64,000 nucleotides of DNA, taken from the NCBI RefSeq assembly GCF_000971475.1, contig NZ_DF967528.1, positions 1 through 64,000 of the forward strand. The letters are read 5' to 3'. Source of the DNA: Sulfuricella sp. T08. GTDB taxonomy: Bacteria; Pseudomonadota; Gammaproteobacteria; Burkholderiales; Sulfuricellaceae. The notes below the pieces were generated by a model. That model did not search any database and was not told the DNA's origin. It saw only the letters and a list, made by a program, of their open reading frames with translations. Of this stretch, positions 1 to 64,000 are shown one piece after another (within the stretch, counting starts at the first letter, position 1; each line of letters begins with the position of its first letter). Made by a program: the position numbers and the translations under genes.

Positions 1-81
1 ACACTTATCGGCTGTATATTTTTAAAGAACAGGGCTTCAACCTAATGAAGCAGCGCTTCCTACTACCGAAGCGAGGTGCGC
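1..81 (-). other. Leader of an rRNA operon (boxA region), 16S gene outside window
   Basis: On the minus strand this stretch reads like the transcribed leader of a betaproteobacterial rRNA operon. A boxA-type antitermination element GTTCTTTAAAAAT lies at 30-18. It is followed by ACAGCCGATAAGTGT at the window edge, a sequence commonly seen just ahead of the 16S gene in this class. No mature rRNA sequence is visible, so the rRNA itself is inferred to lie beyond position 1. Confidence 0.75.
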
Positions 82-109
82 ATTCTACAGAGTTGAGGGA
101 AAACGTCAA
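82..109 (-). promoter_or_regulatory. rRNA operon promoter
   Basis: On the minus strand there is TTGACG (109-104), a 16-nt spacer and TAGAAT (87-82), followed directly by GCGC. A GC-rich start region after a near-consensus -10 is what is expected of a stringently controlled rrn promoter. The boxA leader downstream supports the assignment. Confidence 0.75.
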
Positions 110-130
110 CAACTCTTTAAAACTTAAAAC

Positions 131-207
<77 letters not shown>

Positions 208-219
208 TCGAGAGATGAG

Positions 220-249
220 ACTATAGCAAAATACCCGAAACAGAGTCAA
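220..249 (-). promoter_or_regulatory. Promoter of tRNA-fMet
   Basis: On the minus strand there is TTGACT (249-244), an 18-nt spacer and TATAGT (225-220), thirteen bases before the tRNA 5' end. Position and match to the sigma-70 consensus make it the likely tRNA promoter. Confidence 0.7.
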
Positions 250-691
250 GTAATTTGTGAGGGCGTAAATTAAACAAACACGCCAGAACAACCCAACCCA
301 TTGACGAATAAATACATCATAACCATGCCCGGCAAACCCATCACGGAATCAACCTTCGATACTCATACCACTTTATTTAAAGATGCTCTATATTTAAGTC
401 TCTAAACCCGCGCCATGAAACTTGGACGTCCGTGCATATGACGTCCGTGCATATATAGTCTGAATTCGGCAGGAACGACAAACCAAACAACTTTAAATGC
501 ACCCCGTTCTCCCAATTCGACCTCCCCTCGGGAGAACCAATGCAGGCAATGCATACCGAGCAAAAGCTAAGCGGATAAATTTATCGAAATTACTTATATA
601 ACAATAAAAAGAATGGATAACACCCCTTTTGCATCCATGCTATTCTTCGACGACTTAACGAGTGTTGCCCACTTAATGGAGAATATAAATC
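250..691. other. Intergenic region upstream of sat, with tandem 15-bp repeat
   Basis: There is no convincing gene in these 440 bases. The only clear structure is an exact tandem duplication of GACGTCCGTGCATAT at 425-439 and 440-454. The region lies between the divergent tRNA-fMet promoter and the sat operon, so it should hold the sat promoter. I could not identify a convincing -35/-10 pair. The 580-620 stretch is notably AT-rich. Confidence 0.6.
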
Positions 692-1900
692 ATGTCTAAA
701 CTAGTAAGGCCGCATGGCGGCGGAGAGCTCAAACCATTGCTGTTAAGCGGCGAGGCTTTGAAACAGGAACTGGCGCGCGCCCAGGCAATGCTTAAGGTGC
801 GCATGAGCTCGCGCGAAACTGGCGACCTTATTATGTTAGGTATCGGAGGCTTCACGCCTCTTGACGGCTTCATGACACATGCTGACTGGGAAGGTGTGTG
901 CGATGGCTACAAAATGGCCAACGGCCTGTTCTGGCCCATTCCTGTGACCTTGTCGACTGACGACGAGAGCGTCAAGGTCGGCGACGATATCGCACTGGTG
1001 GACAGCGAAACTGGCGAGATCATGGGCACCATGAAGGTGACCGAGAAATACACGATTGACAAGGCCCACGAGTGCATGGAGGTCTACAAGACCACCGACA
1101 TGGAGCACCCTGGGGTCAAGATGGTAATGGCTCAGGGCAAATACAACCTGGCCGGCCCGGTCAAGGTATTGTCCACCGGCGGCTTCAAGGAGAAATACGG
1201 CGACCAGTTCATGACTCCCGCCGAGACCCGTGCCAAGTTTGAACAAATGGGCTGGTCCAAGATCGCCGCCTTTCAAACACGCAATCCTATGCACCGCTCG
1301 CACGAATACCTGGCCAAGATCGCTATCGAGACTATGGACGGCGTGCTGGTCCACTCACTGCTGGGAGCCCTGAAGCCGGGCGACATACCCGCCGATGTCC
1401 GCTCCGAAGCCATCAGCACCCTGGTAGACAACTACTTTGCCCCCAACACCGTGATCCAGGCCGGTTACCCGCTCGACATGCGCTATGCAGGCCCACGCGA
1501 AGCGCTGCTTCACGCCCTGTTCCGCCAGAATTACGGCTGCTCGCATTTGATCGTCGGCCGTGACCACGCTGGTGTTGGCGATTACTACGGCCCCTTCGAC
1601 GCCCAGAAGATTTTCGACGAAATTCCCAAGGGTTCACTCGAAACCTTGAACATGAACATCGACTGGACCTTCTGGTGCAACAAGTGCGGCGGCATGGCCT
1701 CGCAACGCACCTGTCCTCACACCAAGGACGACCGCATTCTGTTGTCTGGCACAAAAGTGCGCTCAATGCTTTCCGAAGGCCAAGACCTGCCGGTCGAATT
1801 CAGCCGCCCAGAAGTCGCCAAGGTGTTGCAGAAGTACTACGCAGGCCTGAGTGCTGAAGAGAATGTCAAGGTTGAGCTGAAAGGCCATTCCGCAAAATAG
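692..1900 (+). CDS. sat: Sulfate adenylyltransferase (ATP sulfurylase), dissimilatory type
   Basis: This enzyme interconverts sulfate + ATP with APS + pyrophosphate. In sulfur oxidisers it runs towards ATP, making ATP from the APS produced by AprBA. The 402-residue protein is the homo-oligomeric Sat type, not CysD/CysN. It shows the nucleotide-binding [11 protein letters not shown] segment with HxxH at about 201-204, the [13 protein letters not shown] motif, a CxxC...TCPH zinc-type motif near 329-343 and SGTKVR near the C-terminus. No APS-kinase domain follows. It is first in the cluster sat-aprB-aprA and is separated from aprB by a hairpin, so it may be transcribed at a different level from the reductase. 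Confidence 0.95.
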
Positions 1901-1912
1901 TTTTTTATGGTT

Positions 1913-1936
1913 GGCCGGTTACGCAAGTAACTGGCC
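1913..1936 (+). terminator. Intercistronic hairpin between sat and aprB
   Basis: A 10-bp stem (one G-T wobble) closed by a GCAA tetraloop lies just after the sat stop codon. It is followed by a weak TTTGTT tract. It may be a partial terminator or an mRNA-stabilising hairpin that sets the sat to aprBA ratio. Confidence 0.5.
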
Positions 1937-1979
1937 TTTGTTAATAGTAGTACTGTGATAACTACGAGGAGTAGAAGCA

Positions 1980-2447
1980 ATGCCAACATTTGTACGTACA
2001 GAAAAATGTGATGGCTGCAAAGGTCAGGACAAAACTGCTTGCATGTATATTTGCCCCCACGACCTGATGAAGCTGGACAAAGATGGTTCCGAAACCGGTC
2101 ACGCCATGAAGGCGTTCAACCAGGAACCGGAACAGTGCTGGGAGTGCTACTCCTGCGTGAAAATTTGCCCGCAAAACGCAATCGAAGTCCGTCACTACGC
2201 CGATATGGTTCCTCTGGGCGGCTCCGTGCAACCATTGCGCGGTACTGACTCCATCATGTGGACCATCAAATTCCGTAATGGCAGCATGAAGCGTTTCAAA
2301 TTCCCGATCCGTACCACCCCGGAAGGCTCCATTGATTGCTACGGCGGCAAGCCTGAGGCGGTCATGGCGAACATCACCAAGGCCGGCTTCTTCAACCAAA
2401 TGAATGGCTTCCGCGCTGGCAACCCCGCTGAACTGATCCGCAAGTAA
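1980..2447 (+). CDS. aprB: Adenylylsulfate reductase, beta (iron-sulfur) subunit
   Basis: This is the electron-transfer subunit of dissimilatory APS reductase, a cytoplasmic enzyme that in this setting oxidises sulfite + AMP to APS. The 155-residue protein carries two [4Fe-4S] cysteine sets: C10-x2-C13-x7-C21-x3-C25 and C53-x2-C56-x2-C59-x3-C63. The C-terminal tail that wraps the alpha subunit in known structures follows. An AGGAG-type site (cgaggag) precedes the ATG. It is followed after about 50 bases by aprA, the standard bacterial aprBA order. Confidence 0.95.
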   Translation: MPTFVRTEKCDGCKGQDKTACMYICPHDLMKLDKDGSETGHAMKAFNQEPEQCWECYSCVKICPQNAIEVRHYADMVPLGGSVQPLRGTDSIMWTIKFRNGSMKRFKFPIRTTPEGSIDCYGGKPEAVMANITKAGFFNQMNGFRAGNPAELIRK

Positions 2448-2495
2448 GATCAGCAAAACGGTAATTGATATAACGAACATTGAAAGGTAAATGCA

Positions 2496-4517
2496 ATGTC
2501 TGGAACTTTTGGAAATCCTGAAGTAGTTCAAGAAGAAGTTGACATTCTTCTGATTGGTGGCGGTATGGCCTGCTGCGGCGCCGCCTACGAAATCATGCGC
2601 TGGGCTGACGCCGCCAAGGCCGAGTCCGGTATTGATCTGAAAATCAAGCTGGTCGACAAAGCCGCCATGGATCGCTCCGGCGCCGTGGCTCAAGGTCTGT
2701 CCGCGATCAACACCTACATCGGTGATACGCAGGATCCTGCGGATTACGCCCGTATGGTGTCCAACGACCTGATGGGCATCACCCGCGACGACCTGGCCTA
2801 CGATCTGGGCCGCGTTGTTGATGAGTCTGTCCACCTGTTCGAAGAATGGGGTCTGCCGATCTGGAAACTGGACGAAAACGGCGAGCGTCATGACGGCTCC
2901 GTCGACATGCCCAAGCTGAAAGACGGTGGCAAGCCTGTGCGTTCTGGCAAATGGCAGATCATGATCAACGGCGAATCCTACAAGTGGATCGTTGCTGAAG
3001 CCGCCAAAAAAGCCCTCGGTATGGATCGCATTCAGGAACGTATCTTCATCGTCAAACTGGTGAACGACAAGAACGATCCTAAACGCATCGCCGGTGCTGT
3101 TGGATTCTCCACGCGCGACCACAAAGTCATTGTGTACAAGTTCAAGGCCTGCCTGCTGGCTGCCGGTGGTTGCGTTAACCTGTTCCGCCCCCGTTCCGTT
3201 GGCGAAGGCCAAGGTCGTGCATGGTATCCAGTCTGGAACGCAGGTTCCACCTACTCCATGGCTGCCGAAGCTGGCGCTGAACTGACCATGATGGAAAACC
3301 GTTTCGTGCCTGCCCGTTTCAAAGATGGCTACGGCCCGGTCGGCGCTTGGTTCCTGTTGTTCAAGGCCCAAGCCGTCAACGCCAATGGCGAAGTCTACAT
3401 GGTTCGTAACAAAGAGATGCTGAACGACTACCCGCCCTATGGCCAAGCAGCCGTTCCTGCCTCCTGCCTGCGTAACCACCTGATGCTGCATGAGATGAAG
3501 GAAGGTCGCGGCCCGATTTACATGGACACCGTAACCGCTCTTGCAAAACTGCGCGAGACCCTTTCTCCACGCGAAGTGAAGCATCTGGAAGCAGAAGCCT
3601 GGGAAGACTTCCTTGACATGTGTATCGGCCAGTGCGGCGTCTGGGTGGGTGAGAACATCGAACCGGAGAAGAAGAACTCCGAATTGATGCCTACCGAACC
3701 CTACCTGCTCGGCTCCCACTCCGGTTGCTGCGGTATCTGGGTATCCGGTCCTGAAGATGTCGGCGCACCGACCTCCGAAGATCACGCAGACGCTGGCAAG
3801 ATTCCAGCTCACCTGCCAAGCGGCTGGAACTGGGGCTACCGCTCCATGACCACCGTCAAGGGTCTGTTCACCGCCGGCGACGGCGTGGGCGCATCCGGCC
3901 ACAAATTCTCCTCCGGCTCACACGCTGAAGGCCGTATGTGCGCCAAATCGATGGTCAAGTACTGCATCGACAACAAGGACTGGAAACCAGAACTGGATAC
4001 CTCTGCCGATGAACTCGTCGCGCAAATCTACCAGCCTGTGCGTAATTTCCTTGAGCACAAGGATTACTCAACAGCTATCGACGTGAACCCTAACTACATC
4101 ACGCCGAAAATGCTTCAGTTCCGCCTGCAGAAGATCATGGACGAGTACGTTGCTGGCGTTGCCACCTACTACACGACCAACGACAAAATGCTGGCCGTTG
4201 CTGAAGAGAAGCTGGGCATGCTGAAGGAAGACGCAATGAAGATGCGTGCGAAAGACCTGCACGAACTGTTGCGTGCATGGGAAAACTACCATCGCATCCT
4301 GACGGCTGAAGCTCACATGAAGCACATCCAGTTCCGCGAAGAATCCCGTTACCCGGGCTTCTACTACCGCATGGACAAGAACTTTGTCGATGAGGAAAAC
4401 TGGAAGTGTTTCGTGAACTCCGTCTACGACAAAACCACCCACAAGTGGACTGTGTTCAAGCGTAAGCATGTCGATATCGTCGACAAGTCCAAGCTGTTCA
4501 AGCCTGCCGCTCACTAA
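2496..4517 (+). CDS. aprA: Adenylylsulfate reductase, alpha (FAD) subunit
   Basis: This is the catalytic FAD subunit of APS reductase, forming a heterodimer with AprB. The 673-residue protein belongs to the fumarate reductase/succinate dehydrogenase flavoprotein family. Its N-terminal dinucleotide-binding motif is LLIGGGMACCG at about 18-28, and the conserved stretches RSGAVAQGLSAIN and SGSHAEGR are typical of AprA. Start codon spacing from GAAAGG is normal. A strong Rho-independent terminator follows, so sat-aprBA ends here. Together with Sat it gives substrate-level phosphorylation from sulfite. Confidence 0.95.
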   Translation: MSGTFGNPEVVQEEVDILLIGGGMACCGAAYEIMRWADAAKAESGIDLKIKLVDKAAMDRSGAVAQGLSAINTYIGDTQDPADYARMVSNDLMGITRDDLAYDLGRVVDESVHLFEEWGLPIWKLDENGERHDGSVDMPKLKDGGKPVRSGKWQIMINGESYKWIVAEAAKKALGMDRIQERIFIVKLVNDKNDPKRIAGAVGFSTRDHKVIVYKFKACLLAAGGCVNLFRPRSVGEGQGRAWYPVWNAGSTYSMAAEAGAELTMMENRFVPARFKDGYGPVGAWFLLFKAQAVNANGEVYMVRNKEMLNDYPPYGQAAVPASCLRNHLMLHEMKEGRGPIYMDTVTALAKLRETLSPREVKHLEAEAWEDFLDMCIGQCGVWVGENIEPEKKNSELMPTEPYLLGSHSGCCGIWVSGPEDVGAPTSEDHADAGKIPAHLPSGWNWGYRSMTTVKGLFTAGDGVGASGHKFSSGSHAEGRMCAKSMVKYCIDNKDWKPELDTSADELVAQIYQPVRNFLEHKDYSTAIDVNPNYITPKMLQFRLQKIMDEYVAGVATYYTTNDKMLAVAEEKLGMLKEDAMKMRAKDLHELLRAWENYHRILTAEAHMKHIQFREESRYPGFYYRMDKNFVDEENWKCFVNSVYDKTTHKWTVFKRKHVDIVDKSKLFKPAAH

Positions 4518-4544
4518 GTTAGTTGAGAATAGTTGTAGCAAGCT

Positions 4545-4575
4545 AAAACCGGGCGCCTCACGGCGCCCGGTTTTT
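4545..4575 (+). terminator. Rho-independent terminator after aprA
   Basis: AAAACCGGGCGCC and GGCGCCCGGTTTTT form a 13-bp perfect stem with a 4-nt loop, followed by a T-run. This is a textbook terminator 27 bases after the aprA stop. Confidence 0.95.
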
Positions 4576-4637
4576 CATTCTGTAAGACCGTAAAACCGTT
4601 TTGGTATCATGGACGGCAAGATAATTAGTTTCATGCA

Positions 4638-4677
4638 ACTCTGCGCACATGGGCAGAGTCTAATTTTTAGTTTTTTT
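4638..4677 (+). terminator. Hairpin plus T-runs in the leader of the ykgJ-like gene
   Basis: ACTCTGC (4638-4644) pairs with GCAGAGT (4653-4659). The hairpin is followed by ATTTTTAG and a run of seven T bases that stops 22 bases before the next start codon. It could be a second terminator for aprA transcripts or an attenuator of the downstream operon. Which one depends on where that operon's promoter lies, and I could not place it. Confidence 0.4.
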
Positions 4678-4699
4678 GCAGAGCACCAATGAGGTAAGA

Positions 4700-5611
4700 A
4701 TGATGGAAAATATTATCAATGAATCCCCCTTTGTCCCCAGCCCGGTTATACCAACCTCGTATGATGGCTCGAAGGTGATCCAGTTTCGTTGCCATAAGGA
4801 AATCGCCTGCTTCAACGCCTGCTGCAAGAATATCGACATCACCCTCACCCCCTACGACATCCTGCGCCTGAAGCGCAGACTGGATCTGACTTCGAGCGAA
4901 TTCCTGCTGGGCTTCACCGAACCCTACGAAATGGACAAGGACAGCATCGCCGGCGTCAAATTCAAGCCCGTAGAAGGCGGAACAGCATGCCAGTTCATGA
5001 CCGACGAGGGATGCAGCGTCTATGAAGACCGCCCCACTGCCTGCCGCTACTACCCCGTAGCGCTAGTCTCAATGCGTAAGCAAAACGAGAACACCGACAC
5101 ACATTCCTATGCCTTGGTTGAAGAAGCGCACTGCCTGGGACATAAGGAAAACCGTTCCCTGACTATCGACGAATATCGCCACGAGCAAGGCCTGGAAGAC
5201 TATGACGAACAAGGCCGCGGCTGGCGCCAACTGATCCTGAAGAAGAAATCTTCCGGCCCGACCGTCGGAACGCCCTCCAAGCGCAGCCTGCAATTGTTCT
5301 TCATGGCCTGCTACGATCTCGATCGTTTCCGAGATTTCGTCTTCAGCGATTCGTTCAACGAGGTGTACGATCTGCCCGACGACCTCAAGAAAACGCTTGC
5401 CGAGGACGAAATTGAACTGATGCAATTCGGCTTCCGTTTTCTCCGGCAGGTCATGTTCAGCGAAGAAAGCATTGCCGTGAAAGCCGACGCCTTTGACAAG
5501 CGCCTGGCAAAAAAACAGGAACGTGAGGCAGCGGGTCTTATATCCAGCGAACCGGCACCAGCACTTACTCCAGACTCACCCTACGACCACCCTGAGTGCG
5601 GTTGCGACTGA
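4700..5611 (+). CDS. YkgJ family cysteine-cluster protein
   Basis: The protein contains the cysteine pattern of the YkgJ family (putative Zn or Fe-S chelating): an N-terminal C-x5-CxxxCC-type cluster (CHKEIACFNACC), then CQF...GCSVYEDRP..CRYYP in the middle. The C-terminus ends in ECGCD. Two adjacent ATGs (4700, 4703) follow GAGG at good spacing; a TTG at 4676 is also open but has no ribosome site. It lies just upstream of the AAA+/vWA pair (9-nt gap) and appears to be in one operon with them. The precise function is unknown. Proximity to aprBA suggests a role in sulfur metabolism or cofactor handling, which is inference. Confidence 0.8.
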   Translation: MMENIINESPFVPSPVIPTSYDGSKVIQFRCHKEIACFNACCKNIDITLTPYDILRLKRRLDLTSSEFLLGFTEPYEMDKDSIAGVKFKPVEGGTACQFMTDEGCSVYEDRPTACRYYPVALVSMRKQNENTDTHSYALVEEAHCLGHKENRSLTIDEYRHEQGLEDYDEQGRGWRQLILKKKSSGPTVGTPSKRSLQLFFMACYDLDRFRDFVFSDSFNEVYDLPDDLKKTLAEDEIELMQFGFRFLRQVMFSEESIAVKADAFDKRLAKKQEREAAGLISSEPAPALTPDSPYDHPECGCD

Positions 5612-5620
5612 GGCGATCAC

Positions 5621-6433
5621 GTGCAAGCTCGCGCCCTGACCACTGAAGAGTACTTCGTCGAAACGGAGCCTTATTACGAGGCCACCGGTGACGAAATCGC
5701 CATTTTCGAGGCAGCCTATCAAAATAAACTGCCCATCTTACTCAAGGGACCGACCGGTTGTGGCAAGACCCGTTTCATGGAATACATGGCATGGCGGCTG
5801 AAACGCCCCCTGATCACGGTTTCCTGTCATGATGACCTGACCGCCTCCGACCTGGTCGGGCGCTTTCTGATCAAGGGTGGAGAGACAGTATGGGTAGATG
5901 GTCCGCTTGCCCGTGCCGTGCGTGCCGGAGCAATCTGCTATCTGGATGAAATCGTGGAAGCGCGGAAGGATGCCATTGTGGTGATCCATCCCCTCGCCGA
6001 TGACCGCCGCGTACTGCCGATGGAAAAGTTGGGCACCCTGCTGCAGGCTAACGACGACTTCTGCCTGGCAATTTCCTACAACCCCGGCTACCAGAGCGTA
6101 CTCAAGGATCTCAAGCAAAGCACCCGGCAACGTTTTGTTGCTCTGGAATTCGATTACCCCAGTGCAGACCTGGAACGCAAGATTGTTGCCAAGGAATCCG
6201 GCGTAGGCACCGCACTGGCTGAAAAACTGGTCAAATTCGCTCACATGACCCGTAATCTCAAAGGCAGTGGTCTGGATGAAGGCGCCAGTACCCGCCTTCT
6301 GGTGCATGCAGGCAAGCTCATCGCTTCCGGCGTGGAACCGATTGCCGCCTGCCGCAGCGCCATTGCCCAGGCAATTACCGACGACGCTGAAATGCTGGCG
6401 GCAGTTCGAGAACTTTCTACTTCGCTTTTCTAG
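5621..6433 (+). CDS. CbbQ/NirQ/NorQ-type AAA+ ATPase
   Basis: This is a MoxR-class AAA+ ATPase of the CbbQ/NorQ/GpvN group, 270 residues, the usual length. Walker A is GPTGCGKT at 43-50 and Walker B is ICYLDE at 105-110. A sensor-1 Asn lies in AISYNPGYQ and an arginine-finger region follows (STRQRF). Such proteins work with a vWA-domain partner to remodel or activate metalloenzymes: CbbQO acts on Rubisco, and NorQD acts on nitric oxide reductase. The partner gene follows after 3 nt. Translation starts at GTG (5621). No rubisco or nor gene is in this window, so the target is open. The neighbours make AprBA a candidate, as inference. Confidence 0.88.
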
Positions 6434-6436
6434 CAC

Positions 6437-8548
6437 ATGGCGGATAACCACCCGTTATCGGCCGAACAGATCAGACAGGCTCTGGAACAGTGGCTCGAGG
6501 TGGAGTTCACCTTTATCCTGGTAGATGATCTGGCTGCCTCGATTGCAGCCCTGCCTCGTGAAAATCAGGATTTCCTGCTCGGCTGGGTAAGGCGCATCGC
6601 TACCACCAACATCCAGATCGCCCACCAGTTCGCCCTCCGTGCCATTAGCCAGCTCGCTCACATGGACCGGCGCATGATCGAAGCCTGGGCATTGCATGCC
6701 ATGGACACCTATGACCGAGCCGGATCAAGCCCCGCTTTCAAGGTAATCAACGAACTGGACAACTTCGCCCAACTCAGTCACGAACATGCCGCAGGCGCGC
6801 TATTCGAGGAGGTTGGTGGCATCCTGCTGACTTTCGTGCGCGGGCTTTCGGGGCGCCATCTCAAGCTGGAAAAAGGCGAAGCGACCTACACTGACAGCGA
6901 GACCCTGTTTCTGCCTGCCGTGGTTGCCCAGATGCGAGAGGCGGCGGATAACTTCAAGCTGTGCAAGGCCATGGTGGCTCTGCTGTGGGCACAGACCCGT
7001 TTCGGCACCTTCCGCATCAACCTGACCGAAGCACTAAAACCCTACCCGGATAGCGACAAAGCGCTGAAACAGTTCCACGCCCTGGAAACCCTGCGCCTGG
7101 AGGCCTGTATCGGCCGCGAACTTCCTGGCCTGTACCGAGAAATGCAACGACTCAAAACCGAGACTGGCGTGAGCCTGCCGGCTGGCTGGGAACACTATGC
7201 AGCCGATCTCGCCCGACCGGAAGCCAGCGTGGCCGACAGCCTCAGTCTTCTGGAGCGGGTTTATCCTGGCGCAGCGCCCGATGCTGTTTGCTACCAGGGT
7301 GAGTTGCGGCTCGACGCCGTGGCCGCCAGTATCGCGACGCGGGTAGAACGGGAAAAGATGCTGCTGCGGGTCAAACTGGCGCAGGAGCTTGAAAAGCAAA
7401 CCATAGAAACCCGCCCCGACGCTCCGAGTTTCGACGTTAAACAGATAGCAGCAGACGACCGCAGTGATTTGCCGCGCATGGAAATCACTCTGGATGATGC
7501 GCCGATCGCACCCCCTGACGGCGTGAACCAGCTACTCACCTCGATTTTTCTCGATCTGGGCGAGATCCCTCCCGAATATTTGGTTCCAGCAGGACCAGGC
7601 GAATACGATTCCTCCTTGCTCGATGAAAAAACCCAGGACCCTGATACGGTATGGCAGGGCACCTACCATGAGGAAGGGGCAAGCCTTTACCCGGAGTGGG
7701 ATTTTGGCCGGCAGCACTACCGCAAGAACTGGTGCGTGCTGCGCGAGAAGGATGTGAAACCGCTGAATGATGGATTTTTGCAGCAGACACTGGATAAACA
7801 CAGCGGCCTGGTCAAGCACTTGCGCCGCACCTTTGAGGCAATGCGCGACGAAAACCGGTTATTGAAGCGCGAACCGTCTGGTGATGAAGTGGATATTGAT
7901 GCATTGATCGAGGCGTTGGCCGATGCCCGCGACGGCAGCGAAATGAGCGACCGTCTTTTCATGCGCATGCACCGCAGCGAGCGCAACATCGCGGTCATGT
8001 TCATGGTGGACATGAGCGGCTCAACCAAGGGCTGGATCAATGATGCGGAACGCGAATCCCTGATTCTGTTATGCGAAACGCTGGAACTGCTGGGCGACCG
8101 CTACGCCATCTATGGATTTTCAGGCATCACCCGCAAACGCTGCGAAATATTCCGCGTCAAAAGCTTCGACGAACCCTATGGAGAAATGGTGCAACGGCGC
8201 ATCGCAGGCATCTCCCCGCAGGAGTACACCCGCATGGGTGTCGCAATCCGCCATCTCTCCGCCATTCTCAATGAAGTCGACGCACGCACCAAGCTCCTAA
8301 TCACGCTCTCGGATGGAAAACCGGACGACTACCATGACGGCTATCGTGGCCAATACGGCATCGAGGACACCCGCATGGCACTGATCGAAGCCAAGCGCAG
8401 CGGCATCCATCCGTTCTGCATAACGATAGATACCGAAGGGCGCGACTACCTGCCCCACATGTATGGCGCCGTGAACTACACTGTTATTGCTGACGTGAAA
8501 GAACTGCCTCTTAAAGTGACTGATATTTATCGACGGCTAACGCGTTAA
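6437..8548 (+). CDS. CbbO/NorD-type vWA domain protein
   Basis: A 703-residue protein with a long helical N-terminal half (about 1-480) and a C-terminal von Willebrand A domain. The MIDAS metal site is visible as D525-x-S527-x-S529 (DMSGS), with the late Asp in TLSDGKPDD near 626. This is the adaptor partner of CbbQ/NorQ-class ATPases: the vWA domain binds the substrate and the N-terminal part docks the hexamer. Start ATG 6437 is three bases after the ATPase stop, so the two are translationally coupled. The target enzyme is not shown by the sequence. It could be CbbO for Rubisco, NorD-like, or a third class tied to sulfur oxidation. Confidence 0.85.
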   Translation: MADNHPLSAEQIRQALEQWLEVEFTFILVDDLAASIAALPRENQDFLLGWVRRIATTNIQIAHQFALRAISQLAHMDRRMIEAWALHAMDTYDRAGSSPAFKVINELDNFAQLSHEHAAGALFEEVGGILLTFVRGLSGRHLKLEKGEATYTDSETLFLPAVVAQMREAADNFKLCKAMVALLWAQTRFGTFRINLTEALKPYPDSDKALKQFHALETLRLEACIGRELPGLYREMQRLKTETGVSLPAGWEHYAADLARPEASVADSLSLLERVYPGAAPDAVCYQGELRLDAVAASIATRVEREKMLLRVKLAQELEKQTIETRPDAPSFDVKQIAADDRSDLPRMEITLDDAPIAPPDGVNQLLTSIFLDLGEIPPEYLVPAGPGEYDSSLLDEKTQDPDTVWQGTYHEEGASLYPEWDFGRQHYRKNWCVLREKDVKPLNDGFLQQTLDKHSGLVKHLRRTFEAMRDENRLLKREPSGDEVDIDALIEALADARDGSEMSDRLFMRMHRSERNIAVMFMVDMSGSTKGWINDAERESLILLCETLELLGDRYAIYGFSGITRKRCEIFRVKSFDEPYGEMVQRRIAGISPQEYTRMGVAIRHLSAILNEVDARTKLLITLSDGKPDDYHDGYRGQYGIEDTRMALIEAKRSGIHPFCITIDTEGRDYLPHMYGAVNYTVIADVKELPLKVTDIYRRLTR

Positions 8549-8596
8549 GCCTATCTTATCAATTCATTTGACAGCGAATAAAAACTAGTGCAATAT

Positions 8597-8611
8597 TTAG
8601 ACATATTCTAA
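8597..8611. promoter_or_regulatory. Fur/PerR-like palindrome upstream of ahpC
   Basis: TTAGACATATTCTAA lies 29 bases before the ahpC start. The outer arms TTTAGA/TCTAAA (8596-8612) are perfectly inverted. It matches 13 of 15 positions of the palindrome in front of trxB at 21219-21233. The 7-1-7 AT-rich layout resembles boxes of the Fur/PerR family. Regulator identity is inferred. Confidence 0.5.
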
Positions 8612-8640
8612 ATTTAACCCCACCAATAAGGAGAGTAAAC

Positions 8641-9243
8641 ATGGCCGTTCTCGTAGGCAAAGCCGCACCTGACTTCACAGCCGCTACCGTGCTGGGCAAC
8701 AACACCATCGATGAAAACTTCAACTTCAAAGCCCATACCAAGGGCAAGTATGCGGTGATCTTCTTCTACCCGCTGGACTTTACCTTTGTCTGCCCATCCG
8801 AGCTGATCGCCTTCGATCATCGCCTGAAAGAATTTAAAGACCGCAACGTGGAAGTGATCGGCGTGTCCATCGACTCCCATTTCACTCACCTGGCGTGGAA
8901 AAATACCGCTGTCAACAACGGCGGCATTGGCCAGGTTGCCTACCCCCTGGTAGCCGACATCAAGCACGAAATCTGCAAAGCTTATGACGTCGAAGCTGAA
9001 GGAGGCGTAGCCTATCGTGGCTCCTTCCTGATCGACAAGACCGGCATCGTGCGTCACCAAGTCGTGAACGACCTGCCTCTGGGACGCAACATCGATGAAA
9101 TGCTGCGCATGATCGATGCTCTGCAATTCACCGAACAGCATGGCGAAGTCTGCCCAGCAGGCTGGAGCAAAGGCAAGGCCGGCATGAAGGCTGACACCAA
9201 AGGCGTTGCCGATTACCTGGCCAAGCACGCTGGCGAGCTGTAA
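8641..9243 (+). CDS. ahpC: Typical 2-Cys peroxiredoxin (AhpC/Prx1 class)
   Basis: This is a cytoplasmic thiol peroxidase that reduces H2O2 and organic peroxides. The peroxidatic cysteine is C51 in FTFVCPSE and the resolving cysteine is C171 in EVCPAGW. The GGIG motif and C-terminal extension of the oxidation-sensitive 2-Cys type are present. The length, 200 residues, is standard. An AAGGAG site sits 8 bases before ATG. The gene is monocistronic, with a palindromic operator-like site upstream and a bidirectional terminator downstream. No ahpF follows, so reduction probably comes from thioredoxin; trxB in this window carries a similar operator. Confidence 0.93.
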   Translation: MAVLVGKAAPDFTAATVLGNNTIDENFNFKAHTKGKYAVIFFYPLDFTFVCPSELIAFDHRLKEFKDRNVEVIGVSIDSHFTHLAWKNTAVNNGGIGQVAYPLVADIKHEICKAYDVEAEGGVAYRGSFLIDKTGIVRHQVVNDLPLGRNIDEMLRMIDALQFTEQHGEVCPAGWSKGKAGMKADTKGVADYLAKHAGEL

Positions 9244-9266
9244 TCCAGCAAGCAAGCCAAAGTAGG

Positions 9267-9303
9267 AAATAGAAAAAGGGGGCATTGCCCCCTTTTTCTA
9301 TTT
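9267..9303. terminator. Bidirectional terminator between ahpC and the lipoprotein gene
   Basis: AAATAGAAAAAGGGGGC and GCCCCCTTTTTCTATTT form a 17-bp perfect stem with a 3-nt loop. A T-run follows in both orientations, so it serves the convergent genes on both sides. Confidence 0.95.
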
Positions 9304-9312
9304 GTACGCGCT

Positions 9313-10035
9313 TTAAATTGGAAGAAAAACTGCGGTAGCCACACTCTGGATGGCGCGTACGATGGTGCGATTGGTCTTTTCCGCGATGATTCTGGCCAGG
9401 GTGTCCTGTTGCGCGATCAGCTTGCCAAATTCACGCTCGAAGCTCATATTGCGGCTGGTTGCATCGTTTTCATTGCTGAGCAGGAACAACTCCCCCCGAT
9501 TGTCACGCGTGCCACTAAGCTTCCAGACTGCGATCTCGACATTACGTGCACTATTGTAGAGCTTCTGCGGATCGAGTTCATCGAGGACATAAAGCTCGGC
9601 CTTGTCATTGTACGAGGCCATGATCATGGTCGCCAGGCCCGCGATAAAAGCCAGCACCCTGTCCCCCTGATAGCTTTCCTGGAAGGCAAGGTAGAAACAC
9701 TCGGCTCCGCGCTTTCCGTTCAACTCAGGAAAGCGCCAGTCATGCCCGGCGTCAAATGCCCGCGCCATAGCACTTTCCATAGAGGGTTGCCCACCCTTCT
9801 TCCATTCGCGAGGGTTACGTCGATAGAGCTTTTCCATCAGCGTGCGCAGATGGCCGAAACTCTCCTGCTGGTGAATCTCGGCCACCGTATCGATATCAGT
9901 TTTTACAAAAGAGGAGATTTTCAGGTCGGATGAAGCCGGGGGACGCTTCTTGCCATCTGTCCGGAGCGGAGCAGAAGCGCAGGCAGAAAGAAAAACAACC
10001 AGGAAGGAAAGGAGCAAAGCGGTTTTTGCGTTCAT
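9313..10035 (-). CDS. Predicted lipoprotein of unknown function
   Basis: A 240-residue protein with a type II signal peptide: a hydrophobic stretch (TALLLSFLVVFL) and lipobox LSAC with the lipidated cysteine at 19, followed by ASAP. The +2 alanine favours outer-membrane sorting. The mature part has the segments AFDAGHDWRFPELNG and ECFYLAFQESYQGDRVLAFIAGL, with a possible short hydrophobic helix (AFIAGLATMIMA). I do not recognise a domain of known function. An open frame extends upstream to 10128, but the signal peptide decides the start at 10035. It is convergent with ahpC. Confidence 0.75.
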   Translation of the reverse strand: MNAKTALLLSFLVVFLSACASAPLRTDGKKRPPASSDLKISSFVKTDIDTVAEIHQQESFGHLRTLMEKLYRRNPREWKKGGQPSMESAMARAFDAGHDWRFPELNGKRGAECFYLAFQESYQGDRVLAFIAGLATMIMASYNDKAELYVLDELDPQKLYNSARNVEIAVWKLSGTRDNRGELFLLSNENDATSRNMSFEREFGKLIAQQDTLARIIAEKTNRTIVRAIQSVATAVFLPI

Positions 10036-10155
10036 CCCGTGGAAGCGCTGTTTAAGTGTATGCACAGTATAACTGTTTGCCACCCCCGCAGAAAGTTCGC
10101 TAACAGAGGGAGACGCTATACACCACAAACGAAAAACCGGATGCTGACCGGCGAA

Positions 10156-10578
10156 TCAAGCCGCCAATCCAACCATGCCTTTGCCCAGCGCCATCTCAAT
10201 GACTCGATCGAAATCACGATAAAATGGCTTATGCAGGAAAAAACAATGACAATTATTTATATCATTACAATCCTGGCACAGCCCGCACAGGGACTCACAC
10301 TTGAATACTTTTTTGATCGCTTCCGGGGCATGTGTAGCAAGAATCACCAGCCGGGTATTCGGTTTGACTGCCTTGATTTTGTCAACTAGCGAAAACCCGG
10401 TGACCAGCGGAGATAGCATATCGACAATTACCAGCGACCAATGATCAGGATCATTCTGATAGGCATGCAATGCCACTGAAGGCTCAGTGAAATACCTGGC
10501 ACTCACGCCATCCTGGTGCGAAAGTATCTCTAAATAAAGACATGTTGACACATCATCGCTAACAATCATGAAATTCAT
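10156..10578 (-). CDS. Single-domain response-regulator-like receiver with a cysteine cluster
   Basis: A 140-residue receiver domain with no output domain. Acidic residues D8/D9, the probable phospho-acceptor D53 (LVIVDML), T82 and K117 (LHKPF) are all in the right order. Between alpha4 and the conserved Lys the usual segment is replaced by a cysteine-rich insert: C94, C98, C101, C104, C110 and C112 (CESLCGLCQDC...CHC). This looks like a metal or redox centre wired into a receiver. The start at 10578 is set by GGGAGG eight bases upstream. There is no kinase next to it. A diverged gene function such as redox sensing is inferred only. Confidence 0.75.
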   Translation of the reverse strand: MNFMIVSDDVSTCLYLEILSHQDGVSARYFTEPSVALHAYQNDPDHWSLVIVDMLSPLVTGFSLVDKIKAVKPNTRLVILATHAPEAIKKVFKCESLCGLCQDCNDINNCHCFFLHKPFYRDFDRVIEMALGKGMVGLAA

Positions 10579-10819
10579 CTTATCGCCTCCCACATGCATC
10601 CCCATTAACTTTAACTAGTGATTCAAGTCTACCGCCGGATAAAATAAAAACCATCGGGAGAAGAATAATTGTGTAGCGGGCAACACACCAAATAGACGAT
10701 AGGTGGAAATACGATAAATTTCTAGGGGATTCCACTAATTATTAAGGATAGCCAAATAGATTCTGGCCGATTTTCCGTAATCAAGCCGATAACATCTGCA
10801 TGCCTCATGAAGCATGTCT

Positions 10820-10848
10820 GATGCCATTCCAGCGAAACCGATGGCATC
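10820..10848 (-). terminator. Stem-loop after the HPF-CSD gene
   Basis: GATGCCAT (10820-10827) pairs with ATGGCATC (10841-10848), directly after the stop codon on the minus strand. There is no strong T-run, so it is a weak terminator or a 3'-protecting hairpin. The remaining sequence to the receiver gene (10579-10819) shows nothing else that I recognise. Confidence 0.4.
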
Positions 10849-11397
10849 TTATTCCGGATAATGATGCTTGCCGACACTCACACGCTTCGCCTGCAATCCC
10901 TCGGCAGCGGGTTCCTCCAGGAACTGAACTTCACTGCCGATTTCAAGCTTGTCAAAGTCCGGATGGCTTACGTTATCCCGGCTGAAATAAAGCTCGTCAC
11001 CATCCGGCGTGTCGATAAAACCAAAGCCCTCTTCCGGAAATAGCCTGGCTATATGGCCATGACGCGGTGATTCATGAATTTTTGTATCGCCACGCTGGCG
11101 CCGCCCGTAATCCTCCAACTGACGCCTTGCCGCATCGAATGTGTCTCGCAACGCCACATAAAGGTCTTCATGGAGGTCGCGATTGACCACCAACTCCGCG
11201 CCAGGAACAGTGATGTCGAGTCGCACATTAAAAAGCTTGCCTTGGTGTTTATGTTTTCCCGCAAATTCGAGCGTAACTTTGCAGCCAACAATGCGGGAAT
11301 TGAATGATTCCAGTTTTTCCACCTTCTCCCTGATATGTGTTTCCACCGCCTCGGAATGGGGCATGTCGCGCATGACTATTTGGAGTGGGCGTTGCAT
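10849..11397 (-). CDS. HPF/RaiA (S30AE) ribosome-associated domain fused to a cold-shock domain
   Basis: This is a 182-residue two-domain protein. Residues 1-100 resemble the S30AE domain of hibernation-promoting factor (VTLEF..KHKHQGKLFNVRLDI). Residues 113-175 form a cold-shock domain with the RNP1-like GFGFI and RNP2-like LYFSR. The combination suggests a ribosome- and RNA-binding stress factor. The second in-frame ATG (11397) is preferred: GGGAGG lies seven bases away, whereas the first (11403) is too close. It follows the CBS-domain gene by 18 bases on the same strand, so the two probably form an operon. Confidence 0.88.
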   Translation of the reverse strand: MQRPLQIVMRDMPHSEAVETHIREKVEKLESFNSRIVGCKVTLEFAGKHKHQGKLFNVRLDITVPGAELVVNRDLHEDLYVALRDTFDAARRQLEDYGRRQRGDTKIHESPRHGHIARLFPEEGFGFIDTPDGDELYFSRDNVSHPDFDKLEIGSEVQFLEEPAAEGLQAKRVSVGKHHYPE

Positions 11398-11415
11398 GGT
11401 CATACCTCCCTAAAA

Positions 11416-11865
11416 TTAATGCCTGAGATGGGCTTCCTTGGACTGTTCACGCGGGCTAACCTTGGCCAGTTCAGTCATTTCCTCAGCCAGAAGATCCAGG
11501 ATATCATCCGCCGATACAATGCCCGCCAGCCCGCCTTCCCGGTCGACAACCGGGATACGTCGTATCCCCTTGTTGCGCATCAGCTCGATAGTCTCGAACA
11601 CACCCTCGTTTTCCTGAACGCTGACCAGTTGCGGGCTCATGATATCACCCACGGTGAAGTCATTAAAATCCAGGGCTTTTGCGATAATTTCAACGACAAT
11701 GTCTCGGTCGGTCACAATACCGACAGGCATCCGCCTACCGTCAACGACATCCACAACCACCAGGTCACCCACGTGGCTCTTGCGCATGAGCTGCGCAGCC
11801 GCTGGAATGGTGGTTTTTCTCGTGGCGAAAACGACCTCGCGGTTACAAAACTCTCCAATGGGCAT
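11416..11865 (-). CDS. Tandem CBS-domain protein
   Basis: A 149-residue protein consisting of two CBS motifs (about 1-65 and 70-130). Characteristic endings are VGIVTDRDIV and AGIVSADDIL. CBS pairs bind adenosine nucleotides and act as energy sensors. The start at MPIGEF (11865) is supported by GAGAGGA at normal spacing; an open frame continues to 11925 without a ribosome site. It is upstream of the HPF-CSD gene and likely co-transcribed. This pairs an energy-sensing protein with a ribosome-hibernation protein. The partner or target is unknown. Confidence 0.85.
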   Translation of the reverse strand: MPIGEFCNREVVFATRKTTIPAAAQLMRKSHVGDLVVVDVVDGRRMPVGIVTDRDIVVEIIAKALDFNDFTVGDIMSPQLVSVQENEGVFETIELMRNKGIRRIPVVDREGGLAGIVSADDILDLLAEEMTELAKVSPREQSKEAHLRH

Positions 11866-11973
11866 GGCGCTTCCTCTCAAATAATTACAGGTCTGGGGAT
11901 GAAAATCTTGGCAAATGGGTAACACTTGTTTTCAATATAGAACATTTTGCGAGAACGATACGCAAACTGCCTT

Positions 11974-12918
11974 TTATGCCTTATCCAACCAGACTTCCAA
12001 GCCCTGAGAATTGAGTTCGATATCATTCTCCAGCAACATGCGGTTTTCATCCGGGGAAAGCCGGCAACCATGCGCATCGAGGCATTCCAGCAGATAATTC
12101 TCCAATCCTTCTACCAACCGCTGATGGCGCATCGCCCCGGCATCACGCACCCCCTCAGCGATGTTCACGAAATCGTCAAGCCTGCGATGAAGATCATCCG
12201 CCAGACGAGATAACTGTGTCACGCGGCCATAGTGGGTCAGGTAAGCGGCGCGGGGATGGTGGGACATGATCAGGTCTATGGAATCATGCGCCGCCTCCTG
12301 CTCGAACTGCACGGGCGTAGTCGTAGGAAAAATGAACTCGCGCCCGTCGACATCAAACTCACGGTATGAAATCCCGAAGGTATCTCCGGTAAAGACACCC
12401 CCACTACGCTCATCAAAAATGCAGAAATGATGGCGTGCGTGACCCGGCGTATCAAGGAACAACAGCCTCCGGCCGTTCAGTTCCAGAGTGAATTCATGTG
12501 GAGCCTCGATCACGCGCTCGGTGGGAACCGGCACGATTTCCCCATAGGACTGCCTGAACGGCTCCTCGCCATAAACCGCGACCGAGCCCGCCACCAGCCT
12601 TGAAGGATCGATCATGTGGCGCGCTCCGCGCGGATGCACGACCAGCATCGCCTCGGGAAACAATCGCATCATCTCGCCTGCACCACCCGCGTGATCGAGA
12701 TGGACATGGGTCACAATCACATAGGCCACATCTTCCGGGCGCAGGTTTTTCCGCCGCATCACCTCCAGCACACCGGGCACCGAGAAATTCGTCCCGGTAT
12801 CGATAAAAGCCGCCTTGTTGCCTTCGACCAGCAAGTGGATCGCGGCCAGGCCGGGCCGGATGTGATGGGCGTCTATCGCGGCAATCCCGTCATCGTAATC
12901 CTGATAGCGATCAGTCAT
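11974..12918 (-). CDS. MBL-fold metallo-hydrolase
   Basis: A 314-residue metallo-beta-lactamase-fold protein. The metal-binding motif THVHLDHAGG is clear, with further ligands in DTPGHARHH and GVFTGDTFG. The C-terminal about 90 residues are helical. The start was moved to the second ATG (12918), which sits eight bases after GGAAGG; the first (12924) is only two bases away. This group includes glyoxalase II-like and persulfide dioxygenase-like enzymes, but sequence alone does not separate them here. It is divergent from fumarase and has a short gap to the CBS gene upstream of the stress pair. Confidence 0.82.
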   Translation of the reverse strand: MTDRYQDYDDGIAAIDAHHIRPGLAAIHLLVEGNKAAFIDTGTNFSVPGVLEVMRRKNLRPEDVAYVIVTHVHLDHAGGAGEMMRLFPEAMLVVHPRGARHMIDPSRLVAGSVAVYGEEPFRQSYGEIVPVPTERVIEAPHEFTLELNGRRLLFLDTPGHARHHFCIFDERSGGVFTGDTFGISYREFDVDGREFIFPTTTPVQFEQEAAHDSIDLIMSHHPRAAYLTHYGRVTQLSRLADDLHRRLDDFVNIAEGVRDAGAMRHQRLVEGLENYLLECLDAHGCRLSPDENRMLLENDIELNSQGLEVWLDKA

Positions 12919-12984
12919 GGCCATTGCCTTCCGAAAAAATATCCAATTAACGGTACAATTCTATATCTGGAGAGTAAAAATACC

Positions 12985-14511
12985 ATGACTACCATCCGTC
13001 AAGAAGACTTAATCGCCAGCGTCGCTGACGCACTGCAATACATTTCCTACTACCACCCCATCGACTACATCAAGGCGCTGGGAGAAGCCTACGAACGGGA
13101 GGCTTCTCCTGCTGCCAGGGACGCCATCGCCCAGATCCTCACCAACTCGCGCATGAGCGCGCAAGGCCACCGACCGATCTGCCAGGATACCGGCATCGTG
13201 GTGGCCTTCGTCAAGGTCGGCATGGACGTGCGCTGGGAATCGCAGATGAGCGTCACCGACATGGTCAACGAAGGCGTACGCCGCGCCTACCTGAACCCGG
13301 ACAACGTGTTGCGCGCCTCGGTAGTGGCCGACCCTGCCGGTACGCGCAAGAACACCCGCGACAACACCCCGGCAGTGATCCACTATGAGATCGTTCCCGG
13401 CGACAAAGTAGAAATCATCCTCGCGGCCAAGGGCGGCGGCTCGGAAAACAAAGCCAAATTCGTCATCCTCAACCCGTCGGACAGCCTCGTCGACTGGGTG
13501 CTGAAGACTGTCCCCACCATGGGCGCGGGCTGGTGCCCGCCGGGAATCCTGGGCATCGGCCTCGGCGGCACCGCGGAAAAAGCCATGCTGCTCGCCAAGG
13601 AAGCCCTGATGGAGCCGGTCGACATCCACGAACTGCAAGCGCGCGGGCCGCAAAACCGGGTGGAGGAACTGCGCCTGGAACTGTTTGAAAAAGTGAATGC
13701 GCTGGGCATCGGTGCGCAGGGACTGGGCGGCCTCACCACCGTGGTGGACATCAAGATCAAAGACTACCCGACCCACGCCGCCGGCCTGCCGGTCGGAATG
13801 ATCCCCAACTGCGCCGCCACCCGCCACATCCACTTCACCCTCGACGGCAGCGGCCCGGCCGTGCTGACCCCGCCCAATCTCGACGAATGGCCAAAAGTCG
13901 ACTGGCAGCCCGCCCCCGATTCACGCCGCGTCAATCTCGACGCCGTCACGCGCGAAGAGATCGCCACCTGGAAACCGGGCGAAGCCCTGCTCCTGTCTGG
14001 CAAGCTGCTCACCGGCCGCGACGCCGCCCACAAGCGCATCGCCGACCTGTTTGCCAAAGGGGAAAAACTTCCGGAGGGCGTGGATTTCAGCAACCACTTC
14101 ATCTACTACGTCGGACCCGTCGACCCGGTGCGCGACGAAGTGGTCGGCCCCGCCGGCCCCACCACGGCGACACGCATGGACAAGTTCACCGACATGATGC
14201 TGGATAAAACCGGCCTGATCGGCATGATAGGCAAAGCCGAGCGCGGCCCGGCAGCGATCGAAAGCATCAGGAAGCACAAGGCGGTTTACCTGATGGCGGT
14301 GGGCGGCGCGGCCTACCTCGTGGCCAAGGCAATCAAGGCTTCCAGGGTGCTGGCCTTCGCCGACCTGGGTATGGAAGCGATCTACGAATTCGAGGTCAAG
14401 GACATGCCGGTCATCGTGGCGGTGGACGCCAACGGCACGTCGGTGCATAAAACCGGACCGGCGGAGTGGCGCATAAAGATCGGCAAAATCCCAGTAGCCA
14501 AACATAATTAA
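12985..14511 (+). CDS. fumA: Fumarate hydratase, class I (iron-sulfur)
   Basis: This enzyme converts fumarate to L-malate in the TCA cycle using an oxygen-sensitive [4Fe-4S] cluster. The 508-residue single chain carries both alpha and beta parts of the family. Cluster cysteines are likely those in RPICQDTG, GAGWCPPG and IPNCAATRH. The beta part includes VGPAGPTTATRMD. The start at ATG 12985 is preceded by GGAGAG; a long open frame further upstream is antisense to the MBL gene and is not real. The stop codon overlaps the start of a repeat element. The gene is presumably monocistronic. Confidence 0.92.
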   Translation: MTTIRQEDLIASVADALQYISYYHPIDYIKALGEAYEREASPAARDAIAQILTNSRMSAQGHRPICQDTGIVVAFVKVGMDVRWESQMSVTDMVNEGVRRAYLNPDNVLRASVVADPAGTRKNTRDNTPAVIHYEIVPGDKVEIILAAKGGGSENKAKFVILNPSDSLVDWVLKTVPTMGAGWCPPGILGIGLGGTAEKAMLLAKEALMEPVDIHELQARGPQNRVEELRLELFEKVNALGIGAQGLGGLTTVVDIKIKDYPTHAAGLPVGMIPNCAATRHIHFTLDGSGPAVLTPPNLDEWPKVDWQPAPDSRRVNLDAVTREEIATWKPGEALLLSGKLLTGRDAAHKRIADLFAKGEKLPEGVDFSNHFIYYVGPVDPVRDEVVGPAGPTTATRMDKFTDMMLDKTGLIGMIGKAERGPAAIESIRKHKAVYLMAVGGAAYLVAKAIKASRVLAFADLGMEAIYEFEVKDMPVIVAVDANGTSVHKTGPAEWRIKIGKIPVAKHN

Positions 14512-14598
14512 CCGCTAAGGACGCAAAGGTGCGCGAAAGAAGGATATAGAATGTTTTTCCTTTGCGTTACCTTGCGTCCCTTGCGTCCCTTGCGGTAA
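14508..14598. repeat. Imperfect inverted-repeat element (CGCTAAGGACGCAAAGG type)
   Basis: ACCGCTAAGGACGCAAAGG at 14511-14529 is mirrored by CCTTGCGTCCCTTGCGGT at 14579-14596. A direct repeat of CTTGCGTCCC lies within the right arm. It fills the fumA to hydrolase gap completely and overlaps the fumA stop codon. It looks like a dispersed non-coding repeat. Copy number elsewhere cannot be seen here. Confidence 0.6.
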
Positions 14599-14602
14599 AA
14601 AA

Positions 14603-15481
14603 ATGCTTGAACCCGCCATCAAAAACACTCTCACCCTGCCGATGCAGGAGGTCTATTACCGCCTCTATCGCTACGACAGCGCACCCCCGCGCCGGCTTCT
14701 GCTGCTCCATGGCGGTGGCGTGGCGGGCAAGATCACTTGGGGCGGAATTCTCCCCCATTTAAAACACTGGAACGAAATCCTGGTCCCCGACCTGCGCGGC
14801 ACCGGCAAGACCCGCTACCCCGACCACAAGGAACACGGTTTCGAAGCCGAGGAAGTATTGGCCGACCTAGCTGCCCTGCTCGATCACCTGGCCTGGAGCA
14901 AATTCGACCTGGGCGGCTACTCTTACGGCGGAATGATCGCCATGCTGCTCAAAGCCGCCCGCCCGGCAGCGGTGGAAAAAACCTACCTGCTCGAACCCGC
15001 CCTGCTCGGCAAGATGAGCGACGAAGAATCCATCCGCTCGCGCGATTTGATCCTGCACGCCGCCAAGCGGCTGCGCGAGCTGGAAAACGTGGGGGAAGGA
15101 CTGGAACTATTCCTCGACGCCGTCGCCCCTAACCGCAGCCGCGGCTCGAAGAACGAGGAAATCATCCGCGAGAGACTGTCTCACCGCCCGGCAGGCCTGG
15201 CCTGCGCCATCGAGTGCGTCTCCCACGCTGCCAAACGTCTCGACCGTGCCGCCCTGATTGCCGCCCAGGCCAACGTCAGCAGCTTCATCGGCGGCCGCTC
15301 CCACCCTGCGGTTTACCAACTGTGCCAGAAGATAGCGGAGGGCAGGAACGACTGGGCCTGCCACCTGATCCAGGGCGCCGACCACGCCTTGCCGTTCCAG
15401 AAGCCGGAGGTCATTGCCGAATTGATGAACAAGGATATAGAAATATGTAGCCTGGATGCAGCGCAGCGGAATCCGGGTTAA
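14603..15481 (+). CDS. Alpha/beta hydrolase, C-terminus ending in a REP sequence
   Basis: A 292-residue alpha/beta-hydrolase-fold protein. The oxyanion region is LLLHGGG, the nucleophile elbow is GGYSYGG (Ser in GYSYGG), and the likely catalytic His lies in GADHALPF near the C-terminus. The substrate is unknown. The last 11 residues (CSLDAAQRNPG) are encoded by a REP element, so the original tail has been replaced or extended by the insertion. There is no good ribosome site before ATG 14603; the upstream sequence is a repeat. Confidence 0.82.
   Translation: MLEPAIKNTLTLPMQEVYYRLYRYDSAPPRRLLLLHGGGVAGKITWGGILPHLKHWNEILVPDLRGTGKTRYPDHKEHGFEAEEVLADLAALLDHLAWSKFDLGGYSYGGMIAMLLKAARPAAVEKTYLLEPALLGKMSDEESIRSRDLILHAAKRLRELENVGEGLELFLDAVAPNRSRGSKNEEIIRERLSHRPAGLACAIECVSHAAKRLDRAALIAAQANVSSFIGGRSHPAVYQLCQKIAEGRNDWACHLIQGADHALPFQKPEVIAELMNKDIEICSLDAAQRNPG
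15447..15477 (+). repeat. REP element, left flank of the RAYT gene
   Basis: GTAGCCTGGATGCAGCGCAG followed by CGGAATCCGGG. It matches the elements at 18651 and 24877 and is inverted relative to the copy at 16032. It overlaps the end of the alpha/beta hydrolase gene and lies 13 bases before the transposase start. Confidence 0.9.
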
Positions 15482-15490
15482 CATCCCACC

Positions 15491-16018
15491 ATGGTTCTCT
15501 ACCGCCGCAACCGCCTGCCGGGCGGAACCTTCTTTTTCACAGCAACCCTGCGTGACCGATCATCCCGTGTTCTGGTGGAACATATCGCCCCATTACGCGA
15601 AGCATTCCGCGCCGTTCGCCGCCTGCGCCCGTTCCATATTGACGCAATCGTAGTGCTTCCCGACCACCTTCACACCATTTGGACGCTGCCGCCAGGCGAC
15701 GACGATTTCCCCGGTCGGTGGCGCGCAATCAAGAGCGCATTCACCCGTTCGGTCGTAAAATCCGGCCTGACCGTCGCGCGCAACCGAAAAGGTGAATACG
15801 CGCTATGGCAACGACGTTATTGGGAACACACCGTCACTGATGACTTGGATTTTCAGCACCACGTGGATTACATCCATTTCAACCCGGTCAAACACGGCTT
15901 GGTGAAGCGTGTGGCGGATTGGCAGCATTCCTCTTTCCACCGTTACGTTCAACAGGGAATTCTTGTGCCTGAATGGGCGGGAACACCGGGAGAAGGTGGG
16001 GGAAATTTTGGGGAATAG
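15491..16018 (+). CDS. REP-associated tyrosine transposase (RAYT, IS200/IS605-like)
   Basis: A 175-residue Y1-HUH transposase. The HUH motif is D58-H59-L60-H61 (LPDHLHTIW), and the catalytic tyrosine is probably Y127 in the typical block DYIHFNPVKHG. RAYTs cleave and mobilise REP hairpins as single-stranded DNA and are usually domesticated single-copy genes. Here the gene sits exactly between two inverted REPs (15447-15477 and 16032-16063), the classical arrangement. The reading frame is intact and the length normal, so it may be active. Confidence 0.92.
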   Translation: MVLYRRNRLPGGTFFFTATLRDRSSRVLVEHIAPLREAFRAVRRLRPFHIDAIVVLPDHLHTIWTLPPGDDDFPGRWRAIKSAFTRSVVKSGLTVARNRKGEYALWQRRYWEHTVTDDLDFQHHVDYIHFNPVKHGLVKRVADWQHSSFHRYVQQGILVPEWAGTPGEGGGNFGE

Positions 16019-16031
16019 TCAGTTTTGGTAT

Positions 16032-16063
16032 CCCCGGATTCCGCTACGCTGCATCCGGGCTAC
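16032..16063 (-). repeat. REP element, right flank of the RAYT gene
   Basis: CCCCGGATTCCGCTACGCTG followed by CATCCGGGCTAC, the inverted copy of the left REP. The ATG of the J-domain remnant begins one base after it, so the insertion probably took the upstream part of that gene. Confidence 0.9.
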
Positions 16064-16219
16064 ATGCTGAGGCTCGCCGACCCGGTGGATGATCCGGAAA
16101 TCAAACGCCGCTACCGGGAACTGGCGATGGAACACCACCCCGACCGGGGCGGCGAAATGGAAAAACTTCAGGCCATCAACGCTGCCAAGGGGCTTCTGGA
16201 ACCGCTTCGGGGGCGGTAA
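16064..16219 (+). pseudogene. J-domain (DnaJ-like) fragment, 5' end probably lost to the REP/RAYT insertion
   Basis: The 51 residues from ATG 16064 hold helix II of a J-domain (IKRRYRELAMEHHPD), the HPD motif, the RGG that often follows, and helix III (EKLQAINAAKGLL). Helix I, normally of the type YxxLG, is nearly absent. The frame runs backwards into REP sequence (GYMLRLAD). No ribosome site is present. It may be a truncated remnant, or a small J-protein that uses this start. The first is more likely. Confidence 0.5.
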
Positions 16220-16312
16220 TGCCATGCCCTGGCCTGAAGGGCGGATACAGGCTGTGGCCCTTGAGTTCGCCGGCCTGCACGGTTTTTCGTGAAGTTGTCG
16301 TCCAGTGACGAA

Positions 16313-16954
16313 TTAGTGCTCAATCTCAAGCACATCAGACAGGTCTTGCTTGTATGCAGGATAACCAAGTTCTTTAGTGTTATCAGTCCAACCAAGGGCC
16401 GCAAGAACTGAATAGGAATGAAAGTGTTTGTCGCCATAGAGGTTAAATGAAAGGCCGTTCCCAGGGGCAGGCCACAGATTGTGTAGGTGGTTGAAGACAA
16501 CTTCGTTCAAGACGCTCAACCTTTTCTCGCCGAAATGGTTGTACTGATTCCGACCGGCGTACACGATCATGCCCATAGGCAGGTGACCTATGTCTCTACC
16601 AACGCAGAACTCTTCGGGTAGTAAAAAGGCCCGTTTTGAGCGAGCCTTGGGGTTTTCTTGTATTAGTCGATTGATCTCGGATTCGAAGTAAAGGGCGTTA
16701 TCGGACTTACCCTTGCGAACTGCATAGCGCTCTATGGCAACGTATGCGATCTGAAGGATTGAACCTGCGATTACTTCACGCGCTACGTCAGTGCTAGAGA
16801 AATTTTCCTTGTGTTTGTCGAGCTCTTCGCGCGTCCTTGATTTGGTTAATTCGACAAACGCTTGCATCTTGTGCCAACCATAACTGTTAAGTAACCTGAA
16901 GAGCCCCTCCGTCGCGGGAGCGGTGCTAGTCATGTATGAGTGCGCGCCTTCCAT
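16313..16954 (-). CDS. Unknown protein with a HEPN-like RX4H motif
   Basis: A 213-residue, mostly helical protein of unknown function. Codon use and base composition are AT-richer than the flanking genes, suggesting transfer. R135-N-Q-Y-N-H140 fits the RX4-6H signature, including the polar residue after Arg, found in HEPN ribonucleases of toxin-antitoxin and abortive-infection systems. The surrounding sequence (GRNQYNHFGEKRLSVLN) has the expected helix context. It begins two bases after the stop of the GIY-YIG gene on the same strand, so they are probably one transcript. A HEPN assignment needs structural support. The start at 16954 is uncertain (alternative 16933). Confidence 0.55.
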   Translation of the reverse strand: MEGAHSYMTSTAPATEGLFRLLNSYGWHKMQAFVELTKSRTREELDKHKENFSSTDVAREVIAGSILQIAYVAIERYAVRKGKSDNALYFESEINRLIQENPKARSKRAFLLPEEFCVGRDIGHLPMGMIVYAGRNQYNHFGEKRLSVLNEVVFNHLHNLWPAPGNGLSFNLYGDKHFHSYSVLAALGWTDNTKELGYPAYKQDLSDVLEIEH

Positions 16955-16956
16955 TT

Positions 16957-18421
16957 TTAATGCTTATGTTTGACGAGCTTGGGAAATAATTCATCCAGAA
17001 TTCCTTTGAGGCTCGCAGACCTATACCCTAGACCATACAAGCTTTTGAATTCCGATCGCGAGTGGCATTTTTTGGCAGCTTCCCGTACATTCGCCAGATC
17101 GTTCCAGAACCCCTTTGGTTTTTTAGCGGCAGGAATAAGAGCCATGCACTCTTCTAGGTACCCGTGATGTTTGGCATGTCGCCAAGCCCCGCTATATCTA
17201 CGATGAAACTCGCTGCGGCTCGATGAGTTTTTGGCCGCCTCTATTGATTTTGACTTGCTCCATTTCAGATCTTGGAGATCCTGTTCGTCACCGATAGACT
17301 TGTGGGCCCCGCCACCGCCCAGGCTTCCGCCAGCACCAAGCTTGGCAATGTTTAAAATAACATAGCCTCTTCTTCGGTAGCCTTCAGCTGTTTCTAGCTC
17401 CATTATCGGAGCTTTTTCCTTTGAGTAAAGTTCAGAGGATTCGATGAAGCGATATTTAACCCCAGCAAGAATCTTTTCTCTTATCAAGCTCGTTGCTAGA
17501 TTTTCGCTCGTGTTGTGCTCTGCGAGTTGCTAGGTTGAAGGTCAGGCCTATATAGACACTTTTGTCCTCAAATTCGATCGCATATATGCACCGCATGAAG
17601 TGGTTTCCGAGCCTCTTCATATGAGAGCATATTTCATCAATCACTCCCATTTCACAAGCCACTTTATATGCGCCGGGGCGAGTATCCATAAAATCTTTTC
17701 TGCTCACGTATTGGTTCGCTGCATTCTTCAAAGACGTCACATTCCACCCTTCGTTAGACGCCTCGATACCGATGTTATGAGCGACGCGCCCCTTTCTTGG
17801 GTCGGTCATGTGTGAAAAAAGCTCATCCCATTTATTTATCTTGATGGTCTCGTACCCTGTTCGAAATCGCTGGCGCATTTCAAGCTTGCTCTGGCATTCA
17901 AGCGCAGCAAGACAGCAGTTTTTATAATTATTCCAGTGTCCAGCAGGCCTGATCTTTCTATCAAAGGCCCAAAACACATCGTCCCAGTTATTCTCCTTGG
18001 CGGAAGACCACGCACCGAACGAGCCACTTCTGAATTCTTTGGCAGTCCTATATTTCGATGCCTCTGCCATTACATTTTCTTTGCTTTTCCACCGTAAAGA
18101 CATCGATCTAGGCCTGGACTCAAAATGCTCAAATACCTCCAACCAGTTATTCTGGAGCGCAATATTGTAGGCTTGGCGGGCCGCGAGTTTAAAGTCGTTT
18201 CTGTAACGATATTTTTTTGCTTCTGCCAATACGTTATTTATGTCGCTCCAGTAACCACGAGGTGTCAAATTAGCAAGATGGGGAAATATATCGTTTAGAA
18301 GGCCGTGCTTCTTTGCCCACCAATAAGCGCCGCCATGAGCTTCCTGAAATTCTGTCCTGCTGACAAAACCAGAAGTTAGCTCTATGAGCCCTGCAACAGT
18401 GTATTTTTCTTCTTTTTTCAT
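16957..18421 (-). pseudogene. GIY-YIG nuclease-like protein with repeated ~50-residue modules, frameshifted
   Basis: Two overlapping frames belong to one protein. The first (18421 to 17456) has about five modules of about 50 residues with the pattern GyW...N...A...yxsrxeFxxxxxxAYxxAxxxgWxdexFxHm, then the first half of a GIY-YIG domain (CIYAIEF...VYIGLTFNLATRR.QH). The second (open from 17529, ending 16957) continues it (YRFIESSELYSKEKAPIMELE, GYVILNIAKLGAGGSLGG), then two more modules. A one-base insertion, or a +1 shift, between about 17529 and 17460 joins them; the AAAA run at 17501-17504 is a candidate. The intact protein would be about 485 residues. Low GC suggests transfer. Sequencing error, inactivation and programmed shifting cannot be separated here. 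Confidence 0.75.
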
Positions 18422-18650
18422 GTCCCCGGTAACTATCAGAGATCCAAAAATACTAGGTCATCCTGACCCAATCTACATGCTTATAGCACTGAACTAGAAG
18501 TCGAGTTTTGCAGCAAGTGTTTGCCCACCGTAGCCAAATCGTAACTTCACATAAATATATCACCCTTAATATTGGGCTTTCTATGAATTTCCTTGAATCA
18601 TGCGGGTGATGCAAAGTTATGAATTAAAACTGATTAATATACTAGCAAGC

Positions 18651-18681
18651 GTAGCCCGGATGCAGCGCAGCGGAATCCGGG
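18651..18681 (+). repeat. REP element downstream of ftsK
   Basis: GTAGCCCGGATGCAGCGCAG followed by CGGAATCCGGG, identical in layout to the RAYT-flanking elements. It sits 7 bases past the ftsK stop. It marks the right border of the AT-rich accessory segment. Confidence 0.88.
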
Positions 18682-18688
18682 AAATGCC

Positions 18689-20995
18689 TCACTCCGCCCC
18701 CTTCACCAGCACCTCCCGATTCCCGTTGCTCTGCATCGCCGAAACCAGCCCCGCCTTTTCCATCTGCTCAATCAACCGCGCCGCGCGGTTGTAGCCGATC
18801 CTGAGCTGGCGTTGCACCAGCGAGATCGAGGCGCGGCGCGATTTGAGCACGAGCGCCACGGCCTGGTCGTACATCGGGTCGGATTCGGCGTCGCCGCCTG
18901 CTTCACCACCCTCGCCCTCGACGGCCACTTCCGGTGCATCGAGGATGCCTTCGACGTAATCCGGCGCGCCCAGCGCTTTCAGATACTCGACCACCTTGTG
19001 CACTTCGTGGTCGGCGACGTAGGCGCCGTGCACGCGCTGCGGGTAGCCGGTGCCGGGTGGCAGGTAGAGCATGTCGCCTTGGCCGAGCAGGGCTTCGGCG
19101 CCCATCTGGTCGAGGATGGTGCGCGAGTCGATCTTGCTCGACACCTGAAAGGCGACGCGGGTCGGGATATTGGCCTTGATCAAGCCGGTGATCACGTCCA
19201 CCGACGGACGCTGCGTCGCCAGCACGAGGTGGATGCCGGAGGCACGCGCCTTCTGCGCCAGACGGGCGATCAGCTCCTCAACCTTCTTGCCGACCATCAT
19301 CATCATGTCGGCCAGTTCATCGATCAGCACCACGATGAAGGGCATTTCCTCCAGGGGTTCGGGGGCGTCCGGCGTGAGGCTGAAGGGGTTGGGCAGCTTC
19401 GCTCCGGATTTCTCCGCTTCGCGCACCTTCTGGTTGTAACCGGCCAGGTTGCGCACGCCCAGCGCCGACATCAGACGGTAGCGCCGCTCCATCTCGGCAA
19501 CGCACCAGTTGAGCGCATTGGCGGCGTGCTTCATGTCGGTCACCACCGGCGCGAGCAGGTGGGGAATGCCTTCATAGACGGATAGCTCGAGCATTTTCGG
19601 GTCGACCAGGATCAGCCGCACCTTGGAGGGATCGGCCTTGTAGACCAGGCTCAAAATCATGGCGTTGATCGCCACCGATTTACCCGAGCCGGTAGTGCCC
19701 GCCACCAGCACGTGCGGCATTTTTCCCAGGTCCGCCACCACCGCCTTGCCGGCGATGTCCTTGCCCATGGCAATGGTGAGCGGCGAGGCCATGTCGGCGT
19801 AAACCTTCGAGCCGAGAATCTCGCGCAGTCGCACCACCTGCCGCTTGGGATTGGGGATTTCCAGCCCCATGCAGTTTTTGCCAGGGATGGTCTCCACCAG
19901 GCGGATGCTGACCACCGACAGGGCGCGCGCCAGATCCCTGACCAGGTTGGTGATCTGGCTGCCCTTCACGCCCACCGCCGGCTCGATCTCGTAGCGCGTG
20001 ATCACCGGGCCGGGATAGGCGGCGATGACTTTTACCTCGACGCCGAAATCGGCCAGCTTGCGCTCGATCAGGCGGGAGGTGTATTCCAGGGTATCCGGGC
20101 TGAGCGTTTCGGTATCGGCTTCCGCTTCATCCAGCAGGTTCAGTGGAGGCAAAGGTGAATCCGGCAAGTTATCGAACAGCGGAGCCTGCACCTCGCGCTC
20201 GGTGAGCGGAACCTGGGGGATGCTTATCTGCGGCTGCTCGATGTGGACCGGCTTGTGGTCATCGACCCGCTTTTTCTCTTCCACCACTTCCTCGCGCTTG
20301 TTCAGCGCCACCGAACCGGCGCGCCGGTCCTGCCAGGCATCCCAGGTCTTGATGATCCACAGGTAGCTGTTTTCCATGGCGGCGCCGAGGCCTTCCATGA
20401 ACTTCAGCCACGACATGCCGGTGAACAGGCTGAAGCCCACCGCCATGCTCAGCAGCAATATCAGCGTGGCACCGGTGAAGCCGATGTGAGTAGCCAGATA
20501 GGTGCTGACCACCGATCCGATCATCCCTCCCGGCGCAAGCGGAAGGGCGGTTTTAAGGCTGTACAGACGCAAAGCTTCCAGGCCACTGCTGGCAAACAGG
20601 AGAATGAAAAAACCGGTGGCTGCAACGAACAGCGAGCGCCGGTCGGACGAGCCCGCGCTTTCAATGCGCCGGTAGCCCCACCAGACCACATACAGGGAAA
20701 ACACCACCCACCAGTAGGCTGAAAAACCGAAGACATAAAGCAGCATGTCCGCCAGCCAGGCGCCCACCTCGCCGCCGGTATTGCTAACGGTCAGCCTGCT
20801 GCCGCTGTGCGACCAACCCGGGTCGGCATGGTCGTAGCTGAACAATACCAGCGTCAGATACAGGGCCAATACCACCACCGCCAGCCAGCGCGCCTCGCGG
20901 AGCAAGCCGGACAATTTCGGCGAGAGCGGTTCGGGGGGAGCCCGGCGGTTCGAGCCCCGCGTATTCAGGGAGGAATGCTTATTCAGAAAGGCCAT
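18689..20995 (-). CDS. ftsK: DNA translocase FtsK
   Basis: This is a septum-located motor that pumps chromosome dimers and termini to dif, where it activates XerCD. It has 768 residues. The N-terminal membrane part has about four helices (residues 35-190). The short Pro/Glu linker (about 225-310) is followed by the RecA-like motor with Walker A GTTGSGKS and Walker [13 protein letters not shown]. The C-terminal gamma winged-helix domain ([24 protein letters not shown]) binds KOPS. It is shorter than E. coli FtsK because of the compact linker, as in many betaproteobacteria. It is divergent from trxB. Confidence 0.95.
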
Positions 20996-22861
<1,866 letters not shown>

Positions 22862-22929
22862 TCACTGGATTTCGCAACCTCCCTCCCTTACAATCTCTAC
22901 CCTTCAGCAGTCCATACTTCGCCCCTACC

Positions 22930-23943
22930 ATGATCGAAAATACGCCTGACGCACTTGAGGTTTCCATTGTTGTTCCGATTTACAACGAGGAAGAGAACCT
23001 CAGCGAGTTGTTACGCAGGGTCCATGAGGCGATGGAACCCACAGGACGATCCTGGGAACTGATTTGCATCGACGATTGCTCGTCCGACACTTCCGCTTCT
23101 CTGCTGGAACAATTCGCCACCACCCGCCCCTGGCTGCGCCCGCTTTACCTGATTCGCAACTACGGCCAGTCGGCGGCGATGCAGGCCGGCTTCGACGCGG
23201 CCTCCGGTGCCGTGGTCGTCACCCTCGACGGCGACTTGCAGAACGACCCGGCCGACATTCCCGGCCTGCTGGACATGCTCGACCAGAGGCCGGAAATCGA
23301 CATCATTTCCGGCTGGCGCAAATACCGCCAGGACCGTTACATCAACCGCAAGCTGCCCTCGATGATCGCCAATGGCCTGATTTCGCGCATGACCGGCGTC
23401 CACCTGCATGATTACGGCTGCTCGCTCAAGGTTTACCGCAGCGAAAGCATCCGCGACGTGAAGATCTATGGTGAGTTGCACCGTTTCATCCCGGCACTCG
23501 CCGCGCAGTTCGGCGCCAAGGTGATAGAAGTACCGGTTTCCCATCACGCCCGCATGCACGGCAAATCCAAGTACGGCATCGACCGTACTCTGCGGGTGGT
23601 TCTCGACCTGCTCTGGGTAAAGTTTCTGCTGCGCTTTTTGCACCGGCCGATACACGCCTTCGGCGGAGCCGGCATTACCCTGCTCCTGCCCGGCCTGCTG
23701 GCGCTGGGCGTTCTCGTGGTCGAAAAACTGTTCCTCGGCGAAAACATCGGCGGCCGTCCGCTCCTTCTGCTCGGCGTAATGCTAACCCTGATGGGCGTAC
23801 AACTGATCGCCATGGGCCTGCTGGGCGAGATCCTGATTCGCATCTACCACGAACCCGCCGGTCGGGCACAATACCTGTTGCGGGCCGCCCCGCGCCGACG
23901 CGGAATCGCTCCATCCAAAGCCGCTCCAGAGCCGCATTCTTGA
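22930..23943 (+). CDS. Family 2 glycosyltransferase (DPM1/ArnC/GtrB-like)
   Basis: A 337-residue GT2 enzyme with an N-terminal GT-A domain (SIVVPIYNEEENL, the DDCSSD metal/nucleotide site, TLDGDLQNDP) and two C-terminal membrane helices (about 240-262 and 275-300). Such enzymes move a sugar from a nucleotide donor to undecaprenyl phosphate. It resembles the ArnC at 30741, but it stands with a YbhN-type membrane protein and a GT39 enzyme, so it probably charges a second lipid-linked sugar. The actual sugar is unknown. Confidence 0.85.
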   Translation: MIENTPDALEVSIVVPIYNEEENLSELLRRVHEAMEPTGRSWELICIDDCSSDTSASLLEQFATTRPWLRPLYLIRNYGQSAAMQAGFDAASGAVVVTLDGDLQNDPADIPGLLDMLDQRPEIDIISGWRKYRQDRYINRKLPSMIANGLISRMTGVHLHDYGCSLKVYRSESIRDVKIYGELHRFIPALAAQFGAKVIEVPVSHHARMHGKSKYGIDRTLRVVLDLLWVKFLLRFLHRPIHAFGGAGITLLLPGLLALGVLVVEKLFLGENIGGRPLLLLGVMLTLMGVQLIAMGLLGEILIRIYHEPAGRAQYLLRAAPRRRGIAPSKAAPEPHS

Positions 23944-24869
23944 GCAAAACCGGTATCAAAATCCTGCGTTTTATCGCCGCGAGCTTCCTGCTCGCGGCCG
24001 TAATCTGGTACGCCAACCCGGCCAAGCTGGTAAAAACCCTGAGCAGCGTAGAATTGCGCTGGTTCGCCCTGGCGGTAGCCGCCTCTATCTTGGCCAACGT
24101 CGCCTCCGCCCTGCGCTGGGCGCACATCGCCCGCCTCTTCAGCCTTACCGCGCCAGCGTTGCCGCTTATCGCCATCTATGGGCGCGGGGTGACGATCAAC
24201 AACCTTCTACCCGGCGCAACCCTGAGCGGCGACATGTTGCGTGCCTACCAGCTGCACAAGCTAGGCAATCCGCTCGGGCAATCCACCCTCAGCGTCGTGC
24301 TCGACCGCTTCAGCGGCCTCTGGGTGCTGTGCCTGGTCTCTGCTGTAGCGGCGGCGCTGTGGAGCGGCACGAACTTCCTGACACACGACCCAGCCCTGGC
24401 GCAAAAACTGACCATTTACGCCTCCCTGCTCGGCAGCCTGATTCTGCTGCCCTTCCTGCCGCTGCCGCGCTTTGAGCCCAAGGGTCAAAGCAAGCTCGAT
24501 GGACTGCTTAGATCATGGAACAAGCTTGCCCAGCAACTAGTCTTGTTTCGCAACAACCTGCCCAAGTCGGCGCTGCAATCTGTGATGGTCCAGTTCTTTT
24601 CATCACTTGCGTTCTGGCTCGGCGGGATTTCGGTTGGACTGGATATCTCTTACTGGCTGGTGCTGGCGCTATGCGCACCGGTATTCATCATCGCCGCCCT
24701 GCCGGTCGGCATCGGCGGATGGGGTACACGCGAATTCGCTGCGGTACTGGTATTCGGCTTCGCCGGCGTTTCCGGCGAGATAGCCACCGCGACGGCCATC
24801 CTTTACGGTCTGTGCGCCGTGATTCAGGGCATCCTCTACGCCCCACTATTCCTGTTATCCAGGGATTAG
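23940..24869 (+). CDS. YbhN/UPF0104 (AglD-like, MprF-type flippase domain) membrane protein
   Basis: A 309-residue protein with about eight predicted membrane segments from residue 5 to 305, of the lysylphosphatidylglycerol synthase transmembrane family. Members are thought to flip or handle lipid-linked molecules. It starts at TTG overlapping the GT2 stop by four bases, and this tight coupling suggests it flips or uses the GT2 product. The conserved late segment ALPVGIGGWGTREFA supports the family call. The specific substrate is not known. Confidence 0.8.
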   Translation: MSKTGIKILRFIAASFLLAAVIWYANPAKLVKTLSSVELRWFALAVAASILANVASALRWAHIARLFSLTAPALPLIAIYGRGVTINNLLPGATLSGDMLRAYQLHKLGNPLGQSTLSVVLDRFSGLWVLCLVSAVAAALWSGTNFLTHDPALAQKLTIYASLLGSLILLPFLPLPRFEPKGQSKLDGLLRSWNKLAQQLVLFRNNLPKSALQSVMVQFFSSLAFWLGGISVGLDISYWLVLALCAPVFIIAALPVGIGGWGTREFAAVLVFGFAGVSGEIATATAILYGLCAVIQGILYAPLFLLSRD

Positions 24870-24876
24870 CAGATTT

Positions 24877-24960
24877 GTAGCCTGGATGCAGGCCAAAGGC
24901 CGGAATCCGGGGCACCGGTGGAATGCTTCCCCGGATTCCGCTACGCTCCATCCAGGCTAC
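24877..24960. repeat. BIME: pair of inverted REP elements
   Basis: A forward REP (24877-24912, variant with AGGCCAAAGGC in the loop) and a reverse REP (24929-24960) face each other across 16 bases. The outer arms GTAGCCTGGATG / CATCCAGGCTAC are perfectly inverted. The family is that of the RAYT-flanking REPs. The sequence from here to 25123 contains nothing further that I recognise. Confidence 0.88.
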
Positions 24961-25123
24961 CTGTTTGGTTCCGGCTTCGCCGGGCGCCTTCGGACGTAGA
25001 ACACCCGCTTCCGTGGTAAAAGTGGTAAAATTTGCCGGCTTTTCCTGGCTGAGACTGGCGTAAAAAAACATGCGGTTGTCAGCGACTTAACCACTAAACC
25101 CATCACCACTCATCGAGTCTTAC

Positions 25124-26668
25124 TTGCAAGATTTTTCACGCCCCATTCCACTCGCCCACTATGCCCTGCTCGCTGTCGCCGTGCTCGGCTGCTTCTTTCT
25201 CGGCATCGGTGGTTTCCCCCTGTTCGATCTCGATGAGGGCGCTTTCAGCGAAGCCACGCGTGAGATGCTGGCGAGCGGCCATTATTTGTCCACCACCCTC
25301 AACGGCGAGCCACGCTACGACAAGCCGATTTTGATCTACTGGCTGCAGGCGGCCAGCGTTTCCCTGTTTGGCATCAAGGAATTCGCCTTCCGCCTGCCCT
25401 CTGCCCTAGCTGGCAGCGGCTGGGTGATATTCACCTATCTATTCGTGCGCCGTGCGGCTAATACACGGCAGGCTTTGGCAGCGGGAATCATCACCGCCAG
25501 CGCGCTGGCAGTTTCCATTATCGTCAAAGTAGCTACGGCCGATGCGCTGCTCAACCTGCTGATCAGCGCATCGCTGTTCAGCGCCTACCTGTTCCTGCGC
25601 TTTCACGAACGCAAATATCTGTATCTCGCTTTTGCCGCCATGGGCCTGGGGTTTCTGACCAAGGGTCCGGTCGCCGTAATCATTCCGGGCGTAGTAACTT
25701 TCCTCTACAGCGCGCTGCGCAAGGATCTCAGGGGGTGGCTGGCGCTGGCCCTGAATGGGCGAGGCATAGCCCTGTTTTTTGCCATTGCGGCCCCGTGGTA
25801 TGTAACGCAGTATCTGGTCGAAGGCGACGGCTTTTTCCGCGGATTTTTTCTCAAGCACAATGTCGACCGCTTTTCCGCGCCGATGGAAAGCCATGGCGGC
25901 AATTATTTTTATTATGTTCCCGTGCTGCTGCTGAGCGTGCTGCCCTACACCATGGTCTTGCTCAAGACTTTCGCGCAGTGGCGCCGTATCATCAAGGACG
26001 ACTTGCAGCTTTTTCTCCTGCTGTGGTTTGTCACCGTCTTCGTGCTTTTCTCGTTTTCCGGTACCAAACTACCGCATTACCTGATTTACGGCTATTCCGG
26101 TGTTTTCATCCTGATGGCGGCTTACCTGGATGAATTGCGCTCGCGCTTTCTTGCTTTCCTGCCGCTGCTGCTATTGCTTGCAGCGCTGCTGTTCCTGCCA
26201 CAGTTGATCGAAGCCGCCATCCCCCATATCAACAAGCCCTATTACCGGGAAATGCTTGCCGCCACCCGGCAATCCCTGAGTATCTGGTATTACCCCTTCT
26301 TTGCGGGATTCTCCATGCTCACCCTGTATTTCATGGTGGAAAAGCGATTCGCCCTGGGCGCCAAACTGCTGGCAAGTGGCGTCATCCTGGCAACCGGTTT
26401 CTCACTGCTGCTCCTGCCCCTGTTCGGCGGCATGCAGCAGGGGCCGGTCAAGGAAGCTGCGCTGCTGGCACGCGACCGCGGGTACACGGTAGTGATGTGG
26501 GGGCTCAACATGCCGAGCTTCAGCGTCTACAGCCAGCGCATCGTGGAAAAGCATGACCCGCGCCGCGGCGACATCGTGATCACCCAAACCAACCGCCTGG
26601 CCGAGCTACGCGCCTATGAAACGCTCTACAGCAAGAACGGCATCGCCCTGATCAGGATCAGCGAATAA
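25124..26668 (+). CDS. ArnT-like glycosyltransferase, family 39 (first copy)
   Basis: A 514-residue polytopic membrane protein of the PMT/ArnT family. The first periplasmic loop has the catalytic acidic motif FDLDEGAFSEATREML, followed by YDKPILIYW. These enzymes take a sugar from undecaprenyl phosphate and put it on lipid A or another acceptor in the periplasm. The start codon is TTG 25124. It precedes a PAP2 phosphatase and a second ArnT-like gene (27505). The first copy may use the sugar charged by the upstream GT2, the second aminoarabinose. This division is inference. Confidence 0.85.
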   Translation: MQDFSRPIPLAHYALLAVAVLGCFFLGIGGFPLFDLDEGAFSEATREMLASGHYLSTTLNGEPRYDKPILIYWLQAASVSLFGIKEFAFRLPSALAGSGWVIFTYLFVRRAANTRQALAAGIITASALAVSIIVKVATADALLNLLISASLFSAYLFLRFHERKYLYLAFAAMGLGFLTKGPVAVIIPGVVTFLYSALRKDLRGWLALALNGRGIALFFAIAAPWYVTQYLVEGDGFFRGFFLKHNVDRFSAPMESHGGNYFYYVPVLLLSVLPYTMVLLKTFAQWRRIIKDDLQLFLLLWFVTVFVLFSFSGTKLPHYLIYGYSGVFILMAAYLDELRSRFLAFLPLLLLLAALLFLPQLIEAAIPHINKPYYREMLAATRQSLSIWYYPFFAGFSMLTLYFMVEKRFALGAKLLASGVILATGFSLLLLPLFGGMQQGPVKEAALLARDRGYTVVMWGLNMPSFSVYSQRIVEKHDPRRGDIVITQTNRLAELRAYETLYSKNGIALIRISE

Positions 26669-26672
26669 CGGC

Positions 26673-27473
26673 GTGAATTTCATTTCCCTCTCTCCCCTCC
26701 TCTCCCCCGATCCCTGTCGCATTTCCTGGCGCGAGCCGCGCGTCTGGCTGGTGCCGATGCTCGCACTCGCCGGCATGGCCGTACTCATTGCCAGCGACAC
26801 CAACCGCAGCCTGTTCCTGTATCTGAATGGTCTGGGCACGCTGGCCAGCGATGTGCTGTGGCAGAACCTGACTGTGCTGGGCGGCACCTTGGCCGGATTG
26901 ACTCTGCTTGCACCGCTGATCGGGCGTCGGCCGGATATCATCTGGTCGCTCGCACTCGCAGCCATCCTTGCTACCCTGTGGGTGCATGGCCTGAAAGATC
27001 CGATCAATCACGTTCGCCCGCCAGCAGTGATCCCCCCCGAACTTCTGCACATCATCGGCCCGGCGCACCACTACGGTTCATTCCCCTCGGGTCACAGCAC
27101 CACGATTTTCACAGTGGCGGGCATCCTCAGTCTGTACCTCAGGCGCAGTGCCCTGGTCTGGCTGGTAGCCGGCGCCCTGCTGGTCGGCCTTTCGCGCATT
27201 GCGGTTGGCGTGCACTGGCCGCTCGACGTGCTGGGCGGCGCTTTCGGCGGCTGGCTTTCGGCGGTGTTCGGAACCCTGCTCGCACAGCGCTGGCGCTGGG
27301 GAGTCAGCCGTCCTGGAAAATGGATATTGGGATTGGCACTGGCTGCCTGCGCGCTGGCCCTGCTGATTTCGCCCGACACCAGCTATCCCGATGCGATCAT
27401 GCTGCAGCGAGGGCTGGCGCTGGTCTGCCTGCTTCCCGTCTTCCTGCTGGTCTTTGGCCGGTCTCGTTTATAA
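26673..27473 (+). CDS. PAP2-family membrane phosphatase
   Basis: A 266-residue membrane protein with all three phosphatase motifs: KDPINHVRP (KX6RP), PSGHS, and SRIAVGVHWPLD (SRX5HX3D). About six membrane helices. It starts at GTG, four bases after the first ArnT-like gene. Likely roles are lipid A dephosphorylation (LpxE-like), undecaprenyl-diphosphate recycling (BacA/PgpB-like) or phosphate transfer (LpxT-like). The location inside a lipid A modification island favours one of these, but the sequence does not decide. Confidence 0.88.
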   Translation: MNFISLSPLLSPDPCRISWREPRVWLVPMLALAGMAVLIASDTNRSLFLYLNGLGTLASDVLWQNLTVLGGTLAGLTLLAPLIGRRPDIIWSLALAAILATLWVHGLKDPINHVRPPAVIPPELLHIIGPAHHYGSFPSGHSTTIFTVAGILSLYLRRSALVWLVAGALLVGLSRIAVGVHWPLDVLGGAFGGWLSAVFGTLLAQRWRWGVSRPGKWILGLALAACALALLISPDTSYPDAIMLQRGLALVCLLPVFLLVFGRSRL

Positions 27474-27504
27474 TGCTGGCCAACGCTTTTTATACGGAAA
27501 TTGC

Positions 27505-29223
27505 ATGGCTCCCGATTCAGTGAACATACGACGTGCCTGGATGCTGCTCGTCCTGCTGATGGCTGCGGTCTGGTTCGGCAATCTCGAATATCGCAAGCTG
27601 GTCAGGCCGGACGAGGGCCGCTACGCAGAAATCGCCCGTGAAATGGCCACCAGCGGCGACTGGGTTACGCCACGTCTGAACGACATCAAGTACTTCGAGA
27701 AACCCGCACTGCAATACTGGATCACTGCAGGCGCTTACCGCCTGTTTGGCGAACACCACTGGACGGCACGGCTGTGGAGTGCGCTGACCGGGTTTCTCGG
27801 CATCTTCTTCACCGCCTTCGCCGCGAGCCGCCTGTTTGGTCGCGAGGCCGGCCTGTTAAGCGCCGCAGTACTCGGCAGCAGCCTGCTCTACACCCTGATC
27901 GCCCACATGAACTCCCTGGACATGGGGATGACGTTTTTCATGGGAGGGGCGCTGATGAGTTTCCTGCTGGCGCAGCAGGATGCGGCCAGCGCAGGCTCCA
28001 ACCGCCTGTGGATGCATGTTGCCTGGGCCGCCCTGGCATTTTCCGTCCTGAGCAAGGGATTGATGGGGATCGTTTTGCCAGGCGCAGTGATTGTTCTTTA
28101 CACCTTGATCGAGCGCGATTTCGGTTTGTGGAAAAAGCTGCACCTGTTCAGCGGAATAGCGCTTTTCATGGCGATCGCGGCACCCTGGTTCATCGCGGTA
28201 TCGATCGCCAACCCCGAATTTTTTCATTTCTTCTTCATTCACGAGCATTTCGAGCGCTTCCTGACCAAAATCCACGGCCGCTACGAACCCTGGTGGTGGT
28301 TCATCCCGGTGCTTGTCGCCGGTATCCTGCCCTGGCTCATCACCCTGATCGATGCAATGGCGCACGCCTGGAAGGTCGATGAGTCGAGCCCTCTCCCCAA
28401 CCCTCTCCCGCTGGCGGGAGAGGGGGCAGAAGTGTCGCTACGCGACGTTCGCACTAATAGATTCAAGCCGAAACGCTTTTTGCTGATCTGGGCAGTGTTC
28501 ATTTTCGTTTTCTTTTCCCTTTCCGGCTCCAAGCTCGCTTCCTACATTCTGCCGATCTTCCCGGCGCTGGCGCTGCTGATCGGCGATCACCTCAGCCGCA
28601 TCGACGGACGCCGTTTGTTCTGGCAGATGCTGCCGGTGGCATTCCTGGCCGCCGCCGGCTTGGTACTGGCCCCCAACGCGGTGCGCTTCGCCGACAACGA
28701 ACTGGCGCGGGGACAATATGCCCAGTTCGCCAACTGGCTGCTGGCTGCATCCGCCATCTGGCTGGCCGGTACGGTAGTTGCACTGTTGCTGAGTTGCCGC
28801 GATAAAGTACGCGCAGCGATCATCGTCCTCGCATGCACCAGCCTGATCGCCGCCCAAATTCTGCTGACCGGACACGACAGCCTGTCGGCGACGCGCTCGG
28901 ACTATGCCATCGCTGAGCAAATCAAGCCCCATCTGCGGCCCGGCGCGCCTTTCTACAGCCTGGAAGGCTATGACCAGACGCTGACCTTCTATCTCAAGCG
29001 CACCGTGACCCTGGTCGCCTATCAGGACGAGATGGCCTTCGGCATCGCCCAGGAGCCCCATAAATGGCTGCCGACCATCGAATCCTTCAAGCAGGCATGG
29101 GTTGGGCAGCCCTACGCCCTGGCAATCATGCCGCATGCAACCTATCAACAACTCTCCCAACAAAGACTGCCGATGCGGGTTATCGCCCGCAGCGTCGACA
29201 AAATAGTGGTAAGGACTCCCTAA
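27505..29223 (+). CDS. arnT: ArnT-like glycosyltransferase, family 39 (second copy), with repeat-derived insert
   Basis: A 572-residue polytopic GT39 protein, probably the aminoarabinose transferase that caps lipid A phosphates, given the arnBCAD genes downstream. The motif VRPDEGRYAEIAREM lies in the first periplasmic loop. Residues at about 293-325 contain a segment read from a perfect 11-bp hairpin (28401-28424), giving SPLPNPLPLAGEG, which looks like a dispersed palindromic repeat inserted in frame between two membrane segments. The start ATG 27505 is chosen by homology of length; the open frame extends further upstream. arnE follows after 5 bases. Confidence 0.85.
   Translation: MAPDSVNIRRAWMLLVLLMAAVWFGNLEYRKLVRPDEGRYAEIAREMATSGDWVTPRLNDIKYFEKPALQYWITAGAYRLFGEHHWTARLWSALTGFLGIFFTAFAASRLFGREAGLLSAAVLGSSLLYTLIAHMNSLDMGMTFFMGGALMSFLLAQQDAASAGSNRLWMHVAWAALAFSVLSKGLMGIVLPGAVIVLYTLIERDFGLWKKLHLFSGIALFMAIAAPWFIAVSIANPEFFHFFFIHEHFERFLTKIHGRYEPWWWFIPVLVAGILPWLITLIDAMAHAWKVDESSPLPNPLPLAGEGAEVSLRDVRTNRFKPKRFLLIWAVFIFVFFSLSGSKLASYILPIFPALALLIGDHLSRIDGRRLFWQMLPVAFLAAAGLVLAPNAVRFADNELARGQYAQFANWLLAASAIWLAGTVVALLLSCRDKVRAAIIVLACTSLIAAQILLTGHDSLSATRSDYAIAEQIKPHLRPGAPFYSLEGYDQTLTFYLKRTVTLVAYQDEMAFGIAQEPHKWLPTIESFKQAWVGQPYALAIMPHATYQQLSQQRLPMRVIARSVDKIVVRTP
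28401..28424. repeat. Palindromic repeat inserted in frame in the arnT-like gene
   Basis: CCCTCTCCCGC and GCGGGAGAGGG form an 11-bp perfect stem with a 2-nt loop. The flanks (CTCTCCCCAA, GGGGCAGAAG) are typical of a dispersed repeat common in proteobacterial genomes. It is translated as part of a loop of the protein. Confidence 0.7.
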
Positions 29224-29228
29224 ACACC

Positions 29229-29600
29229 ATGAACCTGCTCAGTTTTTCCCTGATTCTATTCGGCGTGCTGCTCAATGCCGCCGCCCAACTGCTGCTCAAG
29301 GCTGGCACCAATGCGGTCGGCCACTTCGCCTTCAGCCGCGACAACATCCTGCCGGTGGGCTGGCAGCTCGCCACCGAGCCGCACATCATGGGCGGTCTCA
29401 CCTGCTACGTGATCAGCGTGGTGGTGTGGATCATGGCGCTATCGCGGGTCGAAGTCAGCATCGCCTATCCGATGCTGTCGATTGGCTACGTAGTGAACGC
29501 GCTCGCCGCCCTGTGGTTGTTCGGCGAGGCCGTTTCGGTCACCCGCATGGCCGGCATCGGCATTATAATTGTCGGCGTTTATGTCGTTGCGCGCAGCTAA
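29229..29600 (+). CDS. arnE: ArnE-like small membrane flippase subunit (EamA/SMR type)
   Basis: A 123-residue protein with four membrane helices of the EamA/small multidrug resistance fold. ArnE and ArnF form the heterodimer that flips undecaprenyl-phosphate-aminoarabinose to the periplasm. Only one such gene is present here, so it may act as a homodimer or with a partner elsewhere. ATG 29229 lies five bases after the arnT stop; arnB follows. The gene could also be named arnF; E is chosen from position only. Confidence 0.7.
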   Translation: MNLLSFSLILFGVLLNAAAQLLLKAGTNAVGHFAFSRDNILPVGWQLATEPHIMGGLTCYVISVVVWIMALSRVEVSIAYPMLSIGYVVNALAALWLFGEAVSVTRMAGIGIIIVGVYVVARS

Positions 29601-29619
29601 CAGATCAGGACTCAAAATT

Positions 29620-30744
29620 TTGAACTACTTGCCCTTTACCAAACCCACTCTCGACGAAGCCACCATCCAGGGCGTAGTCGAGGTCCTGCGATCCGGCTGG
29701 CTGGCCACCGGCCCCAACGTGCAGGCGCTGGAAAAGGCGCTGTCGGACTACCTGAGCGGGCGCATCGTGCGCACCCTCACCTCCGCCACCGGTGGGCTGG
29801 AAGTGGCATTACAGGTGTGTGGCATCGGGCCGGGCGACGAGGTAATCACGCCGGCGATGAGCTTCGCCGCCACGCCGAACGTGATCATGCGGGTCGGCGC
29901 GAAGCCGGTATTCGTGGACGTCGATCTCGCCAGCCGCAATATCGATCTCAACCAGGTTGAAGCCGCGATCACGCCAAGGACAAAAGCCATCATGCCGGTG
30001 CATTTCGCCGGCCTGCCAGTGGACATGGACGCGCTTTACGATATCGCCAGGCGCCACAAGCTGCGCGTGATCGAGGACGCCGCCCATGCCATCGGATCGA
30101 GCTGGCAGGGCAAGCGCATCGGCAGCTTCGGCGACATCGTCTCGTTTTCCTTCCACCCCAACAAGAACATGACCACCATCGAGGGCGGCGCACTGTCCTT
30201 CGCCGATGCCGAAGAGGTGAAGAAATTCGACCTGCTGCGCTTCCACGGCATTTCGCGCGATGCCGAAGGCAACATGGACATCTCCGTCGCCGGCGGCAAG
30301 TACAACCTGTCCGACGTGGCGGCGCGCGTCGGCGTCGGCCAACTGCCGCTGCTGGATGGCTTCAACGCCAAGCGGCGCGAACTGGTGGCGCATTATTTCA
30401 AGTGTTTCACTACCGACCCGGGCTGCCTGCTGCCCGCGCGCGGCGATGAAGGCCACAGCTGGCACATGTTCGCGCCGTTGCTGCCGCTGGACCAACTCAA
30501 CATCAGCCGCAAACAATTCATTGAAACGATGCACCAGCGCGGGCTAGGGGTCGGCATCCACTACCCGGCGCTGCATCTGTTCAGCCTGTACCGTGAGCTG
30601 GGCCACAAGGAAGGCGACTTCCCCAACGCTGAAAAAATCGGCCGCGAAACCGTCACCCTGCCGCTGTTCCCGACGATGGAACCCGCCGATGTGGAGCGGG
30701 TATGCGCCGCAGCCAAGGAAATCATCGAGACCGCCAAGAAATGA
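29620..30744 (+). CDS. arnB: UDP-4-amino-4-deoxy-L-arabinose aminotransferase
   Basis: A PLP-dependent aminotransferase of the DegT/DnrJ/EryC1 family. It transfers the amino group from glutamate to UDP-4-keto-pentose. The 374-residue protein has the PLP lysine K182 (SFSFHPNKNMTTIEGG) and the DAAHAIGS block with the PLP-contacting Asp. The start is TTG 29620, with AGGA nine bases upstream; the frame is open from 29569. It overlaps arnC by four bases (ATGA). Confidence 0.92.
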   Translation: MNYLPFTKPTLDEATIQGVVEVLRSGWLATGPNVQALEKALSDYLSGRIVRTLTSATGGLEVALQVCGIGPGDEVITPAMSFAATPNVIMRVGAKPVFVDVDLASRNIDLNQVEAAITPRTKAIMPVHFAGLPVDMDALYDIARRHKLRVIEDAAHAIGSSWQGKRIGSFGDIVSFSFHPNKNMTTIEGGALSFADAEEVKKFDLLRFHGISRDAEGNMDISVAGGKYNLSDVAARVGVGQLPLLDGFNAKRRELVAHYFKCFTTDPGCLLPARGDEGHSWHMFAPLLPLDQLNISRKQFIETMHQRGLGVGIHYPALHLFSLYRELGHKEGDFPNAEKIGRETVTLPLFPTMEPADVERVCAAAKEIIETAKK

Positions 30745-31679
30745 ACCCTATCGAACTCTCCGTCATCGTCCCGGTATACAACGAGGAACAAGGCCTGAAT
30801 GCCCTGTTTGACCGGCTCTATCCCGCGCTCGACAAGCTCGGCATTGCCTACGAGATCGTCTTCATCAACGACGGCAGCCGCGACCACTCTGCCGCTATCC
30901 TGCGCGAACAGTTCCAGAAGCGCCCGGACGTCACCCGCGTCGTCCTGTTCAACGGCAATTTCGGCCAGCACATGGCGATCATGGCCGGCTTTGAGCACTG
31001 CCGCGGCCAGCGCATCGTCACCCTGGACGCCGACCTGCAGAACCCGCCGGAGGATATCGGCAGGCTGCTCGCCAAGATGGATGAAGGCCACGACTACATC
31101 GGCAGCATCCGCCGCATGCGCCAGGATAGCTGGTGGCGTGGCGCCGCCTCGCGCGCCATGAACAGCCTGCGCGAACGCATCACCCGCATCAAGATGACCG
31201 ACCAGGGCTGCATGCTGCGCGCCTACAGCCGCGACATCATCGACGCCATCAATTCCTGCCAGGAGGTCAACACCTTCATTCCGGCGCTGGCCTACACCTT
31301 CGCCCAGAGCCCGGCGGAAGTGGTGGTGGGGCACGAGGAACGCGCGGTGGGCGAATCGAAGTATTCGCTCTACAGCCTGATCCGCCTCAACTTCGATCTG
31401 ATGACCGGATTCTCGGTGGTGCCGCTGCAGATATTCTCCTTCACCGGAATCATCGTTTCCCTGCTGTCGGCATTCTTCGTCGTCTTCCTGCTAATCCGCC
31501 GCATCATCGTCGGCCCCGAAGCAGAAGGCCTGTTCACCCTGTTCGCAATTGCCTTCTTCCTGATTGGCATCACCCTTTTCGGCATCGGCCTGCTCGGCGA
31601 ATACATCGGCCGTATCTACCAGCAAGTACGGCATCGCCCGCGCTATCTGGTGCAGGCGATTCTGGAACAGAAAGAATGA
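30741..31679 (+). CDS. arnC: Undecaprenyl-phosphate 4-deoxy-4-formamido-L-arabinose transferase
   Basis: A GT2 membrane enzyme that loads formylated aminoarabinose onto undecaprenyl phosphate. The 312 residues have the cytosolic GT-A domain with IVPVYNEEQGL, NDGSRD and TLDADLQNPPED, then two C-terminal membrane helices (about 225-250 and 262-285). The ATGA overlap with arnB and with arnA below sets the start at 30741. The paralogue at 22930 shares this organisation. Confidence 0.92.
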   Translation: MNPIELSVIVPVYNEEQGLNALFDRLYPALDKLGIAYEIVFINDGSRDHSAAILREQFQKRPDVTRVVLFNGNFGQHMAIMAGFEHCRGQRIVTLDADLQNPPEDIGRLLAKMDEGHDYIGSIRRMRQDSWWRGAASRAMNSLRERITRIKMTDQGCMLRAYSRDIIDAINSCQEVNTFIPALAYTFAQSPAEVVVGHEERAVGESKYSLYSLIRLNFDLMTGFSVVPLQIFSFTGIIVSLLSAFFVVFLLIRRIIVGPEAEGLFTLFAIAFFLIGITLFGIGLLGEYIGRIYQQVRHRPRYLVQAILEQKE

Positions 31680-32602
31680 GCAGCGCCGTCGTCTTCGCCT
31701 ACCATAACGTAGGCGTGCGCTGCCTGTCGGTGCTGCTCGCTCATGGTGTAAAAATTCCGCTGCTAGTTACTCACCAAGACAATCCCAGTGAGAACATCTG
31801 GTTCGACAGCGTCGCCGAACTAGCTGCGCTGCATGGCATTCCCACCATCATGCCCGACGACCCCAACACGCCGGAAATCGTCGCACAGATCCAGGCCCTA
31901 AAGCCGGATTTTCTGTTTTCCTTCTACTACCGCAACATGCTCAAGAAGGCCCTGCTAGATGTCCCGACGCGCGGCGCATTTAACATGCATGGGTCGCTGC
32001 TGCCCCAATACCGCGGACGGGTGCCGGTAAACTGGGCAATCATCAAGGGTGAACGCGAAACCGGCTCGACCCTGCATGTGATGAACGAAAAGCCTGACAA
32101 CGGCGCCATCGTCGACCAGCAGGCCGTGCCTATCCTGCCCGACGACACCGCGCTGGAAGTGTTCCACAAAGTCACCTGTGCCGCCGAGGTTGCACTGAAC
32201 CGCTGCCTGCCTGCGCTACTGGCCGGCACGGCCCAGTTCAAGCCACAGGATTTGAGCCAGGGTGGATATTTCGGCGGACGACGTCCGGAAGATGGTAAAA
32301 TCGACTGGTTGCAGAGTGCGCAGGCCATACACAATCTGGTACGGGCCGTAGCGCCCCCTTACCCTGGCGCTTACACGCTGCTTGCCGGCAAGCCGATGCG
32401 AGTGCTGAAAACCCTGCTCGAGCCGCAGCATCAAAGGCGCGCGGTAGAGCCGGTTTTTTACTGCGTGAATAGCCGCTGCTACGCGGAATGCGGTGATGGA
32501 AAAGTACTGCGGTTTTTGACGTTCGAATTCGATGGCAAGATAATGACCGCCGATGAATGGATTACAGTCTGCGGCACTGACACCTTGCCGCTGGGCATAT
32601 AG
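31676..32602 (+). CDS. arnA: UDP-L-Ara4N formyltransferase (ArnA N-terminal function as a separate gene)
   Basis: Formylates UDP-aminoarabinose with 10-formyl-THF. The 308-residue protein matches only the formyltransferase half of E. coli ArnA, with the active-site region FNMHGSLLPQYRGRVPVNWAI (Asn, His) and an OB-like C-terminal domain. The dehydrogenase half follows as its own gene after 28 bases. ATG 31676 overlaps arnC (ATGA). A split ArnA is functional in principle since the two activities are independent. Confidence 0.9.
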   Translation: MSSAVVFAYHNVGVRCLSVLLAHGVKIPLLVTHQDNPSENIWFDSVAELAALHGIPTIMPDDPNTPEIVAQIQALKPDFLFSFYYRNMLKKALLDVPTRGAFNMHGSLLPQYRGRVPVNWAIIKGERETGSTLHVMNEKPDNGAIVDQQAVPILPDDTALEVFHKVTCAAEVALNRCLPALLAGTAQFKPQDLSQGGYFGGRRPEDGKIDWLQSAQAIHNLVRAVAPPYPGAYTLLAGKPMRVLKTLLEPQHQRRAVEPVFYCVNSRCYAECGDGKVLRFLTFEFDGKIMTADEWITVCGTDTLPLGI

Positions 32603-32630
32603 AATTTAATTTTTGACTAGGAAAAAAACG

Positions 32631-33674
32631 ATGAAAAAAGTCCTGATCCTGGGCGTGAATGGCTTCATCGGCCATCACCTTTCCAAGCGCATACTCGAGA
32701 CGACCGATTGGGAAGTCTATGGCATGGACATGTACAGCGAGCGCGTCACCGAGCTGATGGACAACCCACGCTTCAACTTCTTTGAAGGCGACATCACCAT
32801 CAACAAGGAATGGATCGAGTACCACGTCAAAAAGTGCGACGTCATCCTGCCGCTGGTCGCGATCGCTACTCCGGCGACCTACGTCAAGGAGCCGCTCAAG
32901 GTGTTCGAGCTGGACTTCGAAGCCAACCTGCCGATCGTGCGCCAGTGCGTCCAGTACGGCAAGCACCTGATTTTCCCCTCCACCTCCGAAGTCTACGGCA
33001 TGTGCCGCGACGAGGAATTTGATCCGGAGAACTCCGAGCTGATCCTCGGTCCGATCAACAAGCCGCGCTGGATCTACTCCTGCTCCAAGCAGCTAATGGA
33101 CCGGGTGATCTTTGCCTATGCCTTGAAGACCGAATTCAACTTCACCCTGTTCCGTCCCTTCAACTGGATCGGCGCCGGCCTGGACAACATCAACACTGCC
33201 AAGGAAGGCAGCTCACGCGTGATCACCCAGTTCCTTGGGCACATCGTGCGTGGCGAGGATATCAAGCTGGTGGATGGCGGCACAGCCAAGCGCTCCTACA
33301 CCTACGCCTCGGATGGCATCGATGCGCTGATGAAAATCATCGAGAACAAGAACGGCGTGGCAACCGGCCAGATCTACAATATCGGCAACCCATCCAACAA
33401 CTACTCGGTGAAGGAACTGGCGAAGATGATGCTGGATCTCGCCATGGAATATCCTGAGTACAAGGAAACCGCACACAAGGTCAAAACGCTCGAAGTCACC
33501 TCCGCAGACTACTACGGCAAGGGCTACCAGGACGTACAGAACCGTGTTCCGAAGATAGAAAACACCATGAAAGACCTCGGTTGGAAACCCCAGGTCACCA
33601 TGGCGGATGCGCTCAAACATATCTACGAAGCCTACCGTGGCCAAGTTGCCGAAGCACGCAAGCTGGTCGAGTAG
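32631..33674 (+). CDS. arnA: UDP-glucuronate decarboxylase/dehydrogenase (ArnA C-terminal function)
   Basis: An NAD-dependent SDR that oxidises and decarboxylates UDP-glucuronic acid to UDP-4-keto-pentose, the substrate for ArnB. The 347-residue protein has the Rossmann motif GVNGFIGHH, the active-site block FPSTSEVYG (Ser, Glu), YSCSK (Tyr, Lys), and a late segment like ArnA. It corresponds to the second domain of the fused E. coli enzyme. An AGGA site precedes ATG 32631. UDP-glucuronate would come from a ugd gene that is not in the window. Confidence 0.92.
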   Translation: MKKVLILGVNGFIGHHLSKRILETTDWEVYGMDMYSERVTELMDNPRFNFFEGDITINKEWIEYHVKKCDVILPLVAIATPATYVKEPLKVFELDFEANLPIVRQCVQYGKHLIFPSTSEVYGMCRDEEFDPENSELILGPINKPRWIYSCSKQLMDRVIFAYALKTEFNFTLFRPFNWIGAGLDNINTAKEGSSRVITQFLGHIVRGEDIKLVDGGTAKRSYTYASDGIDALMKIIENKNGVATGQIYNIGNPSNNYSVKELAKMMLDLAMEYPEYKETAHKVKTLEVTSADYYGKGYQDVQNRVPKIENTMKDLGWKPQVTMADALKHIYEAYRGQVAEARKLVE

Positions 33675-33683
33675 TCTCAACAG

Positions 33684-33759
33684 TAAGGAGTGAAGAGTGA
33701 GGGGTGAGGAGTAAAAACCACCCCACTAGACTCCTCACTCCTTTCTCATCACTCCTCAC
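33684..33759. repeat. Inverted repeat (AGTGAGGAGT family) before arnD
   Basis: A 24-base arm (33689-33712) and its imperfect inverse (33730-33753) form a long hairpin of GAGT/ACTC motifs. It fills the gap from the decarboxylase gene to arnD and removes any standard ribosome site in front of arnD. It looks like a dispersed intergenic repeat. Confidence 0.65.
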
Positions 33760-33766
33760 GCCCCCC

Positions 33767-34675
33767 ATGAAACTTGCCCTCAAGATCGACGTCGATACTT
33801 ATCGCGGCACCCGCGAGGGCGTGCCGCGCCTGGTCGAAATACTAAAAAAACACCAAGCTGGTGCCACCTTTTTGTTCAGCCTCGGCACCGATCACACTGG
33901 CCGTGCCATCAAGCGGGTATTTCGCCCTGGCTTCATGAAAAAGGTGTCGCGCACCTCGGTGCTGGAACACTACGGCCTGAAGACGCTGATGTACGGCACC
34001 CTGCTACCGGGACCGGACATCGGCAAGCGCTGCGGCAACATCATGCGCGCGGTGCGCGACGACGGTTTCGAAGTCGGCATCCACTGCTACGACCATATCA
34101 GGTGGCAGGACTATGTTGCGAAGAAGGATGCAGCCTGGACGGCGCGGGAAATGAAACTGGCTGGCGACCGCTTCGAAAAGATCTTCGGCGAACCCGCCAA
34201 GGTCCATGGCGCTGCCGGCTGGCAAATGAATGTCCACGCTCTGCGCCTGGAACAACGCCTGGGTTTCGATTACTGTTCGGATACGCGCGGCACCCACCCT
34301 TTCATCCCGATGTGGAATGCGGAAATTGTCGCCTGCCCGCAGCTACCTACCACCCTGCCCACGCTGGACGAATTGATCGGTGTCGGCGACATCACCCCCG
34401 AAAACGTCGCCCGGCACCTGCTCGGCCTGACCGAAAACCCGCCGCCCACCGGTCACGTCTACACCCTGCACGCCGAGCTGGAAGGCATGAAACTGGCCAG
34501 CGTGTTCGACGAGCTGCTGACCGGCTGGAAAGCGCAGGGCTATGAACTGGTTACACTCAAGGATTACTTCGCAAGCCTGAAGCTGGATGACCTGCCCCGG
34601 CACGAGGTAGTGATGGGGGAAATTCCCGGTCGCTCCGGCGTCCTGGCATTTCAGAGCGACGAGTTTCTGGCTTAA
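33767..34675 (+). CDS. arnD: 4-deoxy-4-formamido-L-arabinose-phosphoundecaprenol deformylase
   Basis: Removes the formyl group from lipid-linked aminoarabinose so it can be flipped and used by ArnT. The 302-residue protein is a polysaccharide-deacetylase (NodB-like) homolog with the metal-binding start [10 protein letters not shown] and a further motif [16 protein letters not shown] 33767 lies directly after the repeat with no clear ribosome site; residues before it in the same frame are repeat-encoded. Its stop overlaps the convergent ispF stop (TTAA). Confidence 0.9.
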
Positions 34676-35145
34676 GCCTTCTCAATCAGACACACCGCCT
34701 GCGCGGCAATCCCCTCGCCACGGCCGGTGTAGCCCAGTTTCTCGGTAGTAGTCGCCTTGACGTTGACGCAACCCGCTTCCACGCCAAGATCAGCCGCGAT
34801 GTTCGCTACCATCTGTTCGATATGCGGCGCCATCTTCGGGGCCTGGGCGATGATGGTGGCATCCAGATTGACTACGCCATAGCCCTTGTCTTTGAGCAAC
34901 TGCATGACCTCGCGCAGCAGATGACGGCTGTCAATGCCCTTGTAGCGCGGGTCGGAATCCGGGAAATGGCGACCGATATCGCCCAGCGCCGCAGCACCCA
35001 GCAGCGCATCGGAAATTGCGTGGAGCAGCACATCGGCGTCGGAATGGCCAAGCAAGCCACGCTCGTAGGGAATCTCCACCCCGCCCATGATCAGCTTGCG
35101 CCCTTCCACCAGCTGGTGGACGTCAAACCCCTGGCCGACTCTCAT
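34672..35145 (-). CDS. ispF: 2-C-methyl-D-erythritol 2,4-cyclodiphosphate synthase
   Basis: The fifth step of the MEP isoprenoid pathway, forming the cyclic diphosphate with loss of CMP. The 157-residue protein starts with [13 protein letters not shown], containing the Asp and His of the Zn site, and later has [21 protein letters not shown] and FPDSD. It overlaps ispD by four bases, the usual ispDF pair. Isoprenoids from this pathway feed hpnCDE at the other end of the window. Confidence 0.95.
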
Positions 35146-35834
35146 TCCCTGCCTCCCAGTATCAGTTCCGCCAGCTTGATATCCTGCGGATAAGTCACCT
35201 TGAAATTGGTCATGTCGCCGGCCACCAGTTTCGCCTGAAAGCCCATGCGTTCAACCGCCTGCGCCTCATCGGTCACCACTGCGCCATCCAGCAAAGACAG
35301 CGCACGCTGCAACAGGCCATAGCGGAACATCTGCGGGGTCTGCGCCTGCCACAGCTTGTCGCGTAACTCGGTGCGCAGGACGCGGTTGTCGGCGTCGGCG
35401 CGCTTCAGGGTATCCGCCACCGGCACGGCCAGCAGGCCGCCGAAGGGGTCTTCGCCGACCTCGCCAACCAGTCGGTCGAGCAGTTCCCCGCTCAGACCGG
35501 GCCGGGCTGCGTCATGCACCAGCACCCAGTCGTCGAAGCCGACTTCGTCGCGGATGGCATCCAGACCATTGCGCACCGACTCAAAACGCTCCGCCCCGCC
35601 GCAATACAACGGCTTGAGCTTGCCGGAGAAAGTACTCCAATCGTAGGATTTCCACAGCTGATCTTCCGGCGCGAGCACCACATAGACACGGCTGATCATA
35701 GCGTGACGGCACAAAGCCTCTACCGCGTAATGAATCAGCGGTCTGCCAAGAACGGAAAGATACTGTTTCGGGGTTTCTCCTCCCATGCGCGAACCGAAGC
35801 CGGCGGCAGGGATCAAAGCATAATAATTTGGCAT
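35142..35834 (-). CDS. ispD: 2-C-methyl-D-erythritol 4-phosphate cytidylyltransferase
   Basis: Third MEP-pathway enzyme, transferring CMP to methylerythritol phosphate. The 230-residue protein shows the nucleotide-binding [24 protein letters not shown] and the VHDAARP motif. The start is set at [12 protein letters not shown] (35834); the frame is open to 35885 but those residues are not family sequence. It is divergent from the AmmeMemoRadiSam genes. Confidence 0.93.
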
Positions 35835-35902
35835 TACTTTATGGAATTGGCTATCTTGAAAGTAAGGTTTATCAGAAAACAGCAAATCGGCCAGGAGGTG
35901 TT

Positions 35903-36718
35903 ATGAAACAGATTCGTCCCGCCGCTGTCGCCGGTGCATTCTACACCGGTGATCCGCGCTCCCTTGCCGGCGAAGTTGCGGCCATGCTGGAAGAAGCAGA
36001 ACAGCATATGGAAAAATCGGCAACTCTCCCCAAGGCAGTTATTGTACCCCATGCCGGCTACATTTATTCCGGGCCGGTTGCCGCCAGCGCCTATGCCCTG
36101 CTGGAACAGGGCAGAAATATTTACCGCCGTGTCGTGCTGCTAGGCCCGGTGCACCGCGTGCCGGTGCGAGGACTCGCCTTGCCGAGCACGGAAGCCTTCG
36201 CCACACCACTCGGCGTTGTGCCCCTCGACCTCGACGCCATGGCGAAGATCGCCGGTCTGCCGCAGGTAGTGGAATATGATGCGGCCCATGCGCTGGAGCA
36301 TTCTCTGGAAGTGCAGCTCCCTTTCCTGCAGACCGTGCTCGATGACTTCAAGCTGGTTCCGCTGGCAGTAGGCGACGTCACGCCACAAGAGGTTGCCGAG
36401 GTGCTGGAACGCCTGTGGGGCGGCCCGGAGACGCTGATCGTGATCAGCTCCGACCTGTCCCATTTCCTGACCTACCGCGAGGCGCAGCAAATCGACAGCA
36501 CCACCGCACAGGCCATTCTCGATCTGCGCTGGCCGGTAAGCCATGAACAGGCATGCGGCGGCACGCCGGTGAACGGGTTGCTGCTGGCCGCGCAGCACCA
36601 CCATCTCAAGCCGCGCCTGCTCAATCTGCGCAATTCCGGCGACACCGCCGGGGATAAAAGCAGGGTGGTCGGCTACGGGGCCTTTGCCTTCACCGAGGAG
36701 CCTGCCGATGTCCATTGA
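35903..36718 (+). CDS. amrB: AmmeMemoRadiSam system protein B (Memo-like)
   Basis: A 271-residue Memo family protein, related in fold to extradiol dioxygenases. Conserved metal-site segments include VPHAGYIYSGPVAA, the HALEHSLEVQLPFLQ block and SSDLSHF. The start ATG 35903 has a perfect AGGAGGT. It leads an operon with proteins A and the radical SAM enzyme. In bacteria and archaea these three families co-occur, but the reaction is not established. Confidence 0.92.
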   Translation: MKQIRPAAVAGAFYTGDPRSLAGEVAAMLEEAEQHMEKSATLPKAVIVPHAGYIYSGPVAASAYALLEQGRNIYRRVVLLGPVHRVPVRGLALPSTEAFATPLGVVPLDLDAMAKIAGLPQVVEYDAAHALEHSLEVQLPFLQTVLDDFKLVPLAVGDVTPQEVAEVLERLWGGPETLIVISSDLSHFLTYREAQQIDSTTAQAILDLRWPVSHEQACGGTPVNGLLLAAQHHHLKPRLLNLRNSGDTAGDKSRVVGYGAFAFTEEPADVH

Positions 36719-37262
36719 AAAGGGCCGAATTCTGATTCCGATCGCCCGTGCCACCATCTCCCGCGCGTTAGGCCGCGAGATGCAGGCGGACGAGGATGCA
36801 GAATGGCTCAGGGAGCACGGCGCCTGTTTCGTTACCCTGACCCAGCACGGTGAGCTGCGCGGCTGCATCGGCAGCCTGGAAGCGCGCCGCCCGCTGCTGG
36901 AAGACGTCAAGGCCAACGCCTATGCAGCAGCCTTCCGTGACACCCGTTTTTCGCCGCTGAGCCTGGCCGAGCTCGACTATACTGAAATCGAGATTTCCCT
37001 GCTTTCCACTATGCAGCCCATGACTTTCCACGATGAACGCGAGGCGCTTGTCCAGTTGCGCCCCGGCGTAGACGGAGTGGTGTTCGAGTGTGGCGACTAC
37101 CGCAGCACTTTCCTGCCGCAGGTATGGGAGCAATTGCCGGAATGCGGGATTTTCATGGCTCACCTCAAGCGCAAGGCGGGCCTGCCCACGGATTTTTGGA
37201 CACCGGATGTGAAGCTGTCGCGCTATACGGTGAATAAATGGAAAGAATCGGAACTGAAATGA
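36708..37262 (+). CDS. amrA: AmmeMemoRadiSam system protein A (AMMECR1 domain)
   Basis: A 184-residue AMMECR1-domain protein. The hallmark LRGCIGSLEARRPL is present, with the later DTRFSPLSLAELDYTEIEIS block. It overlaps amrB by 11 bases; the chosen ATG (36708) follows GAGGAG. The AMMECR1 domain is thought to bind nucleotide or substrate, but its biochemistry is unknown. It ends in a four-base overlap with the radical SAM gene. Confidence 0.9.
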   Translation: MSIEKGRILIPIARATISRALGREMQADEDAEWLREHGACFVTLTQHGELRGCIGSLEARRPLLEDVKANAYAAAFRDTRFSPLSLAELDYTEIEISLLSTMQPMTFHDEREALVQLRPGVDGVVFECGDYRSTFLPQVWEQLPECGIFMAHLKRKAGLPTDFWTPDVKLSRYTVNKWKESELK

Positions 37263-38347
37263 TCGCAAACGCTCCCGCCCGCTGGTGGCACAAACTCGAC
37301 GATGGGCGCATCCAGTGTGACCTGTGCCCGCGCGACTGCAAGCTGCACGAGGGCCAGCGCGGCCTGTGCTTCGTACGCATGGTGGAAAACGGCAAGATGG
37401 TGCTGACCACTTACGGCCGCTCTTCCGGTTTCTGCATTGACCCGATCGAGAAGAAACCGCTCAACCATTTTTATCCTGGCACGAGCGTGTTCTCCTTCGG
37501 CACCGCAGGCTGTAATCTGGCCTGCAAGTTCTGCCAGAACTGGGACATCAGCAAAGCCAAAGACATGGACCGCCTGATGGATCAGGCCTCGCCCGAGGCG
37601 ATTGCTGCCGCCGCCGAAAAACACGGCTGCAAGAGCGTGGCTTTCACCTACAACGACCCGGTGATCTTCGCCGAATACGCGATGGACACCGCTGACGCCT
37701 GCCATGCGCGCGGCATCAAGACCGTGGCGGTCACCGCCGGCTACATGCACGAGCAGGCGCGGCGTGAATTTTACGCCAAGATGGACGCCGCCAACGTCGA
37801 TCTCAAGGGCTTCACCGAAGACTTCTACCACAAGCTCACCGGCGCCCATCTCCAGCCGGTGCTCGACACCCTGGTTTACCTGCGGCGCGAAACGGACGTG
37901 TGGTTCGAAATCACCACGCTGATCATCCCCGGCCACAACGACACCGACGAGGAACTCACCGCCCTGAGCCGCTGGGTATTCAAGGAACTGGGAGAAGACG
38001 TGCCGCTGCACTTTTCGGCCTTCCATCCCGACTACAAGATGATGGATGTACCGGCTACGCCTTCCGCAACGCTGACTCGTGCACGGCGCATCGCCCTGAA
38101 AGAAGGTCTGCGTTACGTCTATACCGGCAACGTGCACGATCCGGAAGGCGACACCACCTTTTGCCCGTCGTGCGGGAAGCCCCTGATCGTGCGCGACTGG
38201 TACCAGATCAACGCCTACCGCCTGACCGATGACGGCCATTGCCCGAAATGCGGCACGAAGGTTGCTGGACGCTTCGAGAAATTCGTCGAAGCCTTCGGCT
38301 CGCGCCGCATCCCGGTGGTGATGAGCGCCTTTCATCCTGAGCCATGA
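37259..38347 (+). CDS. amrS: AmmeMemoRadiSam system radical SAM enzyme
   Basis: A 362-residue radical SAM protein related to pyruvate-formate-lyase activases. The CX3CX2C site is C-NLA-C-KF-C, in GTAGCNLACKFCQN. An N-terminal cysteine set (CDLCPRDC..GLC) and a C-terminal zinc ribbon (CPSCGK ... CPKCGT) frame it. The ATGA overlap with amrA places the start at 37259; an in-frame ATG at 37238 is possible. It completes the trio, whose common substrate is unknown. Confidence 0.93.
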   Translation: MIANAPARWWHKLDDGRIQCDLCPRDCKLHEGQRGLCFVRMVENGKMVLTTYGRSSGFCIDPIEKKPLNHFYPGTSVFSFGTAGCNLACKFCQNWDISKAKDMDRLMDQASPEAIAAAAEKHGCKSVAFTYNDPVIFAEYAMDTADACHARGIKTVAVTAGYMHEQARREFYAKMDAANVDLKGFTEDFYHKLTGAHLQPVLDTLVYLRRETDVWFEITTLIIPGHNDTDEELTALSRWVFKELGEDVPLHFSAFHPDYKMMDVPATPSATLTRARRIALKEGLRYVYTGNVHDPEGDTTFCPSCGKPLIVRDWYQINAYRLTDDGHCPKCGTKVAGRFEKFVEAFGSRRIPVVMSAFHPEP

Positions 38348-39000
38348 TTTCCCGACTGGCGCATATCCCCGCCGGACCGTCCAGTGCGATCAGCCTGGAA
38401 GGCATGCTGGAGCTGCCTGACAACGCGATCGGGGTGGTGCTGTTTGCACACGGCAGCGGCAGCAGCCGCCTCAGCCCGAGGAACAACTACGTCGCGCGCG
38501 TGCTACGTGACGCCGGCTTGGGCACTCTGTTGATCGACCTGCTGACTCAGCATGAAGATACGGATTACGCCACCCGCTTCGACATCCCGCTTCTGACCCA
38601 ACGGCTGCTGGCCGCAACCCGCTGGCTGCAAAGCGAACCGGCCACGCACCCCCTCGCCATCGGCTATTTTGGCGCCAGTACCGGCGCGGCCGCGGCTTTA
38701 CAGGCTGCCGCAGAAGAGGGCAGGAAAATTGCCGCCGTGGTTTCCCGTGGCGGACGCCCCGACCTTGCCGGAGAAGAAGCCCTGAACAGGGTTGCAGCCC
38801 CTACCTTGCTGATCGTGGGCGGTTTCGACGACGTGGTGATCGGCCTCAACCAGGAAGCCTATCGGCTCTTGAAGTGTGAAAAGGAACTGGTGATTGTCCC
38901 CGGTGCCACGCACCTGTTCGAGGAACCCGGTACTCTGGAGCAGGTAGCGAAGCATGCGGCGAACTGGCTCAGCCAACATCTTTCGGGCAAAGCCGCCTAA
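38344..39000 (+). CDS. Dienelactone hydrolase-like alpha/beta hydrolase
   Basis: A 218-residue alpha/beta hydrolase. FAHGSGSSRLSPRN is the oxyanion region and GYFGASTGAAAAL the nucleophile elbow (Ser in GAST). The late His is in PGATHLFEEP and an Asp in GGFDD. It overlaps the radical SAM stop by four bases. Related genes occur near phosphoribosyltransferases as one chain; a separate phosphoribosyltransferase lies 2.5 kb downstream here. The substrate is unknown. Confidence 0.82.
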   Translation: MISRLAHIPAGPSSAISLEGMLELPDNAIGVVLFAHGSGSSRLSPRNNYVARVLRDAGLGTLLIDLLTQHEDTDYATRFDIPLLTQRLLAATRWLQSEPATHPLAIGYFGASTGAAAALQAAAEEGRKIAAVVSRGGRPDLAGEEALNRVAAPTLLIVGGFDDVVIGLNQEAYRLLKCEKELVIVPGATHLFEEPGTLEQVAKHAANWLSQHLSGKAA

Positions 39001-39065
39001 TCCCGCTCCCCAGGAAGAAGCGGGGGAGCCTTCTTTCTTGCAAGCAGGAGAAGGCAAGCGCATAG

Positions 39066-41114
39066 ATGGAACCATTTACCGCTCATCCGCTGTTGATCTG
39101 GATCGCACAGCATCCCTACTGGGTTGGCATTGCGATTTTCCTTGTTTCCCTGTCCGAGTCACTGGCTCTGGTGGGCTTATTCATTCCCGGCGCGCTAGCG
39201 ATGTTCGGAATCGGGACCCTGGTCGCCGCCGGCGCGGTGAATTTGTGGCCCGCGCTGGCCTGGGCTGTGGCAGGCGCCATTGCTGGCGATGCCGTCAGCT
39301 ACTGGCTGGGGCGCCATTACCGCGAGCAGTTGCAAACCTTCTGGCCTTTTAGCCGTTCCCCGCAACTGATAGACCGGGGCGTGGCATTCTTTCACCGGCA
39401 TGGCGGCAAAAGTGTCGTGCTGGGCCGCTTTGTCGGGCCGATGCGCCCCATTATTCCGGCGATTGCCGGCATGCTCGGTATGCCCCCGGTGCGCTTCTAT
39501 CTGGCGAATATACTATCTGCGCTCGGCTGGGCGCCCGCTTATATCCTGCCCGGCGTTGTCTTTGGCGCATCACTGGGATTGGCGGAAGCGGTGGCAACGC
39601 GCCTGGCCGTGACTGTAGCGACGCTGGTGGTGGCGATCTGGGGCGGTGCTTGGGTGATCAGCCGCGCTGTTTTGTTGCTGCAACCGCGCATCGAGCGCGG
39701 GTTGTCGTTTTTGCAGGCCTGGAGCATAGCCGCGCCGTCTGGCCGGGACCGCCATTTACGGAAGCTGGTTGCTTCACTGCTTGACCCCACGCAACCCGAA
39801 TCCCGCACCTTGCTGATATTGGCGGGGCTGCTGATTGTTGCTGCCTGGGGATTTTTCGGTGTTCTGGAAGACGTCCTGACCCGCGACCCCCTGGTGCTTA
39901 TTGACAGCTCGACGTATCACTTTTTGCAGAGTTTGCGCACCCCCTTCGGTGACGCGATCATGATTGCGCTAACCGAACTGGGCGATGCGGCGGTCACGCT
40001 CCTGGTAGTATCGGCGGCGCTGATCTGGCTGCTGGCGCAACGCGCCTGGCGTCCGGCGGCCTATTTGCTGGCTGCGGTGGGTTTTGCCGCTGCTCTGACC
40101 GTGGCGATCAAGGCAGGACTGCGCCTGCCGCGCCCGACGCCTTTGTACCAGGGGATTAACGCCTTTTCTTTCCCCAGCGGCCATGCCACCATGAGTATCG
40201 TCAGCTACGGTTTCCTTGCGGTGCTGGCCGCGCGCGAACTCCCCGCCCGCGGACGCCTTGCGGTATTGACCGCGACCTTTCTGCTGGTCATCCTGATCGC
40301 TTTTTCCAGGCTGTACCTGGGAGCGCACTGGCTTTCCGACGTGTTGGCAGGTTTGGCTTTCGGCACTGCATGGCTAGCCCTGCTGGGCATTGCCTATTTG
40401 CGCCATCCCGCCCCGGCATTTTCTGCCCGGGGCTTGATGGTTGTGGCGTTCTCGGCGCTGCTGGTTGGCGGCGGCTTTCATGTCTCAACCCGACACGCGG
40501 ATGACACCCTGCGCTACGCCGTGCACCAGAACATCAGGTTCATGGCGCAGCAGGATTGGTGGGGGGGTGCCTGGCAAACCCTCCCAGCCTGGCGCATTGA
40601 TATCGAGGGGGAATACGAACAACCGCTCACCGTGCAATGGGCTGGATCGCCCGAATATTTGCGCCGCAGCCTCTTGGGGGCAGGATGGCGGGAACCTTTA
40701 CCGCTGTCGGGGAGAAATTTCCTGCTTTGGCTCGATCCCTCCCGCTCCGCCATGGAACTTCCGCTGCTGCCACGTGCCCACGACGGCCGCCACGAAGGAT
40801 TGGCGCTGATTCACCCGGTGCCGGGCCAGCGCCTAGTGCTGCGCCTTTGGCAAACCGACACCGTGCTCCGCGAAACAGCTCAGCCGGTATGGGTAGGGAT
40901 GGTGACGCGGGAAACGGTAATCCACCCCCTGTCCTGGTTTAGCCTGCCCCGGGACGGCAGGGACTTTAACCAACCGCGTCAAACCCTGCTCGACAGCCTG
41001 TCAGGTGTACCAGCACGTCTGGCAAGGCGAGGCGAGATACCCGGCCCGGTAGACGAACAAACGATAATCTGGGATAAACAGGTATTGTTGGCGCGCGAAC
41101 CGGAGATGCCATGA
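39066..41114 (+). CDS. DedA-PAP2-LssY fusion membrane protein
   Basis: A 682-residue protein with three parts. Residues 1-200 are a DedA/SNARE-associated membrane domain (GALAMFGIGTLV, FVGPMRPIIPAIAG). Residues 235-460 are a PAP2 phosphatase with KAGLRLPRP, PSGH and SRLYLGAHWLSD. Residues 470-682 form an LssY-like soluble C-terminal domain. DedA proteins act in polyprenyl-phosphate or lipid translocation, so the fusion may flip and dephosphorylate the same lipid carrier. It overlaps dgkA by four bases, a second lipid-phosphate enzyme. Confidence 0.88.
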   Translation: MEPFTAHPLLIWIAQHPYWVGIAIFLVSLSESLALVGLFIPGALAMFGIGTLVAAGAVNLWPALAWAVAGAIAGDAVSYWLGRHYREQLQTFWPFSRSPQLIDRGVAFFHRHGGKSVVLGRFVGPMRPIIPAIAGMLGMPPVRFYLANILSALGWAPAYILPGVVFGASLGLAEAVATRLAVTVATLVVAIWGGAWVISRAVLLLQPRIERGLSFLQAWSIAAPSGRDRHLRKLVASLLDPTQPESRTLLILAGLLIVAAWGFFGVLEDVLTRDPLVLIDSSTYHFLQSLRTPFGDAIMIALTELGDAAVTLLVVSAALIWLLAQRAWRPAAYLLAAVGFAAALTVAIKAGLRLPRPTPLYQGINAFSFPSGHATMSIVSYGFLAVLAARELPARGRLAVLTATFLLVILIAFSRLYLGAHWLSDVLAGLAFGTAWLALLGIAYLRHPAPAFSARGLMVVAFSALLVGGGFHVSTRHADDTLRYAVHQNIRFMAQQDWWGGAWQTLPAWRIDIEGEYEQPLTVQWAGSPEYLRRSLLGAGWREPLPLSGRNFLLWLDPSRSAMELPLLPRAHDGRHEGLALIHPVPGQRLVLRLWQTDTVLRETAQPVWVGMVTRETVIHPLSWFSLPRDGRDFNQPRQTLLDSLSGVPARLARRGEIPGPVDEQTIIWDKQVLLAREPEMP

Positions 41115-41473
41115 AAAACAGAAAATTGAGCGAGCGTTTCGGCTTTGCCTGGGCAGGCATCCGGGCAGCCTGGGAAAGCGAACAAAGTTTCCGGATACAG
41201 GCCGGATTCGCTGTTGCCTTGCTGATGGCGCTGTTGCTGCTGCGCCCACCTCTTTTATGGTGGGCACTTTGTTTCATCATGGCGGCTTTGGTACTGGCGG
41301 CAGAACTTTTCAATACCGCCCTGGAGGCATTGATCGACCACCTCCACCCAGAAATCCATCCCGCCATCAAAACCGCCAAGGATTGTGCCGCCGGAGCCGT
41401 TCTGTTACTGAGTTTCGGCGCTTTGGCGGTAGCAATAGCCATGCTGCTGGTGGTGTTCTCGATACTGCCTTGA
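41111..41473 (+). CDS. dgkA: Diacylglycerol kinase
   Basis: A small integral membrane kinase, 120 residues, three helices. It phosphorylates diacylglycerol (or undecaprenol in Gram-positives) to recycle lipid made by membrane-derived glucan or lipid A modification. The signature AELFNTALEALID and the following KTAKDCAAGAV are diagnostic. ATGA overlap with the DedA-PAP2 gene. In this operon it could counterbalance the PAP2 phosphatase. Confidence 0.92.
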   Translation: MKNRKLSERFGFAWAGIRAAWESEQSFRIQAGFAVALLMALLLLRPPLLWWALCFIMAALVLAAELFNTALEALIDHLHPEIHPAIKTAKDCAAGAVLLLSFGALAVAIAMLLVVFSILP

Positions 41474-41506
41474 GCCGGAAGGCAGCGAAACATTCAACTC
41501 GGCAGT

Positions 41507-42154
41507 CTACTCAGATTGTTTCGCTTTGGCACCCTGCCGCAAAATTTCTATAACTTCCTCATCCTCCACCTGAGGGAAATCCATGTAGAACTGCCCGACC
41601 GCCTGGAACCACTCCGGTGCCTCCAGGCAAACCACCTCGTCAGCGTAGCGCGCCACTTTTTCCAGCGTGTCTGGCGGAGAAACAGGCACAGCGCAAATCA
41701 GCTTTTTCGGGCCTTTCGACTGCAGGGCATGCAGCGCCGAAATCATGGTCGCACCGGTAGCCAGACCATCGTCGAGCACGATCACGATGCGCCCCGCTGG
41801 ATCGATCGGCGGCCTGATCGGCGTATATTGCGCTCGGCGGTTACGCATGGTTTCCATCTGCGTCTTCTTCTCGGCCTCGAGGTATTCCGGCGTAGCGCCC
41901 GCCTGCGCCGCATAATCCGCGATATAGGTCCAGCCGCTTTCATCGATAGAACCAACGGCGAATTCAGGGTTGTAAGGCGCGCGCAGCTTCCTCACCAGCA
42001 CCACATCCACGTCCCCTTCCAGGGCCGCGGCGACGACACTGGCCATCGGCACAGCGCCGCGCGGAATTGCCAGCACCAGCGGATTTTTCCCTTTATAGAC
42101 GGCAAGACGTTCCACCAAACGGCGAGCGGCTTCGTTACGATCACGAAATGGCAT
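41507..42154 (-). CDS. Phosphoribosyltransferase family protein
   Basis: A 215-residue type I PRTase-fold protein. The PRPP-binding loop IVIVLDDGLATGATM is clear, and the front part has VLAIPRGAVPMA. The acceptor base is unknown. Start ATG 42154 has GGAGG five bases upstream; the frame is open to 42181. It is convergent with dgkA. Members of this group often stand next to a dienelactone-type hydrolase, one of which lies at 38344. Confidence 0.85.
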   Translation of the reverse strand: MPFRDRNEAARRLVERLAVYKGKNPLVLAIPRGAVPMASVVAAALEGDVDVVLVRKLRAPYNPEFAVGSIDESGWTYIADYAAQAGATPEYLEAEKKTQMETMRNRRAQYTPIRPPIDPAGRIVIVLDDGLATGATMISALHALQSKGPKKLICAVPVSPPDTLEKVARYADEVVCLEAPEWFQAVGQFYMDFPQVEDEEVIEILRQGAKAKQSE

Positions 42155-42405
42155 ATGGCCTCCACAACCTGGATATTTCATAAATTGACGCGCGCCCTCG
42201 CTGGCCTTTTGCTTGATATGAAAATTTTACTCGGTCGGGCGTATGAATAACTACGCCACTCCTTCGCAAAACTTCCCTACCAAACAAGTGGGGTAAGCAG
42301 GGATGGGTGGTTTTATCGCCCAACTCGCAAAATTCTGCACGATCATCGCGCGAATTCATGAAACATCCAGGTTAATTAAATTCTAGTCATTTTCAGGAGA
42401 TTTTC

Positions 42406-42433
42406 TTGACGAAAAGGCAGTAATCATTAAAAT
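42406..42433 (+). promoter_or_regulatory. Sigma-70 promoter of the NlpC/P60 gene
   Basis: TTGACG (42406-42411), a 16-nt spacer and TAAAAT (42428-42433), 28 bases before the start. The rest of the 42155-42405 gap shows no gene. Confidence 0.6.
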
Positions 42434-42460
42434 ACCCGCATCCCCTCAGAAGTGAAACTG

Positions 42461-42988
42461 ATGCGTCCTTACAATACTTTCCTGCTCGGCGGATTCCTGT
42501 TGCTTGCTAGCATGGCTAGTACAGCCGACAGCATTGACGCTGAAGCGCCGAAACAAACCGCATTCACCAGCTCGATCGACAAAGCGTCGGAAATGCTGAT
42601 GTACGCGCTGAGCCTGGTGGGAGTCAACTACAAGTACGGCGGAAAGTCGCCAGAAACCGGCCTGGATTGTAGCGGCTTCGTCAGCCACGTATACCAGCAG
42701 GCCGCCGGTCTGATCCTGCCGCACAACGCCCGTGCCATCAGCATGTTCGGCCAGAAAATCGCCATTTCAGAACTCCAGCCCGGCGACCTGGTGTTCTTCA
42801 ACACCATGCGCCATACCTACTCCCACGTCGGCATCTATCTTGGCGAAAACAAATTCGTTCACGCCTCGGTGACCGGGCGCGGCGTCGAAGTCGTCGACAT
42901 GAAAGAAAACTACTGGGTCAAGCGTTTCAACGGTGCCCGCCGTGTAGTTACTTCTCACCTGCCTTTTGCTGCAGCTTCGAACGAATAA
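42461..42988 (+). CDS. NlpC/P60-family cell-wall peptidase
   Basis: An exported 175-residue endopeptidase. A signal peptide (FLLGGFLLLASMASTA) precedes a C-terminal NlpC/P60 domain: the catalytic Cys is in GLDCSGFVSHVY, the His in HTYSHVGIYLG, and a third polar residue in KFVHAS. It likely cuts cell-wall cross-links (Spr/YafL-like). The ATG at 42461 is preferred to an in-frame GTG at 42452. The last 41 bases overlap the convergent patatin gene. Confidence 0.88.
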   Translation: MRPYNTFLLGGFLLLASMASTADSIDAEAPKQTAFTSSIDKASEMLMYALSLVGVNYKYGGKSPETGLDCSGFVSHVYQQAAGLILPHNARAISMFGQKIAISELQPGDLVFFNTMRHTYSHVGIYLGENKFVHASVTGRGVEVVDMKENYWVKRFNGARRVVTSHLPFAAASNE

Positions 42989-43847
42989 GCGGTAGCGCAG
43001 CCAGCGCCGCTTTCTCACCTTCCATGATGGCCAGATGCTTCTGGTCGAATTCAGTAGCACCGATCGTGCCGATTTGCGGCCGGATCACTATGTCCGCCTC
43101 GGCCAGCTCATAGCGCCCGATGGTCTGTCCCATGATGCTGAAGGCCTGCAAGAAGATATCGATGGTATCGTTCGGCCGGACATTCTTCGGCTTGCCCGAG
43201 ATATCCACCGCGATCACGATATCCGCCCCCATACCGCGCGCAGCCCTGACCGGAATCGGGCTAACCAGCCCGCCGTCCACGTACTCCTTGCCGCCGATAT
43301 TGACCGGCTGAAAGACCCCGGGAATGCTGCTCGAAGCACGCACCGCCATGCCGGTGTTGCCACGGCGGAACACCGCCATCTCCCCGGTCTGCAATTCGGT
43401 GGTGACGGCAGCAAAGGGTTTGTTCAAACGCTCGATGGGACGGTTCTGCAGCGCCTTGTTGATAAAATTCTGTAGCATTTCTCCTTTGACGAAGCCTCGG
43501 TCCGGTAGCACCCAGTCCCCCACGCTGTCCTGCTCCAGCTGAAAAGCGATTTTCTGCAGCTCAAAGCCGCTGTAACCACCGGCATATAGCGCCCCGACCA
43601 CGCTGCCGGCACTCGTCCCCACCACCATGTCCGGCACGATGCCATGAGCCTCCAGCGTCTTGATCACGCCGATATGAGCAAACCCGCGCACCGCGCCGCC
43701 ACCCAGCACCAGTGCGACTTTCGGTGCCGGCGGTTTGGGCGAAGGCTGAACTGCGTGAATGGGTGCTTCCTTAGTCATGGGACTAGAGGCGCAGCCGGAG
43801 AGCATCAGCAGGCAGGAAACAAGTGCAGCGGCATAGCCTTTGTACAT
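42948..43847 (-). CDS. Patatin-like phospholipase, lipoprotein
   Basis: A 299-residue RssA-type patatin. A lipoprotein signal peptide ends in MLSGCAS, which sets the start at 43847. The oxyanion hole is GGGAVRGFAH, the nucleophile Ser is in GTSAG, and the catalytic Asp is in DGG. Members cleave phospholipid acyl chains at the envelope. An open frame to 43940 is not used. Its tail overlaps the convergent NlpC/P60 gene by 41 bases. Confidence 0.9.
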   Translation of the reverse strand: MYKGYAAALVSCLLMLSGCASSPMTKEAPIHAVQPSPKPPAPKVALVLGGGAVRGFAHIGVIKTLEAHGIVPDMVVGTSAGSVVGALYAGGYSGFELQKIAFQLEQDSVGDWVLPDRGFVKGEMLQNFINKALQNRPIERLNKPFAAVTTELQTGEMAVFRRGNTGMAVRASSSIPGVFQPVNIGGKEYVDGGLVSPIPVRAARGMGADIVIAVDISGKPKNVRPNDTIDIFLQAFSIMGQTIGRYELAEADIVIRPQIGTIGATEFDQKHLAIMEGEKAALAALPLIRSKLQQKAGEK

Positions 43848-44182
43848 AAAAAAACCGTGATTATCCAAAGTGTTTAATTGTAATGAATATTCCTGCGTTA
43901 AAACATTAATGGCCGATTTTTTTGCGATTCGTCTTAGCAATCAACCCATTTCCGCACCGAATGTCGGCAAAGCATTTTGCGGATAAAGCCGCAGCCTCTC
44001 CGACCCCATGTTGCCATGCTTGAGGTAACCCTCCTCTTTTCTGTTAATAGTTTTTTCCTATCACCGCGTTTTAAAAATACAATTTTCAGCCTAGCCATTT
44101 AGAAACTATATTGAAATAGCTTAAACGCAACCCGTACTCCCGGCGCGGGACGTAAGCCGGGTCTATGTATAGGAGAACGACC

Positions 44183-44602
44183 ATGCAACTTAAAGGCAGC
44201 AAAACCGAGCAGCACCTGAAAGACGCCTTCGCAGGCGAATCCCAGGCCAACCGCCGTTATCTCTATTTCGCCTCCAAGGCTGACATTGAAGGCCACAATG
44301 ACGTGGCCGCCCTGTTCCGTTCCACCGCCGAGGGCGAGACCGGTCACGCCCATGGCCACCTGGAGTATCTGGAGCAATGCGGAGACCCAGCCACCGGCCT
44401 GCCGTTCGGCCCCACGGCTGATAACCTGAAGACCGCGGTGGCGGGCGAGACCCACGAGTACACCGACATGTACCCAGGCATGGCGAAGACCGCCCGCGAT
44501 GAAGGCTTCGACGAAATCGCCGACTGGTTCGAGACCTTGGCCAAGGCTGAGCGTTCCCACGCCAACCGCTACCAGAAGGCCTTGAACGAATTCGGTAGCT
44601 AA
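44183..44602 (+). CDS. Rubrerythrin, erythrin-only form
   Basis: A 139-residue ferritin-like diiron protein that reduces H2O2. The first ExxH-type helix pair ([31 protein letters not shown]) and the second ([26 protein letters not shown]) give the diiron ligands. The usual C-terminal rubredoxin domain is absent, so electrons must come from a partner, perhaps the Fe-S protein downstream. AGGAG precedes ATG 44183. It is the first gene of an operon running to about 48.6 kb. Confidence 0.93.
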
Positions 44603-44612
44603 AATGTAGCAC

Positions 44613-44636
44613 TCCGGCCACCGCTAGGTGGCCGGA
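44613..44636 (+). other. Intercistronic hairpin after rubrerythrin
   Basis: TCCGGCCACC and GGTGGCCGGA form a 10-bp perfect stem with a 4-nt loop. No T-run follows, so it is more likely an mRNA-processing or stabilising hairpin that keeps rubrerythrin expression above the rest of the operon. Confidence 0.55.
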
Positions 44637-44673
44637 CTTCACCAGACATTTATCGGCAACAGGAGAACCCACC

Positions 44674-46008
44674 ATGGCCGGCCCCGCTCGCGAAGGCAAC
44701 CTGGAAGCGCCCACCCGCCACCCTCTGGACTGGCGAAACCCGGATTTCTATGCCGAGGAATCCTTGTTCAAGGAACTGGAGCGGGTCTTCGACATCTGCC
44801 ACGGCTGCCGCCGCTGCGTCAGCCTGTGCCAGTCATTTCCCACCCTGTTTGATCTGGTTGACGAGTCCGAATCCATGGAAGTGGATGGCGTAAAAAAATC
44901 GGATTACTGGCAGGTCGTGGATCACTGCTACCTCTGCGACCTGTGTTATATGACCAAGTGCCCCTACGTGCCGCCCCACGAGTGGAACCTGGATTTTCCA
45001 CACCTCATGCTGCGGGCCAAGGCTGTTAAATTCAAGAACGGCGACATCAAGACCCGCGACCTCATCCTCACCAGCACCGATGCAGTCGGCAATCTGGCCG
45101 GCATACCGGTGGTGGCCCAGGTAGTCAACGCAGCCAACAGGTTCGGCCCAACGCGCAAGGTGCTGGAGGCGGTGCTGGGGGTGCATGCGGATGCAAAGCT
45201 GCCCGAGTACCACAGCAACACCCTGCGCAAACGGCTTTCCGGACATCAAAGCATTTCCCTGCCTGAGCCAGCGGGCAAAACCAGGGGCAAGGTCGCCCTC
45301 TTCGCCACCTGCTACATGAACCGCAACGAACCCGGCCCGGGCGAGGATTTCGTCGCCGTTTACGAACACAACGGCATCCCGGTGACGCTTGCGGAAAAGG
45401 AGCGCTGCTGCGGCATGCCCAAGCTGGAACTGGGTAACCTGGAGGCGGTGGCCGCGGCCAAGGAGTACAACATCCCCATGCTGGCCAAGCTGGTGGACGC
45501 AGGCTGGGACCTCACCGCCCTGATCCCCTCCTGTGTGCTGATGTTCAAACAGGAACTGCCGCTGATGTTCCCGGACGATGCGGAGGTGAAAAAGGTGAAG
45601 GAAGCCTTCTACGATCCCTTCGAATATCTGATGCTGCGCCACAAGGAAGGCAAGCTGAAAACCGATTTCAAGCAGCCGCTGGGCAAGATCGCCTACCATG
45701 CCGCCTGCCACCAGCGGGTGCAGAACATCGGACAGAAGACGCGCGAGGCCTTGTCGCTAGTACCCGACACCCAGGTGGAGATCATCGAGCGCTGTTCAGG
45801 CCACGACGGCACCTACGCGGTGAAGAAAGAGTTCCACGCCTCCGCCATGAAGATCGTCAAGCCGGTGGTGGAACGGGTGAAGAAAGCCCAGGCGCAGCAC
45901 TACGGCAGCGACTGCGCCATGGCCGGCCATCACATCGAGAATGGCCTGCAGGACGGAAGAGCGCCGGAACATCCCATTTCGCTGCTGCGCAAGGCTTACG
46001 CTATCTAA
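44674..46008 (+). CDS. Heterodisulfide reductase/GlpC-like iron-sulfur protein
   Basis: A 444-residue Fe-S oxidoreductase with two ferredoxin-type [4Fe-4S] sites (CHGCRRCVSLC, CYLCDLCYMTKC) in the first 100 residues and two CCG-like cysteine-rich domains (KERCCGMPK; a degenerate CSGHDG in the second). It lies between rubrerythrin and DUF3501, a gene set found together in many proteobacteria. The likely role is to feed electrons to rubrerythrin. The degenerate second CCG domain means one of the two unusual clusters may be missing. Confidence 0.88.
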   Translation: MAGPAREGNLEAPTRHPLDWRNPDFYAEESLFKELERVFDICHGCRRCVSLCQSFPTLFDLVDESESMEVDGVKKSDYWQVVDHCYLCDLCYMTKCPYVPPHEWNLDFPHLMLRAKAVKFKNGDIKTRDLILTSTDAVGNLAGIPVVAQVVNAANRFGPTRKVLEAVLGVHADAKLPEYHSNTLRKRLSGHQSISLPEPAGKTRGKVALFATCYMNRNEPGPGEDFVAVYEHNGIPVTLAEKERCCGMPKLELGNLEAVAAAKEYNIPMLAKLVDAGWDLTALIPSCVLMFKQELPLMFPDDAEVKKVKEAFYDPFEYLMLRHKEGKLKTDFKQPLGKIAYHAACHQRVQNIGQKTREALSLVPDTQVEIIERCSGHDGTYAVKKEFHASAMKIVKPVVERVKKAQAQHYGSDCAMAGHHIENGLQDGRAPEHPISLLRKAYAI

Positions 46009-46030
46009 ATTACCAGAAAGGAATAAGAAA

Positions 46031-46318
46031 ATGGCAAACGAAGGCTACCATGAACCCGTCGAACAACTCAGCGCCGAGACCCGCGACATGCACCGCGCCA
46101 TCGTCTCCCTGATGGAGGAGCTTGAGGCAGTGGATTGGTACAACCAGCGCGTGGACGTATGCAGCGACCCCGAGTTGAAGGCGATTCTGGCCCACAACCG
46201 CGACGAGGAAAAGGAGCATGCCGCCATGGTGCTGGAGTGGATACGGCGCCGCGACCCGCGCTTTGACAAGGAACTGGGCGATTACCTTTTCACCGACAAG
46301 CAGATCGCGCACGAATGA
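46031..46318 (+). CDS. EncFtn-like (encapsulated ferritin family) protein without targeting tail
   Basis: A 95-residue two-helix ferritin-like protein. The blocks HRAIVSLMEELEAVDWYNQR and AHNRDEEKEHAAMVLEW match the encapsulated ferritin EncFtn, in which Glu and His residues (here E32, E62, H63) make a ferroxidase centre at a dimer interface. The typical C-terminal encapsulin-targeting extension is missing; the protein ends in LFTDKQIAHE. No encapsulin shell gene is in the operon. It may act free, or be loaded in trans. ATG 46031 is 22 bases past the Fe-S gene. Confidence 0.85.
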   Translation: MANEGYHEPVEQLSAETRDMHRAIVSLMEELEAVDWYNQRVDVCSDPELKAILAHNRDEEKEHAAMVLEWIRRRDPRFDKELGDYLFTDKQIAHE

Positions 46319-46341
46319 AAATGGATTAGAAAGGATACCCC

Positions 46342-46923
46342 ATGGGCAAGTTGAGCCGGGAGGACCTGTACTCCCTGGAGAAATATGTGGCCATCCGGTC
46401 CGATTTCCGCGCCAATGTGATGGAACACAAGAAACATCGCCGAGTGGCGATCGGCGACCATGCCGCGCTCTATTTCGAGGACGCCCTCACTATGCAGTAC
46501 CAGGTGCAGGAAATGCTGCGCCTGGAACGTATCTTCGAGCCGGAAGGCATCCAGGATGAGCTGGATGTCTATAATCCGCTGATTCCAGACGGCAGCAACT
46601 GGAAGGCGACCTTCATGGTGGAGTACGAAGACGAGAAGGAGCGGAAACAAGCCCTCGGCCGTCTCGTCGGCGTTGAAAAAGCCGTGTGGATGCAGGTGGA
46701 GGGTTTCGACAAGATCTTCGCCATCGCTAACGAGGACCTGGAGCGGGAAACCGAAGACAAGACCGCCGCGGTGCACTTCATGCGCTTCGAACTCAGCCCA
46801 GGGATGGTCACCGCAGTGAAGCAAGGGGCAACGGTCAGTGCGGGCATAGACCACCCCGCCTATCACGAGAAAACAGAATTGCCTCAGGCTGTGCGCAATT
46901 CGCTGGCCAGTGATTTGATTTGA
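46342..46923 (+). CDS. DUF3501 family protein
   Basis: A 193-residue cytoplasmic protein of a conserved uncharacterised family (recognised from YVAIRSDFRANVMEHKK, GDHAALYFEDALTMQYQVQEML). Its family occurs next to rubrerythrin and heterodisulfide-reductase-like genes, as here, pointing to a part in peroxide or iron handling. No catalytic motif is evident. It overlaps the next gene by four bases. Confidence 0.82.
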   Translation: MGKLSREDLYSLEKYVAIRSDFRANVMEHKKHRRVAIGDHAALYFEDALTMQYQVQEMLRLERIFEPEGIQDELDVYNPLIPDGSNWKATFMVEYEDEKERKQALGRLVGVEKAVWMQVEGFDKIFAIANEDLERETEDKTAAVHFMRFELSPGMVTAVKQGATVSAGIDHPAYHEKTELPQAVRNSLASDLI

Positions 46924-47603
46924 GTGTGGCGCCAAATCGCATGGGCCAGTTGCGAGCCATTGGAGTTGCCGTCGTGGGGCTGGCCTATGCGCAGATTGGC
47001 GCGGCAGAAGTGTCTCGCGCAACGACAGTGAAATTCAACACCGTGTGCACCCGCTGTCATGAGGGCGAGTGCAGCGGCCGCCTGAGTTTTTCTTCCGGCG
47101 TTGCAGCTACCCGCAGTCATGTACGGCGCTACCTCCCCTATTCTTCTTCCCTGGAAGTGGAGGAGCTTTTCGCTATCCTCAAATACACCAAGGAACACTG
47201 CGCCCAGTATCCCCTGCCTGATGCCGTTCCCGCTAATGGCGTGTGGGGTGCGGAGGCGTTACGGCAGTGGCGAAGCCCCGATGGCGAGAGCTATTTCATC
47301 CCTTTGGGCAAGCTGACCGGCGGAATATATTACCTGGGCTTGCGCTTTGACGGGAAGGCGGAAGCGAGTATGCGCATCACAAACGAAAAATTTGAGGTGC
47401 TGCTGGAAGAACAACAGTGCAAAGATCAGACATTTGACCTGACCCTGCCGGTCGCCGCTGAAGCGCTTTATTACCTCCATCTCAAGTCCTATGCGACGTT
47501 GCTGGGCCTGACTCTCTCGCCGGTGGGATTGCACGTTCCTGCCGCCTGTACTCCTTCCATTAATTCCTGCATAGCTGAAAAGGGGAGAACATGGGTTCCC
47601 TGA
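46920..47603 (+). CDS. Unknown exported protein with a CxxCH heme-type motif
   Basis: A 227-residue protein with a probable signal peptide (residues 8-30, ending IGAAE) and one CxxCH site, C43-TR-C46-H47, directly followed by EGEC. That suggests covalent heme c at the N-terminus, with no clear axial Met. The remaining 150 residues include beta-rich segments (YYLGLRFDGKAEASM) but no recognised domain. The start is a TTG overlapping DUF3501, with no ribosome site, and is uncertain (ATG 46941 possible). It overlaps the HisC-like gene by 13 bases. Function unknown. Confidence 0.65.
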   Translation: MSVAPNRMGQLRAIGVAVVGLAYAQIGAAEVSRATTVKFNTVCTRCHEGECSGRLSFSSGVAATRSHVRRYLPYSSSLEVEELFAILKYTKEHCAQYPLPDAVPANGVWGAEALRQWRSPDGESYFIPLGKLTGGIYYLGLRFDGKAEASMRITNEKFEVLLEEQQCKDQTFDLTLPVAAEALYYLHLKSYATLLGLTLSPVGLHVPAACTPSINSCIAEKGRTWVP

Positions 47604-48649
47604 GCGAAAAAGGCGGCGGGACATTTGCAGGAATAAAGCTGCTGCTGTGCGAAAACCCGCTGCCTCCCATCGAGGAGGCGGTTGCCGCGGCCAAGGCCAA
47701 GGTGCCACACTGCAACTTCTACACCGAGCCCTATTCGGCACCGCTGCGCCGGCATATCAGCGAGCAGCTCGGCGTGCCCGAACGGTTCATTCACATCAAC
47801 GCCGGCTCCGAGCTGATCCTGCGCCAGCTCTTCGACCACTTCGGCCAGCAGGTCCATCTGCTGACGCCGACCTATGTTCTCTTTCCCGAGATCGCCCAGC
47901 ACTACACAGAAACACGGCTACTGCCCGAAAATGACTTCGCCTTTGATCTTGCCGAATTGGCGATTCTGCGGGGCACCACGCTCGCTGTCATCGTGAACCC
48001 AAACAACCCCAATGGCGGCATCTTCGACATGGCGCCCTTGCCAGAACTGTTGCGCCGCCACCCGGAAACGCGCTTCCTGATTGACGAGGCGTTCATCGGC
48101 CTGGCCGGGCGGTCAGTCGCCCATCTGGTGCCCGAGCATCCCAACCTGCTGGTGACACGCACCCTGTCCAAGGCCCACAGCCTGGCGGGCTTTCGCATCG
48201 GCTACGCGATCTTGCCCGAGCCCATCGCCGACGACCTGAACAACCACAACGACGCCTACCCGCTCGCCCGTCCCAGTCAGGCTGCAGCCATCGCCACGCT
48301 TCAGCACGAGCACAAAATTCTTGCCCGCGCTGCGCAATTGCACGCCTGGACCGAGGAACTCGCGGCGGATTTACGCGCCCTCGGCGTACGTACTTATCCC
48401 ACTCGAACCTATTTCTTCCTCGCCGACTTCGCACCGCACAACGCGTCCGGCATTGCGGACCAGCTTCGCAGCCGCGACATACTGATCAAGCCGCTGAACG
48501 ATCCGGCGCTTGGTCCAGGCTATATGCGCGTCACCACGGCATTGCCCGAAGGCAACCGACACTTCGTTGACGCGCTGAGGAATTGCTGTCCCGTGCCTAG
48601 AGTTGCCCCCTTCGAGACTCACCATCATCGCTATGAGGCGTGGTTCTGA
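47591..48649 (+). CDS. Histidinol-phosphate aminotransferase-like PLP enzyme
   Basis: A 352-residue class I/II PLP aminotransferase resembling HisC. Key features are INAGSELILRQLF, NPNNPNGG, the FLIDEAF Asp, and the PLP lysine in TLSKAHSLAGFRIGY. GGGGAG precedes ATG 47591. Context (stress operon, not a his operon) makes a pathway role other than histidine likely, such as aromatic or other amino acids. The last 18 residues (VPRVAPFETHHHRYEAWF) belong to a methyltransferase remnant that continues in frame after the stop. Confidence 0.8.
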   Translation: MGSLSEKGGGTFAGIKLLLCENPLPPIEEAVAAAKAKVPHCNFYTEPYSAPLRRHISEQLGVPERFIHINAGSELILRQLFDHFGQQVHLLTPTYVLFPEIAQHYTETRLLPENDFAFDLAELAILRGTTLAVIVNPNNPNGGIFDMAPLPELLRRHPETRFLIDEAFIGLAGRSVAHLVPEHPNLLVTRTLSKAHSLAGFRIGYAILPEPIADDLNNHNDAYPLARPSQAAAIATLQHEHKILARAAQLHAWTEELAADLRALGVRTYPTRTYFFLADFAPHNASGIADQLRSRDILIKPLNDPALGPGYMRVTTALPEGNRHFVDALRNCCPVPRVAPFETHHHRYEAWF

Positions 48650-48778
48650 AAGCACAAGGCTGCTTATATCTCGGAGCTGCTCGCCCTGCGGCCGTTCGTG
48701 CCTTGGGAGGGATGGGGAATCGAGATCGGGGTGGGCAGCGGTCGCTTCGCAACGCCGCTGGGAATGCAGGTGGGCTAG
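48593..48778 (+). pseudogene. Truncated SAM-dependent methyltransferase remnant
   Basis: In the same frame as the aminotransferase, the sequence reads FETHHHRYEAWF, a TGA stop (48647), then KHKAAYISELLALRPFVPWE and GIEIGVGSGRFATPLGMQVG before TAG (48776). The SAM motif I (EIGVGSGRF) and the FExHxxRYExWF opening are typical of class I methyltransferases of the type that start VPxxxxFE. The gene is cut by an in-frame TGA and lacks everything after motif I. The 100 bases up to 48885 hold no other recognisable gene. Confidence 0.7.
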
Positions 48779-48885
48779 GTCCCAAGATAAATCAGGCTGC
48801 ACGGCCCACCATACAAGGTTGAATTTTACCGCTCCAGAGTATCTAATCACCACAAACTCTGCCATTTCTGCGCTCAAGCACATGC

Positions 48886-51531
48886 ATGTTCGCCCATAAC
48901 GTCAAATTCAGCCTCGGAATCGGCTTTGCGCTGGTGCTGGCGCTCATGCTCGCCCTTGCACTGGTAGGCCTGCATCAGATGGCCGCCATCAATGAACGGC
49001 TGGAAAACATAGTCGAGGACAACAACGCCAAGACCGAACTCGCCACCATCATGCGTGACTCCCTGCGCGAGCGGGCGATCAGCATGCATACCATCGTAGT
49101 ACTGAAAGACGCGTTCGAGCAGGATAGCGAGCGCCTGCGCTTTTACAGTTATGGCGAAAATTTTGCTGTCGCCCGGCAACAGCTGGATCAAATGGTATCC
49201 AGCATGGAAGAGAAGCTGGTCATGACCGAAATCAGCAATCTCACCCAGACCACGCAGCCCTTGGTCATCAAAGCCATAGAACTCGCCATGGCACACGATC
49301 CATCGACCTTCGACGTGCTGCAGCATGAAACCATCCCGGCACAGAAGCGGCTGTTACACGAGCTGGATGTCCTGCTCAAGCTGCAGCGCGAGGCGACGAA
49401 AAAAGCGGCGAAAGAAGCGGCCCAGGCTTACAGCGAAACCCGAATGCTGATGCTCTTGCTGGGCGCGTCGGCTTTGCTTCTCGGCATCGGCATCGCCATT
49501 CTGGTCACTCGCCGTGCAGCGCAGCATACCCGGGAAATTGAGCACGCCGCCAACATCAAGTCCGAATTCGTCGCCAACGTCAGTCATGAAATCCGCACCC
49601 CAATGAACGGCATCCTCGGCATGGCCGCGTTGCTGCTTGACACCCGGCTCACTCCGGAACAGCGGGATTACGCCGAGACGATGCGCACTTCGGCGGAATC
49701 TCTGCTCGCCATCATCAATGACATCCTCGACTTTTCCAAGATCGAAGCCGGCAAACTGGATATGGAAACCGACGACTTTGACCTCCGCGAAATCGTTGCG
49801 GAAGTGGCGGAACTCCTGGCGGGGCAGGCACAAAGCAAAAACCTCGAGTTGCACTACGACATTCCACCTGGACACGATTTCCACCTACGCGGTGCAGCCG
49901 GGCGCCTACGCCAGATTCTCACCAACCTGACCGCCAATGCAGTTAAATTTACTGATGTCGGTGAAGTGCTACTGAGGGTAATCCCCGAGAAGGAAGAAGC
50001 TGGCGCCATAACGCTGCGTTTCGAGGTTAGAGACACCGGCATCGGCATCAGCGATGAAGGCCATCGACGCCTGTTCCAGTCTTTCTCCCAGGGCGACGGA
50101 TCGGCCACCCGCAAGCACGGCGGCACCGGACTCGGCCTGGTCATCTCAAAACAACTCACTGAGATGATGGGTGGTGAAATCGGTGTGGACAGCAGCCCCG
50201 GACAGGGCAGCACCTTCTGGTTCCGGCTGCACCTGGACAGACAGCCGGGGCGTTCAGTTCCGGTCGAGCCCGATATCAACCTGCACGGGTTACGTGTGCT
50301 CATCGCCAGCGGCAACGCCAATTGCCGCGCAATTCTGGAACATCAACTCGAATTCTGGCAAGTCCCCTGTGCCGCAGTTACTACCGGCGAAGAAGCCTTA
50401 ATACGACTGCATGCCGCGCAGGATGAAGAAACCATGTTTAACCTGGTAATCCTCGACACCACCCTGCCCGACCACAGCATCACCACTCTATCGCGCCTGA
50501 TCAAGAACGATACCGGGCAGGCATCACTACGTCTGGTGCTGCTGGCACCTGTTACGTTACGTTCCCACAAGGAAGAGCTAATCGCAGCCGGCATCGACAT
50601 CATGCTCACCAAACCGGTGCGCATGAATAAGCTTGCAGCTGCCCTGGCAGGTACGGAGCAACCAGTCCGCGACCGTCATACCGACTCGACGCTTCGCCCC
50701 GCCGCGAAAATTTCGCCTGCTGCACGCATCCTGATCGTAGAAGACAACCTGGTCAACCGCAAGGTCGTACTCTACATGCTGAATAAACTAGCGCTTCAGG
50801 CCGAAAGTGCCAGCAACGGACGGGAAGCCCTGGAAGCGCTGGCGAAAAGTTGCTATGACCTAGTGCTGATGGACTGTCAGATGCCAGAACTGGATGGATT
50901 CGAGGCCACTGCCGCAATCCGTCGCCGCGAAAAAGCCGCGCACGCAAAAAGAGTTCCGATTATCGCCATGACCGCCAACGCCATGCACGGTGACCGGGAA
51001 AAATGCCTGGCGGCAGGCATGGATGATTACCTGATGAAACCACTGGAACCCGGAGATCTGGAGTCCGTCCTTAAAATATGGCTGCCGCATACGATCTTTC
51101 ACGGGCTTCAGCCCGTAGAAAGTCGGAGTCCCCTTGTGGGGCATCTGGAAGACAACACAGCATCCACGTCTACGGAAAGGCCGCCTGTCGATCTTGAACA
51201 CCTATACGACACATTCAATCAGGATCATAAAATCGTTGAGGAATTGCTGGCACTATATCTCGACACCACGCCTGCGCTTTTGGAGAGACTTAAGGCCGCG
51301 ATCGAACAAAATGAAATCACAGGTTCAAGGGCGGCCCACGAACTCAAGGGCGCATCCGCTTATATCTCCGCACGAAAAATGGCCGATCTGGCACTTGAGG
51401 CTGAACAGGCTATAAGGAATGGAACTTGGGAGCAAGCCGGAGAAATTATGGAACAGATGGAAACGGCGTTCATCCGTATTCTGGCGTTTGCACACCAGAA
51501 CAAGCACCAGGATCCATTCCTCCCTCAATAG
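48886..51531 (+). CDS. Hybrid sensor histidine kinase, BarA-type phosphorelay
   Basis: An 881-residue membrane kinase. Two helices (about 8-28 and 187-207) bracket a four-helix-bundle sensor; then come a HisKA domain with H234 ([12 protein letters not shown]), an HATPase domain ([12 protein letters not shown]), a degenerate first receiver (about 480-600) and a second with Asp in [14 protein letters not shown]-terminal HPt domain has its His in [13 protein letters not shown]. It transfers phosphate to a separate response regulator, absent from this window. The linker before HPt contains repeat-like hairpins. No clear ribosome site precedes ATG 48886. Confidence 0.9.
51096..51122. repeat. Hairpin repeat inside the kinase linker
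   Basis: CTTTCACGGGCT and AGCCCGTaGAAAG form a 12-bp stem (one bulge) with a 2-nt loop, and CCCC-TTGT-GGGG follows at 51130-51141. Translated as a linker between the second receiver and HPt, it looks like a small repeat inserted in a tolerant site. Confidence 0.5.
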
Positions 51532-51902
51532 GTAATCGTTTTCCAGTCGTCATCCATGACCCGGGTGACGAAGGTCGCAGCGCCAGCAATACCCGTGCAT
51601 TCCGGCACCAGTTCCTCCTGGGTCACATCACAAGGCTCCATCGCCCCGCCGCAGGCAAAGAACTTGACGCCGAGATCGGAAGCATCCTTCATGAATTCGT
51701 AGACTGACTTAGTCCGGATGTCACTGGGAAAAATATTCTCGGCCACGCCCTTGATCAACAGGCGCACAGAACGACTGGCAAAATAAATCTCGACATCCAC
51801 GTCCATCGCAGCCGCCGCCGCTGCCTGGAAAAATGGGGTACCGCACACATGAGGATGATCCGGGTCGACCGTCAGCAGCATGATTGCAAGTTTGTCAGCC
51901 AT
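51525..51902 (-). CDS. DsrE-family protein
   Basis: A 125-residue DsrE/DsrF-like protein (sulfur-relay fold), with [13 protein letters not shown] carrying the conserved Cys at the family position and VPECTG following. DsrE-type proteins carry persulfide sulfur in sulfur oxidisers. A sulfur-transfer role fits the sat-apr cluster in the same region, but no dsr genes are seen here. The start at the second ATG (51902) is a choice; 51908 is also open. The end overlaps the convergent kinase stop by seven bases. Confidence 0.82.
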
Positions 51903-52089
51903 ATTCAAATACCGTACCCGATTTGACGCGGTGCGTCAATTAAGCACCGGCAAAGCCAGGGGCTTATTGGGCGAGTGCCCCAAAGGCGCCCTAAAACTGG
52001 GCAAGATTAGCTGCAAAAAAATGGCTCCTTGCATAATTTAATAGCGCCATTATGTTCATTAGCGATTGCGCCCTGCCGTACGCACCATT

Positions 52090-52122
52090 AAAAAAGGCCC
52101 ACCGCCTGATGGCTGGAGGGCC
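52090..52122 (-). terminator. Terminator of ppiD
   Basis: On the minus strand, GGCCCTCCAGCC and GGCGGTGGGCC form a stem with a small internal loop, followed by TTTTTT. It lies 39 bases after the ppiD stop. The rest of 51909-52089 shows no gene. Confidence 0.75.
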
Positions 52123-52160
52123 TCGTCCTTCGTTAATCCTGCGCTGGTTGCGACAATTTT

Positions 52161-54032
52161 TTAATGCTCAACCTTTTCCAGCTTTTCTTTCTTGATGCTG
52201 ATGTCCGCCTTCTGCTTCAGGCTCGCCAGATAGGCAGCAGAATATTCCTGTGCAAATGCCTGCCGCAACTGGTTGGCGTAGGATTTCTTTTTTTCCGGAT
52301 CGATTGCACCGGGCTCGACAACCTTGCTTACTTTGATCAATAGATATCCGCCCTTGGGATTATCGATACCCGTATAGGCCGGCAATTTCCCCGCATCCGC
52401 CCGGAAAATCTGGTTCAACGCATCCTTGCCCATACTGGAAGCATTTTCGCGGTTGATCAGGATAGTCGCACCCCATTTCAAATCGGCAACTGCATTCCCT
52501 TTCTGCAGGCTGGATAATGCCTCCTTGCCCTTCTTCACCGCCATGGCATTACCCTGTTCGTATAGCAGGCGCTTGGCCAATTCAGTATTTAGCTCCTCGA
52601 ACGGCTTATAGCTGGCCGCCTTGTATTCTGCTACCCGCGCTGCCACCAGCGTATTCGGCGCGACCTCAACCGCTTCAGTGTTGCGTTTAAGCTTGAGCGA
52701 GTCCTCCGAAAACACTGCCTGCAACAGCTTGGGATGATTCAGCAGGGCCATGTTCGCCCCCTTTTTGCTGATCCACGGGCTAGACTGAATGCTTAATTTC
52801 AGCGCGTCAGCCACTGGCCTGAGGCTGTCCGGCTGCTCGTAAACCGTGTTGCTGAAAGTTTCAGCCAGCTCGACGAATTTCTTGACTGCCTTCTGTTTCT
52901 TCAGTTCCTGCGCGATTTCCCCCCTGACCGCATCGAAGCTGCGAGCGCCACCCTGCCTGATCGCTGTCAATTTGATGATATGGAAGCCGAAATCGGACTG
53001 AACCAGGCCAGAAATTTCCCCACCCTTCATGCCAAACGCGGCATCCTCAAACGGCTTGACCATCGCACCTCGTGCGAAATAACCCAGATCTCCTCCTTTG
53101 GCCGCGGAACCCGTGTCCTTAGAGTACTGTTTGGCGAGATCCTCGAATTTTGCCGGGTTCTGTTTGATTTCTTTCAGAATCTGCTCCGCCTGGGTACGCT
53201 CTGCAATCAGAATATGACTCGCTCTGCGTTGCTCCGGCTCATTGTATTGGGCGCTATGCTCGTCATAATATTTTTTCGATTCTTCATCGCTGACAACCAT
53301 CTGTTGCTGCAATTCATCCACCGACAAGACCACGTAATCAAGCCGAGCCTGCTCGGGGACAAGGAATTCCTCGCGGTGTTTGTCATAGTAGGCCTTGACG
53401 TCGGCGGGATCGACTTTCAGCTGAATCATGTATTGCTCGGGCGTCAGCATAGCCTGGCTGATTTCACGCTGCTGCTCGGCCAGCCGAGCAATCATTTCCT
53501 CTGAGGTGCGCGGCACGGCAACGCCATGGGACAGCCCTTCTAGCAACTGCTGAATCACCAGGTTCTGGCGCAAACGATTCTCGAAAACCGCAGGAGTCAT
53601 TTCCTGGGCACGTATCATGGATTCATACCGAGCTTGGGAAAACTTGCCGTCCTGCTGGAATTCCGGGATCTCGGCAATAATCGAGGCGAGCAGCGTATCG
53701 GGCAGTTTAAACCCGACACGGTTAGCCTCCGCGGCCAGCAAGCGCTGCTGAACCAGTCCATCCAGAACGGACTGGCGGACTTCAGGACCATCCAGCATGG
53801 CCTGATCGAAGCGCTCGCCCATCGCGACACGCATCCGTTCCTGTTGTTCCTTTAAAGTCCGGCTGAATTCCTGTCTGGTGATGTTCTGCCCATCTACCTT
53901 AGCCACAATGTCAGCCTTGTCACCGCCGCGTATGTAGGAGTCCACCCCCCATAACGCAAAGGGAATGGTAATCAGACCCAGGATAATTTTGACGATTACA
54001 CCCTGAGCGCGTTCTCGAATGATTTCCAGCAT
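52161..54032 (-). CDS. ppiD: Periplasmic folding chaperone, PpiD/SurA-like
   Basis: A 623-residue inner-membrane anchored chaperone. One N-terminal helix (about 11-33, [18 protein letters not shown]) is followed by a SurA_N-like region, a parvulin PPIase domain (about 245-345, [32 protein letters not shown]) and a C-terminal domain. It helps newly translocated proteins fold at the Sec translocon. ATG 54032 was chosen from the family start [11 protein letters not shown]. It is downstream of hupB-tRNA genes, as in many proteobacteria. Confidence 0.92.
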
Positions 54033-54067
54033 ATTACGAACACCTCGGCCCCATAGCGGGGAAGCAC

Positions 54068-54098
54068 AAAAAAAATGGGCGAAACAGCGTTCGCCCAT
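54068..54098 (-). terminator. Terminator after tRNA-Asp
   Basis: On the minus strand ATGGGCGAA and TTCGCCCAT form a 9-bp stem with a 6-nt loop, followed by TTTTTTT. It ends the tRNA transcript; ppiD begins just after. Confidence 0.85.
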
Positions 54099-54101
54099 GT
54101 A

Positions 54102-54178
54102 TGGCGGAGTGGACGGGACTCGAACCCGCGACCCCCGGCGTGACAGGCCGGTATTCTAACCGACTGAACTACCACTCC
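54102..54178 (-). tRNA. tRNA-Asp (GTC)
   Basis: The minus strand folds as a full tRNA with acceptor GGAGTGG/CCACTCC, T-loop GGTTCGAGTCC, anticodon GTC in CCTGTCACG and encoded CCA. Confidence 0.95.
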
Positions 54179-54204
54179 ATGTACCTAAAAACCACAAAAT
54201 TCAA

Positions 54205-54280
54205 TGGTGGGTGCTGACGGGGTCGAACCGCCGACATTCGCCTTGTAAGGGCGACGCTCTACCAACTGAGCTAAGCACCC
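54205..54280 (-). tRNA. tRNA-Val (TAC)
   Basis: The minus strand folds as a full tRNA with acceptor GGGTGCT/AGCACCC, T-loop GGTTCGACCC, anticodon TAC and encoded CCA. It sits between hupB and tRNA-Asp, probably in one transcript with tRNA-Asp. Confidence 0.95.
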
Positions 54281-54288
54281 GAAGTTCG

Positions 54289-54561
54289 CTAGTTTACAGC
54301 ATCTTTCAGCGCTTTGCCAGAACGGAACTTAGGCACTTTAGCTGCCTTGATCTTGATGGTTGCGCCGGTGCGAGGATTGCGGCCATTGCGAGCGGCGCGT
54401 GTACCGACGTAGAACGTACCAAAACCAACCAGGGTAACCATATCACCCTTTTTCATTGCGACTTTAACGGCACCAATAGTAGCATCCAGAGCACGGCCAG
54501 CAGCAGCCTTGGACATATCGGCGGATTTAGCGATTGCATCAATCAACTCGGATTTGTTCAC
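54289..54561 (-). CDS. hupB: DNA-binding protein HU-beta
   Basis: A 90-residue histone-like protein that bends and compacts DNA. The family start [20 protein letters not shown] is preceded by GTG 54561 with AGGGG nine bases upstream; the frame is open to 54642 but those residues are not HU. The DNA-gripping arm ([12 protein letters not shown]) and C-terminus [12 protein letters not shown] are intact. It follows lon, the usual lon-hupB order. Confidence 0.95.
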
Positions 54562-54612
54562 GTGTAGTCCCCTTTCTATTCGGTTGAGAAACAGGTTTAG
54601 TCCTGCACACAC

Positions 54613-54642
54613 TTTATAACAAGCCGCAAAACCATGTGTCAA
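54613..54642 (-). promoter_or_regulatory. hupB promoter
   Basis: On the minus strand TTGACA (54642-54637), an 18-nt spacer and TATAAA (54618-54613), about 50 bases before the hupB start. A perfect -35 makes it a strong sigma-70 promoter. Confidence 0.7.
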
Positions 54643-54741
54643 GCGGTTTCAGCAAAATGAATCCGATTTAATGGCGTCATATAAGGGGTTCCGGGCAGAG
54701 AGCAAAATTTGGGCCACAAACATGACAGATACAATGAAAAC

Positions 54742-54784
54742 AAAAAAAGCCAACCCGGTCAGCGAATTGACGGATTGGCTTTTA
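54742..54784 (-). terminator. Terminator of lon
   Basis: On the minus strand AAAAGCCAA and TTGGCTTTTTTT enclose an inner GTCA/TGAC stem. The T-run is 7 long. It lies about 20 bases past the lon stop and separates lon from hupB. Confidence 0.8.
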
Positions 54785-54801
54785 ATGAAGCGCGATGCGA
54801 G

Positions 54802-57213
54802 CTAATGCTTGATGACGGCGTCCTCTGTTTTTTCTTCAGCCGGCGGCATAGGCGTGGTTGCAACCACCTCTGGCAGCGCCTCCGGCTTGCGCTCGAGCGC
54901 ATAACCGAGCACTTCATCGATCCACTTGACCGGGTGGATATCCAGCCGATTTTTGATGTTATCCGGGATCTCAACCAGATCCTTGACGTTCTCATGAGGA
55001 ATCAAGACAGTTTTAATCCCGCCACGGTGAGCCGCCAGCAGCTTCTCTTTCAACCCTCCGATCGGCAAAACTTCACCACGCAGAGTGATCTCGCCGGTCA
55101 TCGCGACATCTGCCCGCACCGGAATTCCGGTCAGGATGGATACCATTGCGGTTGTGATGGCAATGCCTGCGCTAGGACCATCCTTCGGCGTTGCACCTTC
55201 CGGCAAGTGAATGTGGACATCATTCTTCTGATAAAAATCCTCGGGGATGCCTAGCGCGCGTGAGCGGCTACGTACCACGGAAAGCGCAGCCTGAATAGAT
55301 TCCTGCATCACTTCGCCAAGCTTGCCCGTGGTTATCATCTTGCCCTTGCCGGGCAGCGCAACCGCCTCGATGGTCAGCAACTCACCACCCACTTCGGTCC
55401 AGGCAAGCCCCGTCACCTGGCCAACCTGGTTATTCTGCTCAGCCATACCGTAGCTGTAACGGCGCACCCCCAGGTACTTATCGAGACCGCGCGCGGTCAC
55501 CGCGATTTTGCCTTTGCCCTTCCTGAGCAACAGCGCTTTCACCACCTTGCGACAAATTTTGGCGATTTCCCGCTCCAGACTACGTACCCCCGCCTCGCGG
55601 GTGTAATAACGAACGATGTCTCGCACGGCACTTTCGGCGATACTGGCCTCTTCCTCTTTAAGTCCGTGCAATTTCAACTGCTTCGGCAGCAGATAGCGCA
55701 TCGCGATGTTGATCTTCTCGTCCTCGGTGTATCCGGACAACCGAATCACTTCCATCCGGTCGAGTAGTGGGCCGGGGATGTTCATGGAGTTGGAAGTGGC
55801 GACGAACATCACGTCGGACAGGTCATACTCCACCTCGACATAGTGGTCGACGAAGGTATGGTTCTGTTCTGGATCGAGCACCTCCAGCAGCGCCGAGGAG
55901 GGGTCGCCACGGAAGTCCGCCCCCATCTTGTCCACTTCGTCCAGCAAAAACAGTGGATTACGTACACCAACCTTGGTCATGCTCTGTAGGATCTTGCCAG
56001 GCATGGATCCGATGTAGGTGCGGCGGTGACCGCGAATCTCGGCCTCGTCGCGCACCCCGCCAAGCGCCATGCGGATGAACTTGCGATTGGTCGCGCGGGC
56101 GATGGACTGACCCAGTGATGTCTTGCCTACACCTGGTGGGCCAACCAGACACAGAATAGGCGCCTTGAATTTATCCACACGCTGCTGTACTGCCAGGTAT
56201 TCGACAATACGCTCCTTGACCTTCTCCAGGCCATAATGATCCTTCTCCAGCACTGCTTCAGCGGCCTTTAGATCCTTGCTGATCTTGGTTTTTTTCTTCC
56301 ACGGCAACCCGGTCAGAACATCAATGAAGTTGCGCACTACCGTCGCTTCCGCCGACATTGGTGACATCAGGCGCAGTTTCTTCAATTCGGATTCAGCCTT
56401 GGCAAGTGCATCCTTGGGCATGGAGGCTGCCTTGATTTTCTTTTCCAGTTCGTCCAGATCAGAGCCTTCTTCCATATCGCCCAGTTCTTTCTGGATCGCC
56501 TTTACCTGCTCATTCAGGTAATACTCGCGCTGGCTCTTTTCCATCTGGCGTTTGACACGGCCACGGATGCGTTTTTCCACCTGGAGGATATCGATTTCCG
56601 CATCCAGAATGCCAAGCATGTGCTCCAGGCGTTTTTGCACGCTCATCATTTCCAGGATTTCCTGCTTCTGCTCGATCTTGAGCGGCAGGTGAGCGGCGAT
56701 GGTATCAGCCAGACGCCCCGCCTCATCAATACTGGCCAGCGACGTGAGGATCTCCGGTGGAATCTTCTTGTTGAGCTTGACGTACTGGTCGAACTGCGCG
56801 AAAAGACCGCGACGCAAAGCCTCGATCTCGTTTTCTTCGCCATCTTCCTGCGTGATCAGGTCGGCTTCAGCAACGAAGTGGGTCTTGGCATCGGAAAATT
56901 TGGTAACCTGAGCACGCTGACTGCCTTCCACCAGCACCTTGACGGTGCCATCGGGCAGTTTCAGCATCTGCAGAATGCTGGCCATGCAACCGACCTCATA
57001 CAGGTCCTCCGGCACTGGCTCGTCCTTGGCGGCGGATTTCTGCGCCACCAGCATGATGTGCTTCCCGGACTCCATGGCGGTTTCCAGCGCCTTGATGGAC
57101 TTGGGGCGCCCTACGAATAGCGGGATCACCATGTGCGGGAACACCACCACGTCGCGCAGCGGCAACAGCGGCAGTGTTACGGATTGTTCTAATGGGTCAT
57201 TGTGTACAGTCAT
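54802..57213 (-). CDS. lon: ATP-dependent protease Lon
   Basis: An 803-residue AAA+ serine protease for damaged and regulatory proteins. It has an N-terminal substrate domain (to about 300), Walker A GPPGVGKT, Walker B FLLDEVDK, and a C-terminal protease domain with the catalytic Ser in PKDGPSAG and the Lys in the [14 protein letters not shown] block. ATG 57213 is preferred over the in-frame GTG at 57222. A heat-shock-like promoter lies upstream. Confidence 0.96.
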
Positions 57214-57246
57214 GGGCTCCACCTGAAATTAAACTTACAAGTACAA

Positions 57247-57274
57247 AGGTAGGGACGACTTGCGGCAATTCAAG
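57247..57274 (-). promoter_or_regulatory. Sigma-32-like (heat shock) promoter of lon
   Basis: On the minus strand CTTGAAT (57274-57268), 13 bases, then CCCTACCT (57254-57247). This resembles the RpoH consensus CTTGAAA-N(11-16)-CCCCATNT. The match is partial, but the position about 34 bases before the lon start is right. Confidence 0.4.
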
Positions 57275-57318
57275 TGCATCTGAAAAAAATTGAAAGCCGC
57301 CCACAGGAAGCCAATCAA

Positions 57319-57341
57319 GCCGCCGCTGGGGAAGCGGCGGC
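57319..57341 (-). terminator. Hairpin after clpX
   Basis: GCCGCCGCT and AGCGGCGGC form a 9-bp perfect GC stem with a 5-nt loop just after the clpX stop. The T-tract that follows is weak, so termination may be partial. Confidence 0.5.
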
Positions 57342-57346
57342 AAACA

Positions 57347-58612
57347 TCAGGCAGTGCCAGCCACCTTCGGCTGGTCAGCGTAAATCAGGATCGGCTGACT
57401 CTCCCCCTTGACCACCCCGTCGTCGATCACTGCCTTGGCGACATTACTCATGGAGGGCAGGTCGTACATGATATCCAGCAAAGTATGTTCCAGAATCGAA
57501 CGCAAGCCACGGGCACCAGTCTTTCTCGCCAACGCTTTCTTGGCAATGGCGAGCAGCGAATTTTCCCTGAATTCCAACTCGACCCCTTCCATCGCAAAGA
57601 GTTTTTGATACTGCTTGATCAGGGCATTCTTGGGCTCGGTCAGGATGCGCATCAGCGCATGCTCGTCGAGATCCTCGAGGGTTGCAATAACGGGCAGGCG
57701 GCCGACAAATTCCGGGATCAGGCCGAACTTGATCAGGTCTTCCGGTTCGACGTCGCGCAACACGGCACCGATTTCCTTGCGATCATCCTTGCTCTTCACT
57801 TCAGCGCCAAAGCCGATTCCGCCCTTCTCGGAGCGCATTCGAATCACCTTATCCAGGCCGCTGAACGCACCACCGCAGATAAACAGAATGTTGGTGGTAT
57901 CAATCTGAACGAACTCCTGATTCGGATGTTTGCGTCCGCCCTGCGGCGGCACCGAGGCAGTGGTGCCCTCAATCAGCTTGAGCAGCGCCTGCTGCACGCC
58001 TTCACCGGACACATCGCGGGTAATCGAGGGATTGTCGGATTTGCGTGAAATCTTGTCGATTTCATCAATGTAGACAATGCCACGCTGCGCCTTCTCCACA
58101 TCGTAATCACATTTCTGCAGCAATTTCTGGATGATGTTTTCGACGTCCTCGCCAACGTAACCCGCTTCAGTCAGGGTGGTGGCATCGGCGATAACGAAAG
58201 GCACGTTGAGCATGCGCGCCAGGGTCTGGGCCAGCAGGGTCTTACCGGAGCCGGTTGGGCCAATCAGCAGGATATTGCTCTTGGACAGTTCGACCTCGTC
58301 GGTCTTCGAACTATTCTTGAGCCGCTTGTAGTGATTGTAAACTGCAACAGAAAGAATTTTCTTCGCCTTCGGCTGATCGATCACGTATTCGTCGAGCATC
58401 TGGCAGATTTCCTGAGGCACGGGCAAGTCGGAAGCACCGCCCTTTGCCGACTGATCACCCTGCGCCTCCTCGCGAATAATGTCGTTGCACAGTTCGACGC
58501 ACTCGTCGCAGACAAACACGGACGGGCCGGCAATCAATTTACGCACTTCATGTTGGCTTTTGCCGCAGAACGAGCAGTAAAGCAGTTTTTCGCTGCCGGT
58601 TTTATCAGACAT
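57347..58612 (-). CDS. clpX: ClpXP protease ATP-binding subunit ClpX
   Basis: A 421-residue AAA+ unfoldase. An N-terminal zinc domain (CSFCGK ... CDECVELC), Walker A GPTGSGKT, pore loop GYVGED, Walker [10 protein letters not shown], and the IGF loop (GGIGFGAEV) that docks ClpP are all visible. It lies 28 bases downstream of clpP in the tig-clpP-clpX-lon order. Confidence 0.97.
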
Positions 58613-58640
58613 ATTCAGTTTTCCTCAAATATTTTAGGCA

Positions 58641-59270
58641 TCAACCAGTAATATCGGTTCGATTCGCCAGTACTTTATCCACCAGCCCATATTTAACCGC
58701 TTCATCACCGCTCATGAAATTATCACGGTCGCTGTCTTTTTCAATGGTTTTAACAGACTGGCCGGTGTGCTGAGCCAGCATCGTATTCAGGCGCTGTCTC
58801 AAGTATAGGATTTCCTTGGCATGGATTTCAATATCGGAAGCCTGACCCTGAAAACCGCCCGACGGTTGATGAATCATCACGCGAGAGTTCGGCAAACAGA
58901 AACGTTTACCCTTGGCGCCGGCCGCAAGCAAAAATGAACCCATGCTAGCCGCTTGGCCCAGACAGAGAGTGCTGACGTCCGGCTTGATAAACTGCATGGT
59001 GTCGTAAATCGACATGCCAGCACTGACCGAACCACCCGGCGAGTTGATGTAGAAGAAAATATCCTTGTCAGGATTGTCCGATTCCAGAAACAGCATCTGT
59101 GCCACGATCAGGTTGGCCGTCATATCATTGACAGGACCTACCAGAAAAATCACCCGCTCCTTGAGCAGACGAGAATAAATGTCGAACGCGCGTTCGCCAC
59201 GCCCACTCTGCTCGATCACCATCGGGACCATACCCAGGTTTTGCGGCTCCCAGTTCTGACTATGAATCAT
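58641..59270 (-). CDS. clpP: ATP-dependent Clp protease proteolytic subunit
   Basis: A 209-residue serine peptidase that assembles into two heptameric rings. The catalytic Ser lies in GQAASMGS, the His in VMIHQPSGG, and the Asp later in the VLANRTD region or nearby. The start overlaps the tig stop (TAATG), so the two are coupled. Confidence 0.97.
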
Positions 59271-60577
59271 TAATTATTCCCCATCAGTTCATCAAAGGCG
59301 GAATTAACTTCCACCACTTTGGCGCGTTCCAGCACCCATTTGACCACATTGTCTTCTATAACCAACGATTCGACTGCGGCCAGGCGATTCGGTTCACCAT
59401 AATACCAAGCCAGTACCTGCTCCGGCTGCTCATAACTCTGCGCCAGCTCATTCACCAGTTCACGCACCTGCTCGGGCTTGGCCTGCAACTGGTGCGCATT
59501 AACCAGCTCCGACATGATCAAGCCAAGGCTGACACGGCGGCGCGCCTGATCCTCGAACAAATTGGCTGGCAGCGAAATATCGCCGCTGGCGCTCAATCCA
59601 CGAGCACGTAAATCTTCGCCTGCCTGCTGGCGAAGATGGTCAATCTCCATCTCGATCAGAGATCTGGGCTGCTCGAACGGTGTCGCGTCGAGCAGAGCCT
59701 GCATCACACGCTCCTTGACCCGGCCGTCAATGCGCTTTTTCACTTCGCGTTCCAGGTTGGCCTTGATTTCGCTGCGCATGGTTTCCAGATTGCCGTCCGA
59801 TACGCCCAGCGACTTGGCGAAATCCGCATCGACTTCCGGCAGTTTCGGCTCCGCAACCTGATTCAGCGTCACCGCAAAAGTCACGGTTTTTCCGGCTAGT
59901 TCCTTGGCATGATAATCTTCGGGAAAGGTTAATTCAAACGATTTGCTCTCGCCTGCCGTCATCCCAAGGATCGCACCTTCAAAATCCTTCAGCGTATGAC
60001 CTTCGCCCAGCACCAGCTTATAGTCCTTGGCCTGACCGCCCTGGAATTCTTCACCATTCAGGGTGCCGCGATAGTCAATTTCGACCTGATCGCCAGTTGC
60101 AGCTTTGCGCTTGGCCGGCGCATAGCTCACGCGCTGCTTGCGCAGGATTTCGATAGTTTTATCAACCTCGGTATCGCCAACCACCACCTGCGAACGATCG
60201 ATCGCTACCCCGCTGATATCACCCACCACAACCTCAGGATAAACTTCGAAAGTCGCAGCGAATTGCAGATCCTTGGACTCGCCCTCGGCCTGCTTGGCCT
60301 CGATCCGCGGATAGCCTGCCACTTTCAGGTTCTGTGCCCTGACCGCTTCGGAAAAGTTTTTCTGCACCGCCTCGCCCAGGACTTCCTGGCGTACCTGGCC
60401 ACTATACTGCTGCTCCACAATCTTCATCGGCACCTTGCCGGGACGGAAACCATCCATCTTGACCGTGCGCGCCAGCCGTTTCAGCCTGTTACCCACTTCC
60501 GCTTCCATGCTGGCGAGCGAAACGGCCAGGGTAAGAGTGCGTTGCAGTGAGCTGGAGTTTTCCGTAGTTGTTTCCAT
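59270..60577 (-). CDS. tig: Trigger factor
   Basis: A 435-residue ribosome-bound chaperone. The N-terminal ribosome-binding domain includes the signature region [10 protein letters not shown]; the FKBP-type PPIase domain (about 155-240) has [17 protein letters not shown]; the C-terminal substrate-binding arms follow. It is first in tig-clpP-clpX-lon. The tRNA-Leu gene is just upstream. Confidence 0.96.
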
Positions 60578-60617
60578 TACCTGTCTATCCCTCTTAATTT
60601 AAAGACTGTTGCATGTC

Positions 60618-60702
<85 letters not shown>

Positions 60703-60795
60703 AAAAACCTATAGTGTAATATATTCAACGATCGGCTGTCAGCTTATCAGTTTCCAGCTTCACTTGTTCCGCGAGCCATCCTACCTGAAAATCCT

Positions 60796-61608
60796 ATGCC
60801 TCAACACTATGAAAATTTTCCGGTGGCATCCATTTTGCTTCCAAAAATGCTGCGCCAACCAGTTAGCATCATCTACGCTTTCGCCCGTGCGGCTGACGAT
60901 TTCGCTGATGAGGGTGATCTCACCGATGCTGCGCGACTGGCTCTGCTCGGCGGCTTTCGTGCCGAACTGGACAAGATCGGAGCAGGCCACCCGCCAGCAA
61001 TTCCACTGTTCCACGAACTAAAAGAGATCATCGGCCGCCATCAGCTGCCATTACAACCTTTTTACGACCTTCTTGACGCATTTTCCCAGGACGTCGTTAA
61101 AAAACGTTATGCCCATTTCAGCGATGTGATGGATTACTGCCAGCGCTCCGCCAACCCGGTCGGCCTGTTGCTGCTCCACCTTTACGGCGCAGCAACGGAA
61201 CGAAACATCAGCTACTCGAACGCTATTTGCTCCAGTTTGCAGTTGATCAACTTCCTCCAGGATATCTGCATCGACTACCACGACAAAAACAGGATTTACC
61301 TGCCGCAGGACGAACTAGCAAAATACCGCATTTCTGAAACGCAAATCGCGCGCGGCGACAACAGCGGCCTGTGGAAACCCTTCATGCAGTTCCAGATCGA
61401 GCGCACGCGCAAGCTGCTGCAGGCGGGCGCGCCGCTCGGCAGCGTACTGCGCGGCAGGATCGGCCTGGAAATGCGCATGATCATCATGGGCGGCGAAACC
61501 ATACTCCGTAAGCTGCACAAATCCGGCGGTGATATCTTCAATGACCGTCCAGTGATCAAGCCCGGCGACTGGATATTCATGCTGTATCGGGCTCTGCGAA
61601 AAAAATGA
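60796..61608 (+). CDS. hpnC: Squalene synthase-like HpnC
   Basis: A 270-residue squalene/phytoene synthase-family enzyme. HpnC converts presqualene diphosphate to hydroxysqualene in the three-step HpnCDE route. The first Asp-rich site is ADDFADE and the second is DICIDYHD. There is no clear ribosome site at ATG 60796. It overlaps hpnD by four bases. Squalene is the precursor of hopanoids. Confidence 0.92.
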   Translation: MPQHYENFPVASILLPKMLRQPVSIIYAFARAADDFADEGDLTDAARLALLGGFRAELDKIGAGHPPAIPLFHELKEIIGRHQLPLQPFYDLLDAFSQDVVKKRYAHFSDVMDYCQRSANPVGLLLLHLYGAATERNISYSNAICSSLQLINFLQDICIDYHDKNRIYLPQDELAKYRISETQIARGDNSGLWKPFMQFQIERTRKLLQAGAPLGSVLRGRIGLEMRMIIMGGETILRKLHKSGGDIFNDRPVIKPGDWIFMLYRALRKK

Positions 61609-62453
61609 AAGAAAACACCTTGACACCTGACCAATACTGCCAGGAACGGGCCGCAAAAAGCGGCTCCAGCTTCTACTACAGTTTCCTTTTCCTGCCGCCG
61701 CCCAAGCGTCGGGCGATCACCGCCCTCTATGCCTTCTGCCGCGAAGTGGACGACGTCGCCGACGAATGTCACGATATCGCAATCGCCCGCACCAAGCTTG
61801 CCTGGTGGCGCAATGAAGTCTCCAATATCTTCGCCGACCGCCCCGAGCATCCCGTGGGGCAGGCCCTGGCGCCGCTGGTTCGGGAATTCGGCCTGCCCGC
61901 CACGGAATTCGATGAAATCATCACCGGCATGGAAATGGATCTGACCCAGAACCGCTATGCCGATTTCGACCAGCTCCAGCTTTACTGTCACCGTGTGGCG
62001 GGAGTGGTGGGGCTGCTTTCCGCACGCATTTTTGGTTACCAGAATGCGCTCACCGAAGCCTACGCCCACGACCTCGGACTGGCTTTCCAGCTCACCAACA
62101 TCATCCGCGATGTCGGCGAAGATGCCAGACGCAACCGCATCTACCTGCCACTGGACGAGCTGACCCGGTTCGGTGTCAGTGAAGCTGATATTCTGCATGG
62201 ACGTGAAACTGACAATTTCATCAAACTAATGGCGTTCCAGGGTGAGCGGGCAAACCATTACTACGCCCAGGCATTCTCCGAATTGCCAGTAGAGGATCGC
62301 AAGAACCAGCGCACCGGCCTGATCATGGCGGCGATTTACCATGCTGTACTGGATGAAGTCAGACAAGATGGCTACCACGTCCTGAATCAGCGAATCTCGC
62401 TGACGCCACTGCGCAAACTGTGGATTGCATACAGAACCTGGCTCAAAGAATGA
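61605..62453 (+). CDS. hpnD: Presqualene diphosphate synthase HpnD
   Basis: A 282-residue family member that condenses two farnesyl diphosphates to presqualene diphosphate. The Asp-rich sites are REVDDVADE and NIIRDVGEDARRNRIYLP, and YAFCREVDD follows the start block. Operon position between hpnC and hpnE, and ATGA overlaps on both sides, support the assignment. Confidence 0.93.
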   Translation: MKENTLTPDQYCQERAAKSGSSFYYSFLFLPPPKRRAITALYAFCREVDDVADECHDIAIARTKLAWWRNEVSNIFADRPEHPVGQALAPLVREFGLPATEFDEIITGMEMDLTQNRYADFDQLQLYCHRVAGVVGLLSARIFGYQNALTEAYAHDLGLAFQLTNIIRDVGEDARRNRIYLPLDELTRFGVSEADILHGRETDNFIKLMAFQGERANHYYAQAFSELPVEDRKNQRTGLIMAAIYHAVLDEVRQDGYHVLNQRISLTPLRKLWIAYRTWLKE

Positions 62454-63736
62454 GAGTCGCCGTCATCGGCGCCGGCTATGCCGGCCTCGCGGCGGCGGTT
62501 GAACTGGCCGCACAAAGGGTATCCGTCACCGTCTTCGAGGCCGCCAGGCAGCTGGGAGGCCGTGCGCGACGGGTGGATTACCGCGGCATGGCACTGGATA
62601 ACGGCCAGCACATTCTCCTCGGCGCCTACCGCGAAACCCTGCGCCTGATGCGCATGACCGGCGCCGATCCCGCGGCGTTGCTGCTGCGACTACCCCTGCA
62701 ACTGGTCATTCCTGGCCGCTTCAGCCTGCAAGCGGCGCCACTGCCAGCCCCTCTACATTTGGTGCTAGCCCTGCTCACTGCGCACGGTCTGACCTGGGGC
62801 GAACGTCTTTCTGCTGCGCGCTTCATGAGCGTAATGCGGCGTCGGAATTTCCGGCTCAATGACGACATCGACGCCGGAAAAATGCTGACGATGCATGGCC
62901 AGATTGGCAATCTGCGCCGCTATTTATGGGAGCCACTGTGCATTGGCGCGCTGAACACCCCACTCGAAACCGCCTCGGCCCAGGTATTCCTTAACGTCCT
63001 GCGCGACAGCCTGGCCGGTAGCCGGGAAGACAGCGACATGCTGCTGCCACTGGCAAATCTGACTCATCTCTTTCCGGAACACGCGGCCGCATTTATCGAG
63101 AGCCATGGCGGCAAAATCATGCATTCCCAACCTGTGCTCGCAGTCAAAACCGAGGCCGCCGGCTTCTCCCTCGAAATGCAATCAGGGTCTGAAAACTTCG
63201 ACCAGGTCATGTGCGCGGTGCCACCACAGCGCTTGGCTGCTCTTACCGCCAACCTGCCTGAACTGGCGGAAGCAAGGGCACAGGTCGCCCGTTTCAGTTA
63301 CCAGCCGATCTACAGCGTGTTCCTGCAATATCCCGCTGCAACCCGCCTGTCCCGGCCCATGATCGGCCTGTACGGTGGAGTCACTCAATGGGTGCTCGAC
63401 CGCGGCCAGCTCAACCACGAAGCCGGTCTGCTGTGTGCCGTAATCAGCGCGGAAGGACCGCACCAGACACTTGATCACGACGATCTGGCACAACGGGTGC
63501 ATGTCGAATTACGTACTGTCCTTCCCGACCTGCCACAACCTCTGTGGCACAAGGTCATTGCGGAAAAGCGTGCCACCTTTGCCTGTAGCCCAGGCATGGA
63601 GCGCCCCGACCAAGTCACACCGCTGCCGAATTTCTACCTTGCCGGCGACTACACCGCCAGTGATTATCCCGCCACTCTCGAAAGTGCAGTACGAAGTGGA
63701 GTAAAATGCGCAAAACTTATTCTGGAATCAGCATGA
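62450..63736 (+). CDS. hpnE: Hydroxysqualene dehydroxylase HpnE
   Basis: A 428-residue FAD-dependent oxidoreductase that converts hydroxysqualene to squalene. The N-terminal Rossmann motif AVIGAGYAGLAAAVELA is followed by a NAD(P)/FAD glycine-rich GGRARRVDYRG. It starts at ATG 62450 in an ATGA overlap with hpnD. The last segment NFYLAGDYTASDYPATLESA binds FAD. It is related to phytoene desaturases. Confidence 0.92.
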   Translation: MRVAVIGAGYAGLAAAVELAAQRVSVTVFEAARQLGGRARRVDYRGMALDNGQHILLGAYRETLRLMRMTGADPAALLLRLPLQLVIPGRFSLQAAPLPAPLHLVLALLTAHGLTWGERLSAARFMSVMRRRNFRLNDDIDAGKMLTMHGQIGNLRRYLWEPLCIGALNTPLETASAQVFLNVLRDSLAGSREDSDMLLPLANLTHLFPEHAAAFIESHGGKIMHSQPVLAVKTEAAGFSLEMQSGSENFDQVMCAVPPQRLAALTANLPELAEARAQVARFSYQPIYSVFLQYPAATRLSRPMIGLYGGVTQWVLDRGQLNHEAGLLCAVISAEGPHQTLDHDDLAQRVHVELRTVLPDLPQPLWHKVIAEKRATFACSPGMERPDQVTPLPNFYLAGDYTASDYPATLESAVRSGVKCAKLILESA

Positions 63737-64000
63737 AAAATTACCAAGCACCTCAAGATCTACTGAAGGGCCGTGTCATTCTCATCACAGGTGCGGGCCA
63801 AGGCATCGGCAAAACCGCAGCATTGACCTTTGCGGCCCACGGCGCCACGGTAATCCTGCATGGCCGCTCGGTAAAGAAACTGGAAGCGGTATACGATGAA
63901 ATCGAGACCGCAGGCCACTCACAGCCGGCGATTTTTCCGCTGGATCTGAACAAGGCGGAAGACAAGGATTTCGCCGCAATGGCCGCCGGCATCGGCGGAC
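63733..64000 (+). CDS. Short-chain dehydrogenase (YciK-like), partial
   Basis: The frame begins with MKNYQAPQDLLKGRVILI and TGAGQGIGKTAAL, the glycine-rich NAD(P) site of the SDR family, and runs off the right edge after 89 residues. It overlaps hpnE by four bases (ATGA). The start resembles YciK-type oxidoreductases. The active-site part is outside the window. Confidence 0.85.
   Translation, partial: MKNYQAPQDLLKGRVILITGAGQGIGKTAALTFAAHGATVILHGRSVKKLEAVYDEIETAGHSQPAIFPLDLNKAEDKDFAAMAAGIGG

Follow-up and report, generated by a model that had tools for sequence, protein, structure and literature searches.

The minus strand of the window (the 64,000-nt stretch of Sulfuricella sp. T08 DNA analysed here) carries, from 18421 to 16957, a split member of a phage nuclease family, whose repeated module has no description in any library searched. 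Five modules are followed by a GIY-YIG domain and two further modules, in two overlapping frames. The best explanation, held with moderate confidence, is that a mobile endonuclease of the homing type, which would bind DNA through an array of modules, was captured in the chromosome and was either broken there or mis-sequenced. The ancestral protein would have bound DNA, cleaved it and homed, and the present copy has presumably lost its function.

A GIY-YIG nuclease domain spread over two frames

The Pfam family PF01541 (GIY-YIG) matches residues 278-315 of ORF1 over profile positions 3-41 of 78 (22.7 bits; cut-off 22.6), and ORF2 by itself has no PF01541 match in the Pfam search. A nuclease profile built from the relatives, with seed linkers taken from the family ORF survey, matches ORF1 at profile positions 2-42 and ORF2 at positions 47-98, so a single nuclease domain spans both frames. 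The conserved GIY-YIG residues (Tyr, Tyr-x-Gly, Arg, Glu and Asn) are present in the window, distributed over the two frames; the corresponding Tyr, Tyr, Gly, Arg, Glu and Asn are found in 99-100% of the nuclease domains of up to 88 distinct relatives. By profile, by conserved residues and by the fold of an intact relative (L009), the gene belongs to the GIY-YIG superfamily. The first-pass annotation had recognised a GIY-YIG nuclease-like domain, which both profiles confirm, and had placed a frame change inside it at 17440-17530, where the two frames indeed overlap (17459-17529). The minus-strand orientation and the following ORF were not part of that annotation. Intact homologues were sought and found, for example L009 with two modules on either side of the nuclease. 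The host genome holds no second copy of the split gene (assembly of 78 contigs, rated 100% complete; the window lies in contig 70).

Table 1. Features of the split nuclease gene and its surroundings in the window.
Feature	Position	Strand	Remarks
ORF1	17456..18421	(-)	321 aa; five modules and the N-terminal part of the GIY-YIG domain
ORF2	16957..17487	(-)	176 aa from TTG, frame open from 17529; C-terminal GIY-YIG part and two modules
Stretch open in both frames	17459..17529	(-)	ORF1/ORF2 frame overlap; frame change inside
GIY-YIG domain, first part	17492..17614	(-)	CIY, YIG and Arg motifs
GIY-YIG domain, second part	17323..17478	(-)	catalytic Glu and LN motif
Module 1	18275..18406	(-)	27.3 bits; 25.3 with window rows removed
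Module 2	18125..18253	(-)	37.3 bits; 36.4 with window rows removed
Module 3	17969..18091	(-)	33.3 bits; 31.7 with window rows removed
Module 4	17807..17938	(-)	most diverged; 24.0 bits; 19.7 with window rows removed; 3.8 with seed profile
Module 5	17618..17746	(-)	45.6 bits; 42.2 with window rows removed
Module 6	17140..17265	(-)	30.3 bits; 25.4 with window rows removed
Module 7	16981..17109	(-)	24.7 bits; 22.8 with window rows removed
Following ORF	16313..16954	(-)	213 aa, directly after the nuclease gene; possible partner gene
RAYT (REP-associated tyrosine transposase)	15491..16018	(+)	NF047646, 190.7 bits (cut-off 80); adjoins the island, outside the gene
REP-like element, island edge	16033..16063	(-)	31-nt copy, inverted
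REP-like element, far island edge	18651..18681	(+)	inverted relative to the copy at 16033

Both halves of the gene are long and open and retain the conserved residues. These features would suit a gene that is intact in the organism: its frame change would then stem from faulty sequencing or assembly, or slippage would bridge it. Such a gene is compatible with the other readings. A second member of the family is split at a run of nine A (L114-L120 and L123, eight identical viral contigs, at about 4520-4540), where slippage is conceivable and could in principle still give a whole protein. However, other members (L114, L109 and L099) are likewise split within the nuclease or directly behind it, and the available text of one study reports frameshifts as common in phage homing genes, names stops and deletions in them as well and describes decay as typical of them (PMC10448857). 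An intact gene is a substantial possibility, which we rate as less likely than not.

Seven copies of a repeated module flank the nuclease

The modules are about 44 residues long. Five were detected in ORF1 (19.7-42.2 bits) and two in ORF2 (25.4 and 22.8 bits) with a profile from which the window rows had been removed, the earlier rounds of which may have contained such rows. The first seed profile, which was fully free of the window, detects the same seven modules, module 4 weakly (3.8 bits). Among 2000 shuffled sequences (1000 per ORF), the top single match scored 12.7 bits and none reached at least 15 bits. The repeats seen by eye at first pass, five before and two after the nuclease, therefore align in a profile search. 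Seven positions are conserved at 77-98% (Trp 2, Tyr 14, Phe 20, Ala 27, Tyr 28, Trp 36 and His 43), and the mean net charge per module is +2.5 (360 distinct modules).

The predicted model of the intact relative L009 has a mean pLDDT of 83.9 but a pTM of 0.39 (13 aligned sequences), so that the individual parts can be trusted and the way they are placed relative to each other cannot. The catalytic domain of this model superposes on I-TevI with a Z score of 10.2 and an rmsd of 2.3 Å over 85 aligned residues, followed by T4 EndoII (Z 6.5), UvrC (6.2-6.4) and 1ywl (3.7), with all remaining rows at or below 2.8. I-TevI is also top-ranked by Foldseek, yet with an E-value of only 0.076. Against viral predicted structures, the L009 model gives three matches at E ≤ 0.001, one of which is the relative in phage BcepSauron. 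In both the L009 model and the ORF1 model (pLDDT 70.2, pTM 0.26), the modules are predicted to form four short helices. With the whole ORF1 model as query, Foldseek returned nothing at E ≤ 0.001 and VIA-align 2 nothing above Z 2.8. No known fold was recognised over the module ranges (Z at most 2.8), which is weak evidence with whole models as the only queries. Single modules also gave weak matches to ribosomal-protein chains (Z 2.1-2.4), which were discounted because such helical arrangements are common.

The window modules have no DNA-binding family among the Pfam matches of the two gene pieces at E ≤ 10. The tandem DNA- or protein-binding array of the first-pass annotation stands as a modular array, and DNA binding is suggested by the charge, the predicted helices and the pattern of variation. 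This step is kept conditional because neither a Pfam DNA-binding family nor a useful fold match was obtained for the module.

A largely phage-borne nuclease family

The two window pieces match phrog_20046, a PHROGs cluster of 'unknown function', at 2.4e-38 and 4e-17. No mention of this name was found in a full-text literature search, and a literature search recognised no description of the module, an absence that is not proven. The relatives comprise 24 phage records and a plasmid record from Vibrio campbellii. In viral contigs, searched in one alignment scan, 137 of 200 candidate stretches were confirmed, and the best 80 of the 137 were kept and represent 78 loci. Among bacterial and archaeal genomes, 25 candidates yielded eight confirmed members; two are from Chryseobacterium strains and the other six are from MAG or uncultured records. 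A scan of viral contigs with ORF1 as the query confirmed none of its three candidate stretches, so the window copy is distant in sequence from its phage relatives.

Architectures were surveyed in 88 distinct ORFs, almost all of phage origin. Redundancy was removed only where one sequence was exactly contained in another, and the set takes in both window pieces, split-gene halves and ORFs truncated at contig ends. Modules lie on both sides of the nuclease in 67 of these ORFs, only before it in nine and only after it in six, and the last six have no nuclease by the relatives' profile. A nuclease between two module arrays, which had been called an unusual layout, is consequently the rule among relatives within an existing phage cluster. 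The exact arrangement of five plus two modules also occurs in L112, L113 and L121, which are close to each other and count as roughly one case.

One relative (P0006) also matches phrog_314, annotated as 'homing endonuclease', at 1e-6 over nuclease and modules, and another (P0003) has a T5orf172 match below the cut-off (E 0.13). The window pieces have no Pfam match to T5orf172 or DUF723, and NUMOD families are absent from the window pieces (E ≤ 10) and from six relatives (E ≤ 1). Repeat-rich relatives score highly against the Pfam families Insulin and SusF_SusE, an effect that we attribute to their repeats and discount; neither family matches the window pieces. An insert in the relative G005 was considered as a known nuclease and dropped, with no Pfam family at E ≤ 0.001.

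Several architectures depart from the common one. A protein of the Burkholderia phage BcepSauron (L007, 2950-3855) joins four modules to a MUG113 domain, which is GIY-YIG-like; judged from such sequences, module arrays seem to have been swapped between nuclease types. Arrays in which no nuclease was recognised occur in Vibrio campbellii (L008, 2821-3756; six modules) and in a 308-kb viral contig (L110, 3935-5080; seven modules), where the adjoining gene looks primase-like by eye. In the two Chryseobacterium proteins (L156 and L157), a zinc-ribbon-like CxxC...CxxC stretch lies at the N-terminus of the nuclease, ahead of the modules.

Presence and array length vary at one phage site

Vibrio phages of the Schizotequatrovirus group offer a set of loci with the same flanks. 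ValKK3 lacks the gene and has about 100 other bases in its place. A single copy is present in phi-Grn1 (2+3 modules before and after the nuclease), R10Z (4+2), XZ1 (3+3) and phi-ST2 (1+2), and two tandem copies are present in R11Z and Va3 (3+3 and 2+3); VH1_2019 has one copy (3+2) in a related region. Overall, one to four modules precede and two to three follow the nuclease at this site. KVP40 and phi-pp2 have small genes there, and the one checked in each has no module. The gene is therefore present or absent at a syntenic site among close phages (ValKK3 versus R10Z, phi-Grn1, XZ1, phi-ST2, R11Z and Va3). In the available text of the genome paper on phi-Grn1 and phi-ST2, the section on homing endonucleases names other genes and not these (PMC5107563).

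Presence and absence, together with the variation of module number at one site, make a homing-type gene, as was first proposed from the window alone, the best reading of the phage relatives. The alleles at the Vibrio site carry different letters at the variable columns of the module, and a single conserved homing target fits poorly for that reason; if the columns read bases at all, these differences may speak for diversified rather than fixed targets.

The Vibrio phage copies are bounded, by eye, by a short repeated terminator-like hairpin (in L004 at about 1225-1275, 2515-2565 and 3655-3705), and this hairpin could be a site at which cassettes recombine. Elsewhere, two viral contigs with 99.98% identity over 5092 bases are distinguished by one exact repeat of a 147-base module (L016, 5201-5410; L018, 5030-5239). 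Arrays thus appear to change by whole modules, unless assembly collapsed a repeat.

The chromosomal copy lies in a variable interval

The gene lies in an AT-rich island. The GC content is 44-49% in 500-base windows starting at 16250-18250, compared with 57-67% at 13000-16249 and 59-67% at 18750-20999; dips occur elsewhere too (46% at 21000-21499). REP-like elements bracket the island (Table 1), and a third 31-nt copy lies at 15447. A degenerate form of the element occurs seven times in the genome, and its reversed control does not occur. The AT-rich composition and the position between REPs (15447, 16033 in inverted orientation, and 18651) that had been noted at first pass were both recovered. 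No Rfam match at gathering scores was found within 15000-19000, and no phage gene was found among the ORFs of 14000-21500.

A comparison of 16019-16258 with a genus relative (L149, 4515-4895) gives a whole J-domain gene in the relative, of which the window seems to keep the last part only; a REP element sits at the broken end of this remnant. On the other side, ftsK (18689-20995) was matched in all 12 genus genomes searched, the host included, in some of them partially. The module-nuclease gene is absent from the other 11 genus genomes searched, some of which are incomplete. In the seven of these 11 whose interval beside ftsK was compared, nothing aligns to 16259-18642 at E ≤ 1e-5: both edges align in L148, L149 and L153, with different DNA between them, the upstream flank and ftsK align in L150 and L152, and only ftsK aligns in L151 and L154. 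A clean empty site was not found for the window locus; other DNA fills the interval wherever both edges align in the relatives. Different accessory genes occupy the interval in L148 (5199-6251), L149 (5244-6908) and L150 (4712-6238), and the last includes a T6SS Tle1-like phospholipase domain.

A protein search of 22 family genomes found the gene in the host genome only, and phrog_20046 was found in one of 398 phylum genomes, again the host, and in none of 14 control genomes. Because of these own-only occurrences and the lack of alignment of the interval in relatives, the gene is rare among sampled bacteria and probably a recent arrival in a variable interval. Its acquisition, proposed earlier, agrees with the AT-rich, REP-bracketed setting and with its absence from the other genus genomes searched, incomplete ones among them.

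Neighbourhoods of the bacterial copies

The first-pass annotation had offered a defence nuclease as an alternative to a homing-type gene. According to this alternative, the arrays of the bacterial copies would direct the GIY-YIG domain to phage or plasmid DNA for cleavage, perhaps together with the following 213-aa protein. TIR, HEPN or PIN genes adjoin three of the six bacterial loci that have flanks on both sides (eight loci in all), a count from 15 chosen neighbours scanned without control neighbourhoods. In L155, a TIR/DUF1883 gene adjoins the nuclease gene and an AAA_21 and DUF4276 pair lies further on; in L158, a nucleotidyltransferase and HEPN pair lies just upstream, with a RES-domain gene; in L161, a PIN gene lies just upstream, with an AAA_21 gene and a DUF4276 match below the cut-off. 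A neighbour in L162 has a DUF5677 match below the cut-off. The interval beside ftsK, which holds different genes in the relatives, would also suit such a role.

The following ORF has no family above the cut-off in Pfam or PHROGs, no PADLOC family at E ≤ 0.1 and no match among phages or plasmids. It has one relative besides itself in 274 class genomes and none besides itself in 399 order genomes. The pair shares 27% identity (E 8e-17 as a pair) and a GRNxYNH stretch, an R-x4-H pattern that resembles the HEPN motif, and the relative adjoins a Schlafen AlbA_2 gene, which may again point towards defence.

However, the PADLOC search of the window pieces gave nothing at E ≤ 0.1, and the two weak matches among relatives (PDC-S70 at 7e-4 and PDC-S14 at 0.006) include no single stretch that passes. 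The Chryseobacterium locus L156 carries a tyrosine integrase and DUF4365, as does L157 by its translations, L160 (flank on one side only) has housekeeping-like genes by eye, and most members found are from phages. A defence nuclease is suggested by the neighbourhoods of three bacterial loci and not by the PADLOC search of the window pieces, and it stays in contention as a rather unlikely alternative. The preferred reading of the window copy is still a captured homing-type endonuclease.

In L155, an attC-form hairpin (4923-4993) separates the TIR gene from the module-nuclease gene, a possible integron cassette. A broad integron reading of this locus was set aside, with one attC-like site only.

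Variable positions of the module

Across the 360 distinct modules, the entropy is highest at columns 18, 21, 25, 29 and 32. In the L009 model, columns 18 and 21 lie on helix 2 and columns 25, 29 and 32 on helix 3, with a spacing of 3, 4, 4 and 3. In 196 nearest-neighbour module pairs, pN/pS is 1.08 for these five columns, 0.19 for the core and 0.50 for the other columns, and in the 33 closest pairs it is 0.81 (below 1), 0.14 and 0.26, respectively; the columns were chosen on nearly the same data, and the modules and pairs compared are related rather than independent. Held-out splits are the fairer tests. With one half of 100 arrays used to select the columns, these five came up in 48-50 of 50 splits, and in the held-out half they hold 28.9-29.0% of the differences between similar modules within proteins, compared with 11.4% for 44 uniform columns; the five columns that rank next account for 15.5%. 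If the comparison is confined to the 22 most variable columns, the share of the five is 37.9%, compared with 22.7% under equal shares. The set is not sharply bounded, because columns 26, 30, 33 and 42 differ about as often as columns 18 and 25 in within-protein pairs (n=65).

This pattern fits DNA-reading surfaces, although unconstrained exposure would also give high values. The modules might instead bind RNA or protein or merely space the nuclease, with the variable columns being ordinary exposed positions. Such a role would agree with the lack of a DNA-binding family or fold match for the modules, with the arrays in L008 and L110 and with the high variation of columns 26, 30, 33 and 42 within proteins. 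Against it, the modules are positively charged, and the five columns recur on the same face of two helices and, in held-out arrays, hold more of the differences than the columns ranked after them (29.0% versus 15.5%). In addition, GIY-YIG homing endonucleases bind DNA via beads-on-a-string modules, according to the available text of PMC2988022. We consider a role without DNA binding quite improbable, and DNA-binding arrays remain the preferred reading.

The sequences display a few hypervariable positions per conserved module, as in TALE repeats, with the reservation on the bounds of the set given above. A more far-reaching and rather doubtful proposal is a naturally reprogrammable nuclease. 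In this proposal, the modules would read DNA by a code on columns 18, 21, 25, 29 and 32, the arrays would grow and shrink by whole modules, and the GIY-YIG domain would cut between two programmable arms; phages would diversify the code at one site instead of keeping one fixed target, a view prompted by the alleles of the Vibrio phages.

Proposed mechanism and comparison with known systems

Before the split, the gene would have encoded an endonuclease of roughly 480 residues, in which five positively charged modules of four predicted helices precede an I-TevI-like GIY-YIG catalytic domain and two follow it. Most probably both arrays contact DNA, one on either side of the cleavage site. A single module may read a short DNA stretch via a few exposed positions of its second and third helices, and the target would be set by array length and by the variable positions. 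The phage copies appear to behave as a free-standing, homing-type mobile gene. The copy described here would have entered the variable interval between ftsK and the J-domain gene, adjoining REP/RAYT sequences, and would now be split, or mis-assembled, within its catalytic domain.

The window copy is a minor, split example, and the interest lies in the family, whose variable columns make a recognition code testable. If the mechanism is correct, the phage cluster filed as unknown (phrog_20046) would gain a function. If the modules read DNA by a code, the family would offer a modular DNA-binding scaffold that is carried by phages and already includes a nuclease. No sequence relation to known DNA-binding repeats was found, and the many natural alleles would allow the code to be deduced.

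Among known systems, I-TevI and the T4 Seg proteins, free-standing GIY-YIG homing endonucleases, are among the closest in kind. The catalytic fold of I-TevI is predicted in the intact relative L009 (Z 10.2), the DNA-binding parts of such enzymes are arranged as beads on a string (PMC2988022, available text), and the phage relatives are likewise free-standing, intergenic and present or absent at one site in close phages. In contrast, the binding part of I-TevI lies on one side of the nuclease and consists of zinc-finger and HTH elements, as described in the same text, whereas here a module with no Pfam match is repeated on both sides and homing is proposed from the phage loci.

Homing-type genes that combine T5orf172 with repeated CapR/DUF723 zinc fingers likewise encode a GIY-YIG superfamily nuclease with binding domains in several copies; their repeats are gained and lost by recombination, and frameshifts are frequent (PMC10448857, available text). 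They differ in their nuclease subfamily and in the zinc-finger nature of the repeats. In the architectures displayed in that text, nuclease and binding domains lie at opposite ends of the protein, whereas the nuclease is central here (PMC10448857). The window pieces themselves match phrog_20046, which is a sequence cluster with no described function.

TAL effectors and PPR proteins are modular codes, in which repeated helical modules share a similar scaffold and differ at few positions each. The module family resembles them in its repeated, predicted helical modules with few variable positions per module. Unlike these proteins, to which no sequence relation is claimed, the hypothetical code would here be written in a longer module (44 residues plus linker) and carried by a protein with a built-in nuclease.
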